A stretch of 64,000 nt of DNA from contig NZ_QKZO01000001.1 of assembly GCF_003254295.1 (NCBI RefSeq), positions 1-64,000 on the forward strand. Direction: 5' to 3'. A program made the position numbers and the translations under genes. Of the stretch, positions 1-64,000 are shown piece by piece. The stretch comes from Rhodobacter capsulatus (GTDB lineage Bacteria > Pseudomonadota > Alphaproteobacteria > Rhodobacterales > Rhodobacteraceae). A model generated the notes under the pieces. The model was not told the DNA's origin and searched no databases. It worked only from the letters and a program-made list of their open reading frames with translations. Within the stretch, counting starts at the first letter, position 1; every line of letters starts with the position of its first letter.

Positions 1-548
1 CGAACTTGCTGCCGCAGGTGTTTTGGGATCCGACGGACGCCTACATCCACATGACGGGGGCGGGATATTGGGAGGCCTCCGATCTTGCCTGGGACGCCTA
101 CGCAAACGGTGGCGGCTCGGCGGCTGTGGGCGAAGGATGGCAATATGACCGCGAAAACACCGGCGGGTTCGTTTTCGGCCAGTCCCTGCCGCTGGCCGGG
201 TATTTCGGCGCCTTCGTCAAGGACTGGGCGGGGGCATCGTTGCTGGCGATCGTCAACAACAGCACCGACGGCGCTGCCCGCGCCCGATTGCAGGCGCGGG
301 TTGGCGCCAAGTCGGTCAACCTCGAATGCGATCCCGGCAGTGGCGGGCGCCTTGTCTCGACGGACGATTACTGGGAGCTGATCGCCGCGGGTCTGACGCT
401 GGCGGTGTTTCAGGCTCCGGCGGCCGACAACCAGACCAGTGCCACGCTGCTGACGAAGATCGGAGGGGTCACCGTGACCAAGAAAGTCAAGATCGGCGCG
501 GCGGACAGTGGCGGCGCCGGGTATCGCATGCTGCGCATCGACAACTGA
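1..548 (+). CDS. Partial hypothetical protein, phage-like
   Basis: The frame is open from the left edge of the window to a TGA at 546-548, so this is probably the C-terminal 180 or so residues of a longer protein; the TTG at 6 is just the first possible start. The product is rich in Gly, Ala and aromatic residues and has no recognisable catalytic motif. Its composition resembles phage tail or particle proteins, but I cannot name a family. A gene-poor stretch follows and then the 3' end of tRNA-Phe, a classic integration target, so it may be the last gene of an integrated element. Reading as a real gene is likely; the phage assignment is inference. Confidence 0.5.
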   Translation, partial: NLLPQVFWDPTDAYIHMTGAGYWEASDLAWDAYANGGGSAAVGEGWQYDRENTGGFVFGQSLPLAGYFGAFVKDWAGASLLAIVNNSTDGAARARLQARVGAKSVNLECDPGSGGRLVSTDDYWELIAAGLTLAVFQAPAADNQTSATLLTKIGGVTVTKKVKIGAADSGGAGYRMLRIDN

Positions 549-1205
549 GGGGCATGTCTGGCGGTGGCGCCTGATGGCAGGTCTGGGCGGTACCCGCAAG
601 GCTATGCGGCGGGCGCATAGCTTGAACGCATTGCCCGTTTCCGGTGCCAGGCGCGGCCAAAGCGCCGCCTCTGCATGGATTCACCGCGTAAGCCACTGAT
701 ATTAAATAACTTTGCACTAGGCGCAACAAGATGCGTCAAAAGTGCAAAGTTTCCGCCGCGCCAATGTCGCGACCGCAACGCAAAATCCCAATAAAATAAG
801 GCTTGAATGGGGTTTGCACCGGAGCGTACCGAAGTGACGTGGATAGGAGATCAAGCCTCATGTAGCGATGGCACCGTCATCACCGCGCGGCACAAAGTGC
901 AAAGTTCGAGCGCACGCTGGAAGCCCATAGCAATCATAACGCTATGATCTATCGACACAAATCGTCTGTTACCGGCTATTCCCAGCTGTTCCCGGTTTTT
1001 GTCCGATGTACCGGGTGTTTTTGTCGGGTGACAAGACGGCGCAGGCGCACCACGCTACCATCTGCCTATCGAGAGGTATCCGCACATGACGCAAGAAGAC
1101 CTAGCGAGCGCGGAATGTAGCCCAGATGTAGCCCAGAACCCGGTGAGCACAATAATGCAGCCTCAGCGCTAAAAAAAATTTTGCTTTGTTTTCGTGGGTT
1201 TAAAG
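549..1205. other. Gene-poor stretch next to tRNA-Phe
   Basis: I see no convincing gene in these 657 bases. The composition is more AT-rich than the rest of the window, with A/T runs near 702-710 and 1170-1195. It holds three copies of an 11-mer (described separately) and a tandem TGTAGCCCAGA motif near 1117-1139, whose GCCCAGA matches the acceptor stem of the adjacent tRNA-Phe. These properties fit the end of an integrated element, with attachment or regulatory sites. No integrase is visible. Confidence 0.4.
708..906. repeat. Three copies of an 11-mer, one inverted
   Basis: AACTTTGCACT lies at 708-718, and its exact reverse complement AGTGCAAAGTT lies at 741-751 and again at 896-906. The first two face each other across 22 bp. 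Three exact matches of an 11-mer within 200 bp are unlikely by chance. They could be arm-type integrase sites, phage repressor operators or iteron-like sites; the sequence alone does not decide. Confidence 0.6.
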
Positions 1206-1281
1206 TGGTGCCCAGAGCCGGAATCGAACCAGCGACACGCGGATTTTCAATCCGCTGCTCTACCAACTGAGCTATCTGGGC
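1206..1281 (-). tRNA. tRNA-Phe (GAA)
   Basis: Read on the minus strand, this 76-nt gene starts GCCCAGATAGCTCAG and ends with an encoded CCA at 1208-1206. The acceptor stem is GCCCAGA paired with TCTGGGC. The anticodon stem GCGGA/TCCGC encloses loop TTGAAAA, giving anticodon GAA. The T arm carries the standard TTCGATT loop. The 3' end faces the gene-poor stretch and the phage-like fragment, as expected when an element integrates at a tRNA 3' end. Confidence 0.95.
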
Positions 1282-1699
1282 ACCGGGCCTGCTCGACAAG
1301 ATCATCAAGCCGGTGTTGGTGCCGGGTTACTAGACGAGGGCGCCGGGACTGTCCAGAGGGTATCGTCACTTTCTTGTGCAAAAAATCGACCGCTCTCAAC
1401 CGCGCGCGGGCGAAACCGGGACGGAACCTGTCGGAGGTGGCAATGGCGGCTTCCGGGTCGTCACGCCCCCATGTCGTCAAGTCCCAAAGCCGCGTGGAAG
1501 ATCGCTTCTGCCCCGCCCCCCTTCCGGCGTCTCGCCGTTGCCCGACGCCCCGGCCCCCGCCATCGCGGCCTGCGGGAGGTTCACCGCCCTGAGGCCCGAC
1601 CTCGCCACCTCCGTTGCCAGATGGTCCCGACCCGTCGTCGCGTCGGGCCAGAGCCCCTCAGGGCGGAGAATAAAATTCCAAAAGCACGACAAAATAAGG
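1282..1699. other. Non-coding stretch with possible gene remnant
   Basis: No gene can be supported in this 418-bp stretch. From 1289 to 1333 the plus strand has 14 codons of typical host usage (LLDKIIKPVLVPGY) ending in TAG, which resembles the tail of a degraded gene. A 49-codon ORF at 1443-1592 starts 5 nt after GGAGG at 1433-1437, but its product is a low-complexity Pro/Arg/Ser chain, so I do not call it. The remainder leads into the regulatory region of the sulfate-binding gene. Confidence 0.4.
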
Positions 1700-1724
1700 C
1701 GTGATTATTCCCTTGATAATCACG
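1700..1724. promoter_or_regulatory. Palindrome upstream of sulfate-binding gene
   Basis: CGTGATTAT (1700-1708) and ATAATCACG (1716-1724) form perfect 9-bp arms around a 7-bp spacer, in an AT-rich pocket of otherwise GC-rich DNA. It lies 59 bp before the leader ORF and 212 bp before the binding-protein gene. The geometry suits a dimeric regulator operator, possibly responding to sulfur supply, or an RNA hairpin. The regulator is unknown. Confidence 0.5.
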
Positions 1725-1782
1725 ACTTCACCGGTGGATATTATACGCATCACGCCGATCACCCGCCGGAAAGGAGATGCCG

Positions 1783-1923
1783 ATGATCCGTCCTGTTCAG
1801 ACCGCTCCCGCCGCAAGCCTGCGCGCGCCGATGCGGGAAATGACCTGCCTCGGCCCGCGCCATCCGGGCCCCCACGCTCCGGGTCCGATCCCGTCCCGCC
1901 CGCTTCCGCACCCCCTTTCCTGA
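1783..1923 (+). CDS. Putative 46-residue Pro-rich leader peptide
   Basis: ATG at 1783 lies 6 nt after a perfect AAGGAG at 1771-1776, the strongest ribosome-binding site in this neighbourhood. The frame runs 46 codons to TGA at 1921-1923, 12 nt before the start of the sulfate-binding gene. The product begins MIRPVQTAP, contains TCLGPRHPGP, and has 12 prolines, mostly in the second half, with one cysteine. No family is recognised. Position and proline density suggest a translated leader that couples to, or stalls ahead of, the downstream gene. An ordinary small protein is the alternative. Translation itself is inferred from the Shine-Dalgarno sequence and spacing. Confidence 0.5.
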   Translation: MIRPVQTAPAASLRAPMREMTCLGPRHPGPHAPGPIPSRPLPHPLS

Positions 1924-1935
1924 TCGAGAGACCCC

Positions 1936-3051
1936 ATGCTCACCACGATTTCGCTGTCCCGTCACATCACCGCCCAGGGCCAAAAGACCGCCGACCATGC
2001 CGATGGCCGCGTCACCATCGCCGATGGCGCCCGCCGCCTGACCGGCTGGCCGATCGCCCGGATCGCCCGCACCACCAGCGCGCTGGTGGCGCTTTTGCTG
2101 GCGGGCCTTGCCGGGGCGCCGCAGCTGCAGGCCGAAACCCTGCTCAACGTCAGCTACGACCCGACGCGCGAACTTTACCGCGAGGTCAACGAGGCCTTCA
2201 CCGAACACTGGACCGCCGCAGGCCATGACGCGCCGAAGATCGAGACCTCGCATGGCGGCTCGGGGGCGCAGGCGCGCGCGGTGATCGAGGGGCTGAACGC
2301 CCAGGTCGTCACCCTGGCGCTGGCCTCCGACATCGACAAGATCGCCAAGGCGGGCAAGCTGCCCGCGGACTGGCAGGGCAAGCTGCCGCACAATTCCTCG
2401 CCCTATACCTCGACCATCGTGTTTCTGGTGCGCGAGGGCAATCCGAAGGGGATCACCGACTGGGGCGATCTGGTCAAGGAGGGGGTCGAGGTGATCACGC
2501 CCAATCCGAAGACCTCGGGGGGCGCGCGGTGGAACTATCTGGCCGCCTGGGCCTGGGCGGAAAAGAACGGTCAGGATCCGAAGGCCTTCCTGCAGGATCT
2601 TTTCGCCCATGTGCCGGTCCTTGACAGCGGCGCGCGGGGGGCGACGACGACCTTTGCCCAGCGCGGCATCGGCGATGTGCTGCTGGCCTGGGAAAACGAG
2701 GCCTACCTGTCGCTGAAGGAACTGGGCGAGGATCAGTTCGACATCGTCGTGCCCTCGGTCTCGGTTCTGGCCGAGCCGCCCGTGGCGCTGGTCGAAGGCA
2801 ACATCGCCAATGACGCCCAGAAGGAACTGGCGACGGCCTATCTGGACTTCCTTTACAGCCCCGAGGGCCAGGCGATCGCCTACAAGAACTTCTACCGCGC
2901 CTGGGATGCCTCGAAAGCCGATCCGGCCGATGTGGCGCGGTTCCCGAAGCTCGAACTGGTGGACATCGCGCATTTCGGCGGCTGGGCCAAGGCGCAGCCC
3001 GAGCATTTCGGCGACGGCGGCCTCTTCGACCAGATCTACACCGCGAAATAA
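1936..3051 (+). CDS. Sulfate/thiosulfate ABC transporter substrate-binding protein
   Basis: This 371-residue periplasmic protein matches the Sbp/CysP family, which captures sulfate or thiosulfate for an ABC importer. Family features include [17 protein letters not shown] after the signal peptide, [32 protein letters not shown], and a C-terminal FPKLELVDI. The hydrophobic signal core is at about residues 48-60, with likely cleavage after the LQA at 64-66. This leaves an unusually long 46-residue n-region, but no later ATG offers a shorter start. A GAGAG lies just upstream. No permease or ATPase genes adjoin it, so it is an orphan binding protein here, probably serving a transporter elsewhere. 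The substrate is inferred from the family. Confidence 0.88.
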
Positions 3052-3085
3052 GCCCGGCCCCGGCCCGGCTTGCGGCCCGGCTTGC

Positions 3086-3115
3086 GGCGCCCCTTGGGGG
3101 GCGCCTTCGGTTTTG
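3086..3115 (+). terminator. Terminator after sulfate-binding gene
   Basis: GGCGCCCC (3086-3093) pairs with GGGGCGCC (3098-3105), and TTCGGTTTTG follows. It is 35 bp past the stop codon. The short T run makes it a moderate intrinsic terminator. Confidence 0.65.
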
Positions 3116-3250
3116 TCGCAACGGCATGGGGGCTTGCGCGCATCAACGCTTCCTTGTCGGTTTTCCTGCCCTATGATCGCGCGAACGTTCGGCAAGAGCG
3201 TCCCGAATCAATCCGTCCGACGCCCGGAACCGCGACAAAAGGGAGAGACG

Positions 3251-4330
3251 ATGCGCAAGACGGCGTGGCAAGGCCCCGCCCTTCCGGTCCTTGTGCTGGC
3301 AGGCCTGATCCCCTTCGCCCCTCCCCTGTCCGCCGAAACGCCGCTGGCGGTCGAGGTCGTGACCGCCCATACCGCGCCGGTCTTCGTGCATTTCGAGCTG
3401 TCGGGCAGCATCGAGGCGGCCGAGGCGGTGCCCGTGGGCTTTCGCGCCGGCGGGCGGATCGTCGCGCTGAAGGTGCAGGTGGGCGATCAGGTGCAGGCAG
3501 GCCAGGTGCTGGCCGAGCTGGACCCGACCCAGGCCGCCGCGACGCTGCGCGGCGCCAAGGCGCAGGCCGATGCGGCGGCGGCGATGCTGACCCAGGCGGA
3601 ACAGGCGCGGAGCCGGGCGGCAGAGCTGACCCAGCGCGGCGCGGCGACCCAGGCCGCGCTGGATGCCGCGACCGAGGCGGCGCTGTCCGCCCGCTCGGCC
3701 CAGGATCAGGCCCAGGCCGCGCTGGCCAAGGCCCGGCAGACGCTGACCGATTGCACCCTGACCGCCCCCGCCGCGGGGATCGTCACCGCCCGCTCGGCCG
3801 AGCCCGGCCAGATCGTCGGCGCGGCGCAGACGGTGCTGACGCTCGCCCGCGACGGCGCCCGCGAAGCCGTGCTGTACGTTCCCGATTTCCCCGCGCTCGA
3901 CCGCTTTCGCGACCGCCGCGTGACGCTGCGCCCGGTCGAGGGGACCGGCCCCGTCATGGAGGCGGTGGTGACCGAGATCGCGCCCCTCGTCGCGGGCGCC
4001 ACCGGCACCGTGCGGGTCAAGGGCAAGCTGCGCGAGGACGCCCCCGCCCCGGGGCTGGGCACCGCGATCGTCGCCGTGCTGGATCTGCCGCTCGGCTCGG
4101 CGATGGGGCTGCCCTGGACGGCGCTGGTGACGAAGGATGGCGGCCCCGCGGTCTGGACGATCGATCCGAAAACCCGGCGCGCCACGCTGCGCCCGGTGCG
4201 GATCTCGCGCTATACCGACCGCGGCATCGATGTCGCCGAGGGCCTCTCCGAAGGGGCGCTGGTCGTCGCCCGCGGCGCGCATCTGCTTTACCCCGGCCGC
4301 GCCGTCCGGCCGACGGAGACGACGCCATGA
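3251..4330 (+). CDS. RND efflux periplasmic adaptor subunit (first)
   Basis: This 359-residue HlyD/AcrA-family adaptor links an inner-membrane RND pump to an outer-membrane channel. A signal peptide occupies about residues 1-28, ending PPLSAE. The lipoyl half-motif GFRAGGRIVALKVQVGDQV follows, then an Ala/Gln-rich helical hairpin at about 85-165, the second lipoyl half near APAAGIVTARSAEPGQIV, and a beta-barrel domain. ATG 3251 follows GGGAGAGACG, an adequate ribosome-binding site. Its stop overlaps the start of a second adaptor gene, which in turn overlaps the pump gene, so all three are translationally coupled. The substrate cannot be read from the sequence. Confidence 0.9.
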   Translation: MRKTAWQGPALPVLVLAGLIPFAPPLSAETPLAVEVVTAHTAPVFVHFELSGSIEAAEAVPVGFRAGGRIVALKVQVGDQVQAGQVLAELDPTQAAATLRGAKAQADAAAAMLTQAEQARSRAAELTQRGAATQAALDAATEAALSARSAQDQAQAALAKARQTLTDCTLTAPAAGIVTARSAEPGQIVGAAQTVLTLARDGAREAVLYVPDFPALDRFRDRRVTLRPVEGTGPVMEAVVTEIAPLVAGATGTVRVKGKLREDAPAPGLGTAIVAVLDLPLGSAMGLPWTALVTKDGGPAVWTIDPKTRRATLRPVRISRYTDRGIDVAEGLSEGALVVARGAHLLYPGRAVRPTETTP

Positions 4331-5385
4331 TCCGCCCGCTCTCGCTTCTCCTGCTGGCGCTTGCCCCTGCCATCCCCCCTGCCCCCGCGCTTGCCGAGGC
4401 GCTGGTCCGCCCGGTGGTGTCGGAAATCGTCACCGGCTCGGCGATCGCCACGCGCGATTTTCCCGGCGTGATCGCGGCCGAGGTGGAAACCACGCTCGGC
4501 TTTCAGACCGCGGGCCGGATCGAGACCCGGCCGGTCAATCTGGGCGATGCGGTCACGGCCGGGCAGGTGCTGGCGACGCTCGATCAGGTGACGCTGGCCG
4601 AGGATGTCGCCGCCGCCGAGGCCGGTCTGCGCGCGGCCCGGGCCGAGGCGGATTTCGCCCGGCAAAGCCTTGAGAGGGCACAGGAATTGCAACGCCGCGG
4701 GGTGGCGCCGCTGGCCACGCTCGAAGCCGCCGCGGCCAAGGCCGCCGCCGCCCGCGCCGCGGTCGACCGCGCCCGCGCCGATCTGAGCCGGGCGCGCGAT
4801 GCCGAACGTTTCGGCCGCATGAGCGCGCCTTCGGCGGGCGTCGTCAGCCAGATCCTGGCCGAGCCCGGCGCCGTCGTCACCCCGGGCACGCCGGTTCTGC
4901 GTCTGGCCACCGCCGCCGGGCGCGAGGCGGTGATCGACGTGCCCGACGAGATGCTGGCCGTGCTGCCGAAAGACGCCCGCTTCACCATCGAGACCCGCGG
5001 CGACGGCCCGCAGACCCTGCCCGGGCGGCTGCGGCTGATCGAGCCGGTCGCCGATGCCTCGACCCGGGCGCATCGGCTGCGGATCTCGCTGGAGGGCGGC
5101 GGTCAGGCGCTGCGGCTGGGCACGCTGGTCACCGCGCGGCTCGATCTGCCCGAGGCGCCGCTTCTGACCCTGCCCTTGGCCGCGATCCGCCCCGACACCG
5201 ACCCGCCGCAGGTCTGGCGCCTTGGCCCGGACCGGCGCGCCGAAGCGGTGCCGGTGACGCTTGGCCAACGCCTTGACGACCGTGTCGTGATCACCTCGGG
5301 CCTGACTGCGGGCGACGAGGTGGTGATCCGCGGCATCCGCTCGATCACGCCGGGCCAATCTCTCGGACCAAGGGTATCGCCATGA
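4327..5385 (+). CDS. RND efflux periplasmic adaptor subunit (second)
   Basis: This second HlyD/AcrA-family adaptor has 352 residues. It starts with a signal peptide ending APALAEA, then GFQTAGRIETRPVNLGDAV (lipoyl half), a helical hairpin at about 85-160, and SAPSAGVVSQILAEPGAVV (second lipoyl half). Its ATG overlaps the previous stop as ATGA, and its own end overlaps the pump start the same way. It is clearly diverged from its neighbour, so the two are not a recent tandem duplication. Pumps with two adaptors may assemble them as a heteromer. That is inference from gene order, not shown by the sequence. Confidence 0.9.
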   Translation: MIRPLSLLLLALAPAIPPAPALAEALVRPVVSEIVTGSAIATRDFPGVIAAEVETTLGFQTAGRIETRPVNLGDAVTAGQVLATLDQVTLAEDVAAAEAGLRAARAEADFARQSLERAQELQRRGVAPLATLEAAAAKAAAARAAVDRARADLSRARDAERFGRMSAPSAGVVSQILAEPGAVVTPGTPVLRLATAAGREAVIDVPDEMLAVLPKDARFTIETRGDGPQTLPGRLRLIEPVADASTRAHRLRISLEGGGQALRLGTLVTARLDLPEAPLLTLPLAAIRPDTDPPQVWRLGPDRRAEAVPVTLGQRLDDRVVITSGLTAGDEVVIRGIRSITPGQSLGPRVSP

Positions 5386-8300
5386 AGTTCAACCTGTCCG
5401 ACTGGGCTTTGCGGCATCGCTCGATGGTCTGGTATCTGATCCTCGTCTCGCTTGTGGCGGGGGTTCTGGCCTATCGCGACCTTGGCCGCGAGGAAGACCC
5501 CTCCTTCACCATCAAGATCATGATCGTCACCGCGATCCTGCCCGGCGCCGCCGCCGAGGAGACGCGCGAACAGGTCACCGACCGGATCGAGAAGAAGCTG
5601 CAGGAACTGCCGAACCTGAAGTTCACCCGCTCGGAAACCTTTCCGGGCCGCGCCGTGGTGCAGCTGGAACTGACCCCCGAAACAAGGGGCGAGGCGGTGA
5701 CGCGCACCTGGCAGAAGGTGCGCAACATGATGGCCGACATCCGCCCGGATTTCCCGGCGGAATTCGCGGGGTTCTATTTCAACGACAGTTTCGGCGATGT
5801 CTATGGCTCGATCTATGCCTTCACCGCCGACGGGTTTTCGCCGCAGGAGGTGAAGACCCGGGTGGAAAAGGTCCGCTCGGCGGTGCTGACGCTGAAGGCG
5901 GCGGGCAAGGTCGAGCTGATCGGCACGCAAGACCCTGTTGTCCATGTCGAATTTTCCGCCCGCAAGCTCGCCGCGCTGGGGCTGGATCAGGCGCAGGTGC
6001 TGGGAACCCTTGCCGCGCAGAACGCCATCGTGCCCTCGGGCGTGATCCGCACCGCCGACGAGCTGATCGCGGTGCGGATGTCGGGGCGCTTTGCCGATGC
6101 CGCCGAACTGGCCGCGGCGCCCTTGCGGGTGGGCGAGATCTTCTTTCGGCTCTCCGATGTCGCCACCGTCCGCGCGGGCTTTGCCGACCCGCCCGACACC
6201 CTCTTTCGCTACAACGGCCAGCCCGCAGTGGGGCTGATCATCGGCATGAAACAGGGCGCCAACATCCTTGAGTTCGGCGCCGAGCTGACCGCGGTGATGG
6301 ACCGGGTGGCGGCCGAATTGCCGGTCGGCATCACCCTGCACAAGGTCGCCGATCAGCCGCAGGTGGTCGAGCAATCGGTGAACCATTTCCTGCGCGCGCT
6401 GGCCGAGGCGGTGGCGATCGTGCTTCTGGTCTCGTTCGTCTCGCTCGGCTGGCGGGCGGGACTTGTGGTGACGATGTCGATCCCGCTGGTGCTGGCGCTG
6501 ACCTTCGTCATTCTGGAGGCGATGGGGGTGACGCTGCAGCGGATTTCGCTGGGCGCGCTGATCATCGCGCTGGGGCTTCTGGTCGATGATGCGATGATCG
6601 CCATCGAAACGATGATCGCGCGGCTGGAGGCCGGGGACACGATCGCGAAAGCCGCCTCGCATGCCTGGACCTCGATCGCCTTTCCGATGCTCTCGGGCAC
6701 CTTGGTCACCGTCGCGGGCTTCATTCCGATCGGGCTGAATTCCAGCCAGGCCGGGGAATACACGCTGTCGCTCTTTTACGTCATCGCGATTTCGCTGATG
6801 CTGAGCTGGGTCGTCGCCGTGCTGTTTGCGCCCTTGATCGGCGCCAGTTTCCTGCCGAAGACGATGCCGCATCACGACGCCACCCCGGGTCGGCTGCGGC
6901 GCGGCTTTCACGCGCTGTTGCGGGGCGCGATGCGGGCGCGCTGGCTGACCATCGTGCTCACCGTCGCGCTTTTTGGCGCCTCGCTTTACGGCATGCGCCA
7001 GATCGAGCAGCAATTCTTCCCCGCCTCGGACCGGCCGGAATTGCTGATCGACGTGACGATGCGGCAGAATTCGGCGATTGCGGCGACCGACGGCGCGATG
7101 GCAGAGCTTGACCGCTGGCTCGCCACCCGCCCCGAGGCCGCCTATTGGACAACCTATGTCGGCCGCTCCGCGCCGCGGTTCCTGCTCTCGCTTGACGCGC
7201 CGACGCCGGTGCCCTTCATCGGCCAGATCGTGGTGATGACGACGGGGCTCGAGGAGCGCAACGCACTGCGGCAGGCGCTGGCGGATCATGCCGCGAAACT
7301 GCCCGGGGTCGATGTGTTCTCGAAGCTGATCGAGCTGGGGCCGCCGGTCGGCAAGCCGGTGCAATACCGTCTGATGGGGCCGGACCGCGGCCTGTTGCTG
7401 ACCGAGGCGCGGCGGCTGGCCGAGCGGCTGGCGCAGGATCCGCGGCTGTCGAACATCACGCTCGACGAGGGCGAGCCGGTGCGGGTTGCCCGCGTCGTGC
7501 TGGATCAGGAGCGGCTGCGCCAGCTTGGTCTGACGCAAAAGGACGTGGCGCAGGCGCTGCAGACGCTGTTCGAGGGCGTCACCATCACCGAATTGCGCGA
7601 CGGTCAGACGCTGGTCGATGTGCTCGCCCGCGGCGCCGAGGCGGACCGCTCGCGGGTGGGCTCGCTCGCCTCGCTGCAGCTGCCCTCGCCCTCGGGGGTG
7701 CCGGTGCCGCTGCTCAGCTTCGCGACGCTCGATTGGCAGATGGAGGCGCCGGTGCTGCATGCCCGCAACCGGGTGCCGACGATCACCGTCAAGGCCGCGG
7801 TGGTGGGGGCGAACCAGCCCGCCACGGTGACCCGCGATCTGGCCCCGGCGATTGCCGAGCAGATGGCGCGGCTGCCCGCCGGAACCACGATCGAGCCGGG
7901 CGGCGTCGCGGAATCCAGCGGCGAAAGCCAGGCGCCGATCGTCGCCGTCGTGCCCTTGATGGTGCTGATCATCCTCACCCTTGTGATGGTGCAGATGCAA
8001 AGCTTCCGGCTGATGTTCATCGTTCTGGCGGTGGCGCCCCTGGGCCTGATCGGCGTCGTCGCGGCCATGCTGCCCTCGGGGCAACCGCTTGGCTTCGTGG
8101 CGATTCTGGGCGTGCTGGCGCTGGTCGGCATCCTGATCCGCAATTCGCTGATCCTGATGGCCGAGGTCGAGGTGCTGATCGGCGCCGGGAAAAGCCGCTG
8201 GGACGCGGTCTTCGAGGCCTCCGACAGCCGGGCGCGGCCGATCCTGCTCACCGCCGCCGCCGCCTCGCTGGCGCTGATCCCGATCTCGCGCGAGGTGTTC

Positions 8301-8465
8301 TGGGCGCCGATGGCCTTTGCGATGATGGGGGGGATCATCGCGGGCACGCTGGTGACGCTGGTCTTCGCACCTGCGCTTTATTGCGCCGTGTTCCGCGTGC
8401 CCGCGCCGCCGCGACCGCCCCGCCCGCCGCGTCCCGAACCCGAGGCGCTGCCCGGGCGGCCTTAA
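5382..8465 (+). CDS. RND efflux transporter permease (AcrB/MdtB superfamily)
   Basis: This 1027-residue inner-membrane pump exports substrates using the proton gradient. The N-terminal helix (WYLILVSLVAGVLAY) is followed by a large periplasmic loop, a first bundle of membrane helices, a second loop from about 530 to 850, and a second bundle. The paired aspartates of the proton relay are D402-D403 in GLLVDDAMIAIETM. The length is typical of the HAE1/MdtB group. It forms a three-gene operon with two adaptors and has no outer-membrane factor gene here, so it probably uses a shared TolC-like channel. The Pro/Arg-rich C-terminal tail (PAPPRPPRPPRPEPE) is unusual. The substrate is unknown. Confidence 0.93.
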   Translation: MKFNLSDWALRHRSMVWYLILVSLVAGVLAYRDLGREEDPSFTIKIMIVTAILPGAAAEETREQVTDRIEKKLQELPNLKFTRSETFPGRAVVQLELTPETRGEAVTRTWQKVRNMMADIRPDFPAEFAGFYFNDSFGDVYGSIYAFTADGFSPQEVKTRVEKVRSAVLTLKAAGKVELIGTQDPVVHVEFSARKLAALGLDQAQVLGTLAAQNAIVPSGVIRTADELIAVRMSGRFADAAELAAAPLRVGEIFFRLSDVATVRAGFADPPDTLFRYNGQPAVGLIIGMKQGANILEFGAELTAVMDRVAAELPVGITLHKVADQPQVVEQSVNHFLRALAEAVAIVLLVSFVSLGWRAGLVVTMSIPLVLALTFVILEAMGVTLQRISLGALIIALGLLVDDAMIAIETMIARLEAGDTIAKAASHAWTSIAFPMLSGTLVTVAGFIPIGLNSSQAGEYTLSLFYVIAISLMLSWVVAVLFAPLIGASFLPKTMPHHDATPGRLRRGFHALLRGAMRARWLTIVLTVALFGASLYGMRQIEQQFFPASDRPELLIDVTMRQNSAIAATDGAMAELDRWLATRPEAAYWTTYVGRSAPRFLLSLDAPTPVPFIGQIVVMTTGLEERNALRQALADHAAKLPGVDVFSKLIELGPPVGKPVQYRLMGPDRGLLLTEARRLAERLAQDPRLSNITLDEGEPVRVARVVLDQERLRQLGLTQKDVAQALQTLFEGVTITELRDGQTLVDVLARGAEADRSRVGSLASLQLPSPSGVPVPLLSFATLDWQMEAPVLHARNRVPTITVKAAVVGANQPATVTRDLAPAIAEQMARLPAGTTIEPGGVAESSGESQAPIVAVVPLMVLIILTLVMVQMQSFRLMFIVLAVAPLGLIGVVAAMLPSGQPLGFVAILGVLALVGILIRNSLILMAEVEVLIGAGKSRWDAVFEASDSRARPILLTAAAASLALIPISREVFWAPMAFAMMGGIIAGTLVTLVFAPALYCAVFRVPAPPRPPRPPRPEPEALPGRP

Positions 8466-8520
8466 CACCCCGTTCACCAATTCCTGTCATCCTCGGGCAT
8501 GTTTTGCCCGAGGCCCGCTC

Positions 8521-9249
8521 ATGCTGACGCCCCTGCCTCTGCCCACCGCCCCCAGCCCGCTGCCCGCGGGGACGCACTCCCTGCCGCTGCCGCACGGGGC
8601 CCAGACCGTCCGACAGGGGCCGATCCCCCTGCCCGATCTGCCGGACCTGCCTGATGCGGCCCCGACGCCCCAGCCCCGCCCGGGCCCCGCGGCCGAGATG
8701 CCGCTGCCGGGCGCCACAGCAGACCGCGCGGCATCCCTGATGGCGCGGGCCACCGCGCTCTCGGCCGAGGCGCTGGCCACCGCCACAACCACCGCCACCA
8801 CGGCCCCGCAAGGCGGCGCCGCCACGCCGATGTCGCTGGTGGCGGCACAGATGCTGGTCGACCCCACGGCGCTGCAGGCGGTTCTGGCGCAACAGGCGGC
8901 CACCCGCGCCCTGCCCGGCGCGCAGCACCGCCGCGCGCCCCATTCCGACGATCCGCCCGCGCCGCTGCTGGCCGCCACGGACGACAGTTTCGATCCCCAT
9001 GCCCCGCATCCGCCGCCGGTCCCGCCCGGCGCGCAGGGCACCCGGGCCCCGCCCGACAGCGACGGGCCCGAAGCCATCGCCCAGCCGACCGGGCGCAAGC
9101 GTCAGCAGGATCCGGCGCCGCTTCCGGCGCATCGGACCGATCTTGCCGCGCCGCCGCCCTTTGGCGATCTGGCCGCGCGCCCAACCCTCTGGGTGCTGGC
9201 GGGGGCGGTCTTCACCGGCGTCTTCGTGCTGGCGCTGCTCCTGATCTGA
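8521..9249 (+). CDS. Hypothetical Pro/Ala-rich tail-anchored membrane protein
   Basis: This 242-residue reading frame is dominated by Pro, Ala and Thr up to about residue 215 and ends with one membrane helix (LWVLAGAVFTGVFVLALLLI) at the extreme C-terminus. It has no N-terminal signal. This layout suggests a tail-anchored protein with a disordered cytoplasmic part, or a low-complexity frame that is not translated. It begins 55 bp after the RND pump gene, with only a weak ribosome-binding site (GCCCGAGGC). The long antisense frames here look like GC-rich shadows. The clean C-terminal helix is the best argument that it is real. I recognise no family. Confidence 0.5.
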   Translation: MLTPLPLPTAPSPLPAGTHSLPLPHGAQTVRQGPIPLPDLPDLPDAAPTPQPRPGPAAEMPLPGATADRAASLMARATALSAEALATATTTATTAPQGGAATPMSLVAAQMLVDPTALQAVLAQQAATRALPGAQHRRAPHSDDPPAPLLAATDDSFDPHAPHPPPVPPGAQGTRAPPDSDGPEAIAQPTGRKRQQDPAPLPAHRTDLAAPPPFGDLAARPTLWVLAGAVFTGVFVLALLLI

Positions 9250-9265
9250 CCGCCGCGCGGCAAAG

Positions 9266-9291
9266 CAAAAGGCCGCCCCGAAGGACGGCCT
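9266..9291 (-). terminator. Terminator of rpmG
   Basis: On the minus strand, AGGCCGTCC and GGGCGGCCT close a TTCG loop and are followed by TTTGCTTTG. It lies 24 bp past the rpmG stop, and also faces the end of the plus-strand Pro-rich gene, so it may serve both. Confidence 0.75.
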
Positions 9292-9314
9292 GAACCCTTG
9301 CGGTCCGCAAGATC

Positions 9315-9482
9315 TTACTTGATCTTGCCTTCCTTGTATTCGACGTGCTTGCGCACGACCGGGTCATATTTGTTCACCGTCATTTTCTCGGTCATGGTGC
9401 GGGCATTCTTCTTGGTCACATAGAAGTGCCCGGTGCCCGCCGTCGAGTTCAGACGGATCTTGATCGTCGTCGGCTTCGCCAT
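9315..9482 (-). CDS. rpmG: 50S ribosomal protein L33
   Basis: The minus strand encodes 55 residues starting [18 protein letters not shown], with [14 protein letters not shown] in the middle and ending VEYKEGKIK. This is the usual length and sequence of bacterial L33, a small basic protein of the large ribosomal subunit. It lacks the zinc-binding CXXC pairs, so it is the C-minus type, as expected for proteobacteria. The start codon at 9482-9480 is preceded by GGGAGACTGAG. It stands alone, with an intrinsic terminator just downstream. Confidence 0.95.
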
Positions 9483-9612
9483 TCTCAGTCTCCCAGAGTC
9501 GGATGCGCCTGCATCCGCGAAATCCTTGAAGCCTGCCTTTTAGTCAGCCGCCGCGCGGAGTCAACCGCAAAGGCGCGCGACGGCGCGTTTTTTCGCAGCC
9601 TCCCGGGCCGGA

Positions 9613-10323
9613 TCACACCGCGGGCTTGCCCATGCCCAGATGCACCTGCGCCACGGTCTCGGGATCGAGCGCCAAAGCCGCCGCAAGGCTGCGCAGATAG
9701 GTCTTTTCCGCCTCGGTATCGACGGTGATCGCCATCAGCGCGGCGGAATAGACCTGCACCCGCGCCGCCTCGTGGACATCGCTCGCCAGCCCGACAATGT
9801 CGATCGGCCGATCCAGCTCGGCCTGCACGAAGGCCACTTCCTCCGCGCTCGCCTCGCCCAGATGCGCCAGGATCTGCGCCCGTTCCGCGTCATCGATCGT
9901 GCCATCGGCCTTGGCGGCCTGAATCATCGCGCGGATCATCAGCTTGGCGTGCTCCTCGGCGCCCGCCGCCACCGCCGGATCGGCCAAAGCCGTGCTCAGC
10001 ATGTCGCCCAGCCCCTTCGCCCCGGTCCCCGCCGCCGCACTCATCGAGCCCAGCATCGCGCCGATATTCGTCTGCGCCGTCTCGGTCGCCGCCGCGGCCT
10101 GGGTGCCGAAATTCGCCAGCATCCGGCTGACCGTCTCCTTGCCGCCCGGAACGCCCATCCGGACCGCCCAGTCGCCCATCTGCTCGGCCATGCCGCCGGG
10201 CTTGCCCGCATCGCGCAGCGCGCCCTTCATCGCGTCGATCCCGCCCGCCTGCTGGAATTTCTGCACGCCCTTGGCGGCGGCGAAACCCACCGCCAGCGTG
10301 GCCAATGTCTTGACGAAACTCAT
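9613..10323 (-). CDS. DUF533 / TerB-like protein
   Basis: This 236-residue protein starts MSFVKTLATLAVGFAAAKG, a short hydrophobic N-terminal segment. A Gly/Ala-rich middle follows, then from about residue 120 a helical domain with AKADGTIDDAERAQILAHL, characteristic of the DUF533/YebE and TerB-like families. The D-x-D-x-x-x-D-x-x-E spacing in that segment matches the acidic metal-binding helix of TerB folds. The frame extends further upstream, but ATG at 10323 has a good ribosome-binding site (GGGAGGAACGGG). The function of this family is not established. It stands between rpmG and the RNase P RNA, all on the minus strand. Confidence 0.8.
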   Translation of the reverse strand: MSFVKTLATLAVGFAAAKGVQKFQQAGGIDAMKGALRDAGKPGGMAEQMGDWAVRMGVPGGKETVSRMLANFGTQAAAATETAQTNIGAMLGSMSAAAGTGAKGLGDMLSTALADPAVAAGAEEHAKLMIRAMIQAAKADGTIDDAERAQILAHLGEASAEEVAFVQAELDRPIDIVGLASDVHEAARVQVYSAALMAITVDTEAEKTYLRSLAAALALDPETVAQVHLGMGKPAV

Positions 10324-10502
10324 CCCGTTCCTCCCGGTTTGATGGTGTCGATCCGGCCCGGATCGCGCCCGGAGGCGACCGATCGCGTCGCTCTGCCGCC
10401 GCTTGCCTTCGGCTCTCAATCTCGGGGCACATCCGCCGCGGTTCAAGAGGAATCACGCCAAAGCGAAAAGACCCGCAGGCCGCCGCCCCGAAAGGCGGCA
10501 GG

Positions 10503-10908
10503 CGCGCGGAAGACCTGTAAGCCGGATTTTGTCCGGGGTTGCCCCCTGGATGACCATTCCTCTGGGTCTGCGGTCACCCGCAGCCTCAAGCCGCCAACCC
10601 GGACACCTCGGGGCGAAGCTCCCCTGCCGTCCCCCGTTTCCGGTTGCGGCGCGGCATCCCTATTCGGCGTTGCTCCCGGTGGGGCTTGCCGTGCCGGTCC
10701 TGTTGCCAGTCCCGCGGTGGGCTCTTACCCCACCGTTTCACCCTTACCCTGCAAGCAGGGCGGTCTCTTCTCTGTGGCGCTTTCCCTGGGGTTGCCCCCG
10801 CCGGGCGTTACCCGGCACCGTTGCTTCATGGAGTCCGGACTTTCCTCGGCCGCCCAGCTATCCGCGAAACGGAGCTATGGGCCGCCGCGGTCATCCGGTC
10901 TTCCGCGC
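10503..10908 (-). ncRNA. rnpB: RNase P RNA (class A)
   Basis: On the minus strand, the conserved 5' segment GAGGAAAGTCCGGACTCC appears near 10855-10835, and the 3' segment ACAAAATCCGGCTTACAGGT near 10531-10512. GGGTAAGGGTGAAA and AGAGGAATGGT, typical of the P15 and J regions, lie between. The ends GCGCGGAAGACC and GGTCTTCCGCGC pair to form P1, which sets the limits to about 10908 and 10503. This RNA is the catalytic part of RNase P, which matures tRNA 5' ends. Confidence 0.95.
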
Positions 10909-10914
10909 CCGGCC

Positions 10915-10944
10915 CTGATACGCCGCGCCCCGGACAAAGGTCAA
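10915..10944 (-). promoter_or_regulatory. Probable rnpB promoter
   Basis: Minus strand: TTGACC (10944-10939) and TATCAG (10920-10915) are separated by 18 bp, placing the start point close to the 5' end of the P1 stem at about 10908. It is a sigma-70-type promoter inferred from position and consensus. Confidence 0.55.
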
Positions 10945-11067
10945 TGGGGGCTCCGCCCCCATACCCCCGGGATATTTGGAGCAAGATGAAGGGAAGGCCG
11001 GGTTTGGCTTTCATCTTGCCGCAAATATCCCGGGGGGAGGCGCAGCCGGGGGGCAGAGCCCCCCGCC
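10945..11067. repeat. Long intergenic hairpin repeat, copy 1
   Basis: The layout is a small hairpin TGGGGGCTCCGCCCCCA, then CCCCCGGGATATTTG-GAGCAAGATGAA, a short centre, TTTCATCTTGC-GCAAATATCCCGGGGGG, and a last hairpin GGGGGGCAGAGCCCCCC. The two halves are inverted. It separates rnpB from the 3' end of the amidase gene. The same plan recurs at 20757, 31733, 34868, 39920 and 63679. Confidence 0.85.
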
Positions 11068-11757
11068 TCAGCTGGACCGCCAGGCGCCGCCATCCGAGCC
11101 GAAGCGCAAGGCCAGATCGTTGATCATCGCGATGTCGGTGGCGTCAAGCGGGCCTTCGTGCCGCGGCCGGAAGCGCAGCCGGAACGCCGCAAGCAGCACC
11201 TCGACCTGCGCCTCGGGATAGCCGAAGGTCTCGGCCAGAGCGAGGAAGGCGTCCGGCGTGACGGGTGGCAGACGGCCTTCAGGCGCGGGCCAGATCGCCA
11301 GATCCTGCCGGGCAAGCCGCGCCCAGTCGAACCGCGGGCCGGGGTCGATCTTGCGCCCGGGCGCGCAGTCGGAATGGGCGATCACCGCCTCGGGGCCAAG
11401 GCCCCAGCGCGCCATGATCTCGGGCAAGAGCCGTTCCAAAGCCGCCATCTGCGGCTCGGGGAAGGGCGCGTCGCCGGAATTGGCCAGTTCGATCCCGATC
11501 GAGCGGGAATTGATGTCGCCCTGCCCCATCCAGCCGCCCGCCCCGGCGTGCCAGGCGCGAAAGCGTTCCGGAACAAGGGCTTGCACACTGCCATCCTCGG
11601 CGATCAGCCAATGCGCCGAAACCTCGGCCGCCGGATCGCAGAGCCGGGCCCGCGCCGCGGCGCAGCTTTCCATGCCGGTGTAATGCAGAACGATCAGCTC
11701 GGGCTGCGCGCCGCCGCGCCGCTCTCCGAAATTCGGAGAGGCGGGGGCCTCGGTCAC
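11068..11757 (-). CDS. N-acetylmuramoyl-L-alanine amidase (Amidase_2, AmpD-like)
   Basis: This 229-residue enzyme belongs to the zinc amidase_2 family, which cleaves the bond between muramic acid and the peptide of peptidoglycan fragments. Family features are LIVLHYTGMES, with the first zinc His, then VSAHWLIAEDG, GDINSRSIGIELANSG with the catalytic Glu, and VIAHSDCAPGRKIDPG with the second His and the Cys/Asp ligand region. No signal peptide is visible, which suits a cytoplasmic AmpD-type recycling enzyme. It overlaps the upstream lipoprotein gene by 4 bp, so the two are co-transcribed. Downstream is a long hairpin repeat. Confidence 0.88.
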   Translation of the reverse strand: MTEAPASPNFGERRGGAQPELIVLHYTGMESCAAARARLCDPAAEVSAHWLIAEDGSVQALVPERFRAWHAGAGGWMGQGDINSRSIGIELANSGDAPFPEPQMAALERLLPEIMARWGLGPEAVIAHSDCAPGRKIDPGPRFDWARLARQDLAIWPAPEGRLPPVTPDAFLALAETFGYPEAQVEVLLAAFRLRFRPRHEGPLDATDIAMINDLALRFGSDGGAWRSS

Positions 11758-12431
11758 TTCCGCGCCGCCTGGAAGGGGCGCGGATCCCAGGCGCAGGCAA
11801 AGCCGTCGCCATCGGGATCAAGGTTGCCCGGGTCCTTGACCGGGCCGCCCTTTTCCAGAAACGCCCGCTGCGCCAGATCGGAGGAGACGAATTTCGCGCA
11901 GGCCTTCTCGGTCGAGGTCATCTTGAAGCCGTTGCGCTCATAGACCTTCTGGCCAAGCCTGTTCGTTGCGGCCAGCGCATAGGCGGCCAGGTTCGGCCCC
12001 GCCGCGCCCTGCGTCGTCATGTCGGTGACCGGCGCGGGCCGGGTGCCATCGAAATGCGACATCGCATCCATCGGCAGGCCGGGCGCGCGCGGCTGGCCGT
12101 TCACGCCAACATATTCGCCGGTCGCCGGATTGACCGGGGCCGGGCCGGGGCTTGAGGGCGCGGTGGCGCGCAGCGCGGCGATCGCATCGGCGCCGATCGT
12201 GCCCTGCGTCGTCTTTGCCGCCGCCGCATCGAGCGCCGCGGTCGAGCTTGCGGGCGCCCCGGGCGCGGGCAGGGTGGTGGCGCTCAGCGGCGCCCCCTGC
12301 AGGGCGGCTTCGCGCTGCTGCTGATAGCTTTGATAGTCGCCAAAGCCCACGCCCGCCGCCGAATTCGGCACCGAGGGCTCGCAAGCCGCCAGCGCCAGCC
12401 CCATCAGAACGAACCCGCCTGCCCTGCGCAT
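11754..12431 (-). CDS. Lipoprotein with excalibur calcium-binding domain
   Basis: This 225-residue protein starts with a lipoprotein signal (MRRAGGFVLMGLALAACEP; lipobox LAAC, modified Cys17). A low-complexity Ala/Pro/Thr region follows. The C-terminal part, about 165-225, has KVYERNGFKMTSTEKACAKF, then DPGNLDPDGDGFACAWDP, the excalibur motif with its calcium-binding DxDxDG core and paired cysteines. It is therefore probably an envelope-anchored protein. Its stop overlaps the start of the amidase gene (ATGA), which links both to cell-wall metabolism. The exact role is unknown. Confidence 0.8.
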   Translation of the reverse strand: MRRAGGFVLMGLALAACEPSVPNSAAGVGFGDYQSYQQQREAALQGAPLSATTLPAPGAPASSTAALDAAAAKTTQGTIGADAIAALRATAPSSPGPAPVNPATGEYVGVNGQPRAPGLPMDAMSHFDGTRPAPVTDMTTQGAAGPNLAAYALAATNRLGQKVYERNGFKMTSTEKACAKFVSSDLAQRAFLEKGGPVKDPGNLDPDGDGFACAWDPRPFQAARK

Positions 12432-12443
12432 CGCCTTATCTCC

Positions 12444-13922
12444 TTACCACCATTTCACCGGTTTCGCGGCAAAGCCCGCGGCTTTTTCCAGCACCAGCGC
12501 CTGATTGAGCAGATCGCCCTCTTCCCAGGGACGGCCGATCAGCTGCAGCCCCATCGGCAGGCCCTTGGCATCCAGCCCCACCGGCACCGAAATGCCGGGC
12601 AGACCGGCCAGGTTCACGGTGACGGTGAAGACGTCATTGAGATACATCTCGACCGGGTCGGCATCCTTCATCTCGCCCAGCCCGAAGGCCGAGGACGGCG
12701 TCGCGGGCGTCAGGATCGAATCGATCCCGGCGGCAAAAGCCTGATCGAAGTCCTGCTTGATCAGCGCCCGCACCCGGCGCGCGCGGTTGTAATAGGCGTC
12801 ATAGAAGCCGGCCGACAGCACATAGGTGCCGATCATCACGCGGCGCTGCACCTCGGGGCCAAAGCCCTCGGCGCGGGTCTTTTCATACATGTCGACGATG
12901 CCCTCGCCCGCCGACAGCTTCGCGCGGTGGCCGTAGCGCACGCCATCATAGCGCGCGAGGTTCGAGGAGGCCTCGGCGGGCGCGATGACATAATAGGCGG
13001 GCAGCGCGTATTTCGTATGCGGCAGCGAGATTTCAACGATTTCCGCGCCCGCATCGCGGAGCATCGCCGCGCCGTCAGACCAAAGCTTTTCGATCTCGGC
13101 GGGCATGCCCTCCATGCGGTATTCGCGCGGAATGCCGATCTTCTTGCCGCGGATGTCGCCACTCAGCGCCGCTTCGAAATCCGGCACCGGGATATCGGCG
13201 CAGGTCGAATCCTTGGCGTCGTTCGAGGCCATGGTGGAGAGCATGATCGCCGCATCGCGCACCGATTTCGTCATCGGCCCGGCTTGGTCGAGCGAGGAGG
13301 CGAAGGCGACGACGCCCCAGCGCGAGACCCGGCCATAGGTCGGCTTGATGCCGACGATGCCGGTGAAGGCGGCGGGCTGGCGGATCGAGCCGCCGGTGTC
13401 GGTGCCGGTCGCGGCCAGGCACAGATCGGCGGCCACCGCGGCGGCCGAGCCGCCCGAGGAGCCCCCCGGCGTCAATTGCCGGTCATCAACTTTCCACGGG
13501 CTGACGACGGGACCATAGCAGGCGGTTTCGTTGCTCGACCCCATGGCGAATTCGTCCATGCTGAGTTTCCCCAGCATCACCGCGCCCGCATCCCAGAGGT
13601 TCTGCGTCACGGTCGATTCATATTCCGGCTTGAAGCCCTCGAGGATGCGCGAGGCGGCTTGCGAGGCAACGCCCTTGGTGCAGAACAAGTCCTTGATCCC
13701 AAGCGGAATCCCGCACATCGCCGGGGCATCGCCCGCCTTGATCCGGGCATCGGCGGCCTTCGCCTGCGCCAGCGCGATCTCGGGGGTTTTCGCGCAAAAC
13801 GCATTCAGCGCGCCCGCGGCGTCGATCTCGGCCAGGCAGGCCTCGGTGATCTCGACCGAGGTCACTTCGCCCGCCTTCAGCGCATCGCGGGCGGCGGCGA
13901 TCGTCAGTTTGTTCAGGCTCAT
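12444..13922 (-). CDS. gatA: Glutamyl-tRNA(Gln)/aspartyl-tRNA(Asn) amidotransferase subunit A
   Basis: This 492-residue amidase-signature subunit releases ammonia from glutamine to convert Glu-tRNA(Gln), or Asp-tRNA(Asn), to the amidated form. The Lys-Ser-Ser triad is visible: K77 in [11 protein letters not shown], cis-Ser S155 in [13 protein letters not shown], and S179 in [13 protein letters not shown]. The length is normal for GatA. It overlaps gatC by 4 bp (ATGA), so the order is gatC-gatA. gatB is not in this neighbourhood, a common split in alphaproteobacteria. Confidence 0.97.
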
Positions 13923-14206
13923 TCGACCACCTTCGGCACGGCAAAGAAACCCTCGCGGGCATCGGGGGCGTTTTTCAGCACGGCTTCGGGATAGTTGCCG
14001 TCCGTGACCACATCCGCGCGCCGTTTCAGCCGCATCGGCGTGACCGAGGTCATCGGCTCGATGCCGTCGACGTTCACTTCGTTGAGCTGTTCCATGAAGG
14101 TGAGGATGCCCGAGAGCTGCTCGGCCAGTTTCGGCAGGTCGGTTTCGGGCACGCGGATCCGCGCCAGATGCGCCACCTTGCGGGCGGTGTCGATGTCGAT
14201 GGACAT
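13919..14206 (-). CDS. gatC: Glutamyl-tRNA(Gln) amidotransferase subunit C
   Basis: This 95-residue subunit stabilises the GatA-GatB complex. It starts [17 protein letters not shown] and contains [13 protein letters not shown] and [13 protein letters not shown]-like sequence (here [15 protein letters not shown]), with [16 protein letters not shown] at the end, matching the family over its whole length. ATG at 14206 is preceded by GGAGCAACCC. It is co-translated with gatA through a 4-bp overlap. Confidence 0.96.
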
Positions 14207-14320
14207 GGGTTGCTCCGGTTGACTTGGGCCGGGTTTAGCGTCCGGGGGCGGGTGATTCAAGCGCCGCTTCCCTTTGGGCGCGCCTGCGCTAGACTTTGCG
14301 CGGAAAATGGGAGGAGCGGC

Positions 14321-15013
14321 ATGAAACTGACATGGTTCGGGCATTCCGGGTTCCGGCTTCAGATCGAGGGCGCGGTGATCCTGATCGACCCCTGGCTGAG
14401 CGGCAATCCGATGTTCCCGATGGACCAGCGGGCCGAGGCGCTGGCGGGGGCGACGCATATCTTGCTGACGCATGGGCATGGCGATCATTCCGCCGACACG
14501 CTTTCGCTGGCGCGCGAGCTGGGCGTGCCGGTTGTGGGCATCTATGACACGATCAGCCATTGGGAAGCGGCCGAGGGGATCGCGGGCGTGGGTTTCAACA
14601 AGGGCGGCACCGTCGATCTGGCGGGCGCCAGGGTGACGATGGTGCCCGCCTCGCATTCCTCTTCGATGAGCGGTCCGACGGGGCCGGTCTATGCCGGGAC
14701 CGAGTCGGGCTACATGATCGCGGGCGAGGGTCGGATGATCTATCTCTCGGGCGACACCGGGATTTCGGCGGACATGGGCTGGATGGGGGACTATTTCCGC
14801 CCCGACATCGGGATTCTCTCCTGTGGCGGGCATTTCACCATGGACATGAAGGCCGCCGCCTGGGCCGCGAAGAAATACTTCGATTTCAAGGTGGTGGTGC
14901 CGTGTCATTACCGCACTTTCCCGCTTCTGGAGCAATCCGCCAAGGTGCTGGCCGAGGGCCTGCCCGGCGTGCAGGTGATCGAACCCGAGGTTCTGCTGCC
15001 GATCGCGCTGTGA
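14321..15013 (+). CDS. Metal-dependent hydrolase (UPF0173, metallo-beta-lactamase fold)
   Basis: This 230-residue protein starts MKLTWFGHSGFRLQ and carries the metal-binding THGHGDHSADT. Further metal-site positions lie in VPASHSSS, LSGDTG and VVPCHYRTFP. These are the marks of the UPF0173 branch of metallo-beta-lactamase-fold hydrolases, whose substrate is unknown. The start has an excellent ribosome-binding site (GGGAGGAGCGGC). It is divergent from gatC with a 114-bp gap. A structured repeat begins 12 bp after the stop. Confidence 0.9.
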   Translation: MKLTWFGHSGFRLQIEGAVILIDPWLSGNPMFPMDQRAEALAGATHILLTHGHGDHSADTLSLARELGVPVVGIYDTISHWEAAEGIAGVGFNKGGTVDLAGARVTMVPASHSSSMSGPTGPVYAGTESGYMIAGEGRMIYLSGDTGISADMGWMGDYFRPDIGILSCGGHFTMDMKAAAWAAKKYFDFKVVVPCHYRTFPLLEQSAKVLAEGLPGVQVIEPEVLLPIAL

Positions 15014-15024
15014 GCGCGCCGCCG

Positions 15025-15235
15025 GATCGGGCGGACCAGGAAACGCACGGCGTTTCCCCGCCCGCCGCGACCACGGTTCATCACGACCGTTTCCCCAAGC
15101 ACACCAGAGGCCGGTGCCCGGCCCGGCGGGCGAGAAGCGCCCGCCATGGGCGGGACGGGCGCTGGCCGGGGGCCTTTGCCCCCCCGACCGGCTCGGGGTC
15201 AGTGTGCCGCGTGACCTCGGCGATGGCCTCGGTCA
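15025..15235 (+). repeat. Three-hairpin intergenic element, copy A
   Basis: Hairpin 1 is GGAAACGC-ACG-GCGTTTCC (15039-15057). Hairpin 2 is GGCGGGCG-AGAAG-CGCCCGCC (15125-15145). Hairpin 3 has a TTTG loop at 15175-15178 and a partly decayed G5/C5 stem. The element ends GACCTCGGCGATGGCCTCGG. It aligns along its length with copies at 23352 (inverted), 50923 and 56206. Compared with copy C, hairpin 1 has a C-G pair where C has G-C, a compensatory change. It sits between the hydrolase gene and the SRP RNA. Confidence 0.85.
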
Positions 15236-15282
15236 GATCCAAGGTCAGATCGGACACCATTTCGGCCCGCTGCACAGCCCGC

Positions 15283-15310
15283 TTGCAAGCGCCGTCATCC
15301 GCCCTTATAT
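15283..15310 (+). promoter_or_regulatory. Probable SRP RNA promoter
   Basis: TTGCAA (15283-15288) and TTATAT (15305-15310) are 16 bp apart and lie 7 bp ahead of the SRP RNA 5' end. It is read as a sigma-70-type promoter from position and consensus. Confidence 0.6.
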
Positions 15311-15316
15311 GAGCCC

Positions 15317-15413
15317 TTGAGAGGTTGGCGCGGGCGAGCGCCTCGCCAACCCGGTCAGGTCCGGAAGGAAGCAGCCGCAACGAGCCCCGCTTGGGTCGAT
15401 GTCCAGCCTCTCA
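15317..15413 (+). ncRNA. ffs: Signal recognition particle RNA (4.5S type)
   Basis: The conserved apical segment GGTCAGGTCCGGAAGGAAGC lies at 15353-15372, followed by AGCCGCAACGAG. The terminal stem is GAGAGGTTG near 15319 paired with the CAGCCTCTC that ends near 15411. At about 97 nt this is the short bacterial SRP RNA, which binds Ffh and targets nascent membrane proteins. A promoter-like sequence lies directly upstream. Confidence 0.95.
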
Positions 15414-15458
15414 CCCCTCCCCCCTTCAGCGAAATTCAGACGCCCCGCCCGGGCGCGA

Positions 15459-16583
15459 TCAGCCGTAGCTCTGCCTGATCCGGCACAGGACCTCGGCCAC
15501 CGCGCGCGGATCGGCGGAGAGATCGGCGGTGGAAATCCCGAACTCGGCCGCATGAGCGGAGAGTTTCGCCAGCTCCTCGTCGCTGAAGCGCAGCAGATCC
15601 GCCTCGCTCCGAATCCCGGTCCCGGCTTTGGCCTCCGGTTCGGGGAAGGGACGGCCCAGCCGCGCCTCGGCCCAGCCGAAGATGTGGCTGTTCACCGCAC
15701 GCGCCTTGTCGCGCAACTCCGGATGCAGCTCGAAGGGCACATCCTGCAGACGGCCCAGATCTTCGGCAAACTTGTGCTCAACCCTCCGCGGCCCGCGGTT
15801 GGCAAAGGGACAGTCGCCGAGGCGGCGATAGGTGTAAAGCAGCTTGACCGCCAGTTGCGACATGCCTTGGTTGCTGTCGATCCGCGTGAACGCGCCCGGA
15901 TCGACCCCCAGCAGCGAGAAGAAATGCCGGACCACGCTGCCCTCGGGAAAGCTTGCCCGGTCATAGATGAAGACCTGCACCCGCTCCCGCCCGACGCGGC
16001 GATCCAGCGTCTCGACGACGGCGTGATGGGTCAGGGGCAGCACGGTCGCTTCGGCAGGCGCGAACACTGGATTGGGCGGCATCCGGAGCTTGAGAATCTC
16101 CTGATAGCTGGAGCGCAGATAGGCGGCGGGCTCGCGGATATAGCCGATGAACTCCGGCTCGACCGGCAGATCCTGAAAGAACGCGAGCATCATGTCGACC
16201 TCTTCCGGCACGAAGGAAGAGATGGATTCGGCCGACAGGATCAACGGCCCCTCGGGACGGGCCGCGATCCCCTCGAGGATGATCCGGCGCAAATGCGTCC
16301 GCGCCCAGTCCCGCATCGCGGGCAGATCCGCGCGGGTCGCTTCGCTGGCGCGGATCGAGAGCAGCTTCTCCGGCAGCAGGAAGGCGTTTTGCATCATCGC
16401 AGAGCTGTTCGGATGCCCGCAAAAAAGAAAGACGAACCCGTTCTTCGGGTCATTGCCCGCCTGCAGCGTTTCCTGAATCGAGGAACTGCCGGTCTTGTGG
16501 CCGCCAAAATGCACGACAAGTCGGGTGCGGCGGCCGGACGGCGCGCTGCCCTCGTGCAACCCGAAGGTCGTGGTATCCGTCAT
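15459..16583 (-). CDS. Sulfotransferase-like P-loop protein
   Basis: This 374-residue protein has a P-loop-like motif near the N-terminus, VVHFGGHKTGSSSIQETL, at about residues 23-40. It resembles the 5'-phosphosulfate-binding loop of PAPS sulfotransferases (H-x-G-x-x-K-T-G-S-S-S). FIGYIREPAAYLRSSYQ at about 150-165 matches their 3'-phosphate-binding R-x-P-x-x-x-x-x-S segment. It has no signal peptide. The acceptor is unknown; surface polysaccharide is a common one for such proteins. It stands alone between the SRP RNA and dnaX. The family assignment rests on these two motifs. Confidence 0.65.
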   Translation of the reverse strand: MTDTTTFGLHEGSAPSGRRTRLVVHFGGHKTGSSSIQETLQAGNDPKNGFVFLFCGHPNSSAMMQNAFLLPEKLLSIRASEATRADLPAMRDWARTHLRRIILEGIAARPEGPLILSAESISSFVPEEVDMMLAFFQDLPVEPEFIGYIREPAAYLRSSYQEILKLRMPPNPVFAPAEATVLPLTHHAVVETLDRRVGRERVQVFIYDRASFPEGSVVRHFFSLLGVDPGAFTRIDSNQGMSQLAVKLLYTYRRLGDCPFANRGPRRVEHKFAEDLGRLQDVPFELHPELRDKARAVNSHIFGWAEARLGRPFPEPEAKAGTGIRSEADLLRFSDEELAKLSAHAAEFGISTADLSADPRAVAEVLCRIRQSYG

Positions 16584-16849
16584 GCCAGCTGTCCCCGATC
16601 ACGAATGTCGACGCCAATGTCGCTTTTCCCGAGCGATCGATGCCGCCCCGATCCCCGGAGCCCCCCGGGCGGAAGGCATCGACCGCCCTGAGCCGGAGTC
16701 TTGAGCAAGAGGCGGCCCGTTTCAAGCGACATCTGGCCTTGCGCGTCCGCAGGACTGCGAGGGCGCGGGGCAATGCCTCGCTTCGGGGCGGGGATCGGTT
16801 TGACTTGCGCGCCCCCGCGGGTAGAGTGGCGCCGAACCGAGGAGACCCC

Positions 16850-18619
16850 ATGACCGACGCCGACAGCCCCGCCGCGACCTCTTCGGGCTATCAGGTCCTT
16901 GCGCGCAAATACCGCCCCGCCACCTTCGCCGATCTGATCGGGCAGGAGGCGATGGTGCGCACGCTGAAAAACGCCTTTGCGGCGTCACGGATCGCGCAGG
17001 CCTTCATCATGACCGGCATCCGCGGCACCGGCAAGACGACGACGGCGCGGATCATCGCCAAGGGGCTGAACTGCATCGGCCCCGACGGCACCGGCCAGCC
17101 GACGACCGAGCCTTGCGGGGTCTGCGAACATTGCCGCGCCATCGCCGAGGGGCGGCATGTCGATGTGCTGGAGATGGACGCGGCATCCCGCACCGGCGTC
17201 GGCGACATCCGGGAAATCATCGAAAGCGTGAACTACCGGGCGGCCTCGGCGCGCTACAAGGTCTATATCATCGACGAAGTGCACATGCTCTCGACCTCGG
17301 CCTTCAACGCGCTGTTGAAGACGCTCGAGGAACCGCCCGCGCATGTGAAATTCATCTTCGCCACCACCGAGATCCGCAAGGTGCCGGTGACGGTTCTGTC
17401 GCGCTGCCAGCGGTTTGATTTGCGCCGGATCGAGCCCGAGGTGATGATCAACCACCTGTCCAAAGTCGCGACGCAGGAAAACGCCCAGATCGCCCCGGAC
17501 GCGCTGGCGCTGATCACCCGCGCCGCCGAGGGCTCCGTCCGCGATGCGATGTCGCTGCTCGATCAGGCGATTTCGCACGGCGCGGGGGAGACCACGGCCG
17601 ATCAGGTCCGCGCCATGCTGGGGCTGGCCGACCGCGCCCGGGTGCTGGATCTCTTCGACATGATCCTCAAGGGCGACGCGGCGGGGGCGCTGACCGAACT
17701 GGGCGCGCAATACAGCGACGGCGCCGATCCGATGGCGGTGCTGCGCGATCTGGCCGAGATCACGCATTGGGTCTCGGTCATCAAGATCACCCCCGAAGCC
17801 GCCGAAGACCCGACCGTGCCGCCCGAGGAACGCACCCGCGGTCAGGCCATGGCGCTGGCGATCCCGATGCGGGTGCTGTCGCGGCTGTGGCAGATGCTTT
17901 TGAAGGCGATCGAGGAGGTGTCTTCCGCGCCAAATGCGATGATGGCGGCGGAAATGGCGCTGATCCGGCTGACCCATGTCGCCGATCTGCCCGATCCGGA
18001 AACGCTGATGCGTAAGGTGATGGCGGGCCCCGGGGTGTCTGGCGGTCATGGCCCGTCGCAGGGCGGCGGGGGCGGTGGCGGTCCGCGCGCCGAGGCGACG
18101 ACGCGGCACCTGCTGGGCGGGCGGCCGCTTTCCACGCAGGGATCGGCGGCGCTGGCACTGTCGCCCGCGGCCTCGGCCTTGGCGAAATATGCGCGCTTTG
18201 AGGATGTGGTGGCGCTGATCGGCCGGATGCGCGACGTGAAACTGCTGGTCGAGGTCGAAAAAGGCGTGCGGCTGGTGCATTACGCGCCGGGCCGGATCGA
18301 ATTCGAACCCGCGCCGGGCGCGCCGCGCGATCTGGCGCAGACCCTGGCGCAACGGCTGCAGGGCTGGACCGGCGCGCGCTGGGGGGTCTCGGTCGTCTCC
18401 GAGGGCGGCGCCGCCACGATCGACGAGACCCGCAATGCCGCGACCCTTGCCGCCGAGGCGGAGGCGCGGGCGGAAAACCGCGTCGTGCAGGCGATCTTCG
18501 CCGCTTTCCCGCAGGCGAAATTCGAAGAGATCGTGCTCTCCGACGCGCTCGAGGCCGAACAGGCCGCCGAGGCCCTGCCCGAGGTTGAGGACGAATGGGA
18601 CCCGTTCGAGGACGGCTGA
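16850..18619 (+). CDS. dnaX: DNA polymerase III subunit gamma/tau
   Basis: This 589-residue clamp-loader subunit opens with YQVLARKYRPATFADLIGQE. Its Walker A motif is GIRGTGKTT at residues 56-64. A zinc-binding knuckle has C75, C89, C92 and C95 (CGVCEHC), the Walker B is IIDEVHML, and sensor LSRCQRFDL is present. The C-terminal third, rich in Ala and Glu, matches the tau extension that contacts polymerase and helicase. The frame is open further upstream, but ATG 16850 has GAGGAGACCCC before it and begins just ahead of the conserved region. The order dnaX-ybaB-recR is conserved in many bacteria. Confidence 0.95.
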   Translation: MTDADSPAATSSGYQVLARKYRPATFADLIGQEAMVRTLKNAFAASRIAQAFIMTGIRGTGKTTTARIIAKGLNCIGPDGTGQPTTEPCGVCEHCRAIAEGRHVDVLEMDAASRTGVGDIREIIESVNYRAASARYKVYIIDEVHMLSTSAFNALLKTLEEPPAHVKFIFATTEIRKVPVTVLSRCQRFDLRRIEPEVMINHLSKVATQENAQIAPDALALITRAAEGSVRDAMSLLDQAISHGAGETTADQVRAMLGLADRARVLDLFDMILKGDAAGALTELGAQYSDGADPMAVLRDLAEITHWVSVIKITPEAAEDPTVPPEERTRGQAMALAIPMRVLSRLWQMLLKAIEEVSSAPNAMMAAEMALIRLTHVADLPDPETLMRKVMAGPGVSGGHGPSQGGGGGGGPRAEATTRHLLGGRPLSTQGSAALALSPAASALAKYARFEDVVALIGRMRDVKLLVEVEKGVRLVHYAPGRIEFEPAPGAPRDLAQTLAQRLQGWTGARWGVSVVSEGGAATIDETRNAATLAAEAEARAENRVVQAIFAAFPQAKFEEIVLSDALEAEQAAEALPEVEDEWDPFEDG

Positions 18620-18708
18620 GCCCCTGCACCACCCTGCGGCGCTGACCGCCTTGCCGCGGCCGCAAGCGATGCTTATCTGTGACCCGCGAAACCGATCGGA
18701 GGACCACG

Positions 18709-19053
18709 ATGTTCAAGGGACTGGGGCAGCTTGGCGACATGGCCAAGATGATGAAGGCGGCCAAGGAAATGCAGGAGCGGATGCTGACCCTGCAGGAAGA
18801 TCTGGGCCGGATGATCGTCATCGGCGAGGCCGGCGGCGGTCTGGTCAAGGCGCGCGTCACCGCCAAGGGCGAGCTGACGGGCCTTGATATCGACCCGACG
18901 ATTCTGGTCGCCTCGGAAAAGGAAGTGGTCGAGGATCTGATCGTCGCCGCGGTGAAAGACGCGCAGGCGCGCGCGCAGGACAAGGCGGGCGAGGAACAGC
19001 GCAAGCTGATGACCGAGCTTGGCCTGCCCGCCGACATGGGCCTGCCCGGCTGA
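18709..19053 (+). CDS. YbaB/EbfC family nucleoid-associated protein
   Basis: This 114-residue protein starts MFKGLGQLGDMAKMMKAAKEM. It contains GEAGGGLVKARVTAKGELTGLDIDP-type sequence and an acidic helical C-terminal half. That is the YbaB/EbfC pattern of small dimeric DNA-binding proteins. ATG 18709 follows GGAGGACCACG. It sits between dnaX and recR, the usual context, and probably belongs to the same transcript. Its exact cellular role is unsettled. Confidence 0.93.
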   Translation: MFKGLGQLGDMAKMMKAAKEMQERMLTLQEDLGRMIVIGEAGGGLVKARVTAKGELTGLDIDPTILVASEKEVVEDLIVAAVKDAQARAQDKAGEEQRKLMTELGLPADMGLPG

Positions 19054-19067
19054 GATGACTACCTGAA

Positions 19068-19667
19068 ATGACAGCCCCCCGCGACGAGATCGAGGCGCTG
19101 ATCGCGCTGATGGCGCGATTGCCGGGGCTTGGGCCCCGCTCGGCCCGGCGCGCGGTGCTGCATCTGCTGCGCAAGCGCGAGGGGCAGATGGCGCCCCTTG
19201 CGGCGGCGCTGGCGCGGGTGGCCGAAACCGCCCGCGATTGCCCGATCTGCGGCAATATCGCGATGGGCGCCAGCTGCGAGATCTGCGACAGCCCCGCCCG
19301 CGCCACCGGCGAAATCTGCGTGGTCGAGGATGTCGCCGATCTTTGGGCGCTGGAACGCGGCGGCGCCTTCAAGGGCCGCTATCACGTGCTGGGCGGCACG
19401 CTTTCGGCGCTCGATGCCATCGGCCCCGAGGAATTGCGCCTCCCGCAGCTGATCGCCCGCGTCCGTGATGAGGCGGTCAGCGAAGTGATTCTGGCGCTGA
19501 ACGCCACGGTCGAGGGGCAGACGACGGCGCATTACATCGCCGAGGCGCTGGAGGGCACGGGCACCCGGGTCACCTCGCTGGCGCAGGGCGTGCCGATCGG
19601 CGGCGAGCTGGATTATCTCGACGACGGCACGATCTCGGCGGCGCTGCGGGCGCGGCGGGCGCTGTGA
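19068..19667 (+). CDS. recR: Recombination protein RecR
   Basis: This 199-residue protein works with RecF and RecO in loading RecA on gapped DNA. It has the helix-hairpin-helix region ([20 protein letters not shown]) and a four-Cys zinc finger, [26 protein letters not shown] domain contains [13 protein letters not shown] and [12 protein letters not shown]. The C-terminal [20 protein letters not shown] is diagnostic. It starts 14 bp after ybaB and its TGA overlaps the next ATG by one base, indicating coupled translation. Confidence 0.96.
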
Positions 19668-20014
19668 TGGCGACCAGCGCGGAAACCGTTGAATTCTTTC
19701 TGGAACAGCTCGACGGCCGCGGCGTCAGCGCGCGCAAGATGTTCGGCGAATACGGCATCTATGCGGGCGGCAAGATGGTGGCGCTGATCTGCGACGACAC
19801 GCTGTTCGTGCGCCCGATCCCCGAGGCCGCCGCCTATCTGGGCACTCCGGTCGAAGGCCTGCCCTACCCCGGCGCGAAGCCGCATTTCCGCATCGAGGCC
19901 GACCTTTGGGAAGAGGCGGACTGGCTTTGGGGCCTGATCGCGCTGATGGCGCGCAGCCTGCCCGAGCCGAAGCCGAAAGCGCGTAAACCCGCCAAACCAA
20001 AGGGGAATGGTTAA
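19667..20014 (+). CDS. TfoX N-terminal-domain protein
   Basis: This 115-residue protein matches the TfoX N-terminal domain. Its marks are the start ATSAETVEFFLEQLDG, then VSARKMFGEYGIYAGGKMVALICDDTLFVRP in pieces, and the closing EADWLWGLIALMARSLPEP. It lacks the C-terminal half found in Haemophilus TfoX, so it is a single-domain form whose role is unknown. The tail KPKARKPAKPKGN is basic. The start is taken at ATG 19667, overlapping the recR stop as TGATG; a GTG three bases earlier is possible. The overlap makes it part of the dnaX-ybaB-recR transcript. Confidence 0.8.
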   Translation: MATSAETVEFFLEQLDGRGVSARKMFGEYGIYAGGKMVALICDDTLFVRPIPEAAAYLGTPVEGLPYPGAKPHFRIEADLWEEADWLWGLIALMARSLPEPKPKARKPAKPKGNG

Positions 20015-20088
20015 CGCCCTCGCATGAAGCATTGATCCCACCCCCCGCCGGGTCTATCAGGGGGAAAAGCTTGCAGCGGGTGTTGCCG

Positions 20089-20754
20089 ATGAACCGCCTA
20101 TATCACGTTGCTCTGTCGCCCTTTTGCCGCAAGGTGCGGTTGACGCTCGCCGAAAAACGCATCGAGGTCGAGCTGGTCGAAGAGCGCTACTGGGAAAAAA
20201 GCACCGATTTCCTGCGCCGCAACCCGGCCGGGAAAGTGCCGGTGCTGCGCTATGACAACCGGCTGTTTTCGGAAAGTCAGGCGATTTGCGAATATATCGA
20301 CGAGGTGGTGCCCGGCCCGCCCCTGATGCCGCGCGACGCCGATGCGCGCTACGAGGTCCGCCGCCTCTGCACCTGGTTCGACGACAAGTTCAACACCGAG
20401 GTCACCGCCAAGGTGATGGGCGAACGGGTATGGAAGAAGGTGCAGAAAAAGGGTTACCCGGACAGCAAGACGGTCAAGGAAGGCCTGGGCGCGATCAAGT
20501 ATCACATTGATTACATGGCCTGGCTTCTGGACAGCCGCCGCTGGCTCGCGGGCGACGTGATGACCTTGGCCGATTTCGCCGCCGCCGCGCATCTGAGCTG
20601 CCTTGACTATATCTCGGACGTCGACTGGCACCGCTCCGAAGCGGTGAAGGAATGGTATGCGAAGATCAAGTCGCGCCCGGCCTTCCGCTCGCTGCTGGCG
20701 GACCAACTGCCCGGGGTGCCGCCCTCGCCGCAATATGCGGAACTTGATTTCTGA
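20089..20754 (+). CDS. Glutathione S-transferase family protein
   Basis: This 221-residue protein has an N-terminal thioredoxin-like domain starting YHVALSPFCRKVRLTLAEK, with a Ser/Cys near the glutathione site. RNPAGKVPVLRYDNRLFSESQAICEYID carries the cis-Pro and the Glu-Ser that bind glutathione. A helical C-terminal domain includes WLAGDVMTLADFAAAAHL. Its substrate is unknown. ATG 20089 is chosen because the conserved domain starts there; the frame extends to a TTG at 20032. It lies directly upstream of queG, separated by a long hairpin repeat. Confidence 0.88.
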   Translation: MNRLYHVALSPFCRKVRLTLAEKRIEVELVEERYWEKSTDFLRRNPAGKVPVLRYDNRLFSESQAICEYIDEVVPGPPLMPRDADARYEVRRLCTWFDDKFNTEVTAKVMGERVWKKVQKKGYPDSKTVKEGLGAIKYHIDYMAWLLDSRRWLAGDVMTLADFAAAAHLSCLDYISDVDWHRSEAVKEWYAKIKSRPAFRSLLADQLPGVPPSPQYAELDF

Positions 20755-20756
20755 GG

Positions 20757-20880
20757 CAAGCCGGGGGCTCCGCCCCCGGACCCCCGAGGTATTTGAGGCA
20801 AGATGAAACACGACCCTTTCATCTTGCCCGAAATACCTCGGGGGTGAATTTGCCGTCAGGCAAAGAGGGGGCGGCGCCCC
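20757..20880. repeat. Long intergenic hairpin repeat, copy 2
   Basis: The hairpin CCGGGGGCTCCGCCCCCGG is followed by CCCCCGAGGTATTTG-AGGCAAGATGAAA, a short centre, and the inverse TTTCATCTTGCCCGAAATACCTCGGGGG. The closing GGGGGCGGCGCCCCC hairpin extends past 20870. It fills the space between the GST gene and queG, and has the same plan as copies at 10945, 34868 and 39920. Confidence 0.85.
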
Positions 20881-20913
20881 CTGCCCCGGCCGAAGGAGGC
20901 GGAACTGGAAACG

Positions 20914-21930
20914 TTGAAGACCCGCCTGATTGACGAAGCGCTGGCGATCGGGTTCGCGAAAGCGCGGATCACCCGCCCCGACGCCTGTCCCGACCTGCCC
21001 GACCGGCTTTCGGCTTTTGTCGCGGCCGGGTATCACGGGCAGATGTCTTGGATGGCCGAACGGATGGAGTGGCGGGGCAACCCGGCAGCGCTTTGGCCTG
21101 AGGCGCGTTCGGTCATCCTGCTCGCCGAAAGCTACACGCCCGAGCTCGACCCGCGCGCGGCGACGCGCCATCCCGACCGCGGCGCGATTTCGGTCTATGC
21201 GCAGGGCAAGGATTACCACGATCTGGTGAAGCGGCGGCTGAAGCGGCTCGGGCGCTGGCTGATCGAGAATTCCCCTTGCGAAATCAAGGTTTTCGTCGAC
21301 ACCGCCCCGGTGATGGAAAAGCCGCTTTCGCAGGCCGCGGGGCTGGGCTGGCAGGGCAAGCACACCAATCTTCTGGCGCGCGATCTGGGCAATTGGGTGT
21401 TTCTGGGCGCGATCTTCACCACGGCTGATCTGCCGCCCGATGCGCCCGAGATCAGCCATTGCGGCAACTGCACCGCCTGCCTCGACGCCTGCCCGACCGG
21501 GGCCTTTGTCGCGCCTTATCAGATGGATGCGCGGCGCTGCATTTCCTATCTGACGATCGAGCACCGCGGTCCGGTCGATCCCGCGCTGCGGCCGGGGCTG
21601 GGCAACCGGATCTATGGCTGCGACGACTGTCTGGCCGCCTGCCCCTGGAACAAATTCGCCGTCACGGCGCGCGACATCGGTTACACGGCGAAACAGGGCA
21701 CGCCCGCGCTGACCGAGATTCTGGCGCTTGACGACACGGCCTTTCGCGCACGTTTCGCGGGCAGCCCCATCAAGCGCATCGGCCGCGACCGGATGATCCG
21801 CAACGCGCTTTATGCGCTGGGAAATTCCGGGCGCCGGGATCTGGCCGCAGCCGCCCGCCCGCATCTGCACGACCCCGATCCCGCCGTGGCCGAAGCCGCC
21901 GCCTGGGCGCTGGCGCGGCTTGGCCTTTGA
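20914..21930 (+). CDS. queG: Epoxyqueuosine reductase
   Basis: This roughly 338-residue cobalamin-dependent enzyme makes the last step to queuosine in tRNA anticodons. Two ferredoxin-like [4Fe-4S] motifs are visible: [16 protein letters not shown], and [35 protein letters not shown]-type sequence and [13 protein letters not shown] support the assignment, and HEAT-like helices close the protein. The start is uncertain. TTG 20914 lies 14 nt after AAGGAGG (20893-20899), while an in-frame CTG at 20905 lies 5 nt after it, and no ATG is available. It is 338-341 residues long, slightly short for the family. Confidence 0.92.
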
Positions 21931-21967
21931 CCCTTTCCTTCGGCCCGCAAAGGCGTAAGCTGGCCGC

Positions 21968-22918
21968 ATGTCTGCCCCCTTTGCCGCCGCCAGCCTGACC
22001 CCCAACCCGGTCACCGGGATCACTTTGAAGATCCTGTCCGTTCTTGTCTTCATCGCCATGTCGACGGTGATCAAGGTTCTGGCCCCGCATGTCCCGCCGG
22101 GCGAAACCGTCTTCTTCCGCTCGCTCTTCGCCATTCCGGTCATTCTGGCCTGGCTTTTGTGGCGGCGCGAACTGTCCGTCGGGCTGAAGGTGCGCGCGCC
22201 CATGGGCCATGTCTGGCGCGGCGTCGCGGGCACCTCGGCGATGGGGCTGGGCTTTGCGGGGCTCGCCTTCCTGCCCCTGCCCGAGGTCACGGCGCTGGGC
22301 TATGCGGCCCCGCTCCTCACCGTGATCTTCGCCGCGATGTTTCTGGGCGAGGAGGTGCGGGCCTTTCGTCTGACGGCCGTCAGCCTGGGGCTGATCGGCG
22401 TCCTGATCGTGCTTTGGCCGCGGCTGGGCGATTTCGAGGGCCGCGACCCCGCCGCGACGCTGGGCGCGATGCTGGTGATCATGGGCGCGACATTCGCCGC
22501 GCTGGCGCAGGTCTTCATCCGCAAGATGGTGGCGACCGAGCGCACCTCGGCCATCGTGTTCTGGTTTTCCGTCACCTCGACGGTGCTGTCGCTGATCTCT
22601 GTGCCCTTCGGCTGGGTCCTGCCCACGCCCCATGAGGCCACGCTCTTGATTTCCTGCGGAATTCTGGGCGGGATCGGGCAGATCCTGCTGACCTCGTCCT
22701 ATCGCTTCGCCGATGCCTCGATCGTGGCGCCGTTCGAATATGTCTCGATGCTGTTCGCGCTCGGCATCGGCTACTGGATGTTCGCCGAGGTGCCGACGGT
22801 CTGGATGCTGGGCGGGGCGGGGCTGATCATCGCGGCTGGCGTGATGATCATCTGGCGCGAACGGCGGCTGGGGCTGGAACGGCAGCGCGCGCGCAAGGCG
22901 GTGACGCCGCAGGGCTGA
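21968..22918 (+). CDS. EamA/DMT family transporter
   Basis: This 316-residue integral membrane protein has about ten hydrophobic helices in two repeats, the drug/metabolite transporter fold. Recognisable segments are ETVFFRSLFAIPVIL, LPEVTALGYAAPLLTVIFAA and PFEYVSMLFALGIGYWMFAE. It resembles the RhaT/EamA exporters, whose substrates range from amino acids to nucleosides and cannot be read here. It begins 37 bp after queG on the same strand and may be co-transcribed. A basic tail (RRLGLERQRARKAV) ends it. Confidence 0.85.
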   Translation: MSAPFAAASLTPNPVTGITLKILSVLVFIAMSTVIKVLAPHVPPGETVFFRSLFAIPVILAWLLWRRELSVGLKVRAPMGHVWRGVAGTSAMGLGFAGLAFLPLPEVTALGYAAPLLTVIFAAMFLGEEVRAFRLTAVSLGLIGVLIVLWPRLGDFEGRDPAATLGAMLVIMGATFAALAQVFIRKMVATERTSAIVFWFSVTSTVLSLISVPFGWVLPTPHEATLLISCGILGGIGQILLTSSYRFADASIVAPFEYVSMLFALGIGYWMFAEVPTVWMLGGAGLIIAAGVMIIWRERRLGLERQRARKAVTPQG

Positions 22919-23013
22919 AACCCGCGCGAGATTCCGCCCGACCATGATCCTGAGCAAAGACAGGGCGGTGATTCTGTGCTAATCTTTTCTCAGATGAAGC
23001 GAAGGAGGCAACC

Positions 23014-23208
23014 ATGACCCGTTCCATCATCGACCATGCCGAACAAGCGGCCGAAGGCACGCGGATGCGGCAATTCCTTGAAATCGACCGGCGTGGCGGC
23101 GTGCATCCGGCTGTGGATGCGCTGGTGCGGCGCCCGGCGGAGCGCTCGGAAGCTAAGGTCCGGGAGTTCCTGCGGATCGATCGCGAGGAAGCCCGGAGGG
23201 ACGAGTGA
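23014..23208 (+). CDS. Small hypothetical protein with internal repeat
   Basis: This 64-residue charged protein has a strong ribosome-binding site (GAAGGAGGCAACC) before its ATG and a perfect bidirectional terminator about 75 bp past its stop, so it looks like a genuine single-gene unit. Two similar segments are visible: MRQFLEIDRRGG at residues 18-29 and VREFLRIDREEA at 49-60, suggesting a duplicated helical motif. There is no signal peptide or membrane helix. I recognise no family. Confidence 0.65.
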   Translation: MTRSIIDHAEQAAEGTRMRQFLEIDRRGGVHPAVDALVRRPAERSEAKVREFLRIDREEARRDE

Positions 23209-23282
23209 ACCGGACTTGCTGAAACCCGGGGGCCGAAACGGTGATGGGCATGTCTCCGGCGTGCCACCGTAGCGGCGGCATG

Positions 23283-23329
23283 AAAAAGACCAAGGCGGGC
23301 CGTCAGCAGATGGCCCGCCTTGGTCTTTT
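23283..23329. terminator. Bidirectional terminator
   Basis: GACCAAGGCGGGCC (23288-23301) pairs perfectly with GGCCCGCCTTGGTC (23312-23325), flanked by an A run before and TTTT after. It can end transcription from both sides and lies between the small protein gene and copy B of the three-hairpin element. Confidence 0.9.
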
Positions 23330-23351
23330 CGGGGTCGCGATCTCTGAAGGC

Positions 23352-23540
23352 GCCTGCCTTGGCCGCGGCCATGCGAGACACCTGCAGCAACCACCGCCGG
23401 GGACCAAAGTCCCCGGCCAGCGCCCGCCCCGCCCACGGCAGGCGTCGGCCTCTGCTGCGCGCGGGGCAGACGGTCTTGGTGCAAGCGATGTCCGAACGGG
23501 CGGGGAAAGGCGGTGCCTTTCCTGTTCCGCCCGAACCGAG
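23352..23540 (-). repeat. Three-hairpin intergenic element, copy B (inverted, shortened)
   Basis: On the minus strand, hairpin 1 is GGAAAGGC-ACC-GCCTTTCC (23522-23504). Hairpin 3 is GGGGAC-TTTG-GTCCCC (23414-23399), a perfect stem of different sequence from copy C but the same TTTG loop. Hairpin 2 is missing: the sequence between GGCC and the shared GGGCGGGGCGGGCGCTGGCCG is about 20 nt shorter. Its first end nearly touches the ilvE stop codon. Confidence 0.8.
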
Positions 23541-23548
23541 GGGCAGGG

Positions 23549-24418
23549 TCAGGCCCGCACCAGCTTTTCGTAGCTTTCCGCCACGTCGCGGGTCAGCGCG
23601 CCGACCTCGAAGTGGAAATCACCGATCTTCCCCACCGGGGTCACCTCGGCCGCGGTGCCGGTCAGCCAGCACTGCTCGAAGCCCGCCAGTTCCACCGGCT
23701 CGATGTGGCGCTCATGCACGGTGATGCCCTTGCCCTTCAGCATCTCGATCACCGTCTGCCGGGTCAGACCGTTCAGGAAGCAATCCGGCAGCGGCGTGTG
23801 CACTTCGCCGTTCTTCACGAAGAACACGTTCGCGCCGGTCGCCTCGGCCACATAGCCGCGGTAATCCATCATCAGCGCGTCCGAGCAGCCCTTGGCCTCG
23901 GCGGCGTGTTTCGACATCGTGCAGATCATGTAAAGACCGGCGGCCTTCGCGGCGGAGGGGATCGTCTTCGGATCGGGGCGGCGCCATTTCGAGATGTCGA
24001 GCTTGGCGCCCTTCATCTTCGCATCGCCGTAATAGTTGCCCCATTCCCAACCGGCGATCGCCAGCCGCACCGGGTTCCTGCGCGCCGAGACCCCCATGTC
24101 GTCGCCCGCCCCGCGCCAGGCGATGGCGCGCACATAGGCGTTCGTCCAGCCGTTCGCGGCCAGCATCGCGTATTTCGCCGCCTCGATCTCTTCCACGCTG
24201 TAGGGGATCTCGAAATCCAGCAGCTCGGCCGATTTGCGCAGCCGGATCGAATGTTCCACGCCCTTGAAGATCTTGCCGTCATAGCAGCGCTCGCCCTCGA
24301 AGACGGAGGAGGCATAGTGCAGCGCATGGGTCAGGATATGGACCTTGGCATCGCGCCACTCGACCAGTTTCCCGTCCATCCAGATCTTGCCGTCACGATC
24401 GTCGTAAGCCCCGGCCAT
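23549..24418 (-). CDS. ilvE: Branched-chain amino acid aminotransferase
   Basis: This 289-residue PLP fold-type IV transaminase exchanges amino groups between Leu/Ile/Val and 2-oxoglutarate. Conserved parts are ILTHALHYASSVFEGERCYDG, AYVRAIAWRGAGDDMGVSA in pieces, GYVAEATGANVFFVKNGEV, and LNGLTRQTVIEML. The frame is open upstream, but ATG 24418 follows AAGGAGGGCG and matches the usual start. It is transcribed divergently from petP across a 148-bp gap with palindromic sequence, so the regulator next door could act on it. Confidence 0.92.
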   Translation of the reverse strand: MAGAYDDRDGKIWMDGKLVEWRDAKVHILTHALHYASSVFEGERCYDGKIFKGVEHSIRLRKSAELLDFEIPYSVEEIEAAKYAMLAANGWTNAYVRAIAWRGAGDDMGVSARRNPVRLAIAGWEWGNYYGDAKMKGAKLDISKWRRPDPKTIPSAAKAAGLYMICTMSKHAAEAKGCSDALMMDYRGYVAEATGANVFFVKNGEVHTPLPDCFLNGLTRQTVIEMLKGKGITVHERHIEPVELAGFEQCWLTGTAAEVTPVGKIGDFHFEVGALTRDVAESYEKLVRA

Positions 24419-24566
24419 CACGCCCTCCTTGGCTGCTTCGTTTTCACAAGTTGCGCCATCTAGGTCCGTCTCGGACATAATATTGCGCAAAATCTGCGCT
24501 TCGGTAACAATTGATTCTTGGAAAGTCAACAAGGCTGACATAAAGTCGCGCAAAAGCGAGGATCAC
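24419..24566. promoter_or_regulatory. Divergent ilvE-petP control region
   Basis: The region contains the palindrome TTGCGCAA at 24483-24490 and related half-sites TTGCGC at 24451 and CGCGCAAAA at 24547-24555. On the minus strand TATTAT (24482-24477) could be the ilvE -10, and it directly abuts the palindrome. The petP start is 12 bp from the last half-site. A MarR-type operator is plausible, but no binding data are implied. Confidence 0.35.
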
Positions 24567-25067
24567 ATGGCCGATACCGGAGCCCCCGGGGGCGAAACGC
24601 TCCTGTTTCTGACCGACGAACAGCTGCGCAAGGGCATCGAGGCGATGTTCTTCGCCTATCGCGGCTTCACCGCCGATCCGGACCGGATCCTGGATCAGCA
24701 CGATTATGGCCGGGCGCATCACCGCGCCATCCATTTCATCAACCGCGAGCCGGGGCTGACGGTGACGACGCTGATCTCGGTTCTGGGGGTGACGAAGCAA
24801 AGCCTGAACCGGGTCTTGCGCACGCTCATTGACGACGGTCTGGTCGAAAGCCGCGTCGGTCGGCGCGACAAGCGCGAGCGGCATCTGCACCTGACCGAAA
24901 AGGGCGCGGTGCTGGAACGCGCCTTGTCCGAGGCGCAACGGGTGCGGATGCGCGCCGCCTATCGCGCGGCGGGGCCGCAGGCGGTGGCGGGCTTCCGGCA
25001 GGTGCTGGAGGCGATGATGGATCCGGCGATGCGGCGCCATTACCAGATGCTGAAGGATGCCGAATGA
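24567..25067 (+). CDS. petP: MarR family regulator PetP
   Basis: This 166-residue winged-helix protein has PGLTVTTLISVLGVTKQSLN as the recognition helix region. DDGLVESRVGRRDKRERHLHLTEKG forms the wing, followed by an Arg-rich helical C-terminus. It lies directly upstream of a response regulator and the bc1 operon, the arrangement described in R. capsulatus for petP, petR and petABC. In that species petP and petR are reported to be needed for both photosynthetic and respiratory growth. ATG 24567 is 12 nt after GCGAGG. Its stop overlaps the petR start, so the pair is co-translated. Confidence 0.88.
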   Translation: MADTGAPGGETLLFLTDEQLRKGIEAMFFAYRGFTADPDRILDQHDYGRAHHRAIHFINREPGLTVTTLISVLGVTKQSLNRVLRTLIDDGLVESRVGRRDKRERHLHLTEKGAVLERALSEAQRVRMRAAYRAAGPQAVAGFRQVLEAMMDPAMRRHYQMLKDAE

Positions 25068-25777
25068 TGTCGGCCTCGCCCCCGCATCTCTTGATCGTCG
25101 ATGATGACGAACGGATTCGTGGACTTCTGCAGAAGTTCCTGATCCGCAATGGTTTTCTGGTGACTGCCGGGCGCGACGCGGCGCATGCCCGCCGCCTGCT
25201 CTCGGGGCTGGAGTTCAACCTGATCGTGCTCGACGTGATGATGCCGGGCGAGGACGGGCTTTCGCTCACCCGCGATCTGCGCACGAAGATGACGACGCCG
25301 ATCCTGCTTTTGACCGCCCGCGGCGAGACCCGCGAGCGGATCGAGGGGCTCGAGGCCGGGGCCGATGATTACCTGCCCAAGCCCTTCGAGCCCAAGGAAC
25401 TTCTGCTGCGTATCAATGCGATCTTGCGGCGCGTGCCCGAGGCGGTGACGGCGGGGCCGAAATATCTGTCGCTCGGGCCGCTGCGCTATGACCTCGACCG
25501 CGGCGAACTGAGCCAGGGCGATCAGCCGGTGCGCCTCACCGCGACCGAGGCCGCCTTGATGCGAATCTTCGCCGCCCATGCGGGCGAGGTGATCGGTCGG
25601 ACCGAACTGATCGAGGAGCTGGGCCGGGACCGTTCCGCCAGCGCCGAGGATGCCGCGGGCGACCGCGCCGTCGACGTGCAGATCACCCGTCTGCGCCGCA
25701 AGATCGAGCCCGACCCGCGCGAGCCGCGCTACCTGCAGACGGTGCGCGGACTTGGCTACATGCTTGCACCCGATTGA
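25064..25777 (+). CDS. petR: OmpR-family response regulator PetR
   Basis: This 237-residue protein has a receiver domain starting [18 protein letters not shown], with phosphoacceptor D57 in [13 protein letters not shown], Thr in LLLTARGE and Lys in DYLPKPFEP. The OmpR winged helix follows ([27 protein letters not shown]). No histidine kinase gene is next to it; its partner is MarR-like petP, with which it overlaps by 4 bp. The neighbourhood matches R. capsulatus petPR-petABC. A second ATG at 25067 is an alternative start. Confidence 0.92.
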
Positions 25778-25936
25778 GGCCTGCAAGCGCCTGCCCCAGC
25801 GACAAAAAAGCGCGAATCGGGCCGAGCCGCGGCTTTTCGCCTCACCCGCTTGTGAATGTATGCTGGACTGCGGGTTTCCCGGACGCTAAACGGGCACTGT
25901 CCGGCCGCATTCTGTGTGGCCCGCAAAGGCGCATCG

Positions 25937-25951
25937 ACTTGAATTTCAAGT
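25937..25951. promoter_or_regulatory. Palindrome in the petA leader
   Basis: ACTTGAA and TTCAAGT are perfect 7-bp arms around a single T, ending 20 bp before the petA GTG and just before the GGGGAAGGGAG ribosome-binding site. It could be an operator or a leader hairpin controlling the bc1 operon. It is the only strong dyad I see between petR and petA apart from AGCCGCGGCTTTT near 25826. Confidence 0.5.
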
Positions 25952-25971
25952 TCGGGGAAGGGAGAAGACAC

Positions 25972-26547
25972 GTGTCCCACGCAGAAGACAACGCAGGCAC
26001 TCGGAGGGATTTCCTCTATCATGCCACCGCAGCCACCGGGGTGGTGGTGACCGGCGCGGCCGTCTGGCCGTTGATCAACCAAATGAACGCTTCGGCCGAC
26101 GTCAAGGCGATGTCATCGATCTTCGTCGATGTCTCGGCGGTCGAAGTGGGCACCCAGCTGACCGTGAAATGGCGCGGCAAGCCGGTGTTCATCCGGCGTC
26201 GCGACGAAAAGGACATCGAGCTGGCCCGCTCGGTGCCGCTTGGGGCGCTGCGCGACACCTCGGCGGAGAACGCGAACAAGCCGGGCGCCGAGGCGACCGA
26301 CGAAAACCGCTCTCTGGCGGCGTTCGACGGCACCAACACCGGCGAATGGCTGGTGATGCTTGGCGTGTGCACCCACCTCGGCTGCGTGCCGATGGGCGAC
26401 AAGTCCGGTGATTTCGGCGGCTGGTTCTGCCCCTGCCACGGCTCGCACTACGATTCGGCGGGCCGTATCCGCAAGGGTCCCGCGCCGCGCAACCTCGACA
26501 TTCCGGTCGCGGCCTTCGTCGACGAAACCACGATCAAGCTGGGCTGA
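25972..26547 (+). CDS. petA: Ubiquinol-cytochrome c reductase Rieske iron-sulfur subunit
   Basis: This 191-residue subunit carries the [2Fe-2S] cluster of the bc1 complex and passes electrons from ubiquinol to cytochrome c1. The cluster motifs are C133-T-H135-L-G-C138 and C153-P-C155-H156-G-S, with the C138/C155 disulfide pair. A Tat-type signal anchor ([18 protein letters not shown]) begins near residue 11. It starts at GTG 25972 after GAAGGGAG; the ATT/ATG codons upstream lie outside the conserved protein. It is the first gene of petABC. Confidence 0.97.
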
Positions 26548-26559
26548 GGGGAAAGACAC

Positions 26560-27873
26560 ATGTCCGGAATTCCGCACGACCATTACGAGCCCAAGACGGG
26601 CATCGAGAAGTGGCTGCACGACCGCCTGCCGATCGTCGGCCTTGTCTATGACACCATCATGATCCCGACGCCGAAGAACCTGAACTGGTGGTGGATCTGG
26701 GGGATCGTCCTCGCCTTCACGCTGGTGCTGCAGATCGTCACCGGCATCGTGCTGGCGATGCACTACACGCCGCATGTCGACCTGGCCTTCGCCTCGGTCG
26801 AGCACATCATGCGCGACGTGAACGGCGGCTGGGCGATGCGCTACATCCACGCCAACGGCGCCTCGCTGTTCTTCCTCGCCGTCTACATCCACATCTTCCG
26901 CGGTCTCTACTACGGCTCCTACAAGGCCCCGCGCGAGATCACCTGGATCGTCGGCATGGTCATCTACCTGCTGATGATGGGCACCGCCTTCATGGGCTAC
27001 GTGCTGCCGTGGGGCCAGATGTCGTTCTGGGGCGCCACCGTGATCACCGGCCTCTTCGGGGCGATCCCGGGCATCGGGCCGAGCATCCAGGCCTGGCTTC
27101 TGGGCGGACCGGCGGTCGACAACGCGACGCTCAACCGCTTCTTCTCGCTGCACTATCTGCTGCCCTTCGTGATCGCGGCGCTGGTCGCCATCCATATCTG
27201 GGCCTTCCACACCACCGGCAACAACAACCCGACCGGGGTTGAAGTCCGCCGCACCTCGAAAGCCGATGCCGAGAAGGACACCCTGCCCTTCTGGCCGTAT
27301 TTCGTGATCAAGGACCTGTTCGCGCTGGCCCTCGTGCTGCTCGGCTTCTTCGCCGTCGTCGCCTACATGCCGAACTACCTCGGCCACCCGGACAACTACA
27401 TCCAGGCCAACCCGCTCTCGACCCCGGCGCATATCGTTCCGGAATGGTACTTCCTGCCGTTCTACGCGATCCTGCGCGCCTTCGCCGCCGACGTCTGGGT
27501 GGTGATCCTGGTCGACGGTCTGACCTTCGGCATCGTCGATGCGAAGTTCTTCGGCGTGATCGCGATGTTCGGCGCCATCGCCGTGATGGCTCTGGCCCCG
27601 TGGCTCGACACCTCGAAGGTCCGTTCGGGCGCCTATCGTCCGAAGTTCCGGATGTGGTTCTGGTTCCTCGTGCTCGACTTCGTCGTGCTGACCTGGGTGG
27701 GCGCGATGCCGACCGAGTATCCCTATGACTGGATCTCGCTCATCGCCTCGACCTACTGGTTCGCCTACTTCCTCGTGATCCTGCCGCTTCTGGGCGCGAC
27801 CGAGAAACCGGAACCGATCCCGGCCTCGATCGAGGAAGACTTCAACAGCCACTACGGCAATCCGGCCGAGTGA
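26560..27873 (+). CDS. petB: Cytochrome b of the bc1 complex
   Basis: This 437-residue membrane protein binds hemes bL and bH and forms the Qo and Qi quinone sites. Eight helices are recognisable. Heme-ligand histidines lie in [18 protein letters not shown] and in [20 protein letters not shown], with partners in LAMHYTPHV and the following helix. The Qo-site PEWY motif is present in [15 protein letters not shown]. The length equals that of the Rhodobacter protein. It begins 12 bp after petA. Confidence 0.97.
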
Positions 27874-27890
27874 GGAAAGGAACCGACATC

Positions 27891-28733
27891 ATGAAAAAAC
27901 TTCTGATCTCTGCGGTTTCGGCCCTGGTTCTCGGTTCCGGCGCGGCCCTGGCGAACAGCAACGTGCAAGACCATGCCTTCAGCTTCGAGGGGATCTTCGG
28001 CAAGTTTGACCAGGCACAGCTGCGCCGCGGCTTCCAGGTCTACAGCGAAGTCTGCTCGACCTGCCACGGCATGAAGTTCGTGCCGATCCGCACGCTGTCG
28101 GATGACGGCGGCCCGCAGCTCGACCCGACCTTCGTGCGGGAATATGCGGCCGGGCTCGACACGATCATCGACAAGGACAGCGGCGAAGAGCGTGACCGCA
28201 AGGAAACCGACATGTTCCCGATCCGCGTCGGCGACGGCATGGGCCCGGACCTGTCGGTGATGGCGAAGGCGCGGGCGGGCTTTTCGGGCCCGGCCGGCTC
28301 CGGCATGAACCAGCTCTTCAAGGGCATTGGCGGTCCGGAATATATCTATCGCTACGTGACCGGCTTCCCCGAAGAAAACCCGGCATGCGCCCCCGAGGGC
28401 ATCGACGGCTACTACTACAACGAAGTCTTCCAGGTCGGCGGCGTGCCGGACACCTGCAAGGACGCCGCCGGGATCAAGACCACCCATGGCAGCTGGGCTC
28501 AGATGCCTCCGGCGCTGTTTGACGACCTCGTGACCTACGAGGACGGCACCCCGGCGACCGTGGATCAGATGGGCCAGGACGTGGCGTCCTTCCTGATGTG
28601 GGCGGCCGAGCCGAAACTGGTTGCCCGCAAGCAGATGGGTCTGGTCGCGGTCGTCATGCTCGGCCTTTTGAGCGTGATGCTTTACCTGACCAACAAGCGT
28701 CTGTGGGCGCCCTACAAGCGCCAAAAGGCCTGA
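27891..28733 (+). CDS. petC: Cytochrome c1
   Basis: This 280-residue precursor has a 21-residue signal peptide ending ALA. The heme motif C55-S-T-C58-H59 corresponds to mature Cys34, Cys37 and His38. The axial Met lies in the MPPALFDDLVTYEDG region, and a C-terminal membrane anchor (LVAVVMLGLLSVMLYL) ends in a basic tail. It completes the bc1 complex with petA and petB. The start follows GGAAAGGAACC. An intrinsic terminator is 23 bp downstream, so petABC ends here. Confidence 0.97.
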   Translation: MKKLLISAVSALVLGSGAALANSNVQDHAFSFEGIFGKFDQAQLRRGFQVYSEVCSTCHGMKFVPIRTLSDDGGPQLDPTFVREYAAGLDTIIDKDSGEERDRKETDMFPIRVGDGMGPDLSVMAKARAGFSGPAGSGMNQLFKGIGGPEYIYRYVTGFPEENPACAPEGIDGYYYNEVFQVGGVPDTCKDAAGIKTTHGSWAQMPPALFDDLVTYEDGTPATVDQMGQDVASFLMWAAEPKLVARKQMGLVAVVMLGLLSVMLYLTNKRLWAPYKRQKA

Positions 28734-28755
28734 GGTCTGCCGGACAGTGAAACCG

Positions 28756-28780
28756 AAACGCGCCCCACGGGGCGCGTTTT
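28756..28780 (+). terminator. petABC terminator
   Basis: AAACGCGCCCC (28756-28766) pairs with GGGGCGCGTTT (28769-28779) and a T run follows, then GCTTTTCGG. It closes the bc1 operon. Confidence 0.88.
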
Positions 28781-28832
28781 GCTTTTCGGCACGGGGGGAA
28801 GACGACCGGCCGCCCGGGGGGGCCCTGCCCGC

Positions 28833-29459
28833 TCAGCCGCGGGCGCCGTAGCGGGCGAGGAACATCTCGATCGCGCCCTCGATCACCCGCGCGCGCCGCG
28901 CGGGCGGATAGTCCGAGGTCACGCCGCAGATGAAGCCGTGATAGGCATCGACCTTGCACAGCTCAGCGAACTGATCGGCGGCCAGCTCGAAATCCTCGAT
29001 CTGCAGCTCGCCGCGCGCGACGGCCTTGCGCAGGTAGTCGACCATGCGCGACCGCACCAGAAGCGGCCCCGAGGCGTAGAACTGCTGGCCGAGTGCCGGA
29101 AACCGGTCGGTCTCGGCGACGCAAAGCCGGTAGGTCTGCAGCCCCAGCGGCGAGGTGATGTAATCGATCAGCTTGTTGGCCGCATAGCGCAGCACCTCGC
29201 GCACCGGCCTGTCGCCCTCGTTGATGAATTCCAGCGCATCATCGGCCTGACGCTGGCATTCGCCCGTCGCGATCGCCATGAACAACAGCCGCTTGTCCGG
29301 GAAATAGCTGTAAAGCGTCGCCTTGGAGACCCCGGCCTCGCGCGCGATGTCATCGACCGAGGCGCCCTCGAACCCGTCGCGCAGAAACACTTTTCGCGCG
29401 CCGTCAAGGACCTGGTCGAACTTGCGTCCCTTCTTGATACCGATTTGAACCTGCGTCAT
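28833..29459 (-). CDS. TetR family transcriptional regulator
   Basis: This 208-residue regulator has an N-terminal helix-turn-helix, DGFEGASVDDIAREAGVSKATLYSYFPDKRLLF across residues 28-60, typical of TetR proteins. A helical ligand-binding domain follows. The C-terminal part (YLRKAVARGELQIEDFELAADQF) resembles the AcrR-like group. It is convergent with petC and divergent from the TerB-like gene at 29599. No obvious operator dyad is seen in the 139-bp gap. Its target and ligand are unknown. Confidence 0.88.
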   Translation of the reverse strand: MTQVQIGIKKGRKFDQVLDGARKVFLRDGFEGASVDDIAREAGVSKATLYSYFPDKRLLFMAIATGECQRQADDALEFINEGDRPVREVLRYAANKLIDYITSPLGLQTYRLCVAETDRFPALGQQFYASGPLLVRSRMVDYLRKAVARGELQIEDFELAADQFAELCKVDAYHGFICGVTSDYPPARRARVIEGAIEMFLARYGARG

Positions 29460-29598
29460 GACAAGCCCGCCTCCACGGGCGTCTCACCTTAGACCCTGGC
29501 CGGAATCCGGGCAAGCGGCGCGGGCGCGGAAAACCCCGGTTTCGATCGCCGATCCATCGCGCCCTTGCCCCCGGCCCCGGGCGCGCTAGACTGCAGCC

Positions 29599-30042
29599 AT
29601 GTTCAAATTCCTGACGGGCCTTCTGGCCGATCCGCATCCGAAGCCGCTGACCGCGGATGACGCCGACCTTGCGCTGGCGGCGCTGCTGGTACGGCTGGCG
29701 CGGTCGGATGAACACTATGACGCGGACGAGCGTTTCCATATCGATCAGGTGCTCGCCGCGCGCTCAGGCCTGTCGCCGGCCGAAGCGGCCGAGCTGCGCG
29801 CCCGCGCCGAGGCCCTTGAAGCCGAAGCCCCCGACACCGTGCGCTTCACCCGCGCGCTGAAGGACAAGATCGCCTATGAGGACAGGATCGGCGTGATCGA
29901 GGCGCTGTGGCAGGTGGCGCTGGCCGATGACGCGCGCAACCCCGAGGAGGACGCGCTGATCCGCCTCGCCGCCCGGTTGCTGGGCGTCTCCGACCGCGAT
30001 TCGGGTCTGGCGCGGCAAAGGGTGGCGGCCGGGCAGCGCTGA
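29599..30042 (+). CDS. TerB family (tellurite-resistance-like) protein
   Basis: This 147-residue helical protein has ALLVRLARSDEHYDADERFHID and LWQVALADDARNPEEDALIRLAARLLG. These are two acidic helices with the repeated D-x-x-x-x-x-E-E/D-x pattern of the TerB-like fold, in which acidic residues bind metal. Proteins of this size are widespread in alphaproteobacteria and their function is unknown. Despite the name, no tellurite operon is nearby. It precedes an ABC transporter operon by 131 bp and might be separate from it. Confidence 0.8.
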   Translation: MFKFLTGLLADPHPKPLTADDADLALAALLVRLARSDEHYDADERFHIDQVLAARSGLSPAEAAELRARAEALEAEAPDTVRFTRALKDKIAYEDRIGVIEALWQVALADDARNPEEDALIRLAARLLGVSDRDSGLARQRVAAGQR

Positions 30043-30173
30043 GCGCGGCTGTGCCCAATCCCGCGCCATCTGCCGGTAGTTTTGGCGCTTGCCCCGTGAC
30101 AGACCAACTCGCCCGTTGCATTTGCCCCCGAAATCGCGCCAACTTGACTGACCGGACAAAGAGAAGCCGCAAA

Positions 30174-30971
30174 GTGACCAACAGCCAGACTGCCCCGAGC
30201 CCAACCGCGCCCGTCATCGAAATCAGGGATCTGCACAAGAGCTACGGCGCCCTTGAAGTGCTCAAGGGCGTGTCGGTCCGTGCCGAACGCGGCACGGTCG
30301 TGTCGCTGATCGGCTCTTCGGGCTCGGGCAAATCCACGCTTTTGCGCTGCTGCAACCTGCTTGAGGACAGCCAGTCCGGCGAGGTGATCTTTTCCGGCGA
30401 GGCGGTGACATGGACCGGCACCGGCCTTGCGCGCCGCCCCGCCGACCGCGCGCAGGTGGTGCGGTTTCGCACCAATCTCTCGATGGTGTTCCAGCAGTTC
30501 AACCTCTGGAGCCACATGACGATCCTGCAAAACGTGATGGAGGCGCCGGTGACGGTGCTGGGCCGCGACCCGAAACAGGTCGAGCCGCTCGCCCGCAGCC
30601 TTCTGGCCAAGGTCGGCATCGGCGACAAGGCCGACGCCTGGCCCGCGCAGCTCTCGGGCGGCCAGCAGCAGCGCGCCGCCATCGCGCGGGCGCTCTGCAT
30701 GCAGCCGCAGGCGCTTTTGTTCGACGAGCCGACCTCGGCGCTCGATCCCGAATTGCAGCAGGAAGTGGTCAGGGTGATCAGGGATCTGGCCGCCGAACAC
30801 CGCACGATGATCCTGGTGACGCATGACATGCGGCTTGCGGCGGATGTGTCGGACCATGTCGTCTTCCTGCATCAGGGCCGGATCGAGGAAGAAGGCCCGC
30901 CCGAGACCCTGTTCGGCGCGCCGAAATCCGAACGGCTGCAACAATTCCTGTCGGCGACGCTGCCGGCGTAA
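30174..30971 (+). CDS. Amino acid/polyamine-type ABC transporter ATPase
   Basis: This 265-residue ATPase of the polar amino acid (HisP/GlnQ) class has Walker A GSSGSGKSTLLRCC, the Q-loop in MVFQQFNLW, signature LSGGQQQRAAIARAL, Walker B LLFDEPTSALDPE, and the H-loop in LVTHDMRLA. GTG 30174 is preferred because the conserved sequence starts soon after it; the frame also reaches back to a GTG at 30051. It opens an operon with a binding protein, two permeases and catabolic genes for gamma-glutamylated amines. Confidence 0.9.
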   Translation: MTNSQTAPSPTAPVIEIRDLHKSYGALEVLKGVSVRAERGTVVSLIGSSGSGKSTLLRCCNLLEDSQSGEVIFSGEAVTWTGTGLARRPADRAQVVRFRTNLSMVFQQFNLWSHMTILQNVMEAPVTVLGRDPKQVEPLARSLLAKVGIGDKADAWPAQLSGGQQQRAAIARALCMQPQALLFDEPTSALDPELQQEVVRVIRDLAAEHRTMILVTHDMRLAADVSDHVVFLHQGRIEEEGPPETLFGAPKSERLQQFLSATLPA

Positions 30972-31006
30972 GCAAGAACAACAAGACCCCAACCGTGGAG
31001 AGAGCC

Positions 31007-31726
31007 ATGAAGAAGCTGATCCTGACCGCCGCAGCGCTGGCGCTGAGCGCAGGCACCGCCCTTGCGGGCGATGTCGTGCGCATGGGCACCGAGGGCGCCT
31101 ATCCGCCCTACAACTTCATCAACGACAAGGGCGAAGTGGACGGGTTCGAACGCGAACTGGGCGACACGCTTTGCACCAAGGCCACGCTGAAATGCGAATG
31201 GGTGACGAATGAATGGGACAGCATCATTCCGAACCTTCTGTCCGGCAACTATGACACGATCATCGCCGGGATGAGCATCACCGACGAGCGCAAGCAGACG
31301 ATCGACTTCAGCGACAATTACAACCCGCCCGCCGCCTCGGCCTATGTGGCGACCAAGGCGGATGCCGATCTCAAGGGCGTCGTCGCGGCGCAGGTCGGCA
31401 CGATCCAGGCCGATTACGTGGCGAAATCGGGCGCGACGCTTTTGGAATTCCCGACGCTCGATGACACGATCGCCGCGGTGAAGAACGGCGAGGCCGATGC
31501 GGTCTTTGCCGACAAGGACGCGCTCAAGCCCTTCGTCACCGAGGGCGGCGAGATCATGTGGACCGGCGCCGATGTGCCGCTGGGCGGCGGCATCGGCATC
31601 GGCCTGCGCAAGTCGGACACCGAGCTGAAGGCGAAGTTCGACACCGCCATCGCCGCGATGAAGGCCGACGGCTCGCTCAATGCGATGATCAAGAAGTGGT
31701 TCGGCGACGACGCGCCGGTGTTCTGA
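31007..31726 (+). CDS. Periplasmic amino-acid/polyamine-type binding protein
   Basis: This 239-residue protein belongs to the SBP_bac_3 family, which delivers amino acids or related amines to ABC importers. It has a signal peptide ending TALAG. The mature protein starts VVRMGTEGAYPPYNFINDKG and contains VDGFERELGDTLC, then GMSITDERKQTIDFSDNY. The ATG at 31007 lies 4 nt after GGAGAG; an upstream in-frame GTG is less likely. A long hairpin separates it from the permease genes, consistent with higher expression of the binding protein. The substrate is inferred from the downstream genes. Confidence 0.9.
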   Translation: MKKLILTAAALALSAGTALAGDVVRMGTEGAYPPYNFINDKGEVDGFERELGDTLCTKATLKCEWVTNEWDSIIPNLLSGNYDTIIAGMSITDERKQTIDFSDNYNPPAASAYVATKADADLKGVVAAQVGTIQADYVAKSGATLLEFPTLDDTIAAVKNGEADAVFADKDALKPFVTEGGEIMWTGADVPLGGGIGIGLRKSDTELKAKFDTAIAAMKADGSLNAMIKKWFGDDAPVF

Positions 31727-31732
31727 GAAAGA

Positions 31733-31807
31733 GCCTCCGGCGGGCGTATTTGCACCAGGAGAAGCCCCGGTTTCTTCTTGGCCCAAATACGCCCCCGCCG
31801 GAGGCGC
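31733..31807 (+). repeat. Intercistronic hairpin repeat, copy 3 (short form)
   Basis: GCCTCCGGCGGGCGTATTTG (from 31736) is mirrored by CAAATACGCCCCCGCCGGAGGC, with AGGAGAAG and TTTCTTCTTGG inside. It uses CGTATTTG instead of GATATTTG and lacks the outer small hairpins. It sits inside an operon between the binding-protein and permease genes, so it probably protects the upstream mRNA or acts as a partial terminator. Confidence 0.8.
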
Positions 31808-31816
31808 CCCTGACCC

Positions 31817-32698
31817 ATGTTCGACATCTGCGCCGATCCGAAATCCCTCGAGGGCCTGGCCTGGGCTCTGTGCTACCTGACCACGGGCAAGCACCTGCTG
31901 TTTTATGGCTCGTTCTTCGTGGTTCTGGCGCTGATGCTGATCGTGGCGCCGATCGCGCTGGCCTTCGGCTTTGGCGGCGCCATCGCCGCGCGCTCGGCCT
32001 TTCTGCCGCTGCGGCTGTTCGGCAAGGCCTATACCGCGATGGTGCGCGGCGTGCCCGACATCATCTTCTTCCTGTTCGTGCCCGTGGCGATGGACCAGGG
32101 GCTGGAATATCTGCGCCATCTCTGGCTCTGCCCGCCCTCTGACGCGCCGCTCTGGTCAAAGGGCGAATTCGCCGTCTGCGCCGCGGCAAAGCTGCCGCTC
32201 TCGAGCGCGCCGCAGATCTGGCACGAGATCTACGGCTTCTTCCTTGCCGTGATCGCCTTTTCCGTCGTCTTCGGCGCCTTTGCCGCCAACGTGCTTTACG
32301 GCGCGATGAACGCCGTGCCGCGGGCGCAACTCGAAACTGCCGAGGCCTACGGCATGACCACCGCGCAGGTGCGCCGTCGCATCCTGATCCCGCAGATGTG
32401 GACCTATGCGCTGCCGGGGCTGTCGAACCTGTGGATGATCCTGATCAAGGCGACACCGCTTCTGTTCCTGCTCGGCGTCGAGGATATCGTCTATTGGGCG
32501 CGCGAACTTGGCGCCACGAAATCCGCCCTTTACGACTATCCGCATGGCGACTGGCGCGTCTGGTATGTGCTGGCGCTGCTTGTCTATTACCTCGGCATGA
32601 CCAAGATCTCGGAACGCGTGCTGGACCGGGTGACCAGTCGGCTGTCCAAGGGACAGGCGACGATGGCGGGCGAAGCGCAACGGAAGGCCGCGGCATGA
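31817..32698 (+). CDS. ABC transporter permease (HisQ-like)
   Basis: This 293-residue membrane protein is one half of the channel of a polar amino acid importer. It has about five helices, with YTAMVRGVPDIIFFLFVPVAM near the N-terminal end of the domain. The EAA-type loop (QLETAEAYGMTTAQVRRRILIPQ) contacts the ATPase. It follows the hairpin repeat and overlaps the next permease gene by 4 bp. The substrate is unknown from the sequence; the operon suggests a polyamine or related amine. Confidence 0.9.
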   Translation: MFDICADPKSLEGLAWALCYLTTGKHLLFYGSFFVVLALMLIVAPIALAFGFGGAIAARSAFLPLRLFGKAYTAMVRGVPDIIFFLFVPVAMDQGLEYLRHLWLCPPSDAPLWSKGEFAVCAAAKLPLSSAPQIWHEIYGFFLAVIAFSVVFGAFAANVLYGAMNAVPRAQLETAEAYGMTTAQVRRRILIPQMWTYALPGLSNLWMILIKATPLLFLLGVEDIVYWARELGATKSALYDYPHGDWRVWYVLALLVYYLGMTKISERVLDRVTSRLSKGQATMAGEAQRKAAA

Positions 32699-33528
32699 CC
32701 GACAGCTGCACGCAGATCATCGCGGATTACGCCTTCCGCTCGCTGGGCTATGGCGAGCGCGTGCTGCCGCGCTCCGACTTCACGCTGTGCCATGAATTCA
32801 CCCTGATCGGCTCGGGGCTGATCTGGAACGTCTATTTCGGCACGCTGGCGCTGTTCTTCGGCTTCTTCGCCGCCACCGCGCTTGCGCTTGCGAAAGCCTC
32901 GCCCCGGGCCTGGCTGCGCCGCCCGGCCGAGGCCTTCATCTTCGTCTTCCGCGGCTCACCGCTCTTCATCCAGTTCTTCCTCGCCTACGAGATCCTGGTG
33001 CAGCTGCCGAAGGCGGGGATCACGCTGGGCGGGCTGCTGATCCCGACCGACTGGACCACCTCGGCTTGGGCGGGGGCGCTTCTGGTGCTCTTCCTCAACA
33101 CCTCGGCCTATTCGGCGGAGATCTTCCACGGCGCGCTGATGGCGGTGCCCAAGGGCGATATCGAGGCCGCCGACGCTTACGGCCTGACCGGCTGGCAGAA
33201 GTTCCGCCGCATCCTGTGGCCCACCACGCTGCGCCTTGCCTGGCCCGCCTATACGAACGAGGCGATCTTTCTGTTTCACGCGACGACGATCGTCTTTTTC
33301 TCCGGCTTTCCGGCGTATCAGCAGCGCGGCGACGCGCTTTATTACGCCAAGTTCTTCGCGGACAAGACATTCAACCCATTCATCCCCTACCCGATTGCCG
33401 CCTTCTACTTCATTCTGGTCACGTTGACGCTGATCGGGTTGTTCGGGATGATCAACCGCCGTCTGAACCGGCATCTTCCGGGGCAATCCCGCCCCAAGCT
33501 GAGGATCAGACCGCAAATCATCAGGTGA
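32695..33528 (+). CDS. ABC transporter permease (HisM-like)
   Basis: This 277-residue protein is the second channel subunit. FIFVFRGSPLFIQFFLAYEIL is the conserved permease start, and DIEAADAYGLTGWQKFRRILWP is the ATPase-contact loop. It overlaps the previous permease gene as ATGA. The next gene, a glutamine-synthetase-like ligase, begins 4 bp after its stop. Such tight coupling between import and ligation argues that the imported compound is the ligase substrate. Confidence 0.9.
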   Translation: MTDSCTQIIADYAFRSLGYGERVLPRSDFTLCHEFTLIGSGLIWNVYFGTLALFFGFFAATALALAKASPRAWLRRPAEAFIFVFRGSPLFIQFFLAYEILVQLPKAGITLGGLLIPTDWTTSAWAGALLVLFLNTSAYSAEIFHGALMAVPKGDIEAADAYGLTGWQKFRRILWPTTLRLAWPAYTNEAIFLFHATTIVFFSGFPAYQQRGDALYYAKFFADKTFNPFIPYPIAAFYFILVTLTLIGLFGMINRRLNRHLPGQSRPKLRIRPQIIR

Positions 33529-33532
33529 GGAC

Positions 33533-34864
33533 ATGGACTGGCTGAAGGAGCATCCCGAGGTGCGCACCATTCGCGTGGCTGCGGCGGACCTCAACGGGGT
33601 GGCACGGGGTAAGCGCATACCCGCACGTTTCGCAAGCAAGGTTTTTTCCGAGGGAACACGATTTCCGTTCTCGGTGATGAACCTCGACATCTGGGGCGAG
33701 GACATCGAGGAAAGTCCGCTGGTCTTCGAGACCGGCGACTGCGATGGCCTGTTGCGCCCGACAGAACGGGGCTTCATGCCGATGCCCTGGCTCGAGGCGC
33801 CGACGGCGCTTTTGCCGATCTGGATGTTCCACATGGACGGCCGCCCCTATGCGGGCGATCCCCGGCAGGCGCTGGCGCGGGTCAAGGACCGCTACACCGC
33901 GCTTGGCCTGAGGCCCGTGGTGGCGACCGAGCTTGAATTCTTCCTGATCGACGACAGCGGCACGAAGCTGCGCGTGCCGCCCTCGCCCCGCTCGGGCAAG
34001 CGCCGCACCGGGGGGGAAATCCTGTCGCTGCGGGCGCTTGACGCCTTTGACGGCTTCTTCACCGCGCTTTACGAGGCCTGCGAGGTGATGGACATTCCCG
34101 CGGATACGGCGATTTCCGAAGCCGGCCCGGGGCAGTTCGAGATCAACCTGGTGCATCAGGCCGATCCCTTGAAGGCCGCCGATGACACCTGGCTGTTCAA
34201 GATGCTGGTCAAGGGTCTGGCGCGCCAGCACGGCTTTGCCGCCTCGTTCATGGCGAAACCCTATGACCTGTGGTCCGGCAACGGCATGCACACGCATTTC
34301 TCGATCCTCGATCGGGACGGCCAGAACATCTTCGACGACGGCACCGAGAAGGGCTCGGACAATCTGCGCCATGCGGTGGCGGGCTGTCTGGCCGCGCTGC
34401 CGGGGTCCACGCTGATCTTTGCGCCGCATCAGAACAGCTACACGCGGCTGGTGCCGAATGCCCATGCGCCCACGGGCATCGGCTGGGCCTATGAGAACCG
34501 CACCGCGGCCTTGCGGATCCCGTCTTCGGGGCCCTCGGCGCGGCGGATCGAGCATCGGGTGGCGGGGGGGGACGTGAACCCCTATCTGATGATCGCGGCG
34601 ATTCTGGGGGCGGCGCTGGTCGGCATCGAGGACAAGATGGTCCCCGACGAGCCGATCGTCGGCAATGCCTATGCGCAATATCTGCCGCAGCTGCCGGGGA
34701 CGTGGAATCTGGCGATCAACCAGTTCGACAGCTGCCCGCTGATCAAGCGCATCTTCGAGGAAGAGCTGATCGAGAACTTCCTGATGACCAAGCGTCAGGA
34801 GATCCACTACATGGCGGAACTGTCCGAGGAAGAGCAGACCGAGCTTTATCTCGACACCGTGTAA
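33533..34864 (+). CDS. Glutamine-synthetase-like ligase, probable gamma-glutamylpolyamine synthetase (first)
   Basis: This 443-residue protein has the glutamine synthetase fold: an N-terminal beta-grasp part (VAAADLNGVARGKRIPA), catalytic residues in VVATELEFFLID and SEAGPGQFEINLVHQ, and NGMHTHFSILDRDGQNIF with the metal-binding His. The adenylylation loop of GlnA is absent, so it is a GlnA-like member such as PuuA, which joins glutamate to putrescine or other amines. It starts 4 bp after the permease gene. A second, clearly diverged homologue lies at 35960. The substrate is inferred from the cluster. Confidence 0.85.
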   Translation: MDWLKEHPEVRTIRVAAADLNGVARGKRIPARFASKVFSEGTRFPFSVMNLDIWGEDIEESPLVFETGDCDGLLRPTERGFMPMPWLEAPTALLPIWMFHMDGRPYAGDPRQALARVKDRYTALGLRPVVATELEFFLIDDSGTKLRVPPSPRSGKRRTGGEILSLRALDAFDGFFTALYEACEVMDIPADTAISEAGPGQFEINLVHQADPLKAADDTWLFKMLVKGLARQHGFAASFMAKPYDLWSGNGMHTHFSILDRDGQNIFDDGTEKGSDNLRHAVAGCLAALPGSTLIFAPHQNSYTRLVPNAHAPTGIGWAYENRTAALRIPSSGPSARRIEHRVAGGDVNPYLMIAAILGAALVGIEDKMVPDEPIVGNAYAQYLPQLPGTWNLAINQFDSCPLIKRIFEEELIENFLMTKRQEIHYMAELSEEEQTELYLDTV

Positions 34865-34867
34865 GAA

Positions 34868-35032
34868 GGGGGGCTCTGCCCCCCGTCCCTGCGGGCCTCC
34901 CCCCAAAATATTTGGCCGGGATATTTGGACCAAGGTGAAACAACAGGCATCTGCTTTCACCTTGGATCAAATATCCGCGGGGGGGCCGGGGGGCAGCCAG
35001 CCCCCCCTTGCCCGGGCGGCGCGGCAGGGCTA
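34868..35032. repeat. Long intergenic hairpin repeat, copy 4
   Basis: GGGGGGCTCTGCCCCCC is followed by a partly duplicated AAATATTTGGCCGGGATATTTG-GACCAAGGTGAAA, a centre, the inverse TTTCACCTTGGATCAAATATC, and G-rich sequence ending CCAGCCCCCCC. The duplicated core AAATATTTGGCC plus GATATTTGG is unique to this copy. It splits the catabolic operon between the first ligase and the amidotransferase. Confidence 0.8.
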
Positions 35033-35061
35033 CCGTCAAAGAACCCAATCACGAGACTTTC

Positions 35062-35748
35062 ATGCGCATCGGCATCCTGCAGACAGGCCAGTCCCCCGAC
35101 GTGTTGCGAGGGGAGGCGGGCGATTATCCCGACATGTTCGTGGCGCTTTTGCGCGATCACGGGCTGACGTTTCAGACCTTCAATGTCGAGGCGATGGAGT
35201 TTCCCGCCTCGGTGCATGATTGCGAGGGCTGGCTGATCACCGGCTCGCGGCATGGCGCCTATGAGAGCCACCCGTTCATCGCGCCGCTTGAGGATTTCAT
35301 CCGCAAGGCGATCGCGGAAAAGGTGCCGATGGTGGGCATCTGCTTTGGCCATCAGATCATCGCCCAGGCGATGGGCGGCAAGGTCGAGCGCTTTCCGGGC
35401 GGTTGGGCGGTCGGGCCGCAGACCTATGATTTCGGCGGCGATCCGGTGGTCTTGAACGCCTGGCACCGCGATCAGGTGACGGCGCGCCCCGAGGCGGCAA
35501 AGGTCATCGCCTGCAACGAGTTTTGCGAAAACGCCGCGCTGGTTTACGGCGATACCGCGCTGACGATCCAGGCACATCCCGAATTCCGCGATGCCTTTGT
35601 CGAGGGGCTGATGGCGGCGCGCGGCCCGGGTCTTGTCCCCGATCCGCTGATGGCCGAGGCGCGGGCAAAGATGGCCACGGGCCGCGGCACCGATTCCGCC
35701 CGCGTGGCCGAGCGCATCGCCGCATTCTTCCGCGCGAAACGGGGGTAA
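35062..35748 (+). CDS. Class I glutamine amidotransferase
   Basis: This 228-residue enzyme has the class I glutamine amidotransferase fold, with nucleophile Cys in MVGICFGHQIIAQAMGG and the His/Glu in TIQAHPEF. GWLITGSRHGAYESHPFI matches the stand-alone YfeJ/GuaA-type group. Among ligase/oxidase genes, a PuuD-like role, releasing glutamate from gamma-glutamyl intermediates, is possible, but PuuD belongs to a different subgroup, so this is inference. ATG 35062 has only a weak ribosome-binding site (CACGAG). Confidence 0.85.
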   Translation: MRIGILQTGQSPDVLRGEAGDYPDMFVALLRDHGLTFQTFNVEAMEFPASVHDCEGWLITGSRHGAYESHPFIAPLEDFIRKAIAEKVPMVGICFGHQIIAQAMGGKVERFPGGWAVGPQTYDFGGDPVVLNAWHRDQVTARPEAAKVIACNEFCENAALVYGDTALTIQAHPEFRDAFVEGLMAARGPGLVPDPLMAEARAKMATGRGTDSARVAERIAAFFRAKRG

Positions 35749-35750
35749 CC

Positions 35751-35921
35751 ATGTGCCTTGCACCGCAGCCCTGCCCCTCTCCCTTCACCGCCCCCGCGGC
35801 GATGGAGGGGCGGCGCGCGGCGGCGGCGCATCGCAAGCCGATCCTGACCGGCTGTGCCGATCCCGAATTCTTCTCCGAAGGCGTGCCGCTGGCCCGCCTG
35901 ATGCCCGACCCCGAGGCGTGA
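35751..35921 (+). CDS. Small hypothetical protein in the amine operon
   Basis: This 56-residue frame starts 2 bp after the amidotransferase stop with ATGTGCCTTGC, preceded by GGGGGT. It ends 38 bp before the second ligase gene. The product has four cysteines (residues 2, 8 and one in TGCAD, plus none in a clear metal pattern) and a C-terminal segment DPEFFSEGVPLARLMPDPE that looks protein-like. The tight spacing supports translation. I recognise no family, and a non-coding spacer remains possible. Confidence 0.4.
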   Translation: MCLAPQPCPSPFTAPAAMEGRRAAAAHRKPILTGCADPEFFSEGVPLARLMPDPEA

Positions 35922-35959
35922 CGTCCGACTTCCCTCAAACATTTTGGAAAGCGAAAGAC

Positions 35960-37327
35960 ATGTCACGCAAATCCCCGGACTGGACCGCCCTTATCCCGAA
36001 AGCCGCCCGCGACTACATCGCCGGGCGCCGCCTTGACGAGGTGGAATGCATCGTCGCCGACATCGCGGGTGTCGCCCGCGGCAAGGCCATGCCCGCCTCG
36101 AAATTCGCCTATCAGGACCGCTTCTACCTGCCGAATTCGATCTTTCTGCAGACGATCACCGGCGAATGGGCCGACAACCCGATGGGCGCTTTCACCGAGC
36201 CCGACATGGTGCTGACCCCCGACTGGACCACCACCTCGGCCGCGCCCTGGACCGCCGACATCACGTTGCAGGTGATCCACGACGTCTTCGACCAGAACGG
36301 CGAACCGATGCCGGTGGCGCCGCGCAATGTGCTCAAGCGCGTCGTCGCGCTTTACGAGGCCGAGGGCTGGAAACCGATCGTCGCCCCCGAGATGGAATTC
36401 TTCCTTGTCGCGCGCAACATCGACCCGAACCAGCCGATCATCCCGCCGATGGGGCGGTCCGGGCGGCGGGCGGCGGCGAAACAGGCCTATTCGATGAGCG
36501 CCGTCGATGAATATGGCCCGGTGATCGACGACATCTACGACTTCGCCGAGGCGCAGGGCTTCGAGATCGACGGCATCTTGCAGGAAGGCGGCGCGGGGCA
36601 GGTCGAGATCAACCTCGCCCATGGCGATCCGGTGGCGCTCGCCGATCAGATCTTCTACTTCAAGCGGCTGATCCGCGAGGCCGCGCTGCGCCACGATTGC
36701 TTCGCCACCTTCATGGCGAAACCGATCGAGGGCGAACCGGGCTCGGCCATGCATATCCACCAGTCGGTGATCGATGCGAAGACCGGGCGGAACATCTTTT
36801 CAAACCCCGATGGCGGCGAGAGCGAGGCGTTCTTGCATTTCATTGCGGGCATGCAGACGCATCTGCCCGCGGTGGTGGCGCTGCTTGCGCCTTATGTGAA
36901 CAGCTATCGCCGTTACGTCCCGGATTTCGCGGCGCCGATCAACATCGAATGGGGCCGCGACAACCGCACCACCGGGCTGCGGGTGCCGATCTCGGACCCC
37001 TCCGGGCGGCGGCTGGAAAACCGGCTCGCGGGGATGGATTGCAACCCCTATCTCGGCCTCGCCGCCTCGATGGTTTGCGGCTATCTGGGGCTGAAGGAGA
37101 AAAAGATGCCGCGGGCGGAATGTCAGGGCGACGCCTATATGGGCGAGACCGACCTGCCCTTCAATCTGGGCGACGCGCTGGATCTGTTTTCCGACAGCGG
37201 CCCGGTGCGCGAGGCTTTGGGGATCGAGTTCTGCACCGTGTATGAGGCGGTCAAACGCAACGAATACAAGGAGTTCCTGCAGGTCATCAGCCCCTGGGAA
37301 CGCGAACACCTGCTTTTGAACGTGTGA
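35960..37327 (+). CDS. Glutamine-synthetase-like ligase, probable gamma-glutamylpolyamine synthetase (second)
   Basis: This 455-residue GlnA-like protein has IVADIAGVARGKAMPASKFAY, IVAPEMEFFLVARN, EGGAGQVEINLAHGDP and GSAMHIHQSVID. WGRDNRTTGLRVPISDPSGRR-type sequence forms the nucleotide/glutamate region. It is of PuuA type and diverged from the first ligase at 33533. Two such enzymes in one operon suggest different amine substrates or different chain ends of one polyamine. Its stop is 3 bp before the oxidase gene. The ribosome-binding site GGAAAGCGAAAG is weak. Confidence 0.88.
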   Translation: MSRKSPDWTALIPKAARDYIAGRRLDEVECIVADIAGVARGKAMPASKFAYQDRFYLPNSIFLQTITGEWADNPMGAFTEPDMVLTPDWTTTSAAPWTADITLQVIHDVFDQNGEPMPVAPRNVLKRVVALYEAEGWKPIVAPEMEFFLVARNIDPNQPIIPPMGRSGRRAAAKQAYSMSAVDEYGPVIDDIYDFAEAQGFEIDGILQEGGAGQVEINLAHGDPVALADQIFYFKRLIREAALRHDCFATFMAKPIEGEPGSAMHIHQSVIDAKTGRNIFSNPDGGESEAFLHFIAGMQTHLPAVVALLAPYVNSYRRYVPDFAAPINIEWGRDNRTTGLRVPISDPSGRRLENRLAGMDCNPYLGLAASMVCGYLGLKEKKMPRAECQGDAYMGETDLPFNLGDALDLFSDSGPVREALGIEFCTVYEAVKRNEYKEFLQVISPWEREHLLLNV

Positions 37328-37330
37328 CGC

Positions 37331-38638
37331 ATGGATCTGTTGCATGTGAATGACAAGGCGGGGGAATACCCCGCCAGCTTCTACGCATCGACCCGCGATC
37401 CCGCGCCCGAGCGGCCCGCGTTGGCGGGCGAGGTTCGCGCCGATGTCTGCGTGGTGGGCGGCGGCTATACCGGGCTTTCCGCGGCGCTGCATCTGGCGCG
37501 GGCGGGGCGGCGCGTCGTCGTACTGGAAGCACACCGGGCGGGCTTTGGCGCCTCGGGCCGCAACGGCGGGCAGATCGGCTCTGGGCAGCGGCTCGATGTC
37601 GGCACGCTGGAAAAGCTGGTGGGCAAGGAAACGACGCGCAGGCTGTGGGACATGGCCGAGGAGGCGAAGGCGCTGACCTATGCGCTCTCCGATCAGGCGG
37701 GCGTGCCCACGCGGCGCGGCGTCGCGCATCTGGGCCGCAAACGGTCCGAGGTCGCCTGGCTGCAGGACGAGGCCGCGCATCTGGCCGCCCATTACGGCTA
37801 TGACCAGATCGAGACCTTGGACAAGGCGGCGGCGCAAGCGCTGGTGCCCTCGCCCGTCTATACCGGCGGCGACCTCGATCATGACGCGGGCCATGTGCAT
37901 CCGTTGAACCTCTGTCTGGGTCTGGCGCGTCTGGCCGAGGCGGCGGGCGCGGTGATTTACGAGCGTTCGGCGGTGGTGAAGATCCGCCACGGGCAGCGCG
38001 CGGGCGACACCAGCCGGATCGAGACGGCGCAGGGCCATGTGATCGCGGATCACGTGGTTCTGGGGGCGAACGGCTACCTTGACCGGCTCGAACCGCAGAT
38101 CGCCGCCCGCGTCATGCCGATCAACAATTACATCGTCGCGACCGAGCCTTTGGGCGCGCGTGTGCGCGAGGTGCTGACCCGCGACATCGCCGCCCATGAT
38201 CTGAAATTCGTGGTCAATTACTGGCGTTTGCACGAAGACCGGCTGATCTTTGGCGGCGGCGAGACCGTCAGCTATCGCTTTCCTACTGACATCGCCGCAA
38301 AGGTGCGCAAGCCCTTGGAAGAGGTCTATCCGCAGCTGAAAGGCGTGAAATTCACCCATGCCTGGGGCGGCACGCTGGCGATTACCGTGAACCGGATGCC
38401 CTGCTTTCGGCGTCCGGCGCCGAATTGCCTCTCGGCCTCGGGCTATTCCGGCCATGGGGTGGCGCTGGCGATCCATGCGGGCAAACTCATGGCCGAGGCG
38501 ATCACCGCGACGGGCGACGGTTTCGACGTGATGGCGAACCTGCCGCAACCCAGCTTTCCGGGGGGTACGGCGCTGCGGTTTCCGTTGCTTCTGGCCGGGA
38601 TGACCTGGTTTTCGCTGCGCGACCGGCTGGGCCTCTAG
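37331..38638 (+). CDS. FAD-dependent oxidoreductase, probable gamma-glutamylputrescine oxidase
   Basis: This 435-residue enzyme has the DAO-type Rossmann start CVVGGGYTGLSAALHLARAG, then FGASGRNGGQIGSGQR and a C-terminal SASGYSGHGVALAIHAGKL. It matches PuuB/OrdL-type oxidases, which oxidise gamma-glutamylated putrescine to an aldehyde with release of peroxide. It starts 3 bp after the second ligase gene, so ligation and oxidation are genetically linked. An aldehyde dehydrogenase for the next step is not in this window. Confidence 0.88.
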   Translation: MDLLHVNDKAGEYPASFYASTRDPAPERPALAGEVRADVCVVGGGYTGLSAALHLARAGRRVVVLEAHRAGFGASGRNGGQIGSGQRLDVGTLEKLVGKETTRRLWDMAEEAKALTYALSDQAGVPTRRGVAHLGRKRSEVAWLQDEAAHLAAHYGYDQIETLDKAAAQALVPSPVYTGGDLDHDAGHVHPLNLCLGLARLAEAAGAVIYERSAVVKIRHGQRAGDTSRIETAQGHVIADHVVLGANGYLDRLEPQIAARVMPINNYIVATEPLGARVREVLTRDIAAHDLKFVVNYWRLHEDRLIFGGGETVSYRFPTDIAAKVRKPLEEVYPQLKGVKFTHAWGGTLAITVNRMPCFRRPAPNCLSASGYSGHGVALAIHAGKLMAEAITATGDGFDVMANLPQPSFPGGTALRFPLLLAGMTWFSLRDRLGL

Positions 38639-38702
38639 GCGGCGCTTGGCCGCGTCGCGAAACTTTCACTTGGCGGGCGCGGGGCACGGGTCTAAAGCGT
38701 TT

Positions 38703-38719
38703 CTGAATGTCACATTCAG
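38703..38719. promoter_or_regulatory. Palindrome before the DegT aminotransferase
   Basis: CTGAATGT-C-ACATTCAG is a perfect 17-bp dyad with 8-bp arms. It ends where the AGGAAAG ribosome-binding site begins, 12 bp before the ATG. A bound regulator, or an RNA hairpin, would block the gene directly. The regulator is unknown. Confidence 0.55.
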
Positions 38720-38730
38720 GAAAGCTGAAC

Positions 38731-39915
38731 ATGCCCCGCGACGGTCAGACCCCTCCGAATTGCTATGATGCCGAACCGATCCCCGAGGCCGCCCGCGCCG
38801 AGATCGAGCGGCTGCTCGCCACCGGGGATCTGTTCCGCTACACCTCCGAGAATGCGCCGGTGGCGCAGCTGGAAGCCGAATTCGCCGCGTTGATGGGGGT
38901 GCGCTATGCGGTCTGTGTCGCCTCCTGCTCCGCCGCGCTGTTCCTGTCGCTGAAAGCTTTGGACCTGCCGCGCGGCGCGCGCGTGCTGGTGCCCGCCTTC
39001 ACCTTTGCCGCCGTGCCCTCGGCGATCGTCCATGCCGATTGCGAGCCGGTGCTGGTCGAGGTGGGGTCGAATTTCCGCATTGATCTGGACGACTTCCGCG
39101 CCAAATTCGACGACACGATCGCGGCGGTGATGATCAGCCACATGCGCGGCCACACCTCGGACATGGATGTGATCCTGGAACTGGCCGAGGCCAAGGGCGT
39201 GCCGGTGATCGAGGATGCGGCGCACAGCTTGGGCACGCTCTGGCACGGGCGCAAGATCGGCACGATCGGGAAGATCGGCTGCTTCAGCTTCCAGAGCTAC
39301 AAGATGGTGAATGCGGGCGAAGGCGGCGTTCTGGTGACCGACGATCCCGAGCTTGCTGCCCGCGCGATCATCATGTCGGGCGCCTATGAGCAGAACTGGA
39401 AGAAGCACCCGGGGTTGCAAAACAGCTTCGTGCATTGGCAAAACAAGCTGCCGCTTTACAACACGCGGATGCAGAACCTGTCCGCCGCAGTGATCCGCCC
39501 GCAACTGCCCGAGCTGGAGCGGCGCGTCAGCGCGGGGCTGGCGAACCACGACTATGTGGCTGAAAAGCTGAACCAAAGCCCCTGGCTCGATGTGCCGCCG
39601 CCGCTGGGCCCGGAAACCCGCGCGCCGGACAGCCTGCAGTTCAATCTGGTGGGCGACTGGACCGATGCCGAGGCGATCCGGCTGCAGGACGAGGCGAAAG
39701 CCCGCGGCGTTTCCGTGCAGGTTTTCGGGCTTTCCCCCGACAATGCCCGCGCCTTCTGGAACTGGCAGTTTCTGGGCGCGCAGCCCGATCTGCCGAAAAC
39801 CCGCGCGATGCTGATGCGCGCCTGCGACACCCGCCTGCCCGCGCGGCTGACCCGCCCCGAGCTTGATTTCATCGCCAGCGCGATCGTCGAAGCCGCCGCA
39901 GCGGTGAAGGGCTGA
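38731..39915 (+). CDS. DegT/DnrJ/EryC1/StrS family aminotransferase
   Basis: This 394-residue PLP enzyme belongs to the sugar-aminotransferase family. Marks include RYAVCVASCSAALFLSLKAL, VIEDAAHSLGTLWHGRKIG, and FSFQSYKMVNAGEGGVL with the PLP lysine. ATG 38731 follows AGGAAAG at 7 nt; the ATG at 38707 lies inside the palindrome and is less likely. Usual substrates are nucleotide-linked keto sugars, but no sugar genes are nearby, and it is not clear that it belongs to the amine operon. Its function is therefore open. Confidence 0.85.
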   Translation: MPRDGQTPPNCYDAEPIPEAARAEIERLLATGDLFRYTSENAPVAQLEAEFAALMGVRYAVCVASCSAALFLSLKALDLPRGARVLVPAFTFAAVPSAIVHADCEPVLVEVGSNFRIDLDDFRAKFDDTIAAVMISHMRGHTSDMDVILELAEAKGVPVIEDAAHSLGTLWHGRKIGTIGKIGCFSFQSYKMVNAGEGGVLVTDDPELAARAIIMSGAYEQNWKKHPGLQNSFVHWQNKLPLYNTRMQNLSAAVIRPQLPELERRVSAGLANHDYVAEKLNQSPWLDVPPPLGPETRAPDSLQFNLVGDWTDAEAIRLQDEAKARGVSVQVFGLSPDNARAFWNWQFLGAQPDLPKTRAMLMRACDTRLPARLTRPELDFIASAIVEAAAAVKG

Positions 39916-39919
39916 GGCA

Positions 39920-40070
39920 AGGGGGGGGGCGCTGCCCCCTCTTTGCGCTGACGCGCAAATTCACCCCCGGGATATTTGCACCAAGGTGAAAGCAGCCCCG
40001 GGGTTCATTTCACCTTGGCTCAAATATCCCGGGGGGTGAATGCGAAGCAGAGGGGGGCAGAGCCCCCCTT
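39920..40070. repeat. Long intergenic hairpin repeat, copy 5
   Basis: GGGGGCGCTGCCCCCTC is followed by ACCCCCGGGATATTTG-CACCAAGGTGAAA, a centre with CCCCGGGG, and the inverse TTTCACCTTGGCTCAAATATCCCGGGGGGT. GGGGGGCAGAGCCCCCC closes it. It lies between the convergent aminotransferase and CoA-binding genes, where a bidirectional terminator is expected. Confidence 0.85.
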
Positions 40071-40072
40071 TC

Positions 40073-40492
40073 TCACATTCCCAGCCGCGCGATCTCGAGT
40101 TTCGGGCAGCGGTCCATCACCACCAGCTTGCCCGCCGCCCTGGCCCGCGCCGCCGCCTCGGGGTGGATCACGCCCAACTGCAGCCAGAGCACACGCGCCT
40201 CGGGGCGATGGGTCAGCATCTGGTCGACCACCCCGGGCACGGCTTCGGGGGCGCGAAAGACATCGACCATGTCGATGACAATCTCTTGCGGGATCGCCGC
40301 CAGATCGGGATAGACCGTCTCGCCCAGCGCGCTTTGCCCGGCCAGCCCCGGATTGACCGGAATCACCCGGTAGCCGCGCGCCTGCAAAAAGGCCGCCACC
40401 GCCTGCGCGGGGCGGTCGGGATTGGCGGAATAGCCTACAAGCGCAATCGTGCGGGTCGTGGTCAGGATCTCGCGTAGCTCGGCATCACGCAT
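40073..40492 (-). CDS. CoA-binding domain protein (YccU-like)
   Basis: This 139-residue protein has a single Rossmann-type CoA-binding domain: IALVGYSANPDRPAQAVAAFL at the start, GYRVIPVNPGLAGQSALGETVY, DMVDVFRAPEAVPGVVDQML and VVMDRCPKLEIARL at the end. This is the YccU group, widespread and of unknown function. The start at 40492 is preceded by GGAGGCGCCG. It is downstream of a candidate sRNA/terminator region and rlmB, all on the minus strand. Confidence 0.88.
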   Translation of the reverse strand: MRDAELREILTTTRTIALVGYSANPDRPAQAVAAFLQARGYRVIPVNPGLAGQSALGETVYPDLAAIPQEIVIDMVDVFRAPEAVPGVVDQMLTHRPEARVLWLQLGVIHPEAAARARAAGKLVVMDRCPKLEIARLGM

Positions 40493-40509
40493 CGGCGCCT
40501 CCGGTCAAG

Positions 40510-40543
40510 AAAAAGCGCCCGGACCACAGGGGGCACCGGGCGC
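40510..40543 (-). terminator. Terminator on the minus strand
   Basis: On the minus strand GCGCCCGG (40543-40536) pairs with CCGGGCGC (40522-40515) around a 13-nt loop, and TTTTT follows at 40514-40510. It ends transcripts coming from rlmB or from the stretch 40544-40694. Confidence 0.85.
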
Positions 40544-40640
40544 GAAAGTGCGGAACGAGGGACAGTGACAGTCAACGCGGAGGTTCCGGCTCCGCGTCTC
40601 ACCACTGAGACATAGGGATGTGAAAGCCGCGTTAAAGGGT
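40510..40640 (-). ncRNA. Candidate small RNA downstream of rlmB
   Basis: Between the rlmB stop and the terminator, the minus strand holds hairpin GTCTC-AGTGGT-GAGAC (40611-40596) and hairpin CGCGGAG-CCGGAAC-CTCCGCG (40596-40576), then the terminator. CCCTATGT near 40620 could be a promoter -10. It could equally be a structured 3' UTR of rlmB. The call rests only on stacked hairpins ending in an intrinsic terminator. Confidence 0.3.
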
Positions 40641-40694
40641 CGCAGCAAAAGATTCCGCGAAAATCGCCCTTTCGTGATCTTCCCCTCCTGTCGG

Positions 40695-41489
40695 TCAGCC
40701 GCCGTTGCGGGCGCTGGTCGCGGCATAAAGCGCCACCGCCGCCGCATTCGACACGTTGAGCGAGCCGAAGGCCCCGGAAAAGGGCACCCGCACCAGATGA
40801 TCGCAGGTCTCGCGGGTCTTTTCGCGCAGCCCCGGCCCCTCGGCGCCCAGAACGATCGCCACCGGCCGCGTGCCCACCTGCGCCAGCCCCTCGGCAAGCG
40901 TCATCGTGGCCTCGCCCGCCAGACCGATCAGCACATAGCCCATGTCGCGCAGCTCACCCATCGCGTCGGAAAGATTGGTGATGCGCAGATAGGGCTGGCG
41001 CTCCAGCGCCCCCGAGGCGGTCTTCGCCAAAGCCCCGGTTTCGGGCGCGGAATGGCGCGCGGGCGCGACGACGGCGCGGGCGCCGAAGACCTCGGCCGAG
41101 CGCAGGATCGCGCCGACGTTATGCGGATCGGTGACCCGGTCCAGCAGCACGATCAAGGGCAGCCCCGCGCCGGTCAGCGCGACATCGGAAAGCTTGCCCC
41201 AGTCGAGCGGCTTGACCTCCAGCGCGGCGCCCTGATGCACCTGATCGGGGCCCAGCGGCACCTGCGCATCGAACTTGCGCGGCTCGATGATCTCGGGCTC
41301 CAGCCCGCCGGCCGCGATCGCCTCGCCCAGCTTGTCGGCGGCGTTCTTCGTCAGCACGAGCCGCAGCTTGACCCGATCGGGGTTCATCAGCGCGTCGCGC
41401 ACCGCATGCAGACCGAAGAGCCACAGCGTTTCCGCCGCCGCGGCCCGCTTGGCGCGTTCCTTCTCGATCACCCAGTCCGGTTTCTTCAT
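40695..41489 (-). CDS. rlmB: TrmH/RlmB family 23S rRNA 2'-O-methyltransferase
   Basis: This 264-residue SPOUT methyltransferase has an N-terminal substrate-binding domain (LWLFGLHAVRDALMNPDRVK). Its catalytic domain carries the three TrmH motifs: LDRVTDPHNVGAILRSAEVFGA, IVLGAEGPGLREKTRE and IPMxGxxxSLNVS-like VPFSGAFGSLNVSNAAAVALY. RlmB methylates a guanosine in 23S rRNA; other TrmH substrates are possible. ATG 41489 follows AGAGGTGCAAG and suits the conserved length. The tRNA-Tyr lies divergently upstream. Confidence 0.85.
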   Translation of the reverse strand: MKKPDWVIEKERAKRAAAAETLWLFGLHAVRDALMNPDRVKLRLVLTKNAADKLGEAIAAGGLEPEIIEPRKFDAQVPLGPDQVHQGAALEVKPLDWGKLSDVALTGAGLPLIVLLDRVTDPHNVGAILRSAEVFGARAVVAPARHSAPETGALAKTASGALERQPYLRITNLSDAMGELRDMGYVLIGLAGEATMTLAEGLAQVGTRPVAIVLGAEGPGLREKTRETCDHLVRVPFSGAFGSLNVSNAAAVALYAATSARNGG

Positions 41490-41596
41490 CTTGCACCTCT
41501 GTTTCGATCTTCTGTGCGCTGCAGGACCCGCTTTGGCAAGGGGGCGCAAAATGCTGCTTGACGCCCCCCGCCCCCTTCGTTACATCGCCCCACGTC

Positions 41597-41680
41597 GGGT
41601 GACGAGCTGCAAGGTGCGGCAGCGGACTGTAACTCCGCCGGGGAGACCCACGCCTGGTTCGATTCCAGGGTCACCCACCA
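41597..41680 (+). tRNA. tRNA-Tyr (GTA)
   Basis: This 84-nt class II tRNA has acceptor GGGTGAC/GTCACCC, anticodon stem GCGGA/TCCGC with loop CTGTAAC (anticodon GTA), a long variable arm with stem GGG/CCC, T arm CCTGG/CCAGG with loop TTCGATT, and an encoded ACCA end. Position 8 reads G rather than the nearly universal T (GGGTGAC is followed by GA). It is close to the rlmB start but on the opposite strand. Confidence 0.9.
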
Positions 41681-41773
41681 CTTTCCCGAAGTGGTGAGGA
41701 TGCCGACAGGCCCGCTTGTGCCGGGCGCGAATCCCGCTACTGTGGCGCCATTGATTGCAGCGGGCGCGAGCAG

Positions 41774-42751
41774 ATGCAGCCGGATTACAACGTTTTCTTC
41801 ATCGTGCAGGCGGGGCGGCTTGAATACGAGGCGCTGATCTTTGCAGCTTCGTTCCGCGACGCGAATCCCGATTTCAAGGGCCGTCTGATCGCCGCCGAAC
41901 CCACGGGGGCGAAATGGTCCACGCCCGTCGCGATCTCGGATCCGGTGCGGCGTTTCCTGACCGATCACGGCGTCGAAATCCTGCCCTTCGAGAACCGGCA
42001 TTTCGGCGAAAGCTACCCGCAGGGCAACAAGATCGAGGCGATGGCCGCCCTGCCCGCGGGGCCCTTTGTCTTTTTCGACACAGACACGCTGTTTCTCGGG
42101 CCGCTGTCGCAGGTGGGATTCGATTTCAACCGCCCCTCAGCCTCGATGCGGCGCGAGGGCACCTGGCCCGAGCCGCAGCTTTACGGCGCCGATTACACCA
42201 CGATCTGGAAAAGCCTTTACGACAAGTTCGGGCTCAATTTCGACAGCTCGCTGGATAAAAGCCAGTATGAAAACTACTGGCAGCGCTATCTTTATTTCAA
42301 TGCGGGCTGGTTCTTTGGCGCCGATGCCCAGGCCTTCGGCAAGCGCTTTATGCAGTATGCCCATGCGATCCGCTGGGACACGCCCGACGAACTGGCCAGC
42401 CAGTCGCTTGATCCCTGGCTCGATCAGGTGGCGCTGCCGCTGGTCATCCACAGTTTCGGCGGCGGACGGCCGGGGCCGGAGCTGGCGGGGCTTGATGGCG
42501 AGGTGACTTGCCATTACCGCGCCCTGCCGCTGCTTTATGCGCGCGAAAGCGATGCCGTGGTGGCGCGGCTCGAGGCGATCTGCGCGCCGCAAAAGATCAA
42601 ACGGATCTTGCGGCTGCACGAACCGGCAAGGAAGCTGATCTATCAGCGCAAGGGGGTGAAACTGCGCGCAAAGATCGACCGGAACGCGCTGCCGCGGCGG
42701 GAATCGATGCTGCGCAATGCGATCCGGCGCGAGAAGCTCTGGCTGCGCTGA
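41774..42751 (+). CDS. Glycosyltransferase-like hypothetical protein
   Basis: This 325-residue protein has a DXD-type motif in FVFFDTDTLFLGPLSQV at about residues 97-113. It also has YLYFNAGWFFGADAQAFGKRF and an alpha/beta start (NVFFIVQAGRLEYEALIFAASFR), reminiscent of GT8-like glycosyltransferases. There is no signal peptide or membrane helix. The basic C-terminal part (KLIYQRKGVKLRAKID) may bind membrane or nucleic acid. I infer a nucleotide-sugar transferase, but the family match is loose. It stands alone after tRNA-Tyr. Confidence 0.6.
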   Translation: MQPDYNVFFIVQAGRLEYEALIFAASFRDANPDFKGRLIAAEPTGAKWSTPVAISDPVRRFLTDHGVEILPFENRHFGESYPQGNKIEAMAALPAGPFVFFDTDTLFLGPLSQVGFDFNRPSASMRREGTWPEPQLYGADYTTIWKSLYDKFGLNFDSSLDKSQYENYWQRYLYFNAGWFFGADAQAFGKRFMQYAHAIRWDTPDELASQSLDPWLDQVALPLVIHSFGGGRPGPELAGLDGEVTCHYRALPLLYARESDAVVARLEAICAPQKIKRILRLHEPARKLIYQRKGVKLRAKIDRNALPRRESMLRNAIRREKLWLR

Positions 42752-42929
42752 GCCTCGGCAAGCGGCAGCTCTGTCGATCGCGGCGGGCCATGGCTTGCGC
42801 CGCAAGACCCTGCGCCAAGGGGACCCGCAGACCCTTTCCGCAGCTGCGCCCATATCTGCGAAGGCGAATGTGTTTGAAGGCGCCCGGGCGGGCGGATAGG
42901 CTTGCCCGCGACCATTCAGGGAGACCCCG

Positions 42930-44213
42930 ATGACCGACCAGGCCTTTGACACGCTGCAAATCCATGCGGGCGCCGAGCCCGATCCCGCGACCGGCGCGCG
43001 GCAGGTGCCGATCTACCAGACCACGGCTTACGTGTTCAAGGATGCCGACCATGCGGCGCGGCTCTTCAACCTGCAGGAAGTCGGCTACATCTATTCGCGC
43101 CTGACCAACCCGACCGTTTCGGCGCTGGCGGCACGCGTCGCGGCGCTCGAAGGCGGCGTGGGGGCGGTCTGCTGTTCCTCGGGCCATGCGGCGCAGATCA
43201 TGGCGCTGTTTCCGCTGATGGGGCCGGGGCTGAACATCGTCGCCTCGACCCGGCTCTACGGCGGCACGATCACCCAATTCGCCCAGACGATCAAACGCTT
43301 CGGCTGGTCCTGCAGCTTCGTCGATTTCGACGATCTGGCGGCGCTGGAAGCGGCGGTCGACGACAACACCCGGGCGATCTTTTGCGAATCGATCTCGAAC
43401 CCGGGCGGCTACATCACCGACCTGCCCGCCGTCGCCGCCGTGGCGAACAAGGTCGGCCTGCCGCTCATCGTCGACAACACGCTGGCCTCGCCCTACCTGT
43501 GCCGCCCGATCGAGCATGGCGCGACGATCGTGGTCCATTCCGCCACGAAATACCTGACCGGCAACGGCACGGTGACGGGCGGGGTGATCATCGATTCGGG
43601 CAAGTTCGACTGGTCGGCCAGCGGCAAGTTCCCCAGCCTTTCGGCGCCCGAACCGGCCTATCACGGGCTGAAATTCCACGAAGCGCTGGGGCCGATGGCC
43701 TATACCTTCCATTCGATCGCCGTCGGGTTGCGCGATCTGGGCATGACGATGAACCCGCAGGGCGCGCATTACACGCTGATGGGGATCGAGACGCTCAGCC
43801 TGCGGATGGACAAGCATGTCGCCAATGCGAAGACCGTGGCGGAATGGCTGGCGAACGACCCGCGCATCGACTTCGTCACCTGGGCCGGGCTGCCCTCCTC
43901 GCCCTGGCACGAACGCGCCAACCGGCTTTGCCCGAAGGGAGCGGGGGCGCTCTTTACCGTCGCGGTCAAGGGCGGCTATGAGGCCTGCGTGAAATTGGTC
44001 AACAATCTCAAGCTGTTCAGCCATGTGGCGAACCTTGGCGACGCGCGCTCGCTGATCATCCATTCGGCCTCGACCACGCACCGCCAGCTGACCGAGGAAC
44101 AGCAGATCAAGGCGGGGGCGGCGCCCAATGTGGTGCGGCTCTCGATCGGCATCGAGAATGCCGCCGATCTGATCGCCGATCTCGATCAGGCCCTGGCCGC
44201 CGCCACCGCCTGA
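42930..44213 (+). CDS. metY: O-acetylhomoserine sulfhydrylase-type PLP enzyme
   Basis: This 427-residue enzyme belongs to the Cys/Met metabolism PLP family. It starts FDTLQIHAGAEPDPATGARQVPIYQTTAYVF in pieces, has YSRLTNPTVSALAARVAALEGG, and the PLP lysine in VHSATKYLTGNGTVTGG. The C-terminal QLTEEQQIKAGAAPNVVRLSIGIE is typical of O-acetylhomoserine (thiol)-lyase, which makes homocysteine or methionine from O-acetylhomoserine. The length, above 420, fits MetY rather than MetB/MetC. The start follows GGGAGACCCCG. A perfect terminator is 12 bp downstream, so it is a single-gene unit. Confidence 0.9.
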   Translation: MTDQAFDTLQIHAGAEPDPATGARQVPIYQTTAYVFKDADHAARLFNLQEVGYIYSRLTNPTVSALAARVAALEGGVGAVCCSSGHAAQIMALFPLMGPGLNIVASTRLYGGTITQFAQTIKRFGWSCSFVDFDDLAALEAAVDDNTRAIFCESISNPGGYITDLPAVAAVANKVGLPLIVDNTLASPYLCRPIEHGATIVVHSATKYLTGNGTVTGGVIIDSGKFDWSASGKFPSLSAPEPAYHGLKFHEALGPMAYTFHSIAVGLRDLGMTMNPQGAHYTLMGIETLSLRMDKHVANAKTVAEWLANDPRIDFVTWAGLPSSPWHERANRLCPKGAGALFTVAVKGGYEACVKLVNNLKLFSHVANLGDARSLIIHSASTTHRQLTEEQQIKAGAAPNVVRLSIGIENAADLIADLDQALAAATA

Positions 44214-44224
44214 GGCCTGCAGCG

Positions 44225-44258
44225 AAAAGCCGCCCTCACTTTCCGGTGGGCGGCTTTT
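44225..44258. terminator. Terminator after metY
   Basis: AAAAGCCGCCC (44225-44235) pairs perfectly with GGGCGGCTTTT (44248-44258), giving a bidirectional intrinsic terminator. Confidence 0.9.
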
Positions 44259-44379
44259 CATGCGCGGTTTTCTGCTTTACCTAGCTTTCAGCGCTGCGGC
44301 GCCGGTATCGGCGCCCCTTTCCCTGTGTTACTGCTGCGGCGCGTCCTGACGCGCCCTGCCCCTGTGTTGAAGCCAAGGC

Positions 44380-47300
44380 ATGAAACCCAACTTCGCCCTC
44401 AATCTCTCGCATGACGGTATCGGATTGCTTCACCGCGGCAAGAGCGGCTGGGAGCGGGTGGGCGAGGTGGCGCTGGACGCCCCCGATTTCGGCGAGCGGC
44501 TGACCGCGCTGCGCCGCGCCGCGAAGACGCGCGCCCCCGAGGGCGTGACCACGAAGATCGTCGTGCCCGCCTCGCAGATCCTTTACACCGAAATCACCGC
44601 CCCCGGGCCGCAATCCGCCGTGCGGCGTCGGCAGATCGCCGATGCGCTGGAGGGGATGACGCCCTATGCGGTGCCGGATCTGATCTTCGACTGGTGCGGT
44701 CAGGGCGAGGTGGTGCAGGTCGCCGTCGTCGCGCGTGAAACGCTCGCCGAGGCCGAGGCCTTTGCCGATGATTGCGGCTTCTTCCCGGTGTCCTTCGTGG
44801 CCGCCCCCGATCCGGCGCAATTCGCGGGCGAGCCCTGGTTCGGCATCACCACCACCGCCCCCGCGCATCTGCCGCAGGGCGGCCGCATCGAACGCGACAC
44901 CGAGGCGCTGCCGCCGGATCTGCTGCGCGCCGCCGCGGCCCCCGCCGCGCCAGTCGCCGAGAAACCCGCGCCCGCGCCGGAAGCGCCCGCCGCGGTGGCC
45001 GCGCCGCCCGAACCGGCAGCAGAGCCCGCGCCGGTGGCAAAACCTGCACCGGAGGCAAAGCCCGCGCCCGTCGCAAAGCCCGAAGCTGTGACGCCCCCCA
45101 AAGCGGCGGCGCCGATCCCGGCCGAACCGGCACCAAGCCCGGCCGCCGAAACGCAACCGGCGCCGCAACCCGAACCGGCTGCCGCCACCACGCCGCCCGC
45201 GGACAAGCCCGCCGCGGAAGCTCCGGCTGCCGCGCCGAAACCGGCCAAGCCGCAGCCTGCCGAACCGCAAAAGCCTGCCGCGCCGCAAAAGCCTGCCGAA
45301 CCGGCGCCCTCCAAGCCGAAAGCGGCGGAACCGGCGCAGGCCGACCCGTCGCCCGCCGCGCCGAAGGCCAAGCCTGCCGACCCGCAAAAGCCCGAGGCCG
45401 CAGCGAAAGCGCCGCCGAAACCGCCCGCGCCCAAGGCCGAGGCCCCGATCGCGGCGCGCAAACCCGTCGATCTGCTGGCGGCGCTCGACGAGACGCAGCT
45501 GAGCGGCATCGACACGGTTCCGCCGCTGAAGATCGACATGCCCGAGCCCGCCGCGTCGCCGCGCCCGGGCGAGGCCGCCGGGGCTGCGGCCCGCAAGCCG
45601 CTGCCGGGCGCCGCCCGCCCCGGGGCTGCCGGTGCGGATCAGGACGACCCGAAACCCGCCCCGCGCAAGCCGCTCGTGGCCGAGACCGAGCGCCCCGTGG
45701 CCGTTCCTGTGCCCTCGGCTCCGACCGTGACAGCCAAGCAACCGCTGCCGACGCCGGACCGGCCCGACGCCGCGGCGACCGAGCCCCCCGTCCCGACCGA
45801 GCCCCCCGCCCCGACCGAACCCCTGCGCAAGATCGCCGAGGACGGGCGCCGTCTGGCGGCGCTTGGGGCCGCGGCGCTGGAAACGACCGCCAGCAAGGCG
45901 CTGGCCAAGGCGCGCGACCTGCGTCCGGGCCCCGGCACGGCCGAGCCCAAACCAGCCGGGGACAGGCCCGAGGCTGACAGGCCCGAGGCGGGGGCCGCCG
46001 AGACGCGGACCGTTTTCGGCACGCGCAAGACGCCCCGGATCGGCGGCAAGCCGAAGTACATGGGTCTGGCCCTGCTGGGCGGGCTGATCGCCTTTCTGGC
46101 CATTGCCGCGCTCTGGTCGAGCTTCCTGATCGAGCCGGATGCCCCGGCCCCGACCGATCCGATCGCCGCCGCGACGCCCGAAGCGGCCGCGCCCGCCGCG
46201 CCCGAAACACCCGCCCCGCAAGCGCATGCCGCGACGGTGCCCGCGATGCCGCCGCAAGACGGGACGCCCGAACCGGCGGCGCCCACCGCCACGCCCGCCC
46301 CCCAAACGCCCGCCCCCCAAACGCCCGTGCCGGAGGCCGGGGCGCCGTTGACGCTGCCCGCGCTGCCGACCCTGCCGCCGCTCTCCACGCCGCCTGCGGC
46401 AACCGCGACGACACCGGCACCGGCCGCCCCGCCGCCCGTGCCCGGCGCTCCGGCCGCGGCACAGGCGACGCCCAGCCGCGACGGCACGTTGACCGCCGAG
46501 GGCTTCACCCTGTTCGAGGGCACGCCGCCGTCGAAATCGAAACCGCGCCCCGCCTCGGTCAGCCGTGCCGCGACCCGCGCCGCCGCCGAAGCTGCCGCCG
46601 AAGCCGCGGCCCCGCCCGCCGATCCGGCGCTGAAAAACGCCCGGCCGAAAGCCCGCCCCGCCTCGGTGGCGGCGGCTGCGGCCAAGGCGGCCGAGACCCC
46701 GCCGCCCGCCGCCACACCGCCCGCCGCCACACCGGACGCCGCCGCGCCGACCGCCAGCCCCGACGACGGCGCGCTGCTGGCCCCCGGCCTCTCGCCCGAT
46801 CTGGCGCGGGTGCTGCGCCGGGCGCAACCGAAGGCACGCCCCGGCGCGGTCGAACGGACCGCCGCCGCCGCGCTTGCCGAGGAAGCCGCGGCGAAAGCCG
46901 CTGCCGAGGCGGCGCTTGCCGCCGAAACCGCCGCAGCGGAAGCCGGGCTGGCCTCCTCGCGCCGTCCGATGACGCGGCCGCGCAATTTCGACGCCTCGGT
47001 GCAAAGCGCGCTGGCCGCCGCCATCGCCGCGGAACCGCCGCCCCCGGCGCGGATCGCCGCGGTCGAGCCCGACCCCCTGCCCGTCGCGCCGCAAAAGCCG
47101 GTCCGCGCCAAGCCCTCGCCGCCGCCCGAACCGACGGTGGTTTCGGGTCCCGACATCGAGACCGGCGAGGTCGAATCCGCTGCCGTGGTCCCGCGCGGCC
47201 CCACCGCCGCCTCGGTCGCGCGCGAGGCGACGCAGAAGAACGCGCTGGATCTGAACAAGATCTCGCTGATCGGGCTTTATGGCACGCCCTCGAACCGGCG

Positions 47301-47451
47301 CGCGCTGGTGCGGATGCCGAACGGGCGGTTCTTCAAGCTGCAGGTCGGCGACCGGCTCGACGGCGGGCGCGTCACCGCGATCGGCGACAGCCAGATGACC
47401 TATCAGAAGGGCAACCGCCCGATCACGCTCAAGCTGCTCAAGGGCGGTTGA
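44380..47451 (+). CDS. Large Ala/Pro-rich membrane protein with GspL-like and GspC/PilP-like ends
   Basis: The N-terminal 185 residues resemble the cytoplasmic actin-like domain of GspL/PilM (LSHDGIGLLHRGKSGWERVG, VVPASQILYTEITAPGP, RRRQIADALEGMTPYAV). Residues about 186-545 are Ala/Pro/Lys-rich. One membrane helix (YMGLALLGGLIAFLAIAALW) is at about 560-580. More Ala/Pro-rich sequence follows, then a 75-residue end domain, KISLIGLYGTPSNRRALV and GRFFKLQVGDRLDGGRV, resembling the periplasmic HR domain of GspC or PilP. The topology, cytoplasm to periplasm, is consistent. No secretion or pilus genes are near. Length is 1023 residues. Confidence 0.6.
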   Translation: MKPNFALNLSHDGIGLLHRGKSGWERVGEVALDAPDFGERLTALRRAAKTRAPEGVTTKIVVPASQILYTEITAPGPQSAVRRRQIADALEGMTPYAVPDLIFDWCGQGEVVQVAVVARETLAEAEAFADDCGFFPVSFVAAPDPAQFAGEPWFGITTTAPAHLPQGGRIERDTEALPPDLLRAAAAPAAPVAEKPAPAPEAPAAVAAPPEPAAEPAPVAKPAPEAKPAPVAKPEAVTPPKAAAPIPAEPAPSPAAETQPAPQPEPAAATTPPADKPAAEAPAAAPKPAKPQPAEPQKPAAPQKPAEPAPSKPKAAEPAQADPSPAAPKAKPADPQKPEAAAKAPPKPPAPKAEAPIAARKPVDLLAALDETQLSGIDTVPPLKIDMPEPAASPRPGEAAGAAARKPLPGAARPGAAGADQDDPKPAPRKPLVAETERPVAVPVPSAPTVTAKQPLPTPDRPDAAATEPPVPTEPPAPTEPLRKIAEDGRRLAALGAAALETTASKALAKARDLRPGPGTAEPKPAGDRPEADRPEAGAAETRTVFGTRKTPRIGGKPKYMGLALLGGLIAFLAIAALWSSFLIEPDAPAPTDPIAAATPEAAAPAAPETPAPQAHAATVPAMPPQDGTPEPAAPTATPAPQTPAPQTPVPEAGAPLTLPALPTLPPLSTPPAATATTPAPAAPPPVPGAPAAAQATPSRDGTLTAEGFTLFEGTPPSKSKPRPASVSRAATRAAAEAAAEAAAPPADPALKNARPKARPASVAAAAAKAAETPPPAATPPAATPDAAAPTASPDDGALLAPGLSPDLARVLRRAQPKARPGAVERTAAAALAEEAAAKAAAEAALAAETAAAEAGLASSRRPMTRPRNFDASVQSALAAAIAAEPPPPARIAAVEPDPLPVAPQKPVRAKPSPPPEPTVVSGPDIETGEVESAAVVPRGPTAASVAREATQKNALDLNKISLIGLYGTPSNRRALVRMPNGRFFKLQVGDRLDGGRVTAIGDSQMTYQKGNRPITLKLLKGG

Positions 47452-47598
47452 GCCGTTCACATCCGGTAACAGGGCTGAAACCTCGGGCTTTTGCGCTTGG
47501 CGCAAAGGCCCTTTCTGGTTAGGGTCGCGCCATCCCCCGCGTTTGACGCCGTGCCGCCGCTGCCCCGCAGCCGGGCGCCCTTCTGTGAATGGAATTGC

Positions 47599-49494
47599 AT
47601 GGAAAGCTTTCTGCTCCAGGCCACTCTGTATCTTGTCGCCATGGTCGTGGCGGTGCCGCTGGCGACGCGGGCGGGGCTGGGCTCGGTGCTGGGCTATCTG
47701 ATCGCCGGGGTCTGCATCGGGCCGGTGCTGGGGCTGGCGCAGGGCGAGGCGCATGATCTGCAGCATTTCGCCGAATTCGGCGTGGTGATGATGCTGTTCC
47801 TGATCGGGCTCGAACTCGACCCGAAGGCGCTGTGGTCGATGCGCGACAAGCTTCTGGGCCTTGGCGGGTTGCAGGTGCTGATCACCACGACGGCGGTGGC
47901 GCTGGCGGCGCTGGCGGTGGGGCAGCCGCCACGGGCGGCGATCGCGCTGGGGGCGATCCTGTCGCTCTCCTCGACCGCGATCGTGGTGCAGATGCTGACC
48001 GAAAAGCGGCTGATGCAGACGGCGGGCGGGCGGTCGGCCTTTGCGGTGCTGCTCACGCAGGATATCGCGGTGATCCCGATGCTGGCGCTGTTGCCGCTGC
48101 TCGCCCTGCCCGGCGCGCGGGAACTCGCCCGGGCCGAGGCCTCGGGCCATGGCGCGGCGGCCTTCCTCCATGCGCTGCCCGCCTGGGGGCTGACGCTGGT
48201 GACGCTGGCCGCCGTCGTGCTGGTGGTGGGGATCGGGCATTTCCTGGTGCAGCCGCTGTTTCGCTTCGTGCAGGGCTCGAAGCTGCGCGAGATCCATACC
48301 GCCGTCGCGCTGATGCTGGTCGTCGGCATCGCCTCGCTGATGAATCTGGTCGGGCTGTCGCCGGCGCTGGGGACCTTTCTGGCGGGCGTGGTGCTGGCGG
48401 ATTCCGAATTCAAGCATGAACTCGAAAGCAGCCTCGAGCCGTTCAAGGGCCTGTTGATGGGGCTTTTCTTCATCGCCGTCGGCGCGGGGATCGATCTGGA
48501 CGTGCTTTACGCCGGGCCGCTGAAGATCGCCGGGCTGGTGCTGGCGCTGGTGCTGGTGAAATCGGCGGTGCTTTACGGGCTGGCCCGGCTCTTCGGGCTA
48601 TGGGGCACGGACCGCTGGCTGTTCACCTTTGGCCTGGCGCAGGCGGGGGAATTCTCGCTGGTGCTGGTGTCCTTTGCCACGATGCAGCGGATCCTGCCGC
48701 AGCCGGTGGCGGAAAAGGTGCTGCTGGTGATCGCACTCTCGATGCTGCTCTCGCCGATGCTGTTTTTGCTGCATGAACGGTTGGCGCGGCGGCTGAAACC
48801 GGCCGCGACGCGTCCCGCCCCCGACCAGATCGACGAGGAACAGCCGATCATCATCGCGGGCGCCGGGCGCTTTGGCCAGGTGGTGAACCGGATGGTGACG
48901 ATGTCGGGCTTTCGCACCACGGTTCTCGATGCCGATCTGAAGACGGTGCAGATGCTGCGCACCTTCGGCTTCAAGGCCTGGTATGGCGATCCGGCGCAGC
49001 CGCAGCTGCTGGCGGCGGCGGGGCTCTCGCGCGCCCGGGTTCTGGTGGCGGCGCTCGATGACAAGGAGGCGACGAACCGGCTGGTGGCCTATGCCCGCAA
49101 GGCGCGGCCCGACCTGCATATCATCGCCCGTGCCCGCGACCGCTATCACGTCTATGATCTTTACGCCGCGGGCGCCGATGACATCGTGCGCGAGATGTTC
49201 GACAGTTCCTGCCGGGCGGCGCGCTATGTGCTGGAAAACGTGGGCCTGAGCGAATTCGAGGCGCATGAGCTGGAACGGCTGTTCTGGAAGCTCGACCGTT
49301 CGGCGGTGCGCGATCTGGCCGAGGTCTGGAAACCCGGGCTCGAGCCCGAGAAGAACGCCGAATATGTCGAACGCACCAAGGCGCTGAACACCGAATTCGA
49401 GGCGCAGATGCTGGCGCATTTCACCGAGCGGCGGCGGCAGTCCGACGCGCAGGGCAAGGCGCCACAGGACCGCGACGTGATCGAGGAGGGCTGA
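47599..49494 (+). CDS. CPA2 cation:proton antiporter with TrkA-N domain (KefB/C-like)
   Basis: This 631-residue membrane protein exchanges K+ or Na+ for protons. The first 400 residues hold about 12 helices with GLGSVLGYLIAGVCIGPVLG, MMLFLIGLELDPKALW and LSSTAIVVQML. A cytoplasmic Rossmann domain (IIIAGAGRFGQVVNRMVTMS) follows and probably binds NAD(H). An acidic/basic C-terminal helix closes it. The frame extends upstream to 47491, but ATG 47599 begins at the first helix. In KefB/C the Rossmann domain is gated by glutathione; no ancillary KefG gene is adjacent, so glutathione control is unproven. Confidence 0.88.
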   Translation: MESFLLQATLYLVAMVVAVPLATRAGLGSVLGYLIAGVCIGPVLGLAQGEAHDLQHFAEFGVVMMLFLIGLELDPKALWSMRDKLLGLGGLQVLITTTAVALAALAVGQPPRAAIALGAILSLSSTAIVVQMLTEKRLMQTAGGRSAFAVLLTQDIAVIPMLALLPLLALPGARELARAEASGHGAAAFLHALPAWGLTLVTLAAVVLVVGIGHFLVQPLFRFVQGSKLREIHTAVALMLVVGIASLMNLVGLSPALGTFLAGVVLADSEFKHELESSLEPFKGLLMGLFFIAVGAGIDLDVLYAGPLKIAGLVLALVLVKSAVLYGLARLFGLWGTDRWLFTFGLAQAGEFSLVLVSFATMQRILPQPVAEKVLLVIALSMLLSPMLFLLHERLARRLKPAATRPAPDQIDEEQPIIIAGAGRFGQVVNRMVTMSGFRTTVLDADLKTVQMLRTFGFKAWYGDPAQPQLLAAAGLSRARVLVAALDDKEATNRLVAYARKARPDLHIIARARDRYHVYDLYAAGADDIVREMFDSSCRAARYVLENVGLSEFEAHELERLFWKLDRSAVRDLAEVWKPGLEPEKNAEYVERTKALNTEFEAQMLAHFTERRRQSDAQGKAPQDRDVIEEG

Positions 49495-49532
49495 GCCCCC
49501 TGCCCCGTCCCACCTGTGCGCCCCCCCAAATG

Positions 49533-49560
49533 AAAACGGGCCCCCGCGGGGACCCGTTTT
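49533..49560. terminator. Bidirectional terminator between antiporter and carD
   Basis: AAAACGGG plus GGCCCCC on one side and GGGGACCCGTTTT on the other form a stem with A and T runs at its ends. It lies between the convergent antiporter and carD genes, 39 bp from one stop and 19 bp from the other. Confidence 0.88.
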
Positions 49561-49578
49561 CTGCTGTACCGTCAAGGA

Positions 49579-50088
49579 TCAGGCGGCGCGGCCGACCAGA
49601 ACCTCATCGACCTTTTTCGCGGCCCCGGCTTCGTCGGTGCCCGAGACGGCCGCCACTTCGCGGGTCAGCCGCTCCAGCGCGGCTTCGTAAAGCTGACGTT
49701 CGGAATAGGATTGTTCGCGCTGATCATCGGCGCGGTGCAGGTCGCGCACCACCTCGGCGATCGACAGAAGGTCGCCCGAATTGATCTTCTGCTCGTATTC
49801 CTGGGCCCGGCGCGACCACATCGCCCGCTTGACCTTGGCCTTGCCCTTCAGGGTTTCCAGCGCCTTGGACACGACATCGGGGCTCGACAATCCGCGCATG
49901 CCGATATCCACCGCCTTGTGGGTGGGAACGCGGAGCGTCATCTTGTCCTTTTCGAACGAGATCACGAACAGTTCCAGCCGCAGACCGGCGATTTCCTGTT
50001 CCTCGATCGAGATGATCTTGCCGACGCCATGAGCCGGATACACAACGAAATCGTCCGGACGGAATTCGGTCTTCTTCATTTTGGTCAT
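49579..50088 (-). CDS. carD: CarD family transcriptional regulator
   Basis: This 169-residue protein has an N-terminal RNA-polymerase-interaction Tudor-like domain (FRPDDFVVYPAHGVGKIISIEE, LELFVISFEKDKMTLRVPTHKA). The C-terminal helical DNA-binding domain has KRAMWSRRAQEYEQKINSGDLLSIAEVVRDL. CarD binds RNA polymerase at promoters and alters open-complex stability, with effects on rRNA and stress genes. The start at ATG 50088 or at the next ATG (MKK) is uncertain. Upstream lies an 8-codon leader ORF and a hairpin. Confidence 0.93.
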   Translation of the reverse strand: MTKMKKTEFRPDDFVVYPAHGVGKIISIEEQEIAGLRLELFVISFEKDKMTLRVPTHKAVDIGMRGLSSPDVVSKALETLKGKAKVKRAMWSRRAQEYEQKINSGDLLSIAEVVRDLHRADDQREQSYSERQLYEAALERLTREVAAVSGTDEAGAAKKVDEVLVGRAA

Positions 50089-50124
50089 TCAGTCGCTTCC
50101 TTGCACCCGGTTACGGCCCCACCA

Positions 50125-50161
50125 CAAAAATAGACTCACGCAGCACGGAATGCGCTGCGAG
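50125..50161 (-). promoter_or_regulatory. Hairpin in the carD leader
   Basis: On the minus strand CGCAGC (50159-50154) and GCTGCG (50144-50139) form a 6-bp stem around GCATTCCGT. TTTTT occurs at 50129-50125, nine bases after the stem. It could be a weak attenuator or a ribosome-access hairpin. It lies between the leader ORF and carD. Confidence 0.4.
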
Positions 50162-50188
50162 GCCTGATTTTTCGCGAAAGAAGCCCCG

Positions 50189-50215
50189 TCAGACGAGCAG
50201 TTCTGGGCGGGGCAT
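50189..50215 (-). CDS. Putative 8-residue leader peptide of carD
   Basis: On the minus strand AAAGGAG (50230-50224) is followed 8 nt later by ATG at 50215. The frame reads MPRPELLV and stops at TGA (50191-50189), 100 nt before carD. The ribosome-binding site is among the best in the window. A possible -10 element (TATAAA) lies about 14 nt upstream, so the peptide would sit at the very 5' end of the transcript. Position suggests a leader ORF that senses translation and controls the hairpin or carD. No homologous leader is known to me. Confidence 0.45.
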   Translation of the reverse strand: MPRPELLV

Positions 50216-50465
50216 GGGGCGTTCTCCTTTGTAACGACTTTATAGCATAAAAATCAGCCGATTCATAGCTTCGCGCAGGGGAACATGCGCGTGAACGGCC
50301 GGAATTTGAGGAAAAATTCAGGTTTTGCCTTAATCTTGCGGCCCGCCGCGCAGCGACGAATCCGCGCAGGCGAGCTCGCCGCGCCATCGGGACCGGAAAC
50401 CCGGTCACCGGGGCGACTCGACAGGGCAGGACGCGGCTGCGCGCCCCGGCCCGAAAGCGCCGCGA
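50216..50465 (-). promoter_or_regulatory. carD promoter region
   Basis: This 250-bp stretch holds no supported gene. On the minus strand TATGCT (50249-50244) and TATAAA (50244-50239) are candidate -10 elements for carD; no good -35 is seen. The part nearer fdxA is GC-rich and carries no clear intrinsic terminator for it. Confidence 0.35.
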
Positions 50466-50804
50466 TCAGTCGCCGGTGCCGGGATTGGGCGAGAAGTATT
50501 TCTCGCGCTTGCCGGTCTCGCCGTCGCGCTCCTTGTGATCCGGCAGCGGGTCTTTCTTGATCGTGATCACCGGCCATTGTTGGGCATAGGTGCGGTTGAA
50601 CTCGACCCAGTCCTCCATGCCCGGCTCGGTGTCCGGACGGATCGCGTCGGCCGGGCATTCCGGTTCGCAGACCCCGCAGTCGATGCATTCGTCGGGATGG
50701 ATCACCAGCGTGTTCTCGCCCTCGTAGAAGCAGTCCACCGGGCAGACTTCCACACAGTCGGTATATTTGCAGGCGATGCAGTTGTCGGTGACGACATAGG
50801 TCAT
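50466..50804 (-). CDS. fdxA: 7Fe ferredoxin (ferredoxin II)
   Basis: This 112-residue ferredoxin carries a [3Fe-4S] and a [4Fe-4S] cluster. By analogy with Azotobacter ferredoxin I, C9, C17 and C50 bind the 3Fe cluster, and C21, C40, C43 and C46 the 4Fe cluster ([14 protein letters not shown]). C12 and C25 are extra, as in that family. The C-terminal extension ([20 protein letters not shown]) is typical. Length and sequence match R. capsulatus ferredoxin II. ATG 50804 follows GGGGTTTCAAGA, a weak ribosome-binding site. Confidence 0.95.
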
Positions 50805-50922
50805 TCTTGAAACCCCAATCTTTGGCGCAGGGATGTCCTAGCCCTCCGGGGGCGATCAATCAAGAGCAGGAGATATACAAAAACCGGGTGCGGCGAAGTG
50901 CCGGGGGGCGCGGGGCGCGTTG

Positions 50923-51133
50923 GATCGGGCGGAACAGGAAAGGCACCGCCTTTCCCCGCCCGCTTTGCAACCGATGCAACGGGACCGTTTCCCCAAGCAC
51001 ACCATAGGTCGGCGCCCGTCCCGGCGGGCGAGAAGCGCCCGCCATGGGCGGGGCGGGCGCTGGCCGAGGGCCTTTGGGCCCCCGGCGGTCGCGGGGCAAG
51101 TGTCCCGCATGACCTCGGCAATGGCCTCGGCCA
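50923..51133 (+). repeat. Three-hairpin intergenic element, copy C
   Basis: This best-preserved copy has hairpin 1 GGAAAGGC-ACC-GCCTTTCC (50937-50955), hairpin 2 GGCGGGCG-AGAAG-CGCCCGCC (51023-51043) and hairpin 3 GGGCC-TTTG-GGCCC (51068-51081). It ends GACCTCGGCAATGGCCTCGG at about 51130. It lies between the S4-protein gene (both on the minus strand with fdxA) and fdxA, adjacent to the S4 stop. Confidence 0.88.
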
Positions 51134-51144
51134 CGGCAAATCCG

Positions 51145-51441
51145 TCAGCCTTCCCCCGCCGCCTCGATCAGCTCATACAGCGTCGCGGCTTCCGGCGCGG
51201 GGCCGCGGCGGGTGCCACAGGCCAGGATGCGCAAGACCCGCACCTCTGCCCCCAGAACCAGCGTCAGCACGTCGCCCGGGCCGACCGCACGGCCCGGCTT
51301 TTCCAGCTTCTGCCCGTTCAGCCGCACCCGGCCCGCGGTGACCAGATCAACAGCCAAGGCGCGGCTCTTTGCGAACCGCGCCTGCCAGAGCCATTTGTCG
51401 ATGCGGATGCGCCCCGCCTCGGATGCGTTCGCGTCAGACAA
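51145..51441 (-). CDS. S4-domain RNA-binding protein (Hsp15-like)
   Basis: This 98-residue protein has an S4 RNA-binding domain: IRIDKWLWQARFAKSRALAVDLVTAGRVRLNGQ in parts, and VGPGDVLTLVLGAEVRVLRIL. This is the Hsp15 (HslR) type, which binds free 50S subunits carrying stalled nascent chains. The C-terminal tail (GTRRGPAPEAATLYELIEA) is also typical. It starts 3 bp after the helicase stop, so they share a transcript, linking two RNA-acting proteins. Confidence 0.9.
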   Translation of the reverse strand: MSDANASEAGRIRIDKWLWQARFAKSRALAVDLVTAGRVRLNGQKLEKPGRAVGPGDVLTLVLGAEVRVLRILACGTRRGPAPEAATLYELIEAAGEG

Positions 51442-51444
51442 GGA

Positions 51445-54339
51445 TCAAAGCTTGCCCTTGAGCCCCATCAGCGCCGCCGCAAACGGGTTGTCGGGATCGA
51501 TCGGCTTGTCTTTTTTCGGCGGATGCGATTCGAAACCGCGGCCGCGATCATCCTGCGGCTTGCCCTTGCCCCAGGGCTTGCCGCCCTTGGATCCGCCCTT
51601 GCCGCCGTCATTGCCGAACTTGCGCTCGCCGCGGTTGCCCTCGCCATCGCGAGACCGCGGCTTGCCACCCTCGGAGCGCTTCTCGCCGCCCTTGTGCTCG
51701 CCGCCGCGATCACCGCCGCGATCACCGCCCTTGTGCGGGCGATCGCCGCCCTTCTGCTCGCGCGGGCCGCGATGGCCCTCGCCACCTTCCCGCGGCTCGC
51801 GACGCGGGCCACGCTCGGCGCGCGGACGCGGCGCCCAGGTGAAGGTGTAAAAGCTCTCCATCTCGGCCGGGGCGGCAGCCACCTCGGCCTCGGCCTCGGC
51901 GATCGGCGAGGCTTCCTCGGGGATCGGATTTTCCGAGCCCGCCTCGGGCGCCTTCGCCTCGACCACGGGTTTCGCCTTTTCGCGCTCGCCCTTGTCGGCG
52001 CGATAGCCAAGCCCGCCCATCAGATCGGCGAATTGCTCCAGCGTCATGCCGGTGATCGACAGCATGTCCGGCGTGGCCTCAAAGCCCGCCTTGCTGTCTT
52101 GCGTGCGCAGCATGTCGGCCAGCCGCTCCAGCATGTCGATGCGGATCGCCCGCACCCCCGCCGGACGATAGCCCGAGCGCGTATAGGCAGAGACCGGCAC
52201 TTCCGCGATATAGGGGATCGTCACCAGACCGGGCGGCGGGCTTTCGGGGAACTCGGACAGCCCCTCCCAGAGCGAGGCCAGCACCAGCCGCAGCCGGGTC
52301 GGCGCGGGTTTCAGCAGAAGCTGCTGGAAGATCGTGTATTGGCCAAAGCGCACGCCATGCTTGCGCAGCGCGCCGCGGGCCTCCTGATCCAGCTCCTTGA
52401 CCTCGGCCGCGACGCTTTCGCGCGGCAAGATGCCCATATGCTCGACCAGACGGAAGGCGAAGCCGCGGGCCAGACCCGTCAGCGCCTCGTCACGGCTCAT
52501 CGCCAGAAGCGGCTCGAACAGCGCGGCGATCTTGCGGTCGATGAAATGCTGCAGACGGCGGCGCACCTTTTCGGCGACCTCGGGACCGGCTTCCTCGTCG
52601 ACGAAGGGCTCGACCGCGGGTTTCAGCGGATCGGCGCCCTTCACCAGCTTGCCCACCGCCTGCGTGCCCCACATCAGGCCACCTTGCTCGGTGAAATCCA
52701 TCTCGGTGTCGGGGGCGTTGTAGAAGCGGTCGGACCGCAGGCTGAATTCGGGCTTCAGCGCCTCATAGGCGGCACGCGCCAGCATCTTCGCCTCGTCGGG
52801 CGAGGACGTGCTGTCCTGCCGGAAGCGGAAGCCCTCAAGACGGCCGGCGAATTCGCCTTCGACCATCACTTCGCCCTTGTCGTTCACCTCGGCCACGAGG
52901 GTCTCCTTCTGCTTGAGCCGCCGCAGCAGAACACTGGTGCGCCGGTCCACAAATCGTTGGGTCAGCGCGCCATGCAGCGCATCCGACAGGCGGTCTTCTA
53001 CAGCGCGCGTCTCCTCGCGCCAATGGGTTTCGTCATCCACCCAGCCTTTGCGTTGCGCAACATAGGTCCAAGTGCGGATGAAGGCGAGACGTTTCGACAA
53101 AGTGTCGATATCGCCCGAGGTCCGGTCGATGCGTTCGATCTGGGATTTCAGCCAGTCCGAAGGCACGCCCTTGCCCGTCTGCAAAAAGCCGAAGATGCGC
53201 GCCAGAAGGGTCGCATGTTCGGTCTCGGAAATCGAGCGGAAATCGGGGATGCGGCAGGTCTCCCACAAAAGCCGCACATCGGCGGGGGCGCGGACCCGGT
53301 CGCGGATCTCGGGCATCTCGGACAGGCTTTTGAGCGCGCGCAGGTCATCGGCCTCGCGCCCGCGGCTGAGCCATTCGTTCTGCGGGCTTTCCTCGAGCGA
53401 CTGGATCAGCCGCGGCACGGTGCCGAATTCCAGCCGCGGATTGCGCCATTGCAACCGCTGGATCGGCGCGAAGCGATGCTCCTCGATCGCCTCGATCACC
53501 TCTTCGGGCAAGGGATGCGCCTCCCCCGTAATCCCGAAGGTGCCATCCGTCGTGTGCCGCCCGGCGCGGCCCGCGATCTGGCCCAGCTCATGCGGGAACA
53601 GATGCCGCATCCGCCGACCGTCGAATTTCGCCGTGGCCGAGAAAGCGACATGCTCGATGTCCAGGTTCAGCCCCATGCCGATCGCATCGGTGGCGACCAG
53701 ATAATCGACATCGCCGTTTTGATACATCGCCACCTGGGCGTTGCGGGTGCGCGGCGAAAGCGCCCCCATCACCACCGCCGCGCCGCCCTTTTGCCGCCGG
53801 ATCAGCTCGGCAATGGCATACACATTTTCAACCGAAAAGCCGACAATCGCTGCCCGTGGCTTCATCCGGCTTATCTTTTTCGAACCTGCCCACGAAAGTC
53901 TGGACAAACGCTCGCGCCGGGCGAATTGCACTTTCGGAACCAGCGCCGCGATGGCGCCGCGCATCGCATCCGAACCCAGAAACAGCGTCTCGTGCAGGCC
54001 GCGCATGTACAAAAGACGCTCGGTGAAGACGTGCCCGCGCTCGGGATCGGCGCAAAGCTGGATCTCGTCGATGGCGACGAAATCGGCGCCGACCTCGGGC
54101 ATCGCCTCGGTGGTGCAGACCCAATATTGCGCCCGTTCGGGAACGATCCGTTCCTCGCCCGTCACCAGCGCCACGACCGAAGGCCCCCGCGCCTTGACGA
54201 TGCGGTCATAGACCTCGCGCGCCAGAAGCCGCAGCGGCAGGCCGATGACCCCGGTGCGGTGCGAGAGCATCCGCTCGATCGCGTAATGTGTCTTGCCGGT
54301 ATTCGTCGGCCCAAGGACCGCGGTGATCCGCCCCGTCAT
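51445..54339 (-). CDS. SUV3-like DEAD/DEAH-type RNA helicase
   Basis: This 964-residue protein has Walker A GPTNTGKTHYAIERML, DEIQL as motif II, GSDAM, and VATDAIGMGLNLDIEHVAF plus GQIAGRAGRH as motifs V and VI. This pattern matches the mitochondrial SUV3 helicase, an RNA degradosome component in mitochondria, and its alphaproteobacterial relatives. From about residue 800 to 950 the tail is very rich in Gly, Arg, Lys and Glu (RGGEHKGGEKRSEGG), an RGG-like disordered RNA-binding region. An S4 RNA-binding gene follows at 3 bp. Confidence 0.88.
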   Translation of the reverse strand: MTGRITAVLGPTNTGKTHYAIERMLSHRTGVIGLPLRLLAREVYDRIVKARGPSVVALVTGEERIVPERAQYWVCTTEAMPEVGADFVAIDEIQLCADPERGHVFTERLLYMRGLHETLFLGSDAMRGAIAALVPKVQFARRERLSRLSWAGSKKISRMKPRAAIVGFSVENVYAIAELIRRQKGGAAVVMGALSPRTRNAQVAMYQNGDVDYLVATDAIGMGLNLDIEHVAFSATAKFDGRRMRHLFPHELGQIAGRAGRHTTDGTFGITGEAHPLPEEVIEAIEEHRFAPIQRLQWRNPRLEFGTVPRLIQSLEESPQNEWLSRGREADDLRALKSLSEMPEIRDRVRAPADVRLLWETCRIPDFRSISETEHATLLARIFGFLQTGKGVPSDWLKSQIERIDRTSGDIDTLSKRLAFIRTWTYVAQRKGWVDDETHWREETRAVEDRLSDALHGALTQRFVDRRTSVLLRRLKQKETLVAEVNDKGEVMVEGEFAGRLEGFRFRQDSTSSPDEAKMLARAAYEALKPEFSLRSDRFYNAPDTEMDFTEQGGLMWGTQAVGKLVKGADPLKPAVEPFVDEEAGPEVAEKVRRRLQHFIDRKIAALFEPLLAMSRDEALTGLARGFAFRLVEHMGILPRESVAAEVKELDQEARGALRKHGVRFGQYTIFQQLLLKPAPTRLRLVLASLWEGLSEFPESPPPGLVTIPYIAEVPVSAYTRSGYRPAGVRAIRIDMLERLADMLRTQDSKAGFEATPDMLSITGMTLEQFADLMGGLGYRADKGEREKAKPVVEAKAPEAGSENPIPEEASPIAEAEAEVAAAPAEMESFYTFTWAPRPRAERGPRREPREGGEGHRGPREQKGGDRPHKGGDRGGDRGGEHKGGEKRSEGGKPRSRDGEGNRGERKFGNDGGKGGSKGGKPWGKGKPQDDRGRGFESHPPKKDKPIDPDNPFAAALMGLKGKL

Positions 54340-54357
54340 CGCATTCCTCCTGCAGGC

Positions 54358-54918
54358 TCACAAGGTGATGCCCGCAAGCTCCTTTTCCAGCCGTGTGATC
54401 GAATCCTTCACATCCTGCTGATGCGGGTTCAAGGCGAAAGAGGCGCGAAAGGCCGAAAGCGCCCGCGCCTTGTCGCCCATGTCGGCGAAAATCATCCCCA
54501 GCCCCGACAGCGCGCCCCAGTGCCGCGGTTCCAGCCGCAGAACCTGCGCGACATCGGCCATCGCCGGGCCAAGTTCCCCCGCCATGTAATAGGCGCTTGC
54601 CCGGGCGTTCCAGCCCTCGGGGAAATCGGGGGCGTGATCGGTCAGCGCGGTCAGATGCTCGATCGCGGCGGTCAGATCGCCCGCATCCATCGCCTCTTCG
54701 CCGCGCTTCAAAAGCAGATCCATCGCGGCCGAGCCCGAGCGCGACCAGGCCCGGCGGATATCCGATTCGGCACTTTGCCATCCCGCATAGCCCGGATCGG
54801 CCAGCTCCGCGAATTGCCGATCAAGCCCCGTGGTTTCGGCCTGAACCGGAAAACCGAGGTTGACGAAGACGGCAACTGCCGCAACGATACATTTGTCTCT
54901 GATCGAAAGCGCCCGCAT
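54358..54918 (-). CDS. TPR-repeat exported protein
   Basis: This 186-residue protein has an N-terminal hydrophobic segment (CIVAAVAVFVNLGFPVQAE), probably a signal peptide cut after VQA. Tetratricopeptide repeats follow (AAIEHLTALTDHAPDFPEGW, AMADVAQVLRLEPRHWGALS, KARALSAFRASFALNPHQQ). TPRs bind partner proteins; the partner is unknown. ATG 54918 (MRALSIRDKC) is chosen because the longer frame overlaps the divergent SCP2 gene. It lies 18 bp upstream of the helicase start. Confidence 0.78.
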   Translation of the reverse strand: MRALSIRDKCIVAAVAVFVNLGFPVQAETTGLDRQFAELADPGYAGWQSAESDIRRAWSRSGSAAMDLLLKRGEEAMDAGDLTAAIEHLTALTDHAPDFPEGWNARASAYYMAGELGPAMADVAQVLRLEPRHWGALSGLGMIFADMGDKARALSAFRASFALNPHQQDVKDSITRLEKELAGITL

Positions 54919-54981
54919 ATTCGGAACTCTATCCCATATGCCGCGAAAATCGAGGGGGCGGCGTTCACAATCGGAGGCAAC

Positions 54982-55269
54982 ATGAGCAAAGTCATCGAAA
55001 AAGCCGTGGAACAACTGTCGGCGAAGCTGCCGAACGGCTTTTCATCCACCGCGAAATTCATCATCGAGGGCGAAGGCAGCATCATCTGCGACCCCGATGG
55101 CGTGCGCGCGGGCGATGACGCGGCCGAGGTCACGCTGACCGCCGACACCGACACCTTCCGCGGCATGATCGAGGGCACGGTGAACCCGACGATGGCCTTC
55201 ATGTCGGGCAAGCTGAAGATCGACGGCGCCATGGGCGTGGCGATGCAGCTGGGCTCGGCGCTTTCGTGA
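54982..55269 (+). CDS. SCP2 sterol-binding domain protein
   Basis: This 95-residue stand-alone SCP2 domain has FSSTAKFIIEGEGSIICDPDG, EVTLTADTDTFRGMIEG and NPTMAFMSGKLKIDGAMG, a small hydrophobic-ligand-binding fold. Bacterial homologues are common and of uncertain function, often near lipid enzymes. ATG 54982 follows CGGAGGCAAC, a strong site. Its stop overlaps the GTG start of the alpha/beta hydrolase, so a lipid-related role for the pair is plausible. Confidence 0.92.
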   Translation: MSKVIEKAVEQLSAKLPNGFSSTAKFIIEGEGSIICDPDGVRAGDDAAEVTLTADTDTFRGMIEGTVNPTMAFMSGKLKIDGAMGVAMQLGSALS

Positions 55270-56204
55270 TCGAGGAAGCCCCCCTTTTCCACGCTCTGGC
55301 CGAAGGGCCCGCGGGCGGCAAGGCCTGGTGGCTGACCGCCTCTGATGGCGTGCGGCTGCGGCTGACACTGTGGGGCGGGGGGGCGAAGGGCACGGTGTTC
55401 CTGTTTGCGGGCCGGGCCGAATATGCCGAGAAATACGGTCCTGCGGCGGCGGATCTGGCGGCGCGCGGCTATGGCACGCTGGTGATCGACTGGCGCGGAC
55501 AGGGGCTGTCGGACCGGCTGATCGCCGATCCGGTCAAGGGCCATGTCGAGAAGTTCAGCGAGTATCAGCGCGATGTCGATGCGATGCTGGCGGCGGCGGC
55601 GCGGCTGGATCTGCCGCGGCCCTGGGTCGTGCTGGCGCATTCGATGGGCGGCACGATCGCGCTGCGCCGTCTGATGGGGGCGCATCCCTTTGCCGCCATT
55701 GCCTTTTCCGCGCCGATGTGGGGGGTGGGCCTGCCCCGGGCGATCCGGCCTTTCGGCCCGATGCTGTCGCGGATGACCCGAACCAGCCCCTTCGCGCTGC
55801 GTTATGCGCCGGGCTGGGGGCCGGTCAGCTTCGTGCACCGGGCGGGGTTTCACGACAATTTCCTGACCACCGATCCCGAGATGTGGACGCTGCTGGTGCG
55901 GCAGGTGGCGAAGGCGCCGGAGCTGGCGATTGCCGGGGCCTCTCTGCATTGGGTGGCCGAGGCGGTGCTGGAATGCCGGGCGCTGGCGGCCCTGCCGACG
56001 CCCGATCTGCCGTGCTATTGCGCGCTTGGCAGCCGTGAACGCATCGTGCCGCAAGAGCCGGTCCGGACCCGGATGGCCAGCTGGCCGGGCGGGCAGCTCG
56101 CCCTTTACGACGGCGCCGAGCACGAGGTGATGATGGAAGGCCCGGCGATGCGGGCGCGGTTTTACGACGCCTGCGCCGCGCTGTTCGAGGCGAACCGGGG
56201 CTGA
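55266..56204 (+). CDS. Alpha/beta hydrolase (lysophospholipase-like)
   Basis: This 312-residue serine hydrolase has LVIDWRGQGLS, nucleophile Ser in VVLAHSMGGTIALR, an Asp region near CYCALGSRERIVPQEPV and the His in YDGAEHEVMME. It resembles PldB-type lysophospholipases and monoacylglycerol lipases. It starts at GTG 55266, overlapping the SCP2 stop (GTGA). The pair may act on lipids: one holds, one cleaves. That coupling is inferred from the overlap only. Confidence 0.85.
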   Translation: MIEEAPLFHALAEGPAGGKAWWLTASDGVRLRLTLWGGGAKGTVFLFAGRAEYAEKYGPAAADLAARGYGTLVIDWRGQGLSDRLIADPVKGHVEKFSEYQRDVDAMLAAAARLDLPRPWVVLAHSMGGTIALRRLMGAHPFAAIAFSAPMWGVGLPRAIRPFGPMLSRMTRTSPFALRYAPGWGPVSFVHRAGFHDNFLTTDPEMWTLLVRQVAKAPELAIAGASLHWVAEAVLECRALAALPTPDLPCYCALGSRERIVPQEPVRTRMASWPGGQLALYDGAEHEVMMEGPAMRARFYDACAALFEANRG

Positions 56205-56205
56205 C

Positions 56206-56412
56206 CGGCCGCCCGGGCGGAGAAGGAAAGGCATCGCCTTTCCCCGCCCGCAGCGCCCCCTGGTCGAAAGACCGTTTCCGCGAGGCACAACAGAGGTCGG
56301 CGGGCGAGAAGCGCCCGCCGGGGGCGGGGCGGGCGCTGGCCGGGACGCTTTGGCGCCCCGGCGGTCCCGGGGCCGGTGTCGCGCGTGACCTCGGCGATGG
56401 CCTCGGTCATGG
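56206..56412 (+). repeat. Three-hairpin intergenic element, copy D
   Basis: Hairpin 1 is GGAAAGGC-ATC-GCCTTTCC (56225-56243). Hairpin 2 is GGCGGGCG-AGAAG-CGCCCGCC (56299-56319). Hairpin 3 is GGGACGC-TTTG-GCGCCCC (56342-56358) with one A-C mismatch. It ends GACCTCGGCGATGGCCTCGG and starts within 2 bp of the hydrolase stop. It lies between convergent genes, the hydrolase and Anbu. Confidence 0.87.
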
Positions 56413-56424
56413 CCCGCGACGCCC

Positions 56425-57150
56425 TTAAAGCGTGATCCGGCCGAAGCCGTCGCGCAGGGCCTCGGACCAGGCCTGCGACATCGCCGCGAATTGCGCGTCG
56501 TCCTTTTCGATCCGCTTGCGCAGCCCGACCTTGCAGGCATCGCGCGCGATCACCGCAAGATCCAGCGGCATCCCCACGGAAAGGTTCGAGCGCAGCGTCG
56601 AATCCATCGACAAAAGCACCGCCTTTTGCGCGTCTTCAAGGCTTGTCGCGGGCCGCACGACACGGTCCAGAATCGGCTTGCCGTATTTGTGCTCGCCGAT
56701 CTGCAAAAACGGCGTGTCCTCGGTCGCCTCGATGAAATTGCCCTCGGGATAGACCAGGAACATCCGCATCGTGCCGCCCTTGCGCTGCCCCGCCACGATC
56801 ATCGAGGCGGAGACCGTCACCTTGGACGCGTTCATCTTGTGGTCGATGTCCTGACGCACCGAAGCCAGCGTGTTGCCGATGATCTCGGCCACCGCCAGCA
56901 TCGTCGGCGCCTGCATGATCGAGGTGTCACCGCTGGTTTCGGGATGCTCGATCGCCTCGCGCAGCCGGGCAATCGTCGTTTGCGTGACCGAAAGCGAGCC
57001 CGCGGTGAGGATCGTCACCACCCGCTCGCCCGGTTCTTCAAAGATGAACATCTTGCGATAGGTCGCAATATTGTCGAGCCCCGCATTGGTGCGGGTGTCG
57101 GACAACAGCACCATGCCCTGATCGAGCAGCAGGCCCACGCAATAGGTCAT
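56425..57150 (-). CDS. Anbu-type proteasome-homologue peptidase
   Basis: This 241-residue protein belongs to the Anbu (ancestral beta subunit) branch of Ntn hydrolases, self-compartmentalised relatives of HslV and the 20S proteasome beta subunit. The candidate nucleophile is Thr2 (MTYCVGLLL), with D18 in SDTRTNAG and K33 in YRKMFIFEE. Two ATGs occur in tandem; the second, 57150, puts Thr directly after Met as in the family, so I choose it. It ends an operon with permuted ATP-grasp, alpha-E and transglutaminase genes. Its peptidase activity and substrate are unproven. Confidence 0.88.
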   Translation of the reverse strand: MTYCVGLLLDQGMVLLSDTRTNAGLDNIATYRKMFIFEEPGERVVTILTAGSLSVTQTTIARLREAIEHPETSGDTSIMQAPTMLAVAEIIGNTLASVRQDIDHKMNASKVTVSASMIVAGQRKGGTMRMFLVYPEGNFIEATEDTPFLQIGEHKYGKPILDRVVRPATSLEDAQKAVLLSMDSTLRSNLSVGMPLDLAVIARDACKVGLRKRIEKDDAQFAAMSQAWSEALRDGFGRITL

Positions 57151-57178
57151 CATTCCCCCGGAAAAGCAGGCGGTCACC

Positions 57179-57991
57179 TTATTGTTGCACGGCCTCCAAG
57201 GCAACCGTGACATCGAGACGCTCGGAGCCGTCACCCTGCGCGATGCCCTTGATCGGGGCTGCCTCATGCGCGTCAAGGCCGGAGCCGATGCGGATATAGC
57301 GCGCATCGGGGCAACATGCATTGGCCGGATCAAAGCCGATCCAGCCGATGGTCTCGACCCAGATCTCGGCCCAGGCATGGGCGGCCTCGTGCGGCGCGCC
57401 ATCCTCGCGGGCGAAAAGATAGCCCGAGACATAGCGCGCGGGCATGCCCACCGCGCGGGCACAGGCCAGAAGCGCCTGGGCGTGATCCTGACAGACCCCC
57501 TCGCCCTGCGCCAAAGCCTCGGCCGCCGTCGTATGCGCATGGGTCGTGCCGGGACGATAGGCGATGGCCTCACTGACGGCACCGCACAGCCGATGCGCCC
57601 GGTCAAGCGGGTCTTTCGTGCCCAGGCCCGCGGTTTCGGCCAGATCGCGCAAAGCATGGTCGATCCAGGTGGCCGAGGTCTCGCGCAGATAGGCGAAGGG
57701 CGAAACGATCTCGCGATGGCCGCGCAGCACCCCGGCGGTGTCGGTGGTCTCGACCTGACCGACGGCGGAAATTGTCACCTCGGTCACCGGACCGCGCAGC
57801 GACCAGCCCTCGACCTTGTCACCCGCGCCGTCGCGGAAATTGCCGCCGCGCAGGCCGCCCTCGACCGCGACATCCCAGCGGATCGTGCGCTGGCCGTCAA
57901 AGCGCGACGGAAACAGCCGCAAGGATTGCACGGCGCCGCGCATCGGCATGTCATATTCGTAGGTGGTGACGTGATGGACCGTCAGGATCAT
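57179..57991 (-). CDS. Transglutaminase-like cysteine protease/transferase
   Basis: This 270-residue protein starts with the N-terminal domain common to this subgroup (HHVTTYEYDMPMRGAVQSLRL). The triad follows: C167 in QGEGVCQDHAQALLAC, H205 in AHAWAEIW and D221 in GFDPANACC. These belong to the bacterial transglutaminase-like family that cleaves or forms peptide or isopeptide bonds. Its start overlaps the alpha-E stop by 4 bp and the Anbu gene follows at 28 bp. It may process a peptide made by the ATP-grasp partner. Confidence 0.9.
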   Translation of the reverse strand: MILTVHHVTTYEYDMPMRGAVQSLRLFPSRFDGQRTIRWDVAVEGGLRGGNFRDGAGDKVEGWSLRGPVTEVTISAVGQVETTDTAGVLRGHREIVSPFAYLRETSATWIDHALRDLAETAGLGTKDPLDRAHRLCGAVSEAIAYRPGTTHAHTTAAEALAQGEGVCQDHAQALLACARAVGMPARYVSGYLFAREDGAPHEAAHAWAEIWVETIGWIGFDPANACCPDARYIRIGSGLDAHEAAPIKGIAQGDGSERLDVTVALEAVQQ

Positions 57992-58941
57992 CGCGCTTCT
58001 CCGCTCAGATAGGCCGCCTGCACCATGTCGGACAATTCGCCGACATCGCGGATGAAGCGGGTCAGGAATTCATGCAGGCCCTCGTCGAAGATCTCCTCGA
58101 CGCGGGTTTCGGCGATCTCGCCCACCAGCGAGCGCGCCCGCATCTGCGCCGCGCCGGAGCGTTGATATCCCCTTGCCAGCGCATCCAGATTTTCCATCGC
58201 CATCGTCACCGTGGTGACCAGCGACCGCGGCGATTGCGGATTGAGGATCAGGAAATGCGCGATCTTCGCCGCGGTGATCTCGCCGCCATAGGCCCAGTGA
58301 AACGCCCGATGCGCCGAGAGCGCCCGAAGCAGCGTCTGCCATTGGTAGTTGTCAAGGCCGGAGCCGATGAAATCGACCGAGGGCAGCAGGACGTAATATT
58401 TCACGTCGATCAGCCGCGCGGTGTTGTCGGCGCGTTCCAGCGCAAAGCCGAGGTTCAAAAACGCATAGCCGTCGTTGCGCAAAAGCGTCGCGTCAATCGC
58501 GCCCCGCACCAGCGCCGCCTGCCGCGTCACCCATTCGGTGAGTTCCGTCAGCTCCATTTCGGACCGCGGCTTGCGTTCCAGCTGGCGCATCTCCTGAAAC
58601 GCGCCATTGAGCGCATCCCAGACCTGAGAGGTCAGCGCCGTGCGCACGATCCGGGCATTTTCCCGCGCCCGTTCGATGCAGGACACCACCGACGAGGGGT
58701 TGTCGCGGTCAAAGAACAGATAGCTTTCGATGTTGCGCTGCACCGGGTCGCCATATTTCGCGGCAAAGCCCTCGGCGGTGCCCGAGGCCTGCAACAGGCT
58801 CTCCCATTCGCTGCGATAGCCATGCCCGGCCGAGGGCATCAGCGCGATGCGGGCGCCCACTTCCAGCAGCCGCGCCATGGTTTCGGCGCGTTCGATGTAA
58901 CGCGCGATCCAGAACAGGTTTTCAGCGGTCCGGCTCAGCAT
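57988..58941 (-). CDS. Alpha-E domain protein (DUF403)
   Basis: This 317-residue all-helical protein begins LSRTAENLFWIARYIERAETMARLLEVG, the characteristic start of the alpha-E family, with RADNTARLIDVKYYVLLPS in the middle. It contains no catalytic motif; in other genomes it is always found with permuted ATP-grasp and transglutaminase genes, sometimes fused. It follows the ATP-grasp gene by 4 bp and overlaps the transglutaminase gene. A scaffolding or specificity role is inferred. Confidence 0.9.
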   Translation of the reverse strand: MLSRTAENLFWIARYIERAETMARLLEVGARIALMPSAGHGYRSEWESLLQASGTAEGFAAKYGDPVQRNIESYLFFDRDNPSSVVSCIERARENARIVRTALTSQVWDALNGAFQEMRQLERKPRSEMELTELTEWVTRQAALVRGAIDATLLRNDGYAFLNLGFALERADNTARLIDVKYYVLLPSVDFIGSGLDNYQWQTLLRALSAHRAFHWAYGGEITAAKIAHFLILNPQSPRSLVTTVTMAMENLDALARGYQRSGAAQMRARSLVGEIAETRVEEIFDEGLHEFLTRFIRDVGELSDMVQAAYLSGEAR

Positions 58942-58945
58942 GCTT

Positions 58946-60358
58946 TTACTCCGCCAAAACCCAGGTGTCCTTCACCCCGCCACCCTGCGAGGAGTTGACG
59001 ACCAGCGACCCCTCCTTCAGCGCGACACGGGTCAGACCGCCCGGCACCAGTTCGATTTTCTCGCCCACCAGGCAATAGGGCCGCAGATCGACATGCCTCG
59101 GCGCGATGCCTTCCTCGACAAAGGTCGGCGTGGCCGACAGCGCCAGCGTCGGCTGGGCGATGTAGTTTTCCGGATGCGCCGCGATCTTGGCGCGAAAGGT
59201 CTCGATCTGATCGGCGGTCGATCTTGGCCCCACCAGCATCCCGTATCCGCCCGAACCATGCACCTCTTTCACCACCAGCTCGCCCAGGTGTTCCAGCACA
59301 TATTTGCAATCATCGGGCTTGGCGCATTGCCAGGTGGGGACGTTGTTCAAAAGCGGCTCTTCGCCCAGATAGAACCGGATCATCTCGGGCACGAAAGTAT
59401 AGACCGCCTTGTCATCGGCCACGCCCGCCCCCGGCGCCGAACAGATCGACACCCCGCCCGAGCGGTAGACATCCATCAGGCCGGGAATGCCGAGCATGCT
59501 GTCGGGCCGGAAGCAGAGCGGGTCCAGGAAAGCGTCGTCGATGCGCCGATAGATCACGTCGAGCTTTTTCGGCCCCTCGGTGGTGCGCATCCAGACAAAG
59601 CCGCCTTCCACGAACAGATCCGCGCCCTCGACCAGTTCGACGCCCATCAGATCGGCCAGAAAGCTGTGTTCGTAATAGGCGCTGTTGTAATGGCCCGGCG
59701 TCAGGATCGCGATCGTCGGCTCGCGTTCGCATTTCGCCGGGGCGACACTGGCCAGGGTGCGGCGCAGCGCATCGGAATAGCCATCCACCGGCTCGATGCG
59801 GTTTTCGCGAAACAGCTGCGGGAACATCCGCATCATGATCTCGCGGTTTTCCAGCATGTAGCTGACACCCGAAGGCGTGCGGCAATTGTCTTCCAGCACG
59901 AAGAATTCATCCGCGCCGGTGCGCACGATGTCGATGCCGACGATGTGGGAATAGATCCCGCGCGGCGGGGTGAAACCTGCCACGGCACGCTCAAACGCCT
60001 CGTTTTGAAACACCAGCCGCGCCGGGATCTTGCCTGCCCGCACGATCTCGGCCCGGCCATAGACATCAAGCAGAAAGGCGTTCAGCGCCCGCGCCCGCTG
60101 CTTGATGCCGCGTTCAAGCTTGCGCCATTCCGCTTGCGTGAAAACCCGGGGAAACATGTCGAACGGGATCAACCGGTCCGGATCACCGCCCTCGCCATAG
60201 ACCGCAAAGGTGATGCCGATGCGGCGGAAAAGCGCCTCGGCCTCGGCCTGTTTCATCGCGCGCAATGCGGCGGGCATGGCCTTGGTCCAGTCTTCGAGCC
60301 GCGCATAGGGCTCGCGGACGGTGCCGCCTTCGTACATTTCGTTGAAATAAGTCGTCAT
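58946..60358 (-). CDS. Circularly permuted ATP-grasp protein
   Basis: This 470-residue protein belongs to the circularly permuted ATP-grasp family (DUF404/DUF407), ATP-dependent carboxylate-amine ligases that probably make a peptide or isopeptide bond. Segments include IYSHIVGIDIVRTGADEFFV, NCRTPSGVSYMLENR, LTPGHYNSAYYEHSFLADLMG and VVKEVHGSGGYGMLVGPRS, the Gly-rich nucleotide loop. It is first in the four-gene minus-strand operon with alpha-E, transglutaminase and Anbu, set 4 bp from the next gene. The product is unknown. Confidence 0.9.
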   Translation of the reverse strand: MTTYFNEMYEGGTVREPYARLEDWTKAMPAALRAMKQAEAEALFRRIGITFAVYGEGGDPDRLIPFDMFPRVFTQAEWRKLERGIKQRARALNAFLLDVYGRAEIVRAGKIPARLVFQNEAFERAVAGFTPPRGIYSHIVGIDIVRTGADEFFVLEDNCRTPSGVSYMLENREIMMRMFPQLFRENRIEPVDGYSDALRRTLASVAPAKCEREPTIAILTPGHYNSAYYEHSFLADLMGVELVEGADLFVEGGFVWMRTTEGPKKLDVIYRRIDDAFLDPLCFRPDSMLGIPGLMDVYRSGGVSICSAPGAGVADDKAVYTFVPEMIRFYLGEEPLLNNVPTWQCAKPDDCKYVLEHLGELVVKEVHGSGGYGMLVGPRSTADQIETFRAKIAAHPENYIAQPTLALSATPTFVEEGIAPRHVDLRPYCLVGEKIELVPGGLTRVALKEGSLVVNSSQGGGVKDTWVLAE

Positions 60359-60560
60359 GCGTGATTCCCTCGCCCTGTTCGAATCCTAGGCAGGCCGCGG
60401 GGGAAGCGGAAGCGCCGCAGCAGGAAACAGGCCAGAAAGCGCGACAAGGCCGCCCGATCGCTGTGCATTTGCACAAAGTTCAGGCAAATCCGCGATCCGG
60501 GCCCGGCTTGCACGCCCCCTGCCCTGGCCCTATCTCTGAACCGACACCAAGGAGAACGCC
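60359..60560. promoter_or_regulatory. Divergent promoter region, ATP-grasp and oligopeptidase genes
   Basis: The 202-bp gap holds control signals for both genes by position. I see no strong dyad or clear -10/-35 pair. CAAGGAGAACGCC ahead of ATG 60561 is a good ribosome-binding site for the oligopeptidase gene. Confidence 0.4.
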
Positions 60561-62399
60561 ATGAACCGCCGCTTTCGCGCCCCCGTTTCCGCCCCCCTGT
60601 TCGATGCCGCGCCCGCGCAGGGAGGCTCTGGCGAGTTCGGCGCCCTGCCCGACTGGGACCTGAGCGATCTTTACACCGCCCCCGACGCGCCCGAATTCCT
60701 GCATGACATGGCCTGGCTTGAAGCCGAATGCGCCTCCTTCGCCAAGGCTTACGAGGGGCAGCTGGCGACGCTTGACGCCGCGGGCATGGCGGACTGCATC
60801 GCGCGCCACGAGGCGATCGAGACCGTGGCCGGGCGGATCATGTCCTATGCGGGGCTGCGCTATTATCAGAACACCACCGATGCCGAGCGCGCCAAGTTCA
60901 TGTCGGATGCGGGCGACAGGATCACCGCCTTCACCACGCCTTTGGTGTTCTTCAGCCTGGAATTCAACCGCATCGAGGATGCGCGCTATGAAGCGGTCTT
61001 TGCCGATCCGCTTGTCGCACGCTTCAAGCCGGTCTTTGACCGGATGCGGGCGATGAAACCCTATCAGCTTTCGGACGAGCTGGAAAAGTTCCTGCACGAT
61101 CAATCCGTTGTGGGGGCTGCGGCATGGAATCGCCTGTTTGACGAAACCACCGCGGCGCTGGAATTCACCGTGGATGGCGAGACCCTCAGCCTGGAAGCCA
61201 CGACGACGCTGATGAGCGATCACGACCGGGCCAAGCGCGAGGCGGCGGCGCGCGAGCTGGCGCGCGTCTTCGGGCAGAACGTCAAGCTTTTCGCCCGGGT
61301 GCACAACACGCTTGCGAAAGAAAAGGAAATCGAGGACCGCTGGCGGAAGATGCCCTCGCCGCAGCTGGGCCGCCACCTGTCGAACCATGTCGAGCCCGAG
61401 GTGGTCGAAGCCCTGCGCAATGCGGTCGTGGCCGCCTATCCGCGGCTGTCGCATCGCTATTATGCGCTGAAAGCGAAATGGCTGGGGCTTGAAAAGCTGC
61501 AGGTCTGGGACCGCAACGCGCCGCTGCCCAGCGAAACCCCGCGCAAGATCCTGTGGGACGAGGCGAAGGCCACGGTTCTGGGCGCTTACGGCGCGTTTTC
61601 GCCCCGCATGGCCGAGATTGCCCAGCCCTTCTTTGACAAAGGCTGGATCGACGCCGGGGTGAAACCGGGCAAGGCGCCGGGGGCTTTCGCCCATCCGACG
61701 GTGACCACCGTGCACCCCTATGTGATGCTGAACTATCTTGGCAAACCGCGCGACGTGATGACGCTCGCGCATGAACTTGGCCATGGCGTGCATCAGGTGC
61801 TGGCCGCGAAACAGGGGCCGATGCTGTCGGACACGCCGCTGACGCTGGCGGAAACCGCAAGCGTTTTTGGCGAGATGCTGACCTTCCGCGCGCTCCTTGA
61901 TGCTGCGAAAACCCCCGCGGAACGCAAGCAGCTGCTGGCGGGCAAGGTCGAGGACATGATCAACACCGTCGTGCGGCAGATCGCGTTTTACGATTTCGAA
62001 TGCAAGCTGCATGCGGCCCGCGCGCAGGGGGAACTGACGCCCGAGGCGATCAACGCGCTCTGGATGTCGGTGCAGGCGGAAAGCCTCGGCCCGGCATTTG
62101 ACTTCATGCCGGGCTACGAGACCTTCTGGACCTATATCCCGCATTTCGTGCATTCGCCCTTCTACGTCTATGCCTATGCTTTCGGCGACGGGCTGGTGAA
62201 TGCGCTTTACGCCACCTATGCGGCGGGTCTGCCGGACTTCCAGACGAAATATTTCGAGATGCTGGAGGCGGGCGGCTCGAAGCACCACAAGGATCTTCTG
62301 GCGCCCTTTGGTCTGGATGCCTCGGATCCGGCCTTCTGGGACAAGGGTCTGTCGATGATCGCCGGGCTGATCGACGAGCTGGAGGCGATGGAGGCCTGA
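60561..62399 (+). CDS. M3 family oligoendopeptidase (PepF-like)
   Basis: This 612-residue zinc oligopeptidase cleaves short peptides in the cytoplasm. The HEXXH motif is H404-E405-L-G-H408 (TLAHELGHGVHQVLAAKQGP) with the downstream Glu in ETASVFGEML. The N-terminal helical part (WDLSDLYTAPDAPEFLHDMA) is standard for PepF/clade B. It is divergent from the Anbu operon and followed 64 bp later by an M19 dipeptidase gene, so peptide turnover is a shared theme. Confidence 0.93.
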   Translation: MNRRFRAPVSAPLFDAAPAQGGSGEFGALPDWDLSDLYTAPDAPEFLHDMAWLEAECASFAKAYEGQLATLDAAGMADCIARHEAIETVAGRIMSYAGLRYYQNTTDAERAKFMSDAGDRITAFTTPLVFFSLEFNRIEDARYEAVFADPLVARFKPVFDRMRAMKPYQLSDELEKFLHDQSVVGAAAWNRLFDETTAALEFTVDGETLSLEATTTLMSDHDRAKREAAARELARVFGQNVKLFARVHNTLAKEKEIEDRWRKMPSPQLGRHLSNHVEPEVVEALRNAVVAAYPRLSHRYYALKAKWLGLEKLQVWDRNAPLPSETPRKILWDEAKATVLGAYGAFSPRMAEIAQPFFDKGWIDAGVKPGKAPGAFAHPTVTTVHPYVMLNYLGKPRDVMTLAHELGHGVHQVLAAKQGPMLSDTPLTLAETASVFGEMLTFRALLDAAKTPAERKQLLAGKVEDMINTVVRQIAFYDFECKLHAARAQGELTPEAINALWMSVQAESLGPAFDFMPGYETFWTYIPHFVHSPFYVYAYAFGDGLVNALYATYAAGLPDFQTKYFEMLEAGGSKHHKDLLAPFGLDASDPAFWDKGLSMIAGLIDELEAMEA

Positions 62400-62463
62400 C
62401 GCTACCTTGGCGCTTTGCGCCTGCCCCCGGCCCTGCTAGCCTTTCCGAAACGGAGGGGGGCGC

Positions 62464-63639
62464 ATGGGCTGGGGAAAACGCATCGGATGGGGCCTCGGCG
62501 GGGCCGTGATCCTGGCGGCGGGGGCGTTCTTCGCCCTTGCCCCCGGCATAGTCGAGCGGGGCCAGAACAAGGTCGTGCCGCATGATCCCTGGCCGGTCTC
62601 GGCGCGGGCGGCGGCGCTGCACAAGACGCTCGTCATCGGCGACTGGCATTCGGATGCGCTCTTGTGGGACCGGGATCTGCTGACGCGCTCGGATCGCGGC
62701 CATGTCGATCTGCCGCGGCTGCGGGCGGGCAATGTGGCGGTGCAGGTCTTCACCACGGTGACGAAAACACCGGCCGGGATGAATTACGACCATAACGACG
62801 CCGGGGCGCGGGACAACATCACGCTTCTGGTGATCGGCCAGCTGCGCCCGCTGAAGACCTGGTTCAGCCTGAGCGAACGCGCGCTCGATCAGGCGGCGCG
62901 ACTGACGGCGATGGCCGACAAGGCGCCCGATCAGCTGGTGGTGGTGCGCAAGCGGGCCGATCTCGACCGGGTGCTGGCGGCGCGGGCGCAGGGCGCGCAA
63001 ACCGTGGCCGGGATTCTGGGCGCCGAGGGCGGCCATGTGCTGGAAGGCCGGATCGAAAATCTGGATCGGCTTCACGACGCCGGGTTCCGGCTGATCGGGC
63101 TGACGCATTTCTTCGACAACGAACTGGGCGGCTCGCTGCATGGCGAGGACGACACCGGGCTGACGCCTTTCGGGCGGCAGGTGGTCGAGGCGATGGTGCA
63201 AAGGCAGATGGTGATCGACCTTGCCCATGCCTCGGAACCGATGGCGCGGGAGGTGCTGGCGATGCCGGGCACGCGCCCGATTGTCAGCCACGGCGGCATT
63301 CATGGCCTCTGCCCGGTGAAGCGCAATTTCCCCGATGCGCTGATGCGGGAGATTGCGGCAAAAGGCGGTCTGATCGGGATCGGCGCCTGGGCCGAGGTGA
63401 CCTGCGACGCGACGCCCGCGGGCGTGGCCCGCTCGATCGTGGCCGCAGTGGCCCTGGTGGGCGAAGATCACGTTGCGCTCGGCTCGGATTTCGATGGCGC
63501 GGTCGAAACGCAGATCGATGCTTCGGAACTGGCGGCGCTGACCCAGGCGTTGCTTGACGCAGGGCTGAGCGAGACGGTGATCGCCAAGGTCATGGGCGGC
63601 AACATGATGCGCTATCTGCGCGAGACCCTGCCGCAGTAG
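62464..63639 (+). CDS. Membrane-anchored M19 (renal-type) dipeptidase
   Basis: This 391-residue zinc dipeptidase cleaves dipeptides. It has an N-terminal membrane helix (about residues 8-28) with no clear cleavage site, so the enzyme is probably periplasmic and anchored. Metal ligands lie in GDWHSDALL (H62, D64), a Glu region (GILGAEGGHVLEG), DLAHAS and VSHGGIHGLCPVKRN. GSDFDGAVETQID closes the site. ATG 62464 follows GGAGGGGGGC. It is the second peptide-degrading gene in a row. Confidence 0.9.
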   Translation: MGWGKRIGWGLGGAVILAAGAFFALAPGIVERGQNKVVPHDPWPVSARAAALHKTLVIGDWHSDALLWDRDLLTRSDRGHVDLPRLRAGNVAVQVFTTVTKTPAGMNYDHNDAGARDNITLLVIGQLRPLKTWFSLSERALDQAARLTAMADKAPDQLVVVRKRADLDRVLAARAQGAQTVAGILGAEGGHVLEGRIENLDRLHDAGFRLIGLTHFFDNELGGSLHGEDDTGLTPFGRQVVEAMVQRQMVIDLAHASEPMAREVLAMPGTRPIVSHGGIHGLCPVKRNFPDALMREIAAKGGLIGIGAWAEVTCDATPAGVARSIVAAVALVGEDHVALGSDFDGAVETQIDASELAALTQALLDAGLSETVIAKVMGGNMMRYLRETLPQ

Positions 63640-63678
63640 GTGGACCAGGATTTCGCCTCGCTTGCGCGAGGCGACCCG

Positions 63679-63838
63679 CCGGGGGCTTCGCCCCCGGACC
63701 CCCAAGAGGCGTATTTTGCCAAGGAAAACCCCTTCCGTCACCGCCCCGCAATGCGTCGGCGGCCCAGCACCCTGCTTTTCCTTGGCAAAATACGCCGGGG
63801 GGTGCGGGGGGCGGAGCCCCCCGCGGGTCGCCCCGGCT
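63679..63838. repeat. Long intergenic hairpin repeat, copy 6
   Basis: CCGGGGGCTTCGCCCCCGG is followed by AAGAGGCGTATTTTGCCAAGG and AAAA, a 50-nt centre, and the inverse TTTTCCTTGGCAAAATACGCC. GGGGGGCGGAGCCCCCC closes it. It uses the CGTATTT core like copy 3. It lies between convergent genes, and a small GCCCCGGCTTGCCGGGGC hairpin follows near 63830. Confidence 0.85.
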
Positions 63839-63858
63839 TGCCGGGGCGAAATCCCCGC

Positions 63859-64000
63859 TTACCCCCAGAGGCTTTCGACCTCGAACCGGGTCAGGCGTGG
63901 ATGCGCGGGCGGGCCGAAGGACGCAAGGCTGGCGAATTGCGGAAATTGCGCGTCGAAAAGCGACAGCATCCGCGGATCGATCATCCGCTCCACGCCCTCG
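63859..64000 (-). CDS. Partial hypothetical protein (C-terminal end)
   Basis: The minus strand is open from the window edge to TAA at 63861-63859 and gives the last 46 residues of a protein: EGVERMIDPRMLSLFDAQFPQ, then SFGPPAHPRLTRFEVESLWG. Codon use is typical of the host. The start and most of the gene lie beyond the window, so I cannot assign a family. It is convergent with the dipeptidase gene. Confidence 0.7.
   Translation of the reverse strand, partial: EGVERMIDPRMLSLFDAQFPQFASLASFGPPAHPRLTRFEVESLWG

Follow-up and report, generated by a model that had tools for sequence, protein, structure and literature searches.

A folded intergenic repeat of the Rhodobacteraceae and the unrelated, oppositely oriented copies that occupy its shared sites

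A window of 64,000 nucleotides of Rhodobacter capsulatus DNA (NZ_QKZO01000001.1, positions 1 to 64,000) holds four copies of a folded element of about 211 bp, which is an intergenic repeat family of the Rhodobacteraceae. Where related genomes carry it at the same site in opposite orientations, the occupants are unrelated members of the family, and not the same copy inverted. We propose, at about even chances of being right, that a non-autonomous structured repeat spread beside stop codons and then formed tail-to-tail pairs, one arm of which was lost in each lineage.

Architecture of the element and its copies in the window

The four copies were located with a covariance model (217.5, 193.4, 146.5 and 116.3 bits), the next-best 18 rows of the window, to E = 1, all scoring at most 20.5 bits. 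These copies, and the helices of copy C, are as follows.

15025..15235, + strand: copy A, full length (covariance model)
23348..23536, - strand: copy B, with the P3 region deleted (covariance model)
50923..51133, + strand: copy C, full length, 211 bp (BLAST and covariance model)
56211..56409, + strand: copy D, without most of the 5' strand of P2 (covariance model)
50926..50962, + strand: HP1 of copy C, two stacked stems, outer CGGGCGG/CCGCCCG and inner GGAAAGGC/GCCTTTCC (own-copy pair counts)
51007..51065, + strand: P2, long stem enclosing P3, 51007-51022 pairing with 51050-51065 (own-copy pair counts)
51023-51043, + strand: P3, GGCGGGCG-AGAAG-CGCCCGCC
51066..51083, + strand: HP4, TTTG loop, with 5 of 7 pairs changed on both sides
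51110..51133, + strand: P5, terminal hairpin TGRCC..GGYCA and right boundary of the element, with 3 of 7 pairs changed on both sides

The element is a 211-bp unit with sharp ends, CGGGCGGA on the left and TGRCC..GGYCA on the right, comprising in 5' to 3' order HP1, a variable linker, a conserved GACCGTTTCCCC, P2 around P3, HP4 and P5. The initial annotation, made from the window alone, had described four copies sharing an ordered set of three hairpins; all are present within a few bases of where it placed them (copies B and D were adjusted), and the long stem P2 and the terminal hairpin P5 are additions to its set. Its hairpin 2 (P3) is indeed missing from copy B alone among the four, to which it should be added that, in copy D, little of the 5' strand of the enclosing P2 is left. 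Its hairpin 3 (HP4) does in most cases keep a TTTG loop while the stem varies, TGAT or TGAA taking the place of that loop in a few copies.

On at least one side of each of the four copies, an open reading frame has its stop codon 6-12 bp away, as had been stated. Copy C is flanked by fdxA (50466-50804, - strand; the FdxA protein matches its NCBIfam model above the cut-off) and by a 98-aa open reading frame (51145-51441, - strand), which by eye looks like an S4-type RNA-binding protein. A metal-dependent hydrolase gene (14168-15013, + strand) ends 11 bp before copy A, and an SRP RNA lies downstream of that copy; a branched-chain aminotransferase gene (23549-24553, - strand) ends 12 bp before copy B, which has the orientation of the gene; and copy D is found between two convergent open reading frames (55266-56204, + strand, and 56425-57657, - strand). 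The whole genome (3.67 Mb; hereafter G000) contains at least 41 copies, namely at least 40 places matched by BLAST with copy C, and copy B, which together form our alignment of own copies. Both nearest frames face the element in 23 of these 41 cases, one in 16 and neither in two, according to a rough open-frame count, which reads some sites wrongly.

Covariation of the stems

Standard pairs fill 95.0% of the cells in the 41 own copies (97.9% in the outer and 100% in the inner helix of HP1). The six helices covary, with 73 compensatory cells versus 23.3 in shuffles that, here as in the second set below, leave the relatedness among copies in place, and with a covariation score of 0.120 versus 0.055 in shuffles and at most 0.038 with slid partners, which lower the pairing to 40-53%. 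None of 500 shuffles reached the observed percentage paired or the observed score. The swap of one HP1 pair noted in the initial annotation is real: this pair is GC in 26 copies, CG in 12 and AU in three, and is broken in none. The fold of copy C itself has a z-score of -4.6 as RNA and -4.9 as DNA.

A second set, of 76 copies from other loci, yielded 215 compensatory cells versus 47.3 in shuffles, 96.2% of cells paired, a score of 0.195 versus 0.075 when shuffled and at most 0.039 when slid, and compensation at 29 of 53 pairs, counts that lean towards the model because the alignment was fitted to it. The 76 matches come from 57 of 59 loci, contigs of R. capsulatus and R. viridis being excluded: 52 of the 57 other loci among the 80 listed in the pattern scan described below (the five omitted, L262, L293, L294, L304 and L306, have truncated or weak copies), and seven loci from the family-wide covariance search. 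This set includes metagenome-assembled genomes (MAGs) labelled only Rhodobacter, some of which may fall within the genus, and the same genome may occur in it twice. The claim of the initial annotation that pairing is selected in a multi-copy intergenic element has therefore held on two sets of many more copies. Decayed coding sequence is an unlikely origin, because the position is intergenic and the stem changes are compensatory.

RNAalifold alone predicted 37 pairs, six of them with compensatory change; it recovered HP1 and part of P5, paired the P2/P3 region otherwise and omitted HP4, so that the full structure is a manual reading combined with pair counts. As to the strand, P2 and P3 of the 76 copies contain 91 G.U pairs versus 9 A.C mismatches on the given strand, which is what folding of that strand would produce. 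The corresponding numbers are 32 versus 12 in HP4 and, reversed, 2 versus 23 in P5; all helices of the own copies total 60 G.U pairs and 30 A.C mismatches.

Copy number and distribution

Copy C has at least 40 matches in genome G010, 41 in G014 and 34 in G009; the remaining 14 genomes of the genus have 0 to 3 apiece. A covariance search of the Rhodobacteraceae matched at least 96 of 246 genomes; among the matches listed, eight genomes, the own one included, exceed 100 bits (G000, G029, G065, G199, G223, G252, G257 and G282) and the others reach at most 62 bits, many of the weaker matches spanning P2/P3 only (about model positions 60-143). A scan of named genomes for the HP1 pattern returned at least 104 stretches, of which 80 were listed (23 of them R. 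capsulatus or R. viridis); among those listed are R. capsulatus SP108, R. viridis JA737, Gemmobacter, Pseudorhodobacter, Szabonella, Fuscibacter, Fuscovulum and several MAGs. By reading, L052, L053, L054 and L055 are core-only (P2/P3) relatives in other genera, L054 having a second hairpin of different sequence in the place of HP4. Another genus of the family carries three head-to-tail copies about 27 bp apart (L343:73-764).

Copy C had no match in plasmid and phage collections at blastn sensitivity. No Rfam family reached its gathering score over any of the four window copies, and a permissive search with the 351 bases that include copy C gave one irrelevant match (10.2 bits); we found no description of the element in the open-access literature searched. 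The group to which the model organism R. capsulatus belongs thereby gains a strongly covarying, family-wide repeat that no Rfam model matched.

Unrelated occupants in opposite orientation at shared sites

We compared the copies of G000 (41), G010 (40), G014 (30 of 41) and G009 (30 of 34) together with their flanks, after dropping matches shorter than 80 bp (100 bp in one comparison) and those within 200 bp of a locus end; G000, G010 and G014 are here termed the R. capsulatus complex, a label of this analysis. By their flanks, the 141 copies fall into 52 sites, 43 of which are filled in more than one genome. The occupants are flipped at 15 of 27 shared sites between G000 and G014, 20 of 32 between G000 and G010 (12 having the same orientation), 10 of 25 between G010 and G014, 10 of 23 between G000 and G009, 9 of 22 between G009 and G010, and 11 of 18 between G009 and G014. 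At the 22 sites filled in the whole complex, the three genomes agree in four cases and one is inverted in 18, the tally by odd genome being 9, 6 and 3. Homology ends at or beside the stop codons in the flipped junctions that were read, which cover part of those against G010, and the stop codon itself often differs.

The flipped occupants are unrelated copies. Over variable columns their identity is 0.48, compared with 0.47 among random copies and 0.73 in pairs of the same orientation; none of the 75 flipped pairs exceeds the 99% level of random copies, and two exceed the 95% level. Every sub-region tested of the flipped pairs is at random-copy identity, except marginally the arms of P5 (0.872 versus 0.832; 6/400). 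Same-orientation pairs exceed the 99% level in 45 of 72 cases overall, 33 of 39 within the complex and only 12 of 33 with G009, and are mostly orthologous. All 39 such pairs of the complex have one or both of their 12-nt spacers in common at 0.75 or above (34 on the HP1 side, 24 on the P5 side), and in five of them, at four sites, which score at or below the 95% random level, orthology was called from the spacers alone. At L108, G009 and G000 have the same orientation and look non-orthologous. As to the idea, set aside here, that the other arm is stored elsewhere in G000, the element of G014 at site C, that of copy C, finds its best G000 match at another site and on another contig (C3:41779-41989, 90% identity).

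Proposed pair formation and arm loss, and the alternatives

The explanation that we put forward is that a non-autonomous repeat of the Rhodobacteraceae would have entered gaps beside stop codons, often between convergent genes, and that the elements would then mostly have stayed at the same sites. Many sites would once have held two copies tail to tail, with HP1 at each gene end and the P5 ends facing. Such a pair would form an imperfect palindrome of about 400 bp, unstable enough for lineages to have deleted either arm, sometimes leaving 12-17 nt of the 5' end of the lost element; each site would so have ended up with two element lineages, which differ in orientation.

We infer pair formation and the loss of one arm from the following lines of evidence. 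First, three sites keep a stub of 12-17 nt of the 5' end of the other lineage's element: at L138, G000 retains CTGATCCGCCCGAAACC of an element intact in G010; at L125, G010 retains GGTTTCGGGCGG of an element intact in G000; and at site C, both G010 and G014 retain about 12 nt of the 5' end intact in G000. A systematic count found stub motifs beside 8 of the 141 copies, at six sites, versus 2.1 copies expected by shuffling; several of the eight are weak, and three sites convince by eye. Second, neighbours less than 150 bp apart among the 76 other-locus copies are direct in 11 of 12 cases, so that inverted pairs seem not to persist. Third, the exception, L281:6418-6804, reads as two head-to-head copies with one common HP1 hairpin. 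Fourth, at L264, two 5' halves face each other, by eye, with the centre gone. No intact tail-to-tail pair occurs among the 141 copies examined, and this intermediate is accordingly one that we deduce. G009 is element-free at site C, L132 and L126, and an internal deletion of G014 at L132, the one deletion followed, seems to be bounded by two GGGGCGGG-like repeats.

What also counts against the model of pair formation is the closeness of G000 and G014, which is hard to fit with a separate arm loss on every terminal branch unless the alleles were also sorted or recombined. The low share of same-orientation pairs with G009 above the 99% level (12 of 33), the pair at L108 and the five low-scoring pairs of the complex speak against it as well. 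A bolder version, which we hold to be doubtful, is that convergent gene ends are two-slot loci, where each gene had its own repeat, the inverted pair was mutually destructive and one was kept. Were this true, orientation at dozens of sites would serve as an inherited marker with two states, and selection would act to keep at least one arm. With unrelated, inverted copies exchanged at fixed sites, bacterial chromosomes seem to have kept a natural record of how palindromes form and are lost.

Serial replacement, in which a recent, non-ancestral newcomer inserts inverted beside or into the resident, which is then deleted, is the foremost alternative, albeit a rather unlikely one. It accounts for both the unrelated flipped copies and the stubs, and eight of the nine four-genome sites with readable polarity fit a single change on ((G000,G014),G010),G009, an order taken from flank identities only; L108 does not. 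However, it predicts about 4.5 double-flip sites (by a hand calculation from the 9, 6 and 3 of 22), none of which is clear, and it requires newcomers almost solely in the opposite orientation. Replacement in random orientation should have produced about as many unrelated pairs of the same orientation, and none is clear among the 39 pairs of the complex; with sites treated as independent, the hand-calculated probability is 2^-18 for 18 versus 0, and about 0.002 for 18 versus 4, all low-score sites being counted against.

It is less probable still that homologous recombination, for instance through gene transfer agent particles, which R. capsulatus makes, has moved two standing alleles per site back and forth between lineages. 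This would explain why all six genome pairs show flips at 40-63% of their shared sites, with little phylogenetic signal, and why most sites have only two element lineages. Yet flipped pairs do not consistently have less similar flanks (up to 700 bp per side) than pairs of the same orientation (mean identities of 94.7 versus 94.5 for G000-G014, 93.3 versus 92.9 for G010-G014 and, the other way, 92.9 versus 94.2 for G000-G010), and the opposite orientation of the two alleles is left unexplained.

A REP/BIME family mobilised by a RAYT would suit a palindromic, intergenic element in many copies, and is very improbable for the reasons given in the next section. As to a simple in-place inversion of the same copy, that is, a phase-variable switch, the differing orientation at the same place between flanks 90-98% identical would call it to mind, but the flipped sequences are unrelated, which excludes it for the 75 flipped pairs.

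Relation to known repeat classes

The label of a REP/MITE-like element, proposed in the initial annotation, was right in kind, and fails for both a RAYT-driven REP and a strict MITE, which we reject. The REP-type transposase that it had raised (Y1_Tnp, PF01797) is absent from 18 of 18 genomes of the genus, in a search that was positive in 5 of 14 control genomes. No GTAG tag was seen, the left-end tetramers of the 141 copies including TTTC (54), GTTC (30), GATC (13), GGTC (13) and CGTC (3). Similarly to bacterial MITEs, the element is a short repeat that carries no gene; unlike them, it has ends that are not mutual inverted repeats (by reading, the left end given above and GGYCA on the right do not match) and no clear target-site duplication, the longest shared k-mer being at chance in G000, G014 and G009 and slightly high in G010 (2.75 versus 2.17, standard deviation 0.34).

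Repeats of the type of the Rhizobium-specific intergenic mosaic elements (RIME) are longer than 100 bp and contain several palindromes. We know of no report of orientation exchange at fixed sites for RIME, Sm-repeats or the ABC palindromes. The ERIC and RU repeats have a TA target duplication, not seen in the present element, and differ from it in lineage and sequence. Their likeness to it lies in being intergenic units, of 103-168 bp for the enterobacterial ERIC, RU-1, RU-2 and RU-3 (PMC2759123). In the account cited for Sinorhizobium, the RIME, Sm-repeats and ABC palindromes resemble our element as alphaproteobacterial intergenic repeats, dozens per genome, of conserved sequence and secondary structure and unknown function (PMC2573895); they belong to a different order, and the comparison is one of description. 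The REP/BIME and GTAG/CGTC palindromes share with it, in the passages cited, an extragenic position near gene ends and units often close and opposite (PMC3733652, PMC2817692), REPs lying mostly between unidirectional and convergent genes (PMC3733652, same passages). REP units are 20-40 bp long and RAYT-linked, whereas the present element has 211 bp, six helices and no accompanying Y1 transposase.

Possible function

Selection would act on the folded form, whose most likely role is that of a 3'-end structure protecting mRNA ends or terminating transcription without a T-tract; this form might also be the substrate of a putative mobilising enzyme. We judge the chances of a 3'-end role, as read from the sequence, to be evenly balanced. 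The proximity to stop codons, the strong stems and the strand-biased G.U pairs of the core favour such a role at the RNA level, and the excess of G.U over A.C in the central stems, together with the adjoining stop codons, makes the 3'-UTR RNA motif of the initial annotation a possible reading. A passive role, or one at the DNA level, is favoured by a linker that is not conserved and by sites that occur with either orientation; the element may act at 3' ends or may be passive and selfish. No intrinsic terminator (hairpin and T-run) was predicted on either strand of 50700-51400, around copy C. The exchange of copies at fixed sites makes both the stability of inverted repeats and the role of 3'-end repeats directly testable in laboratory strains.

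Other structured RNAs of the window are a class A RNase P RNA (10502-10906, - strand), a tRNA (1209-1281, - strand) and the small SRP RNA near copy A (15318-15416, + strand).
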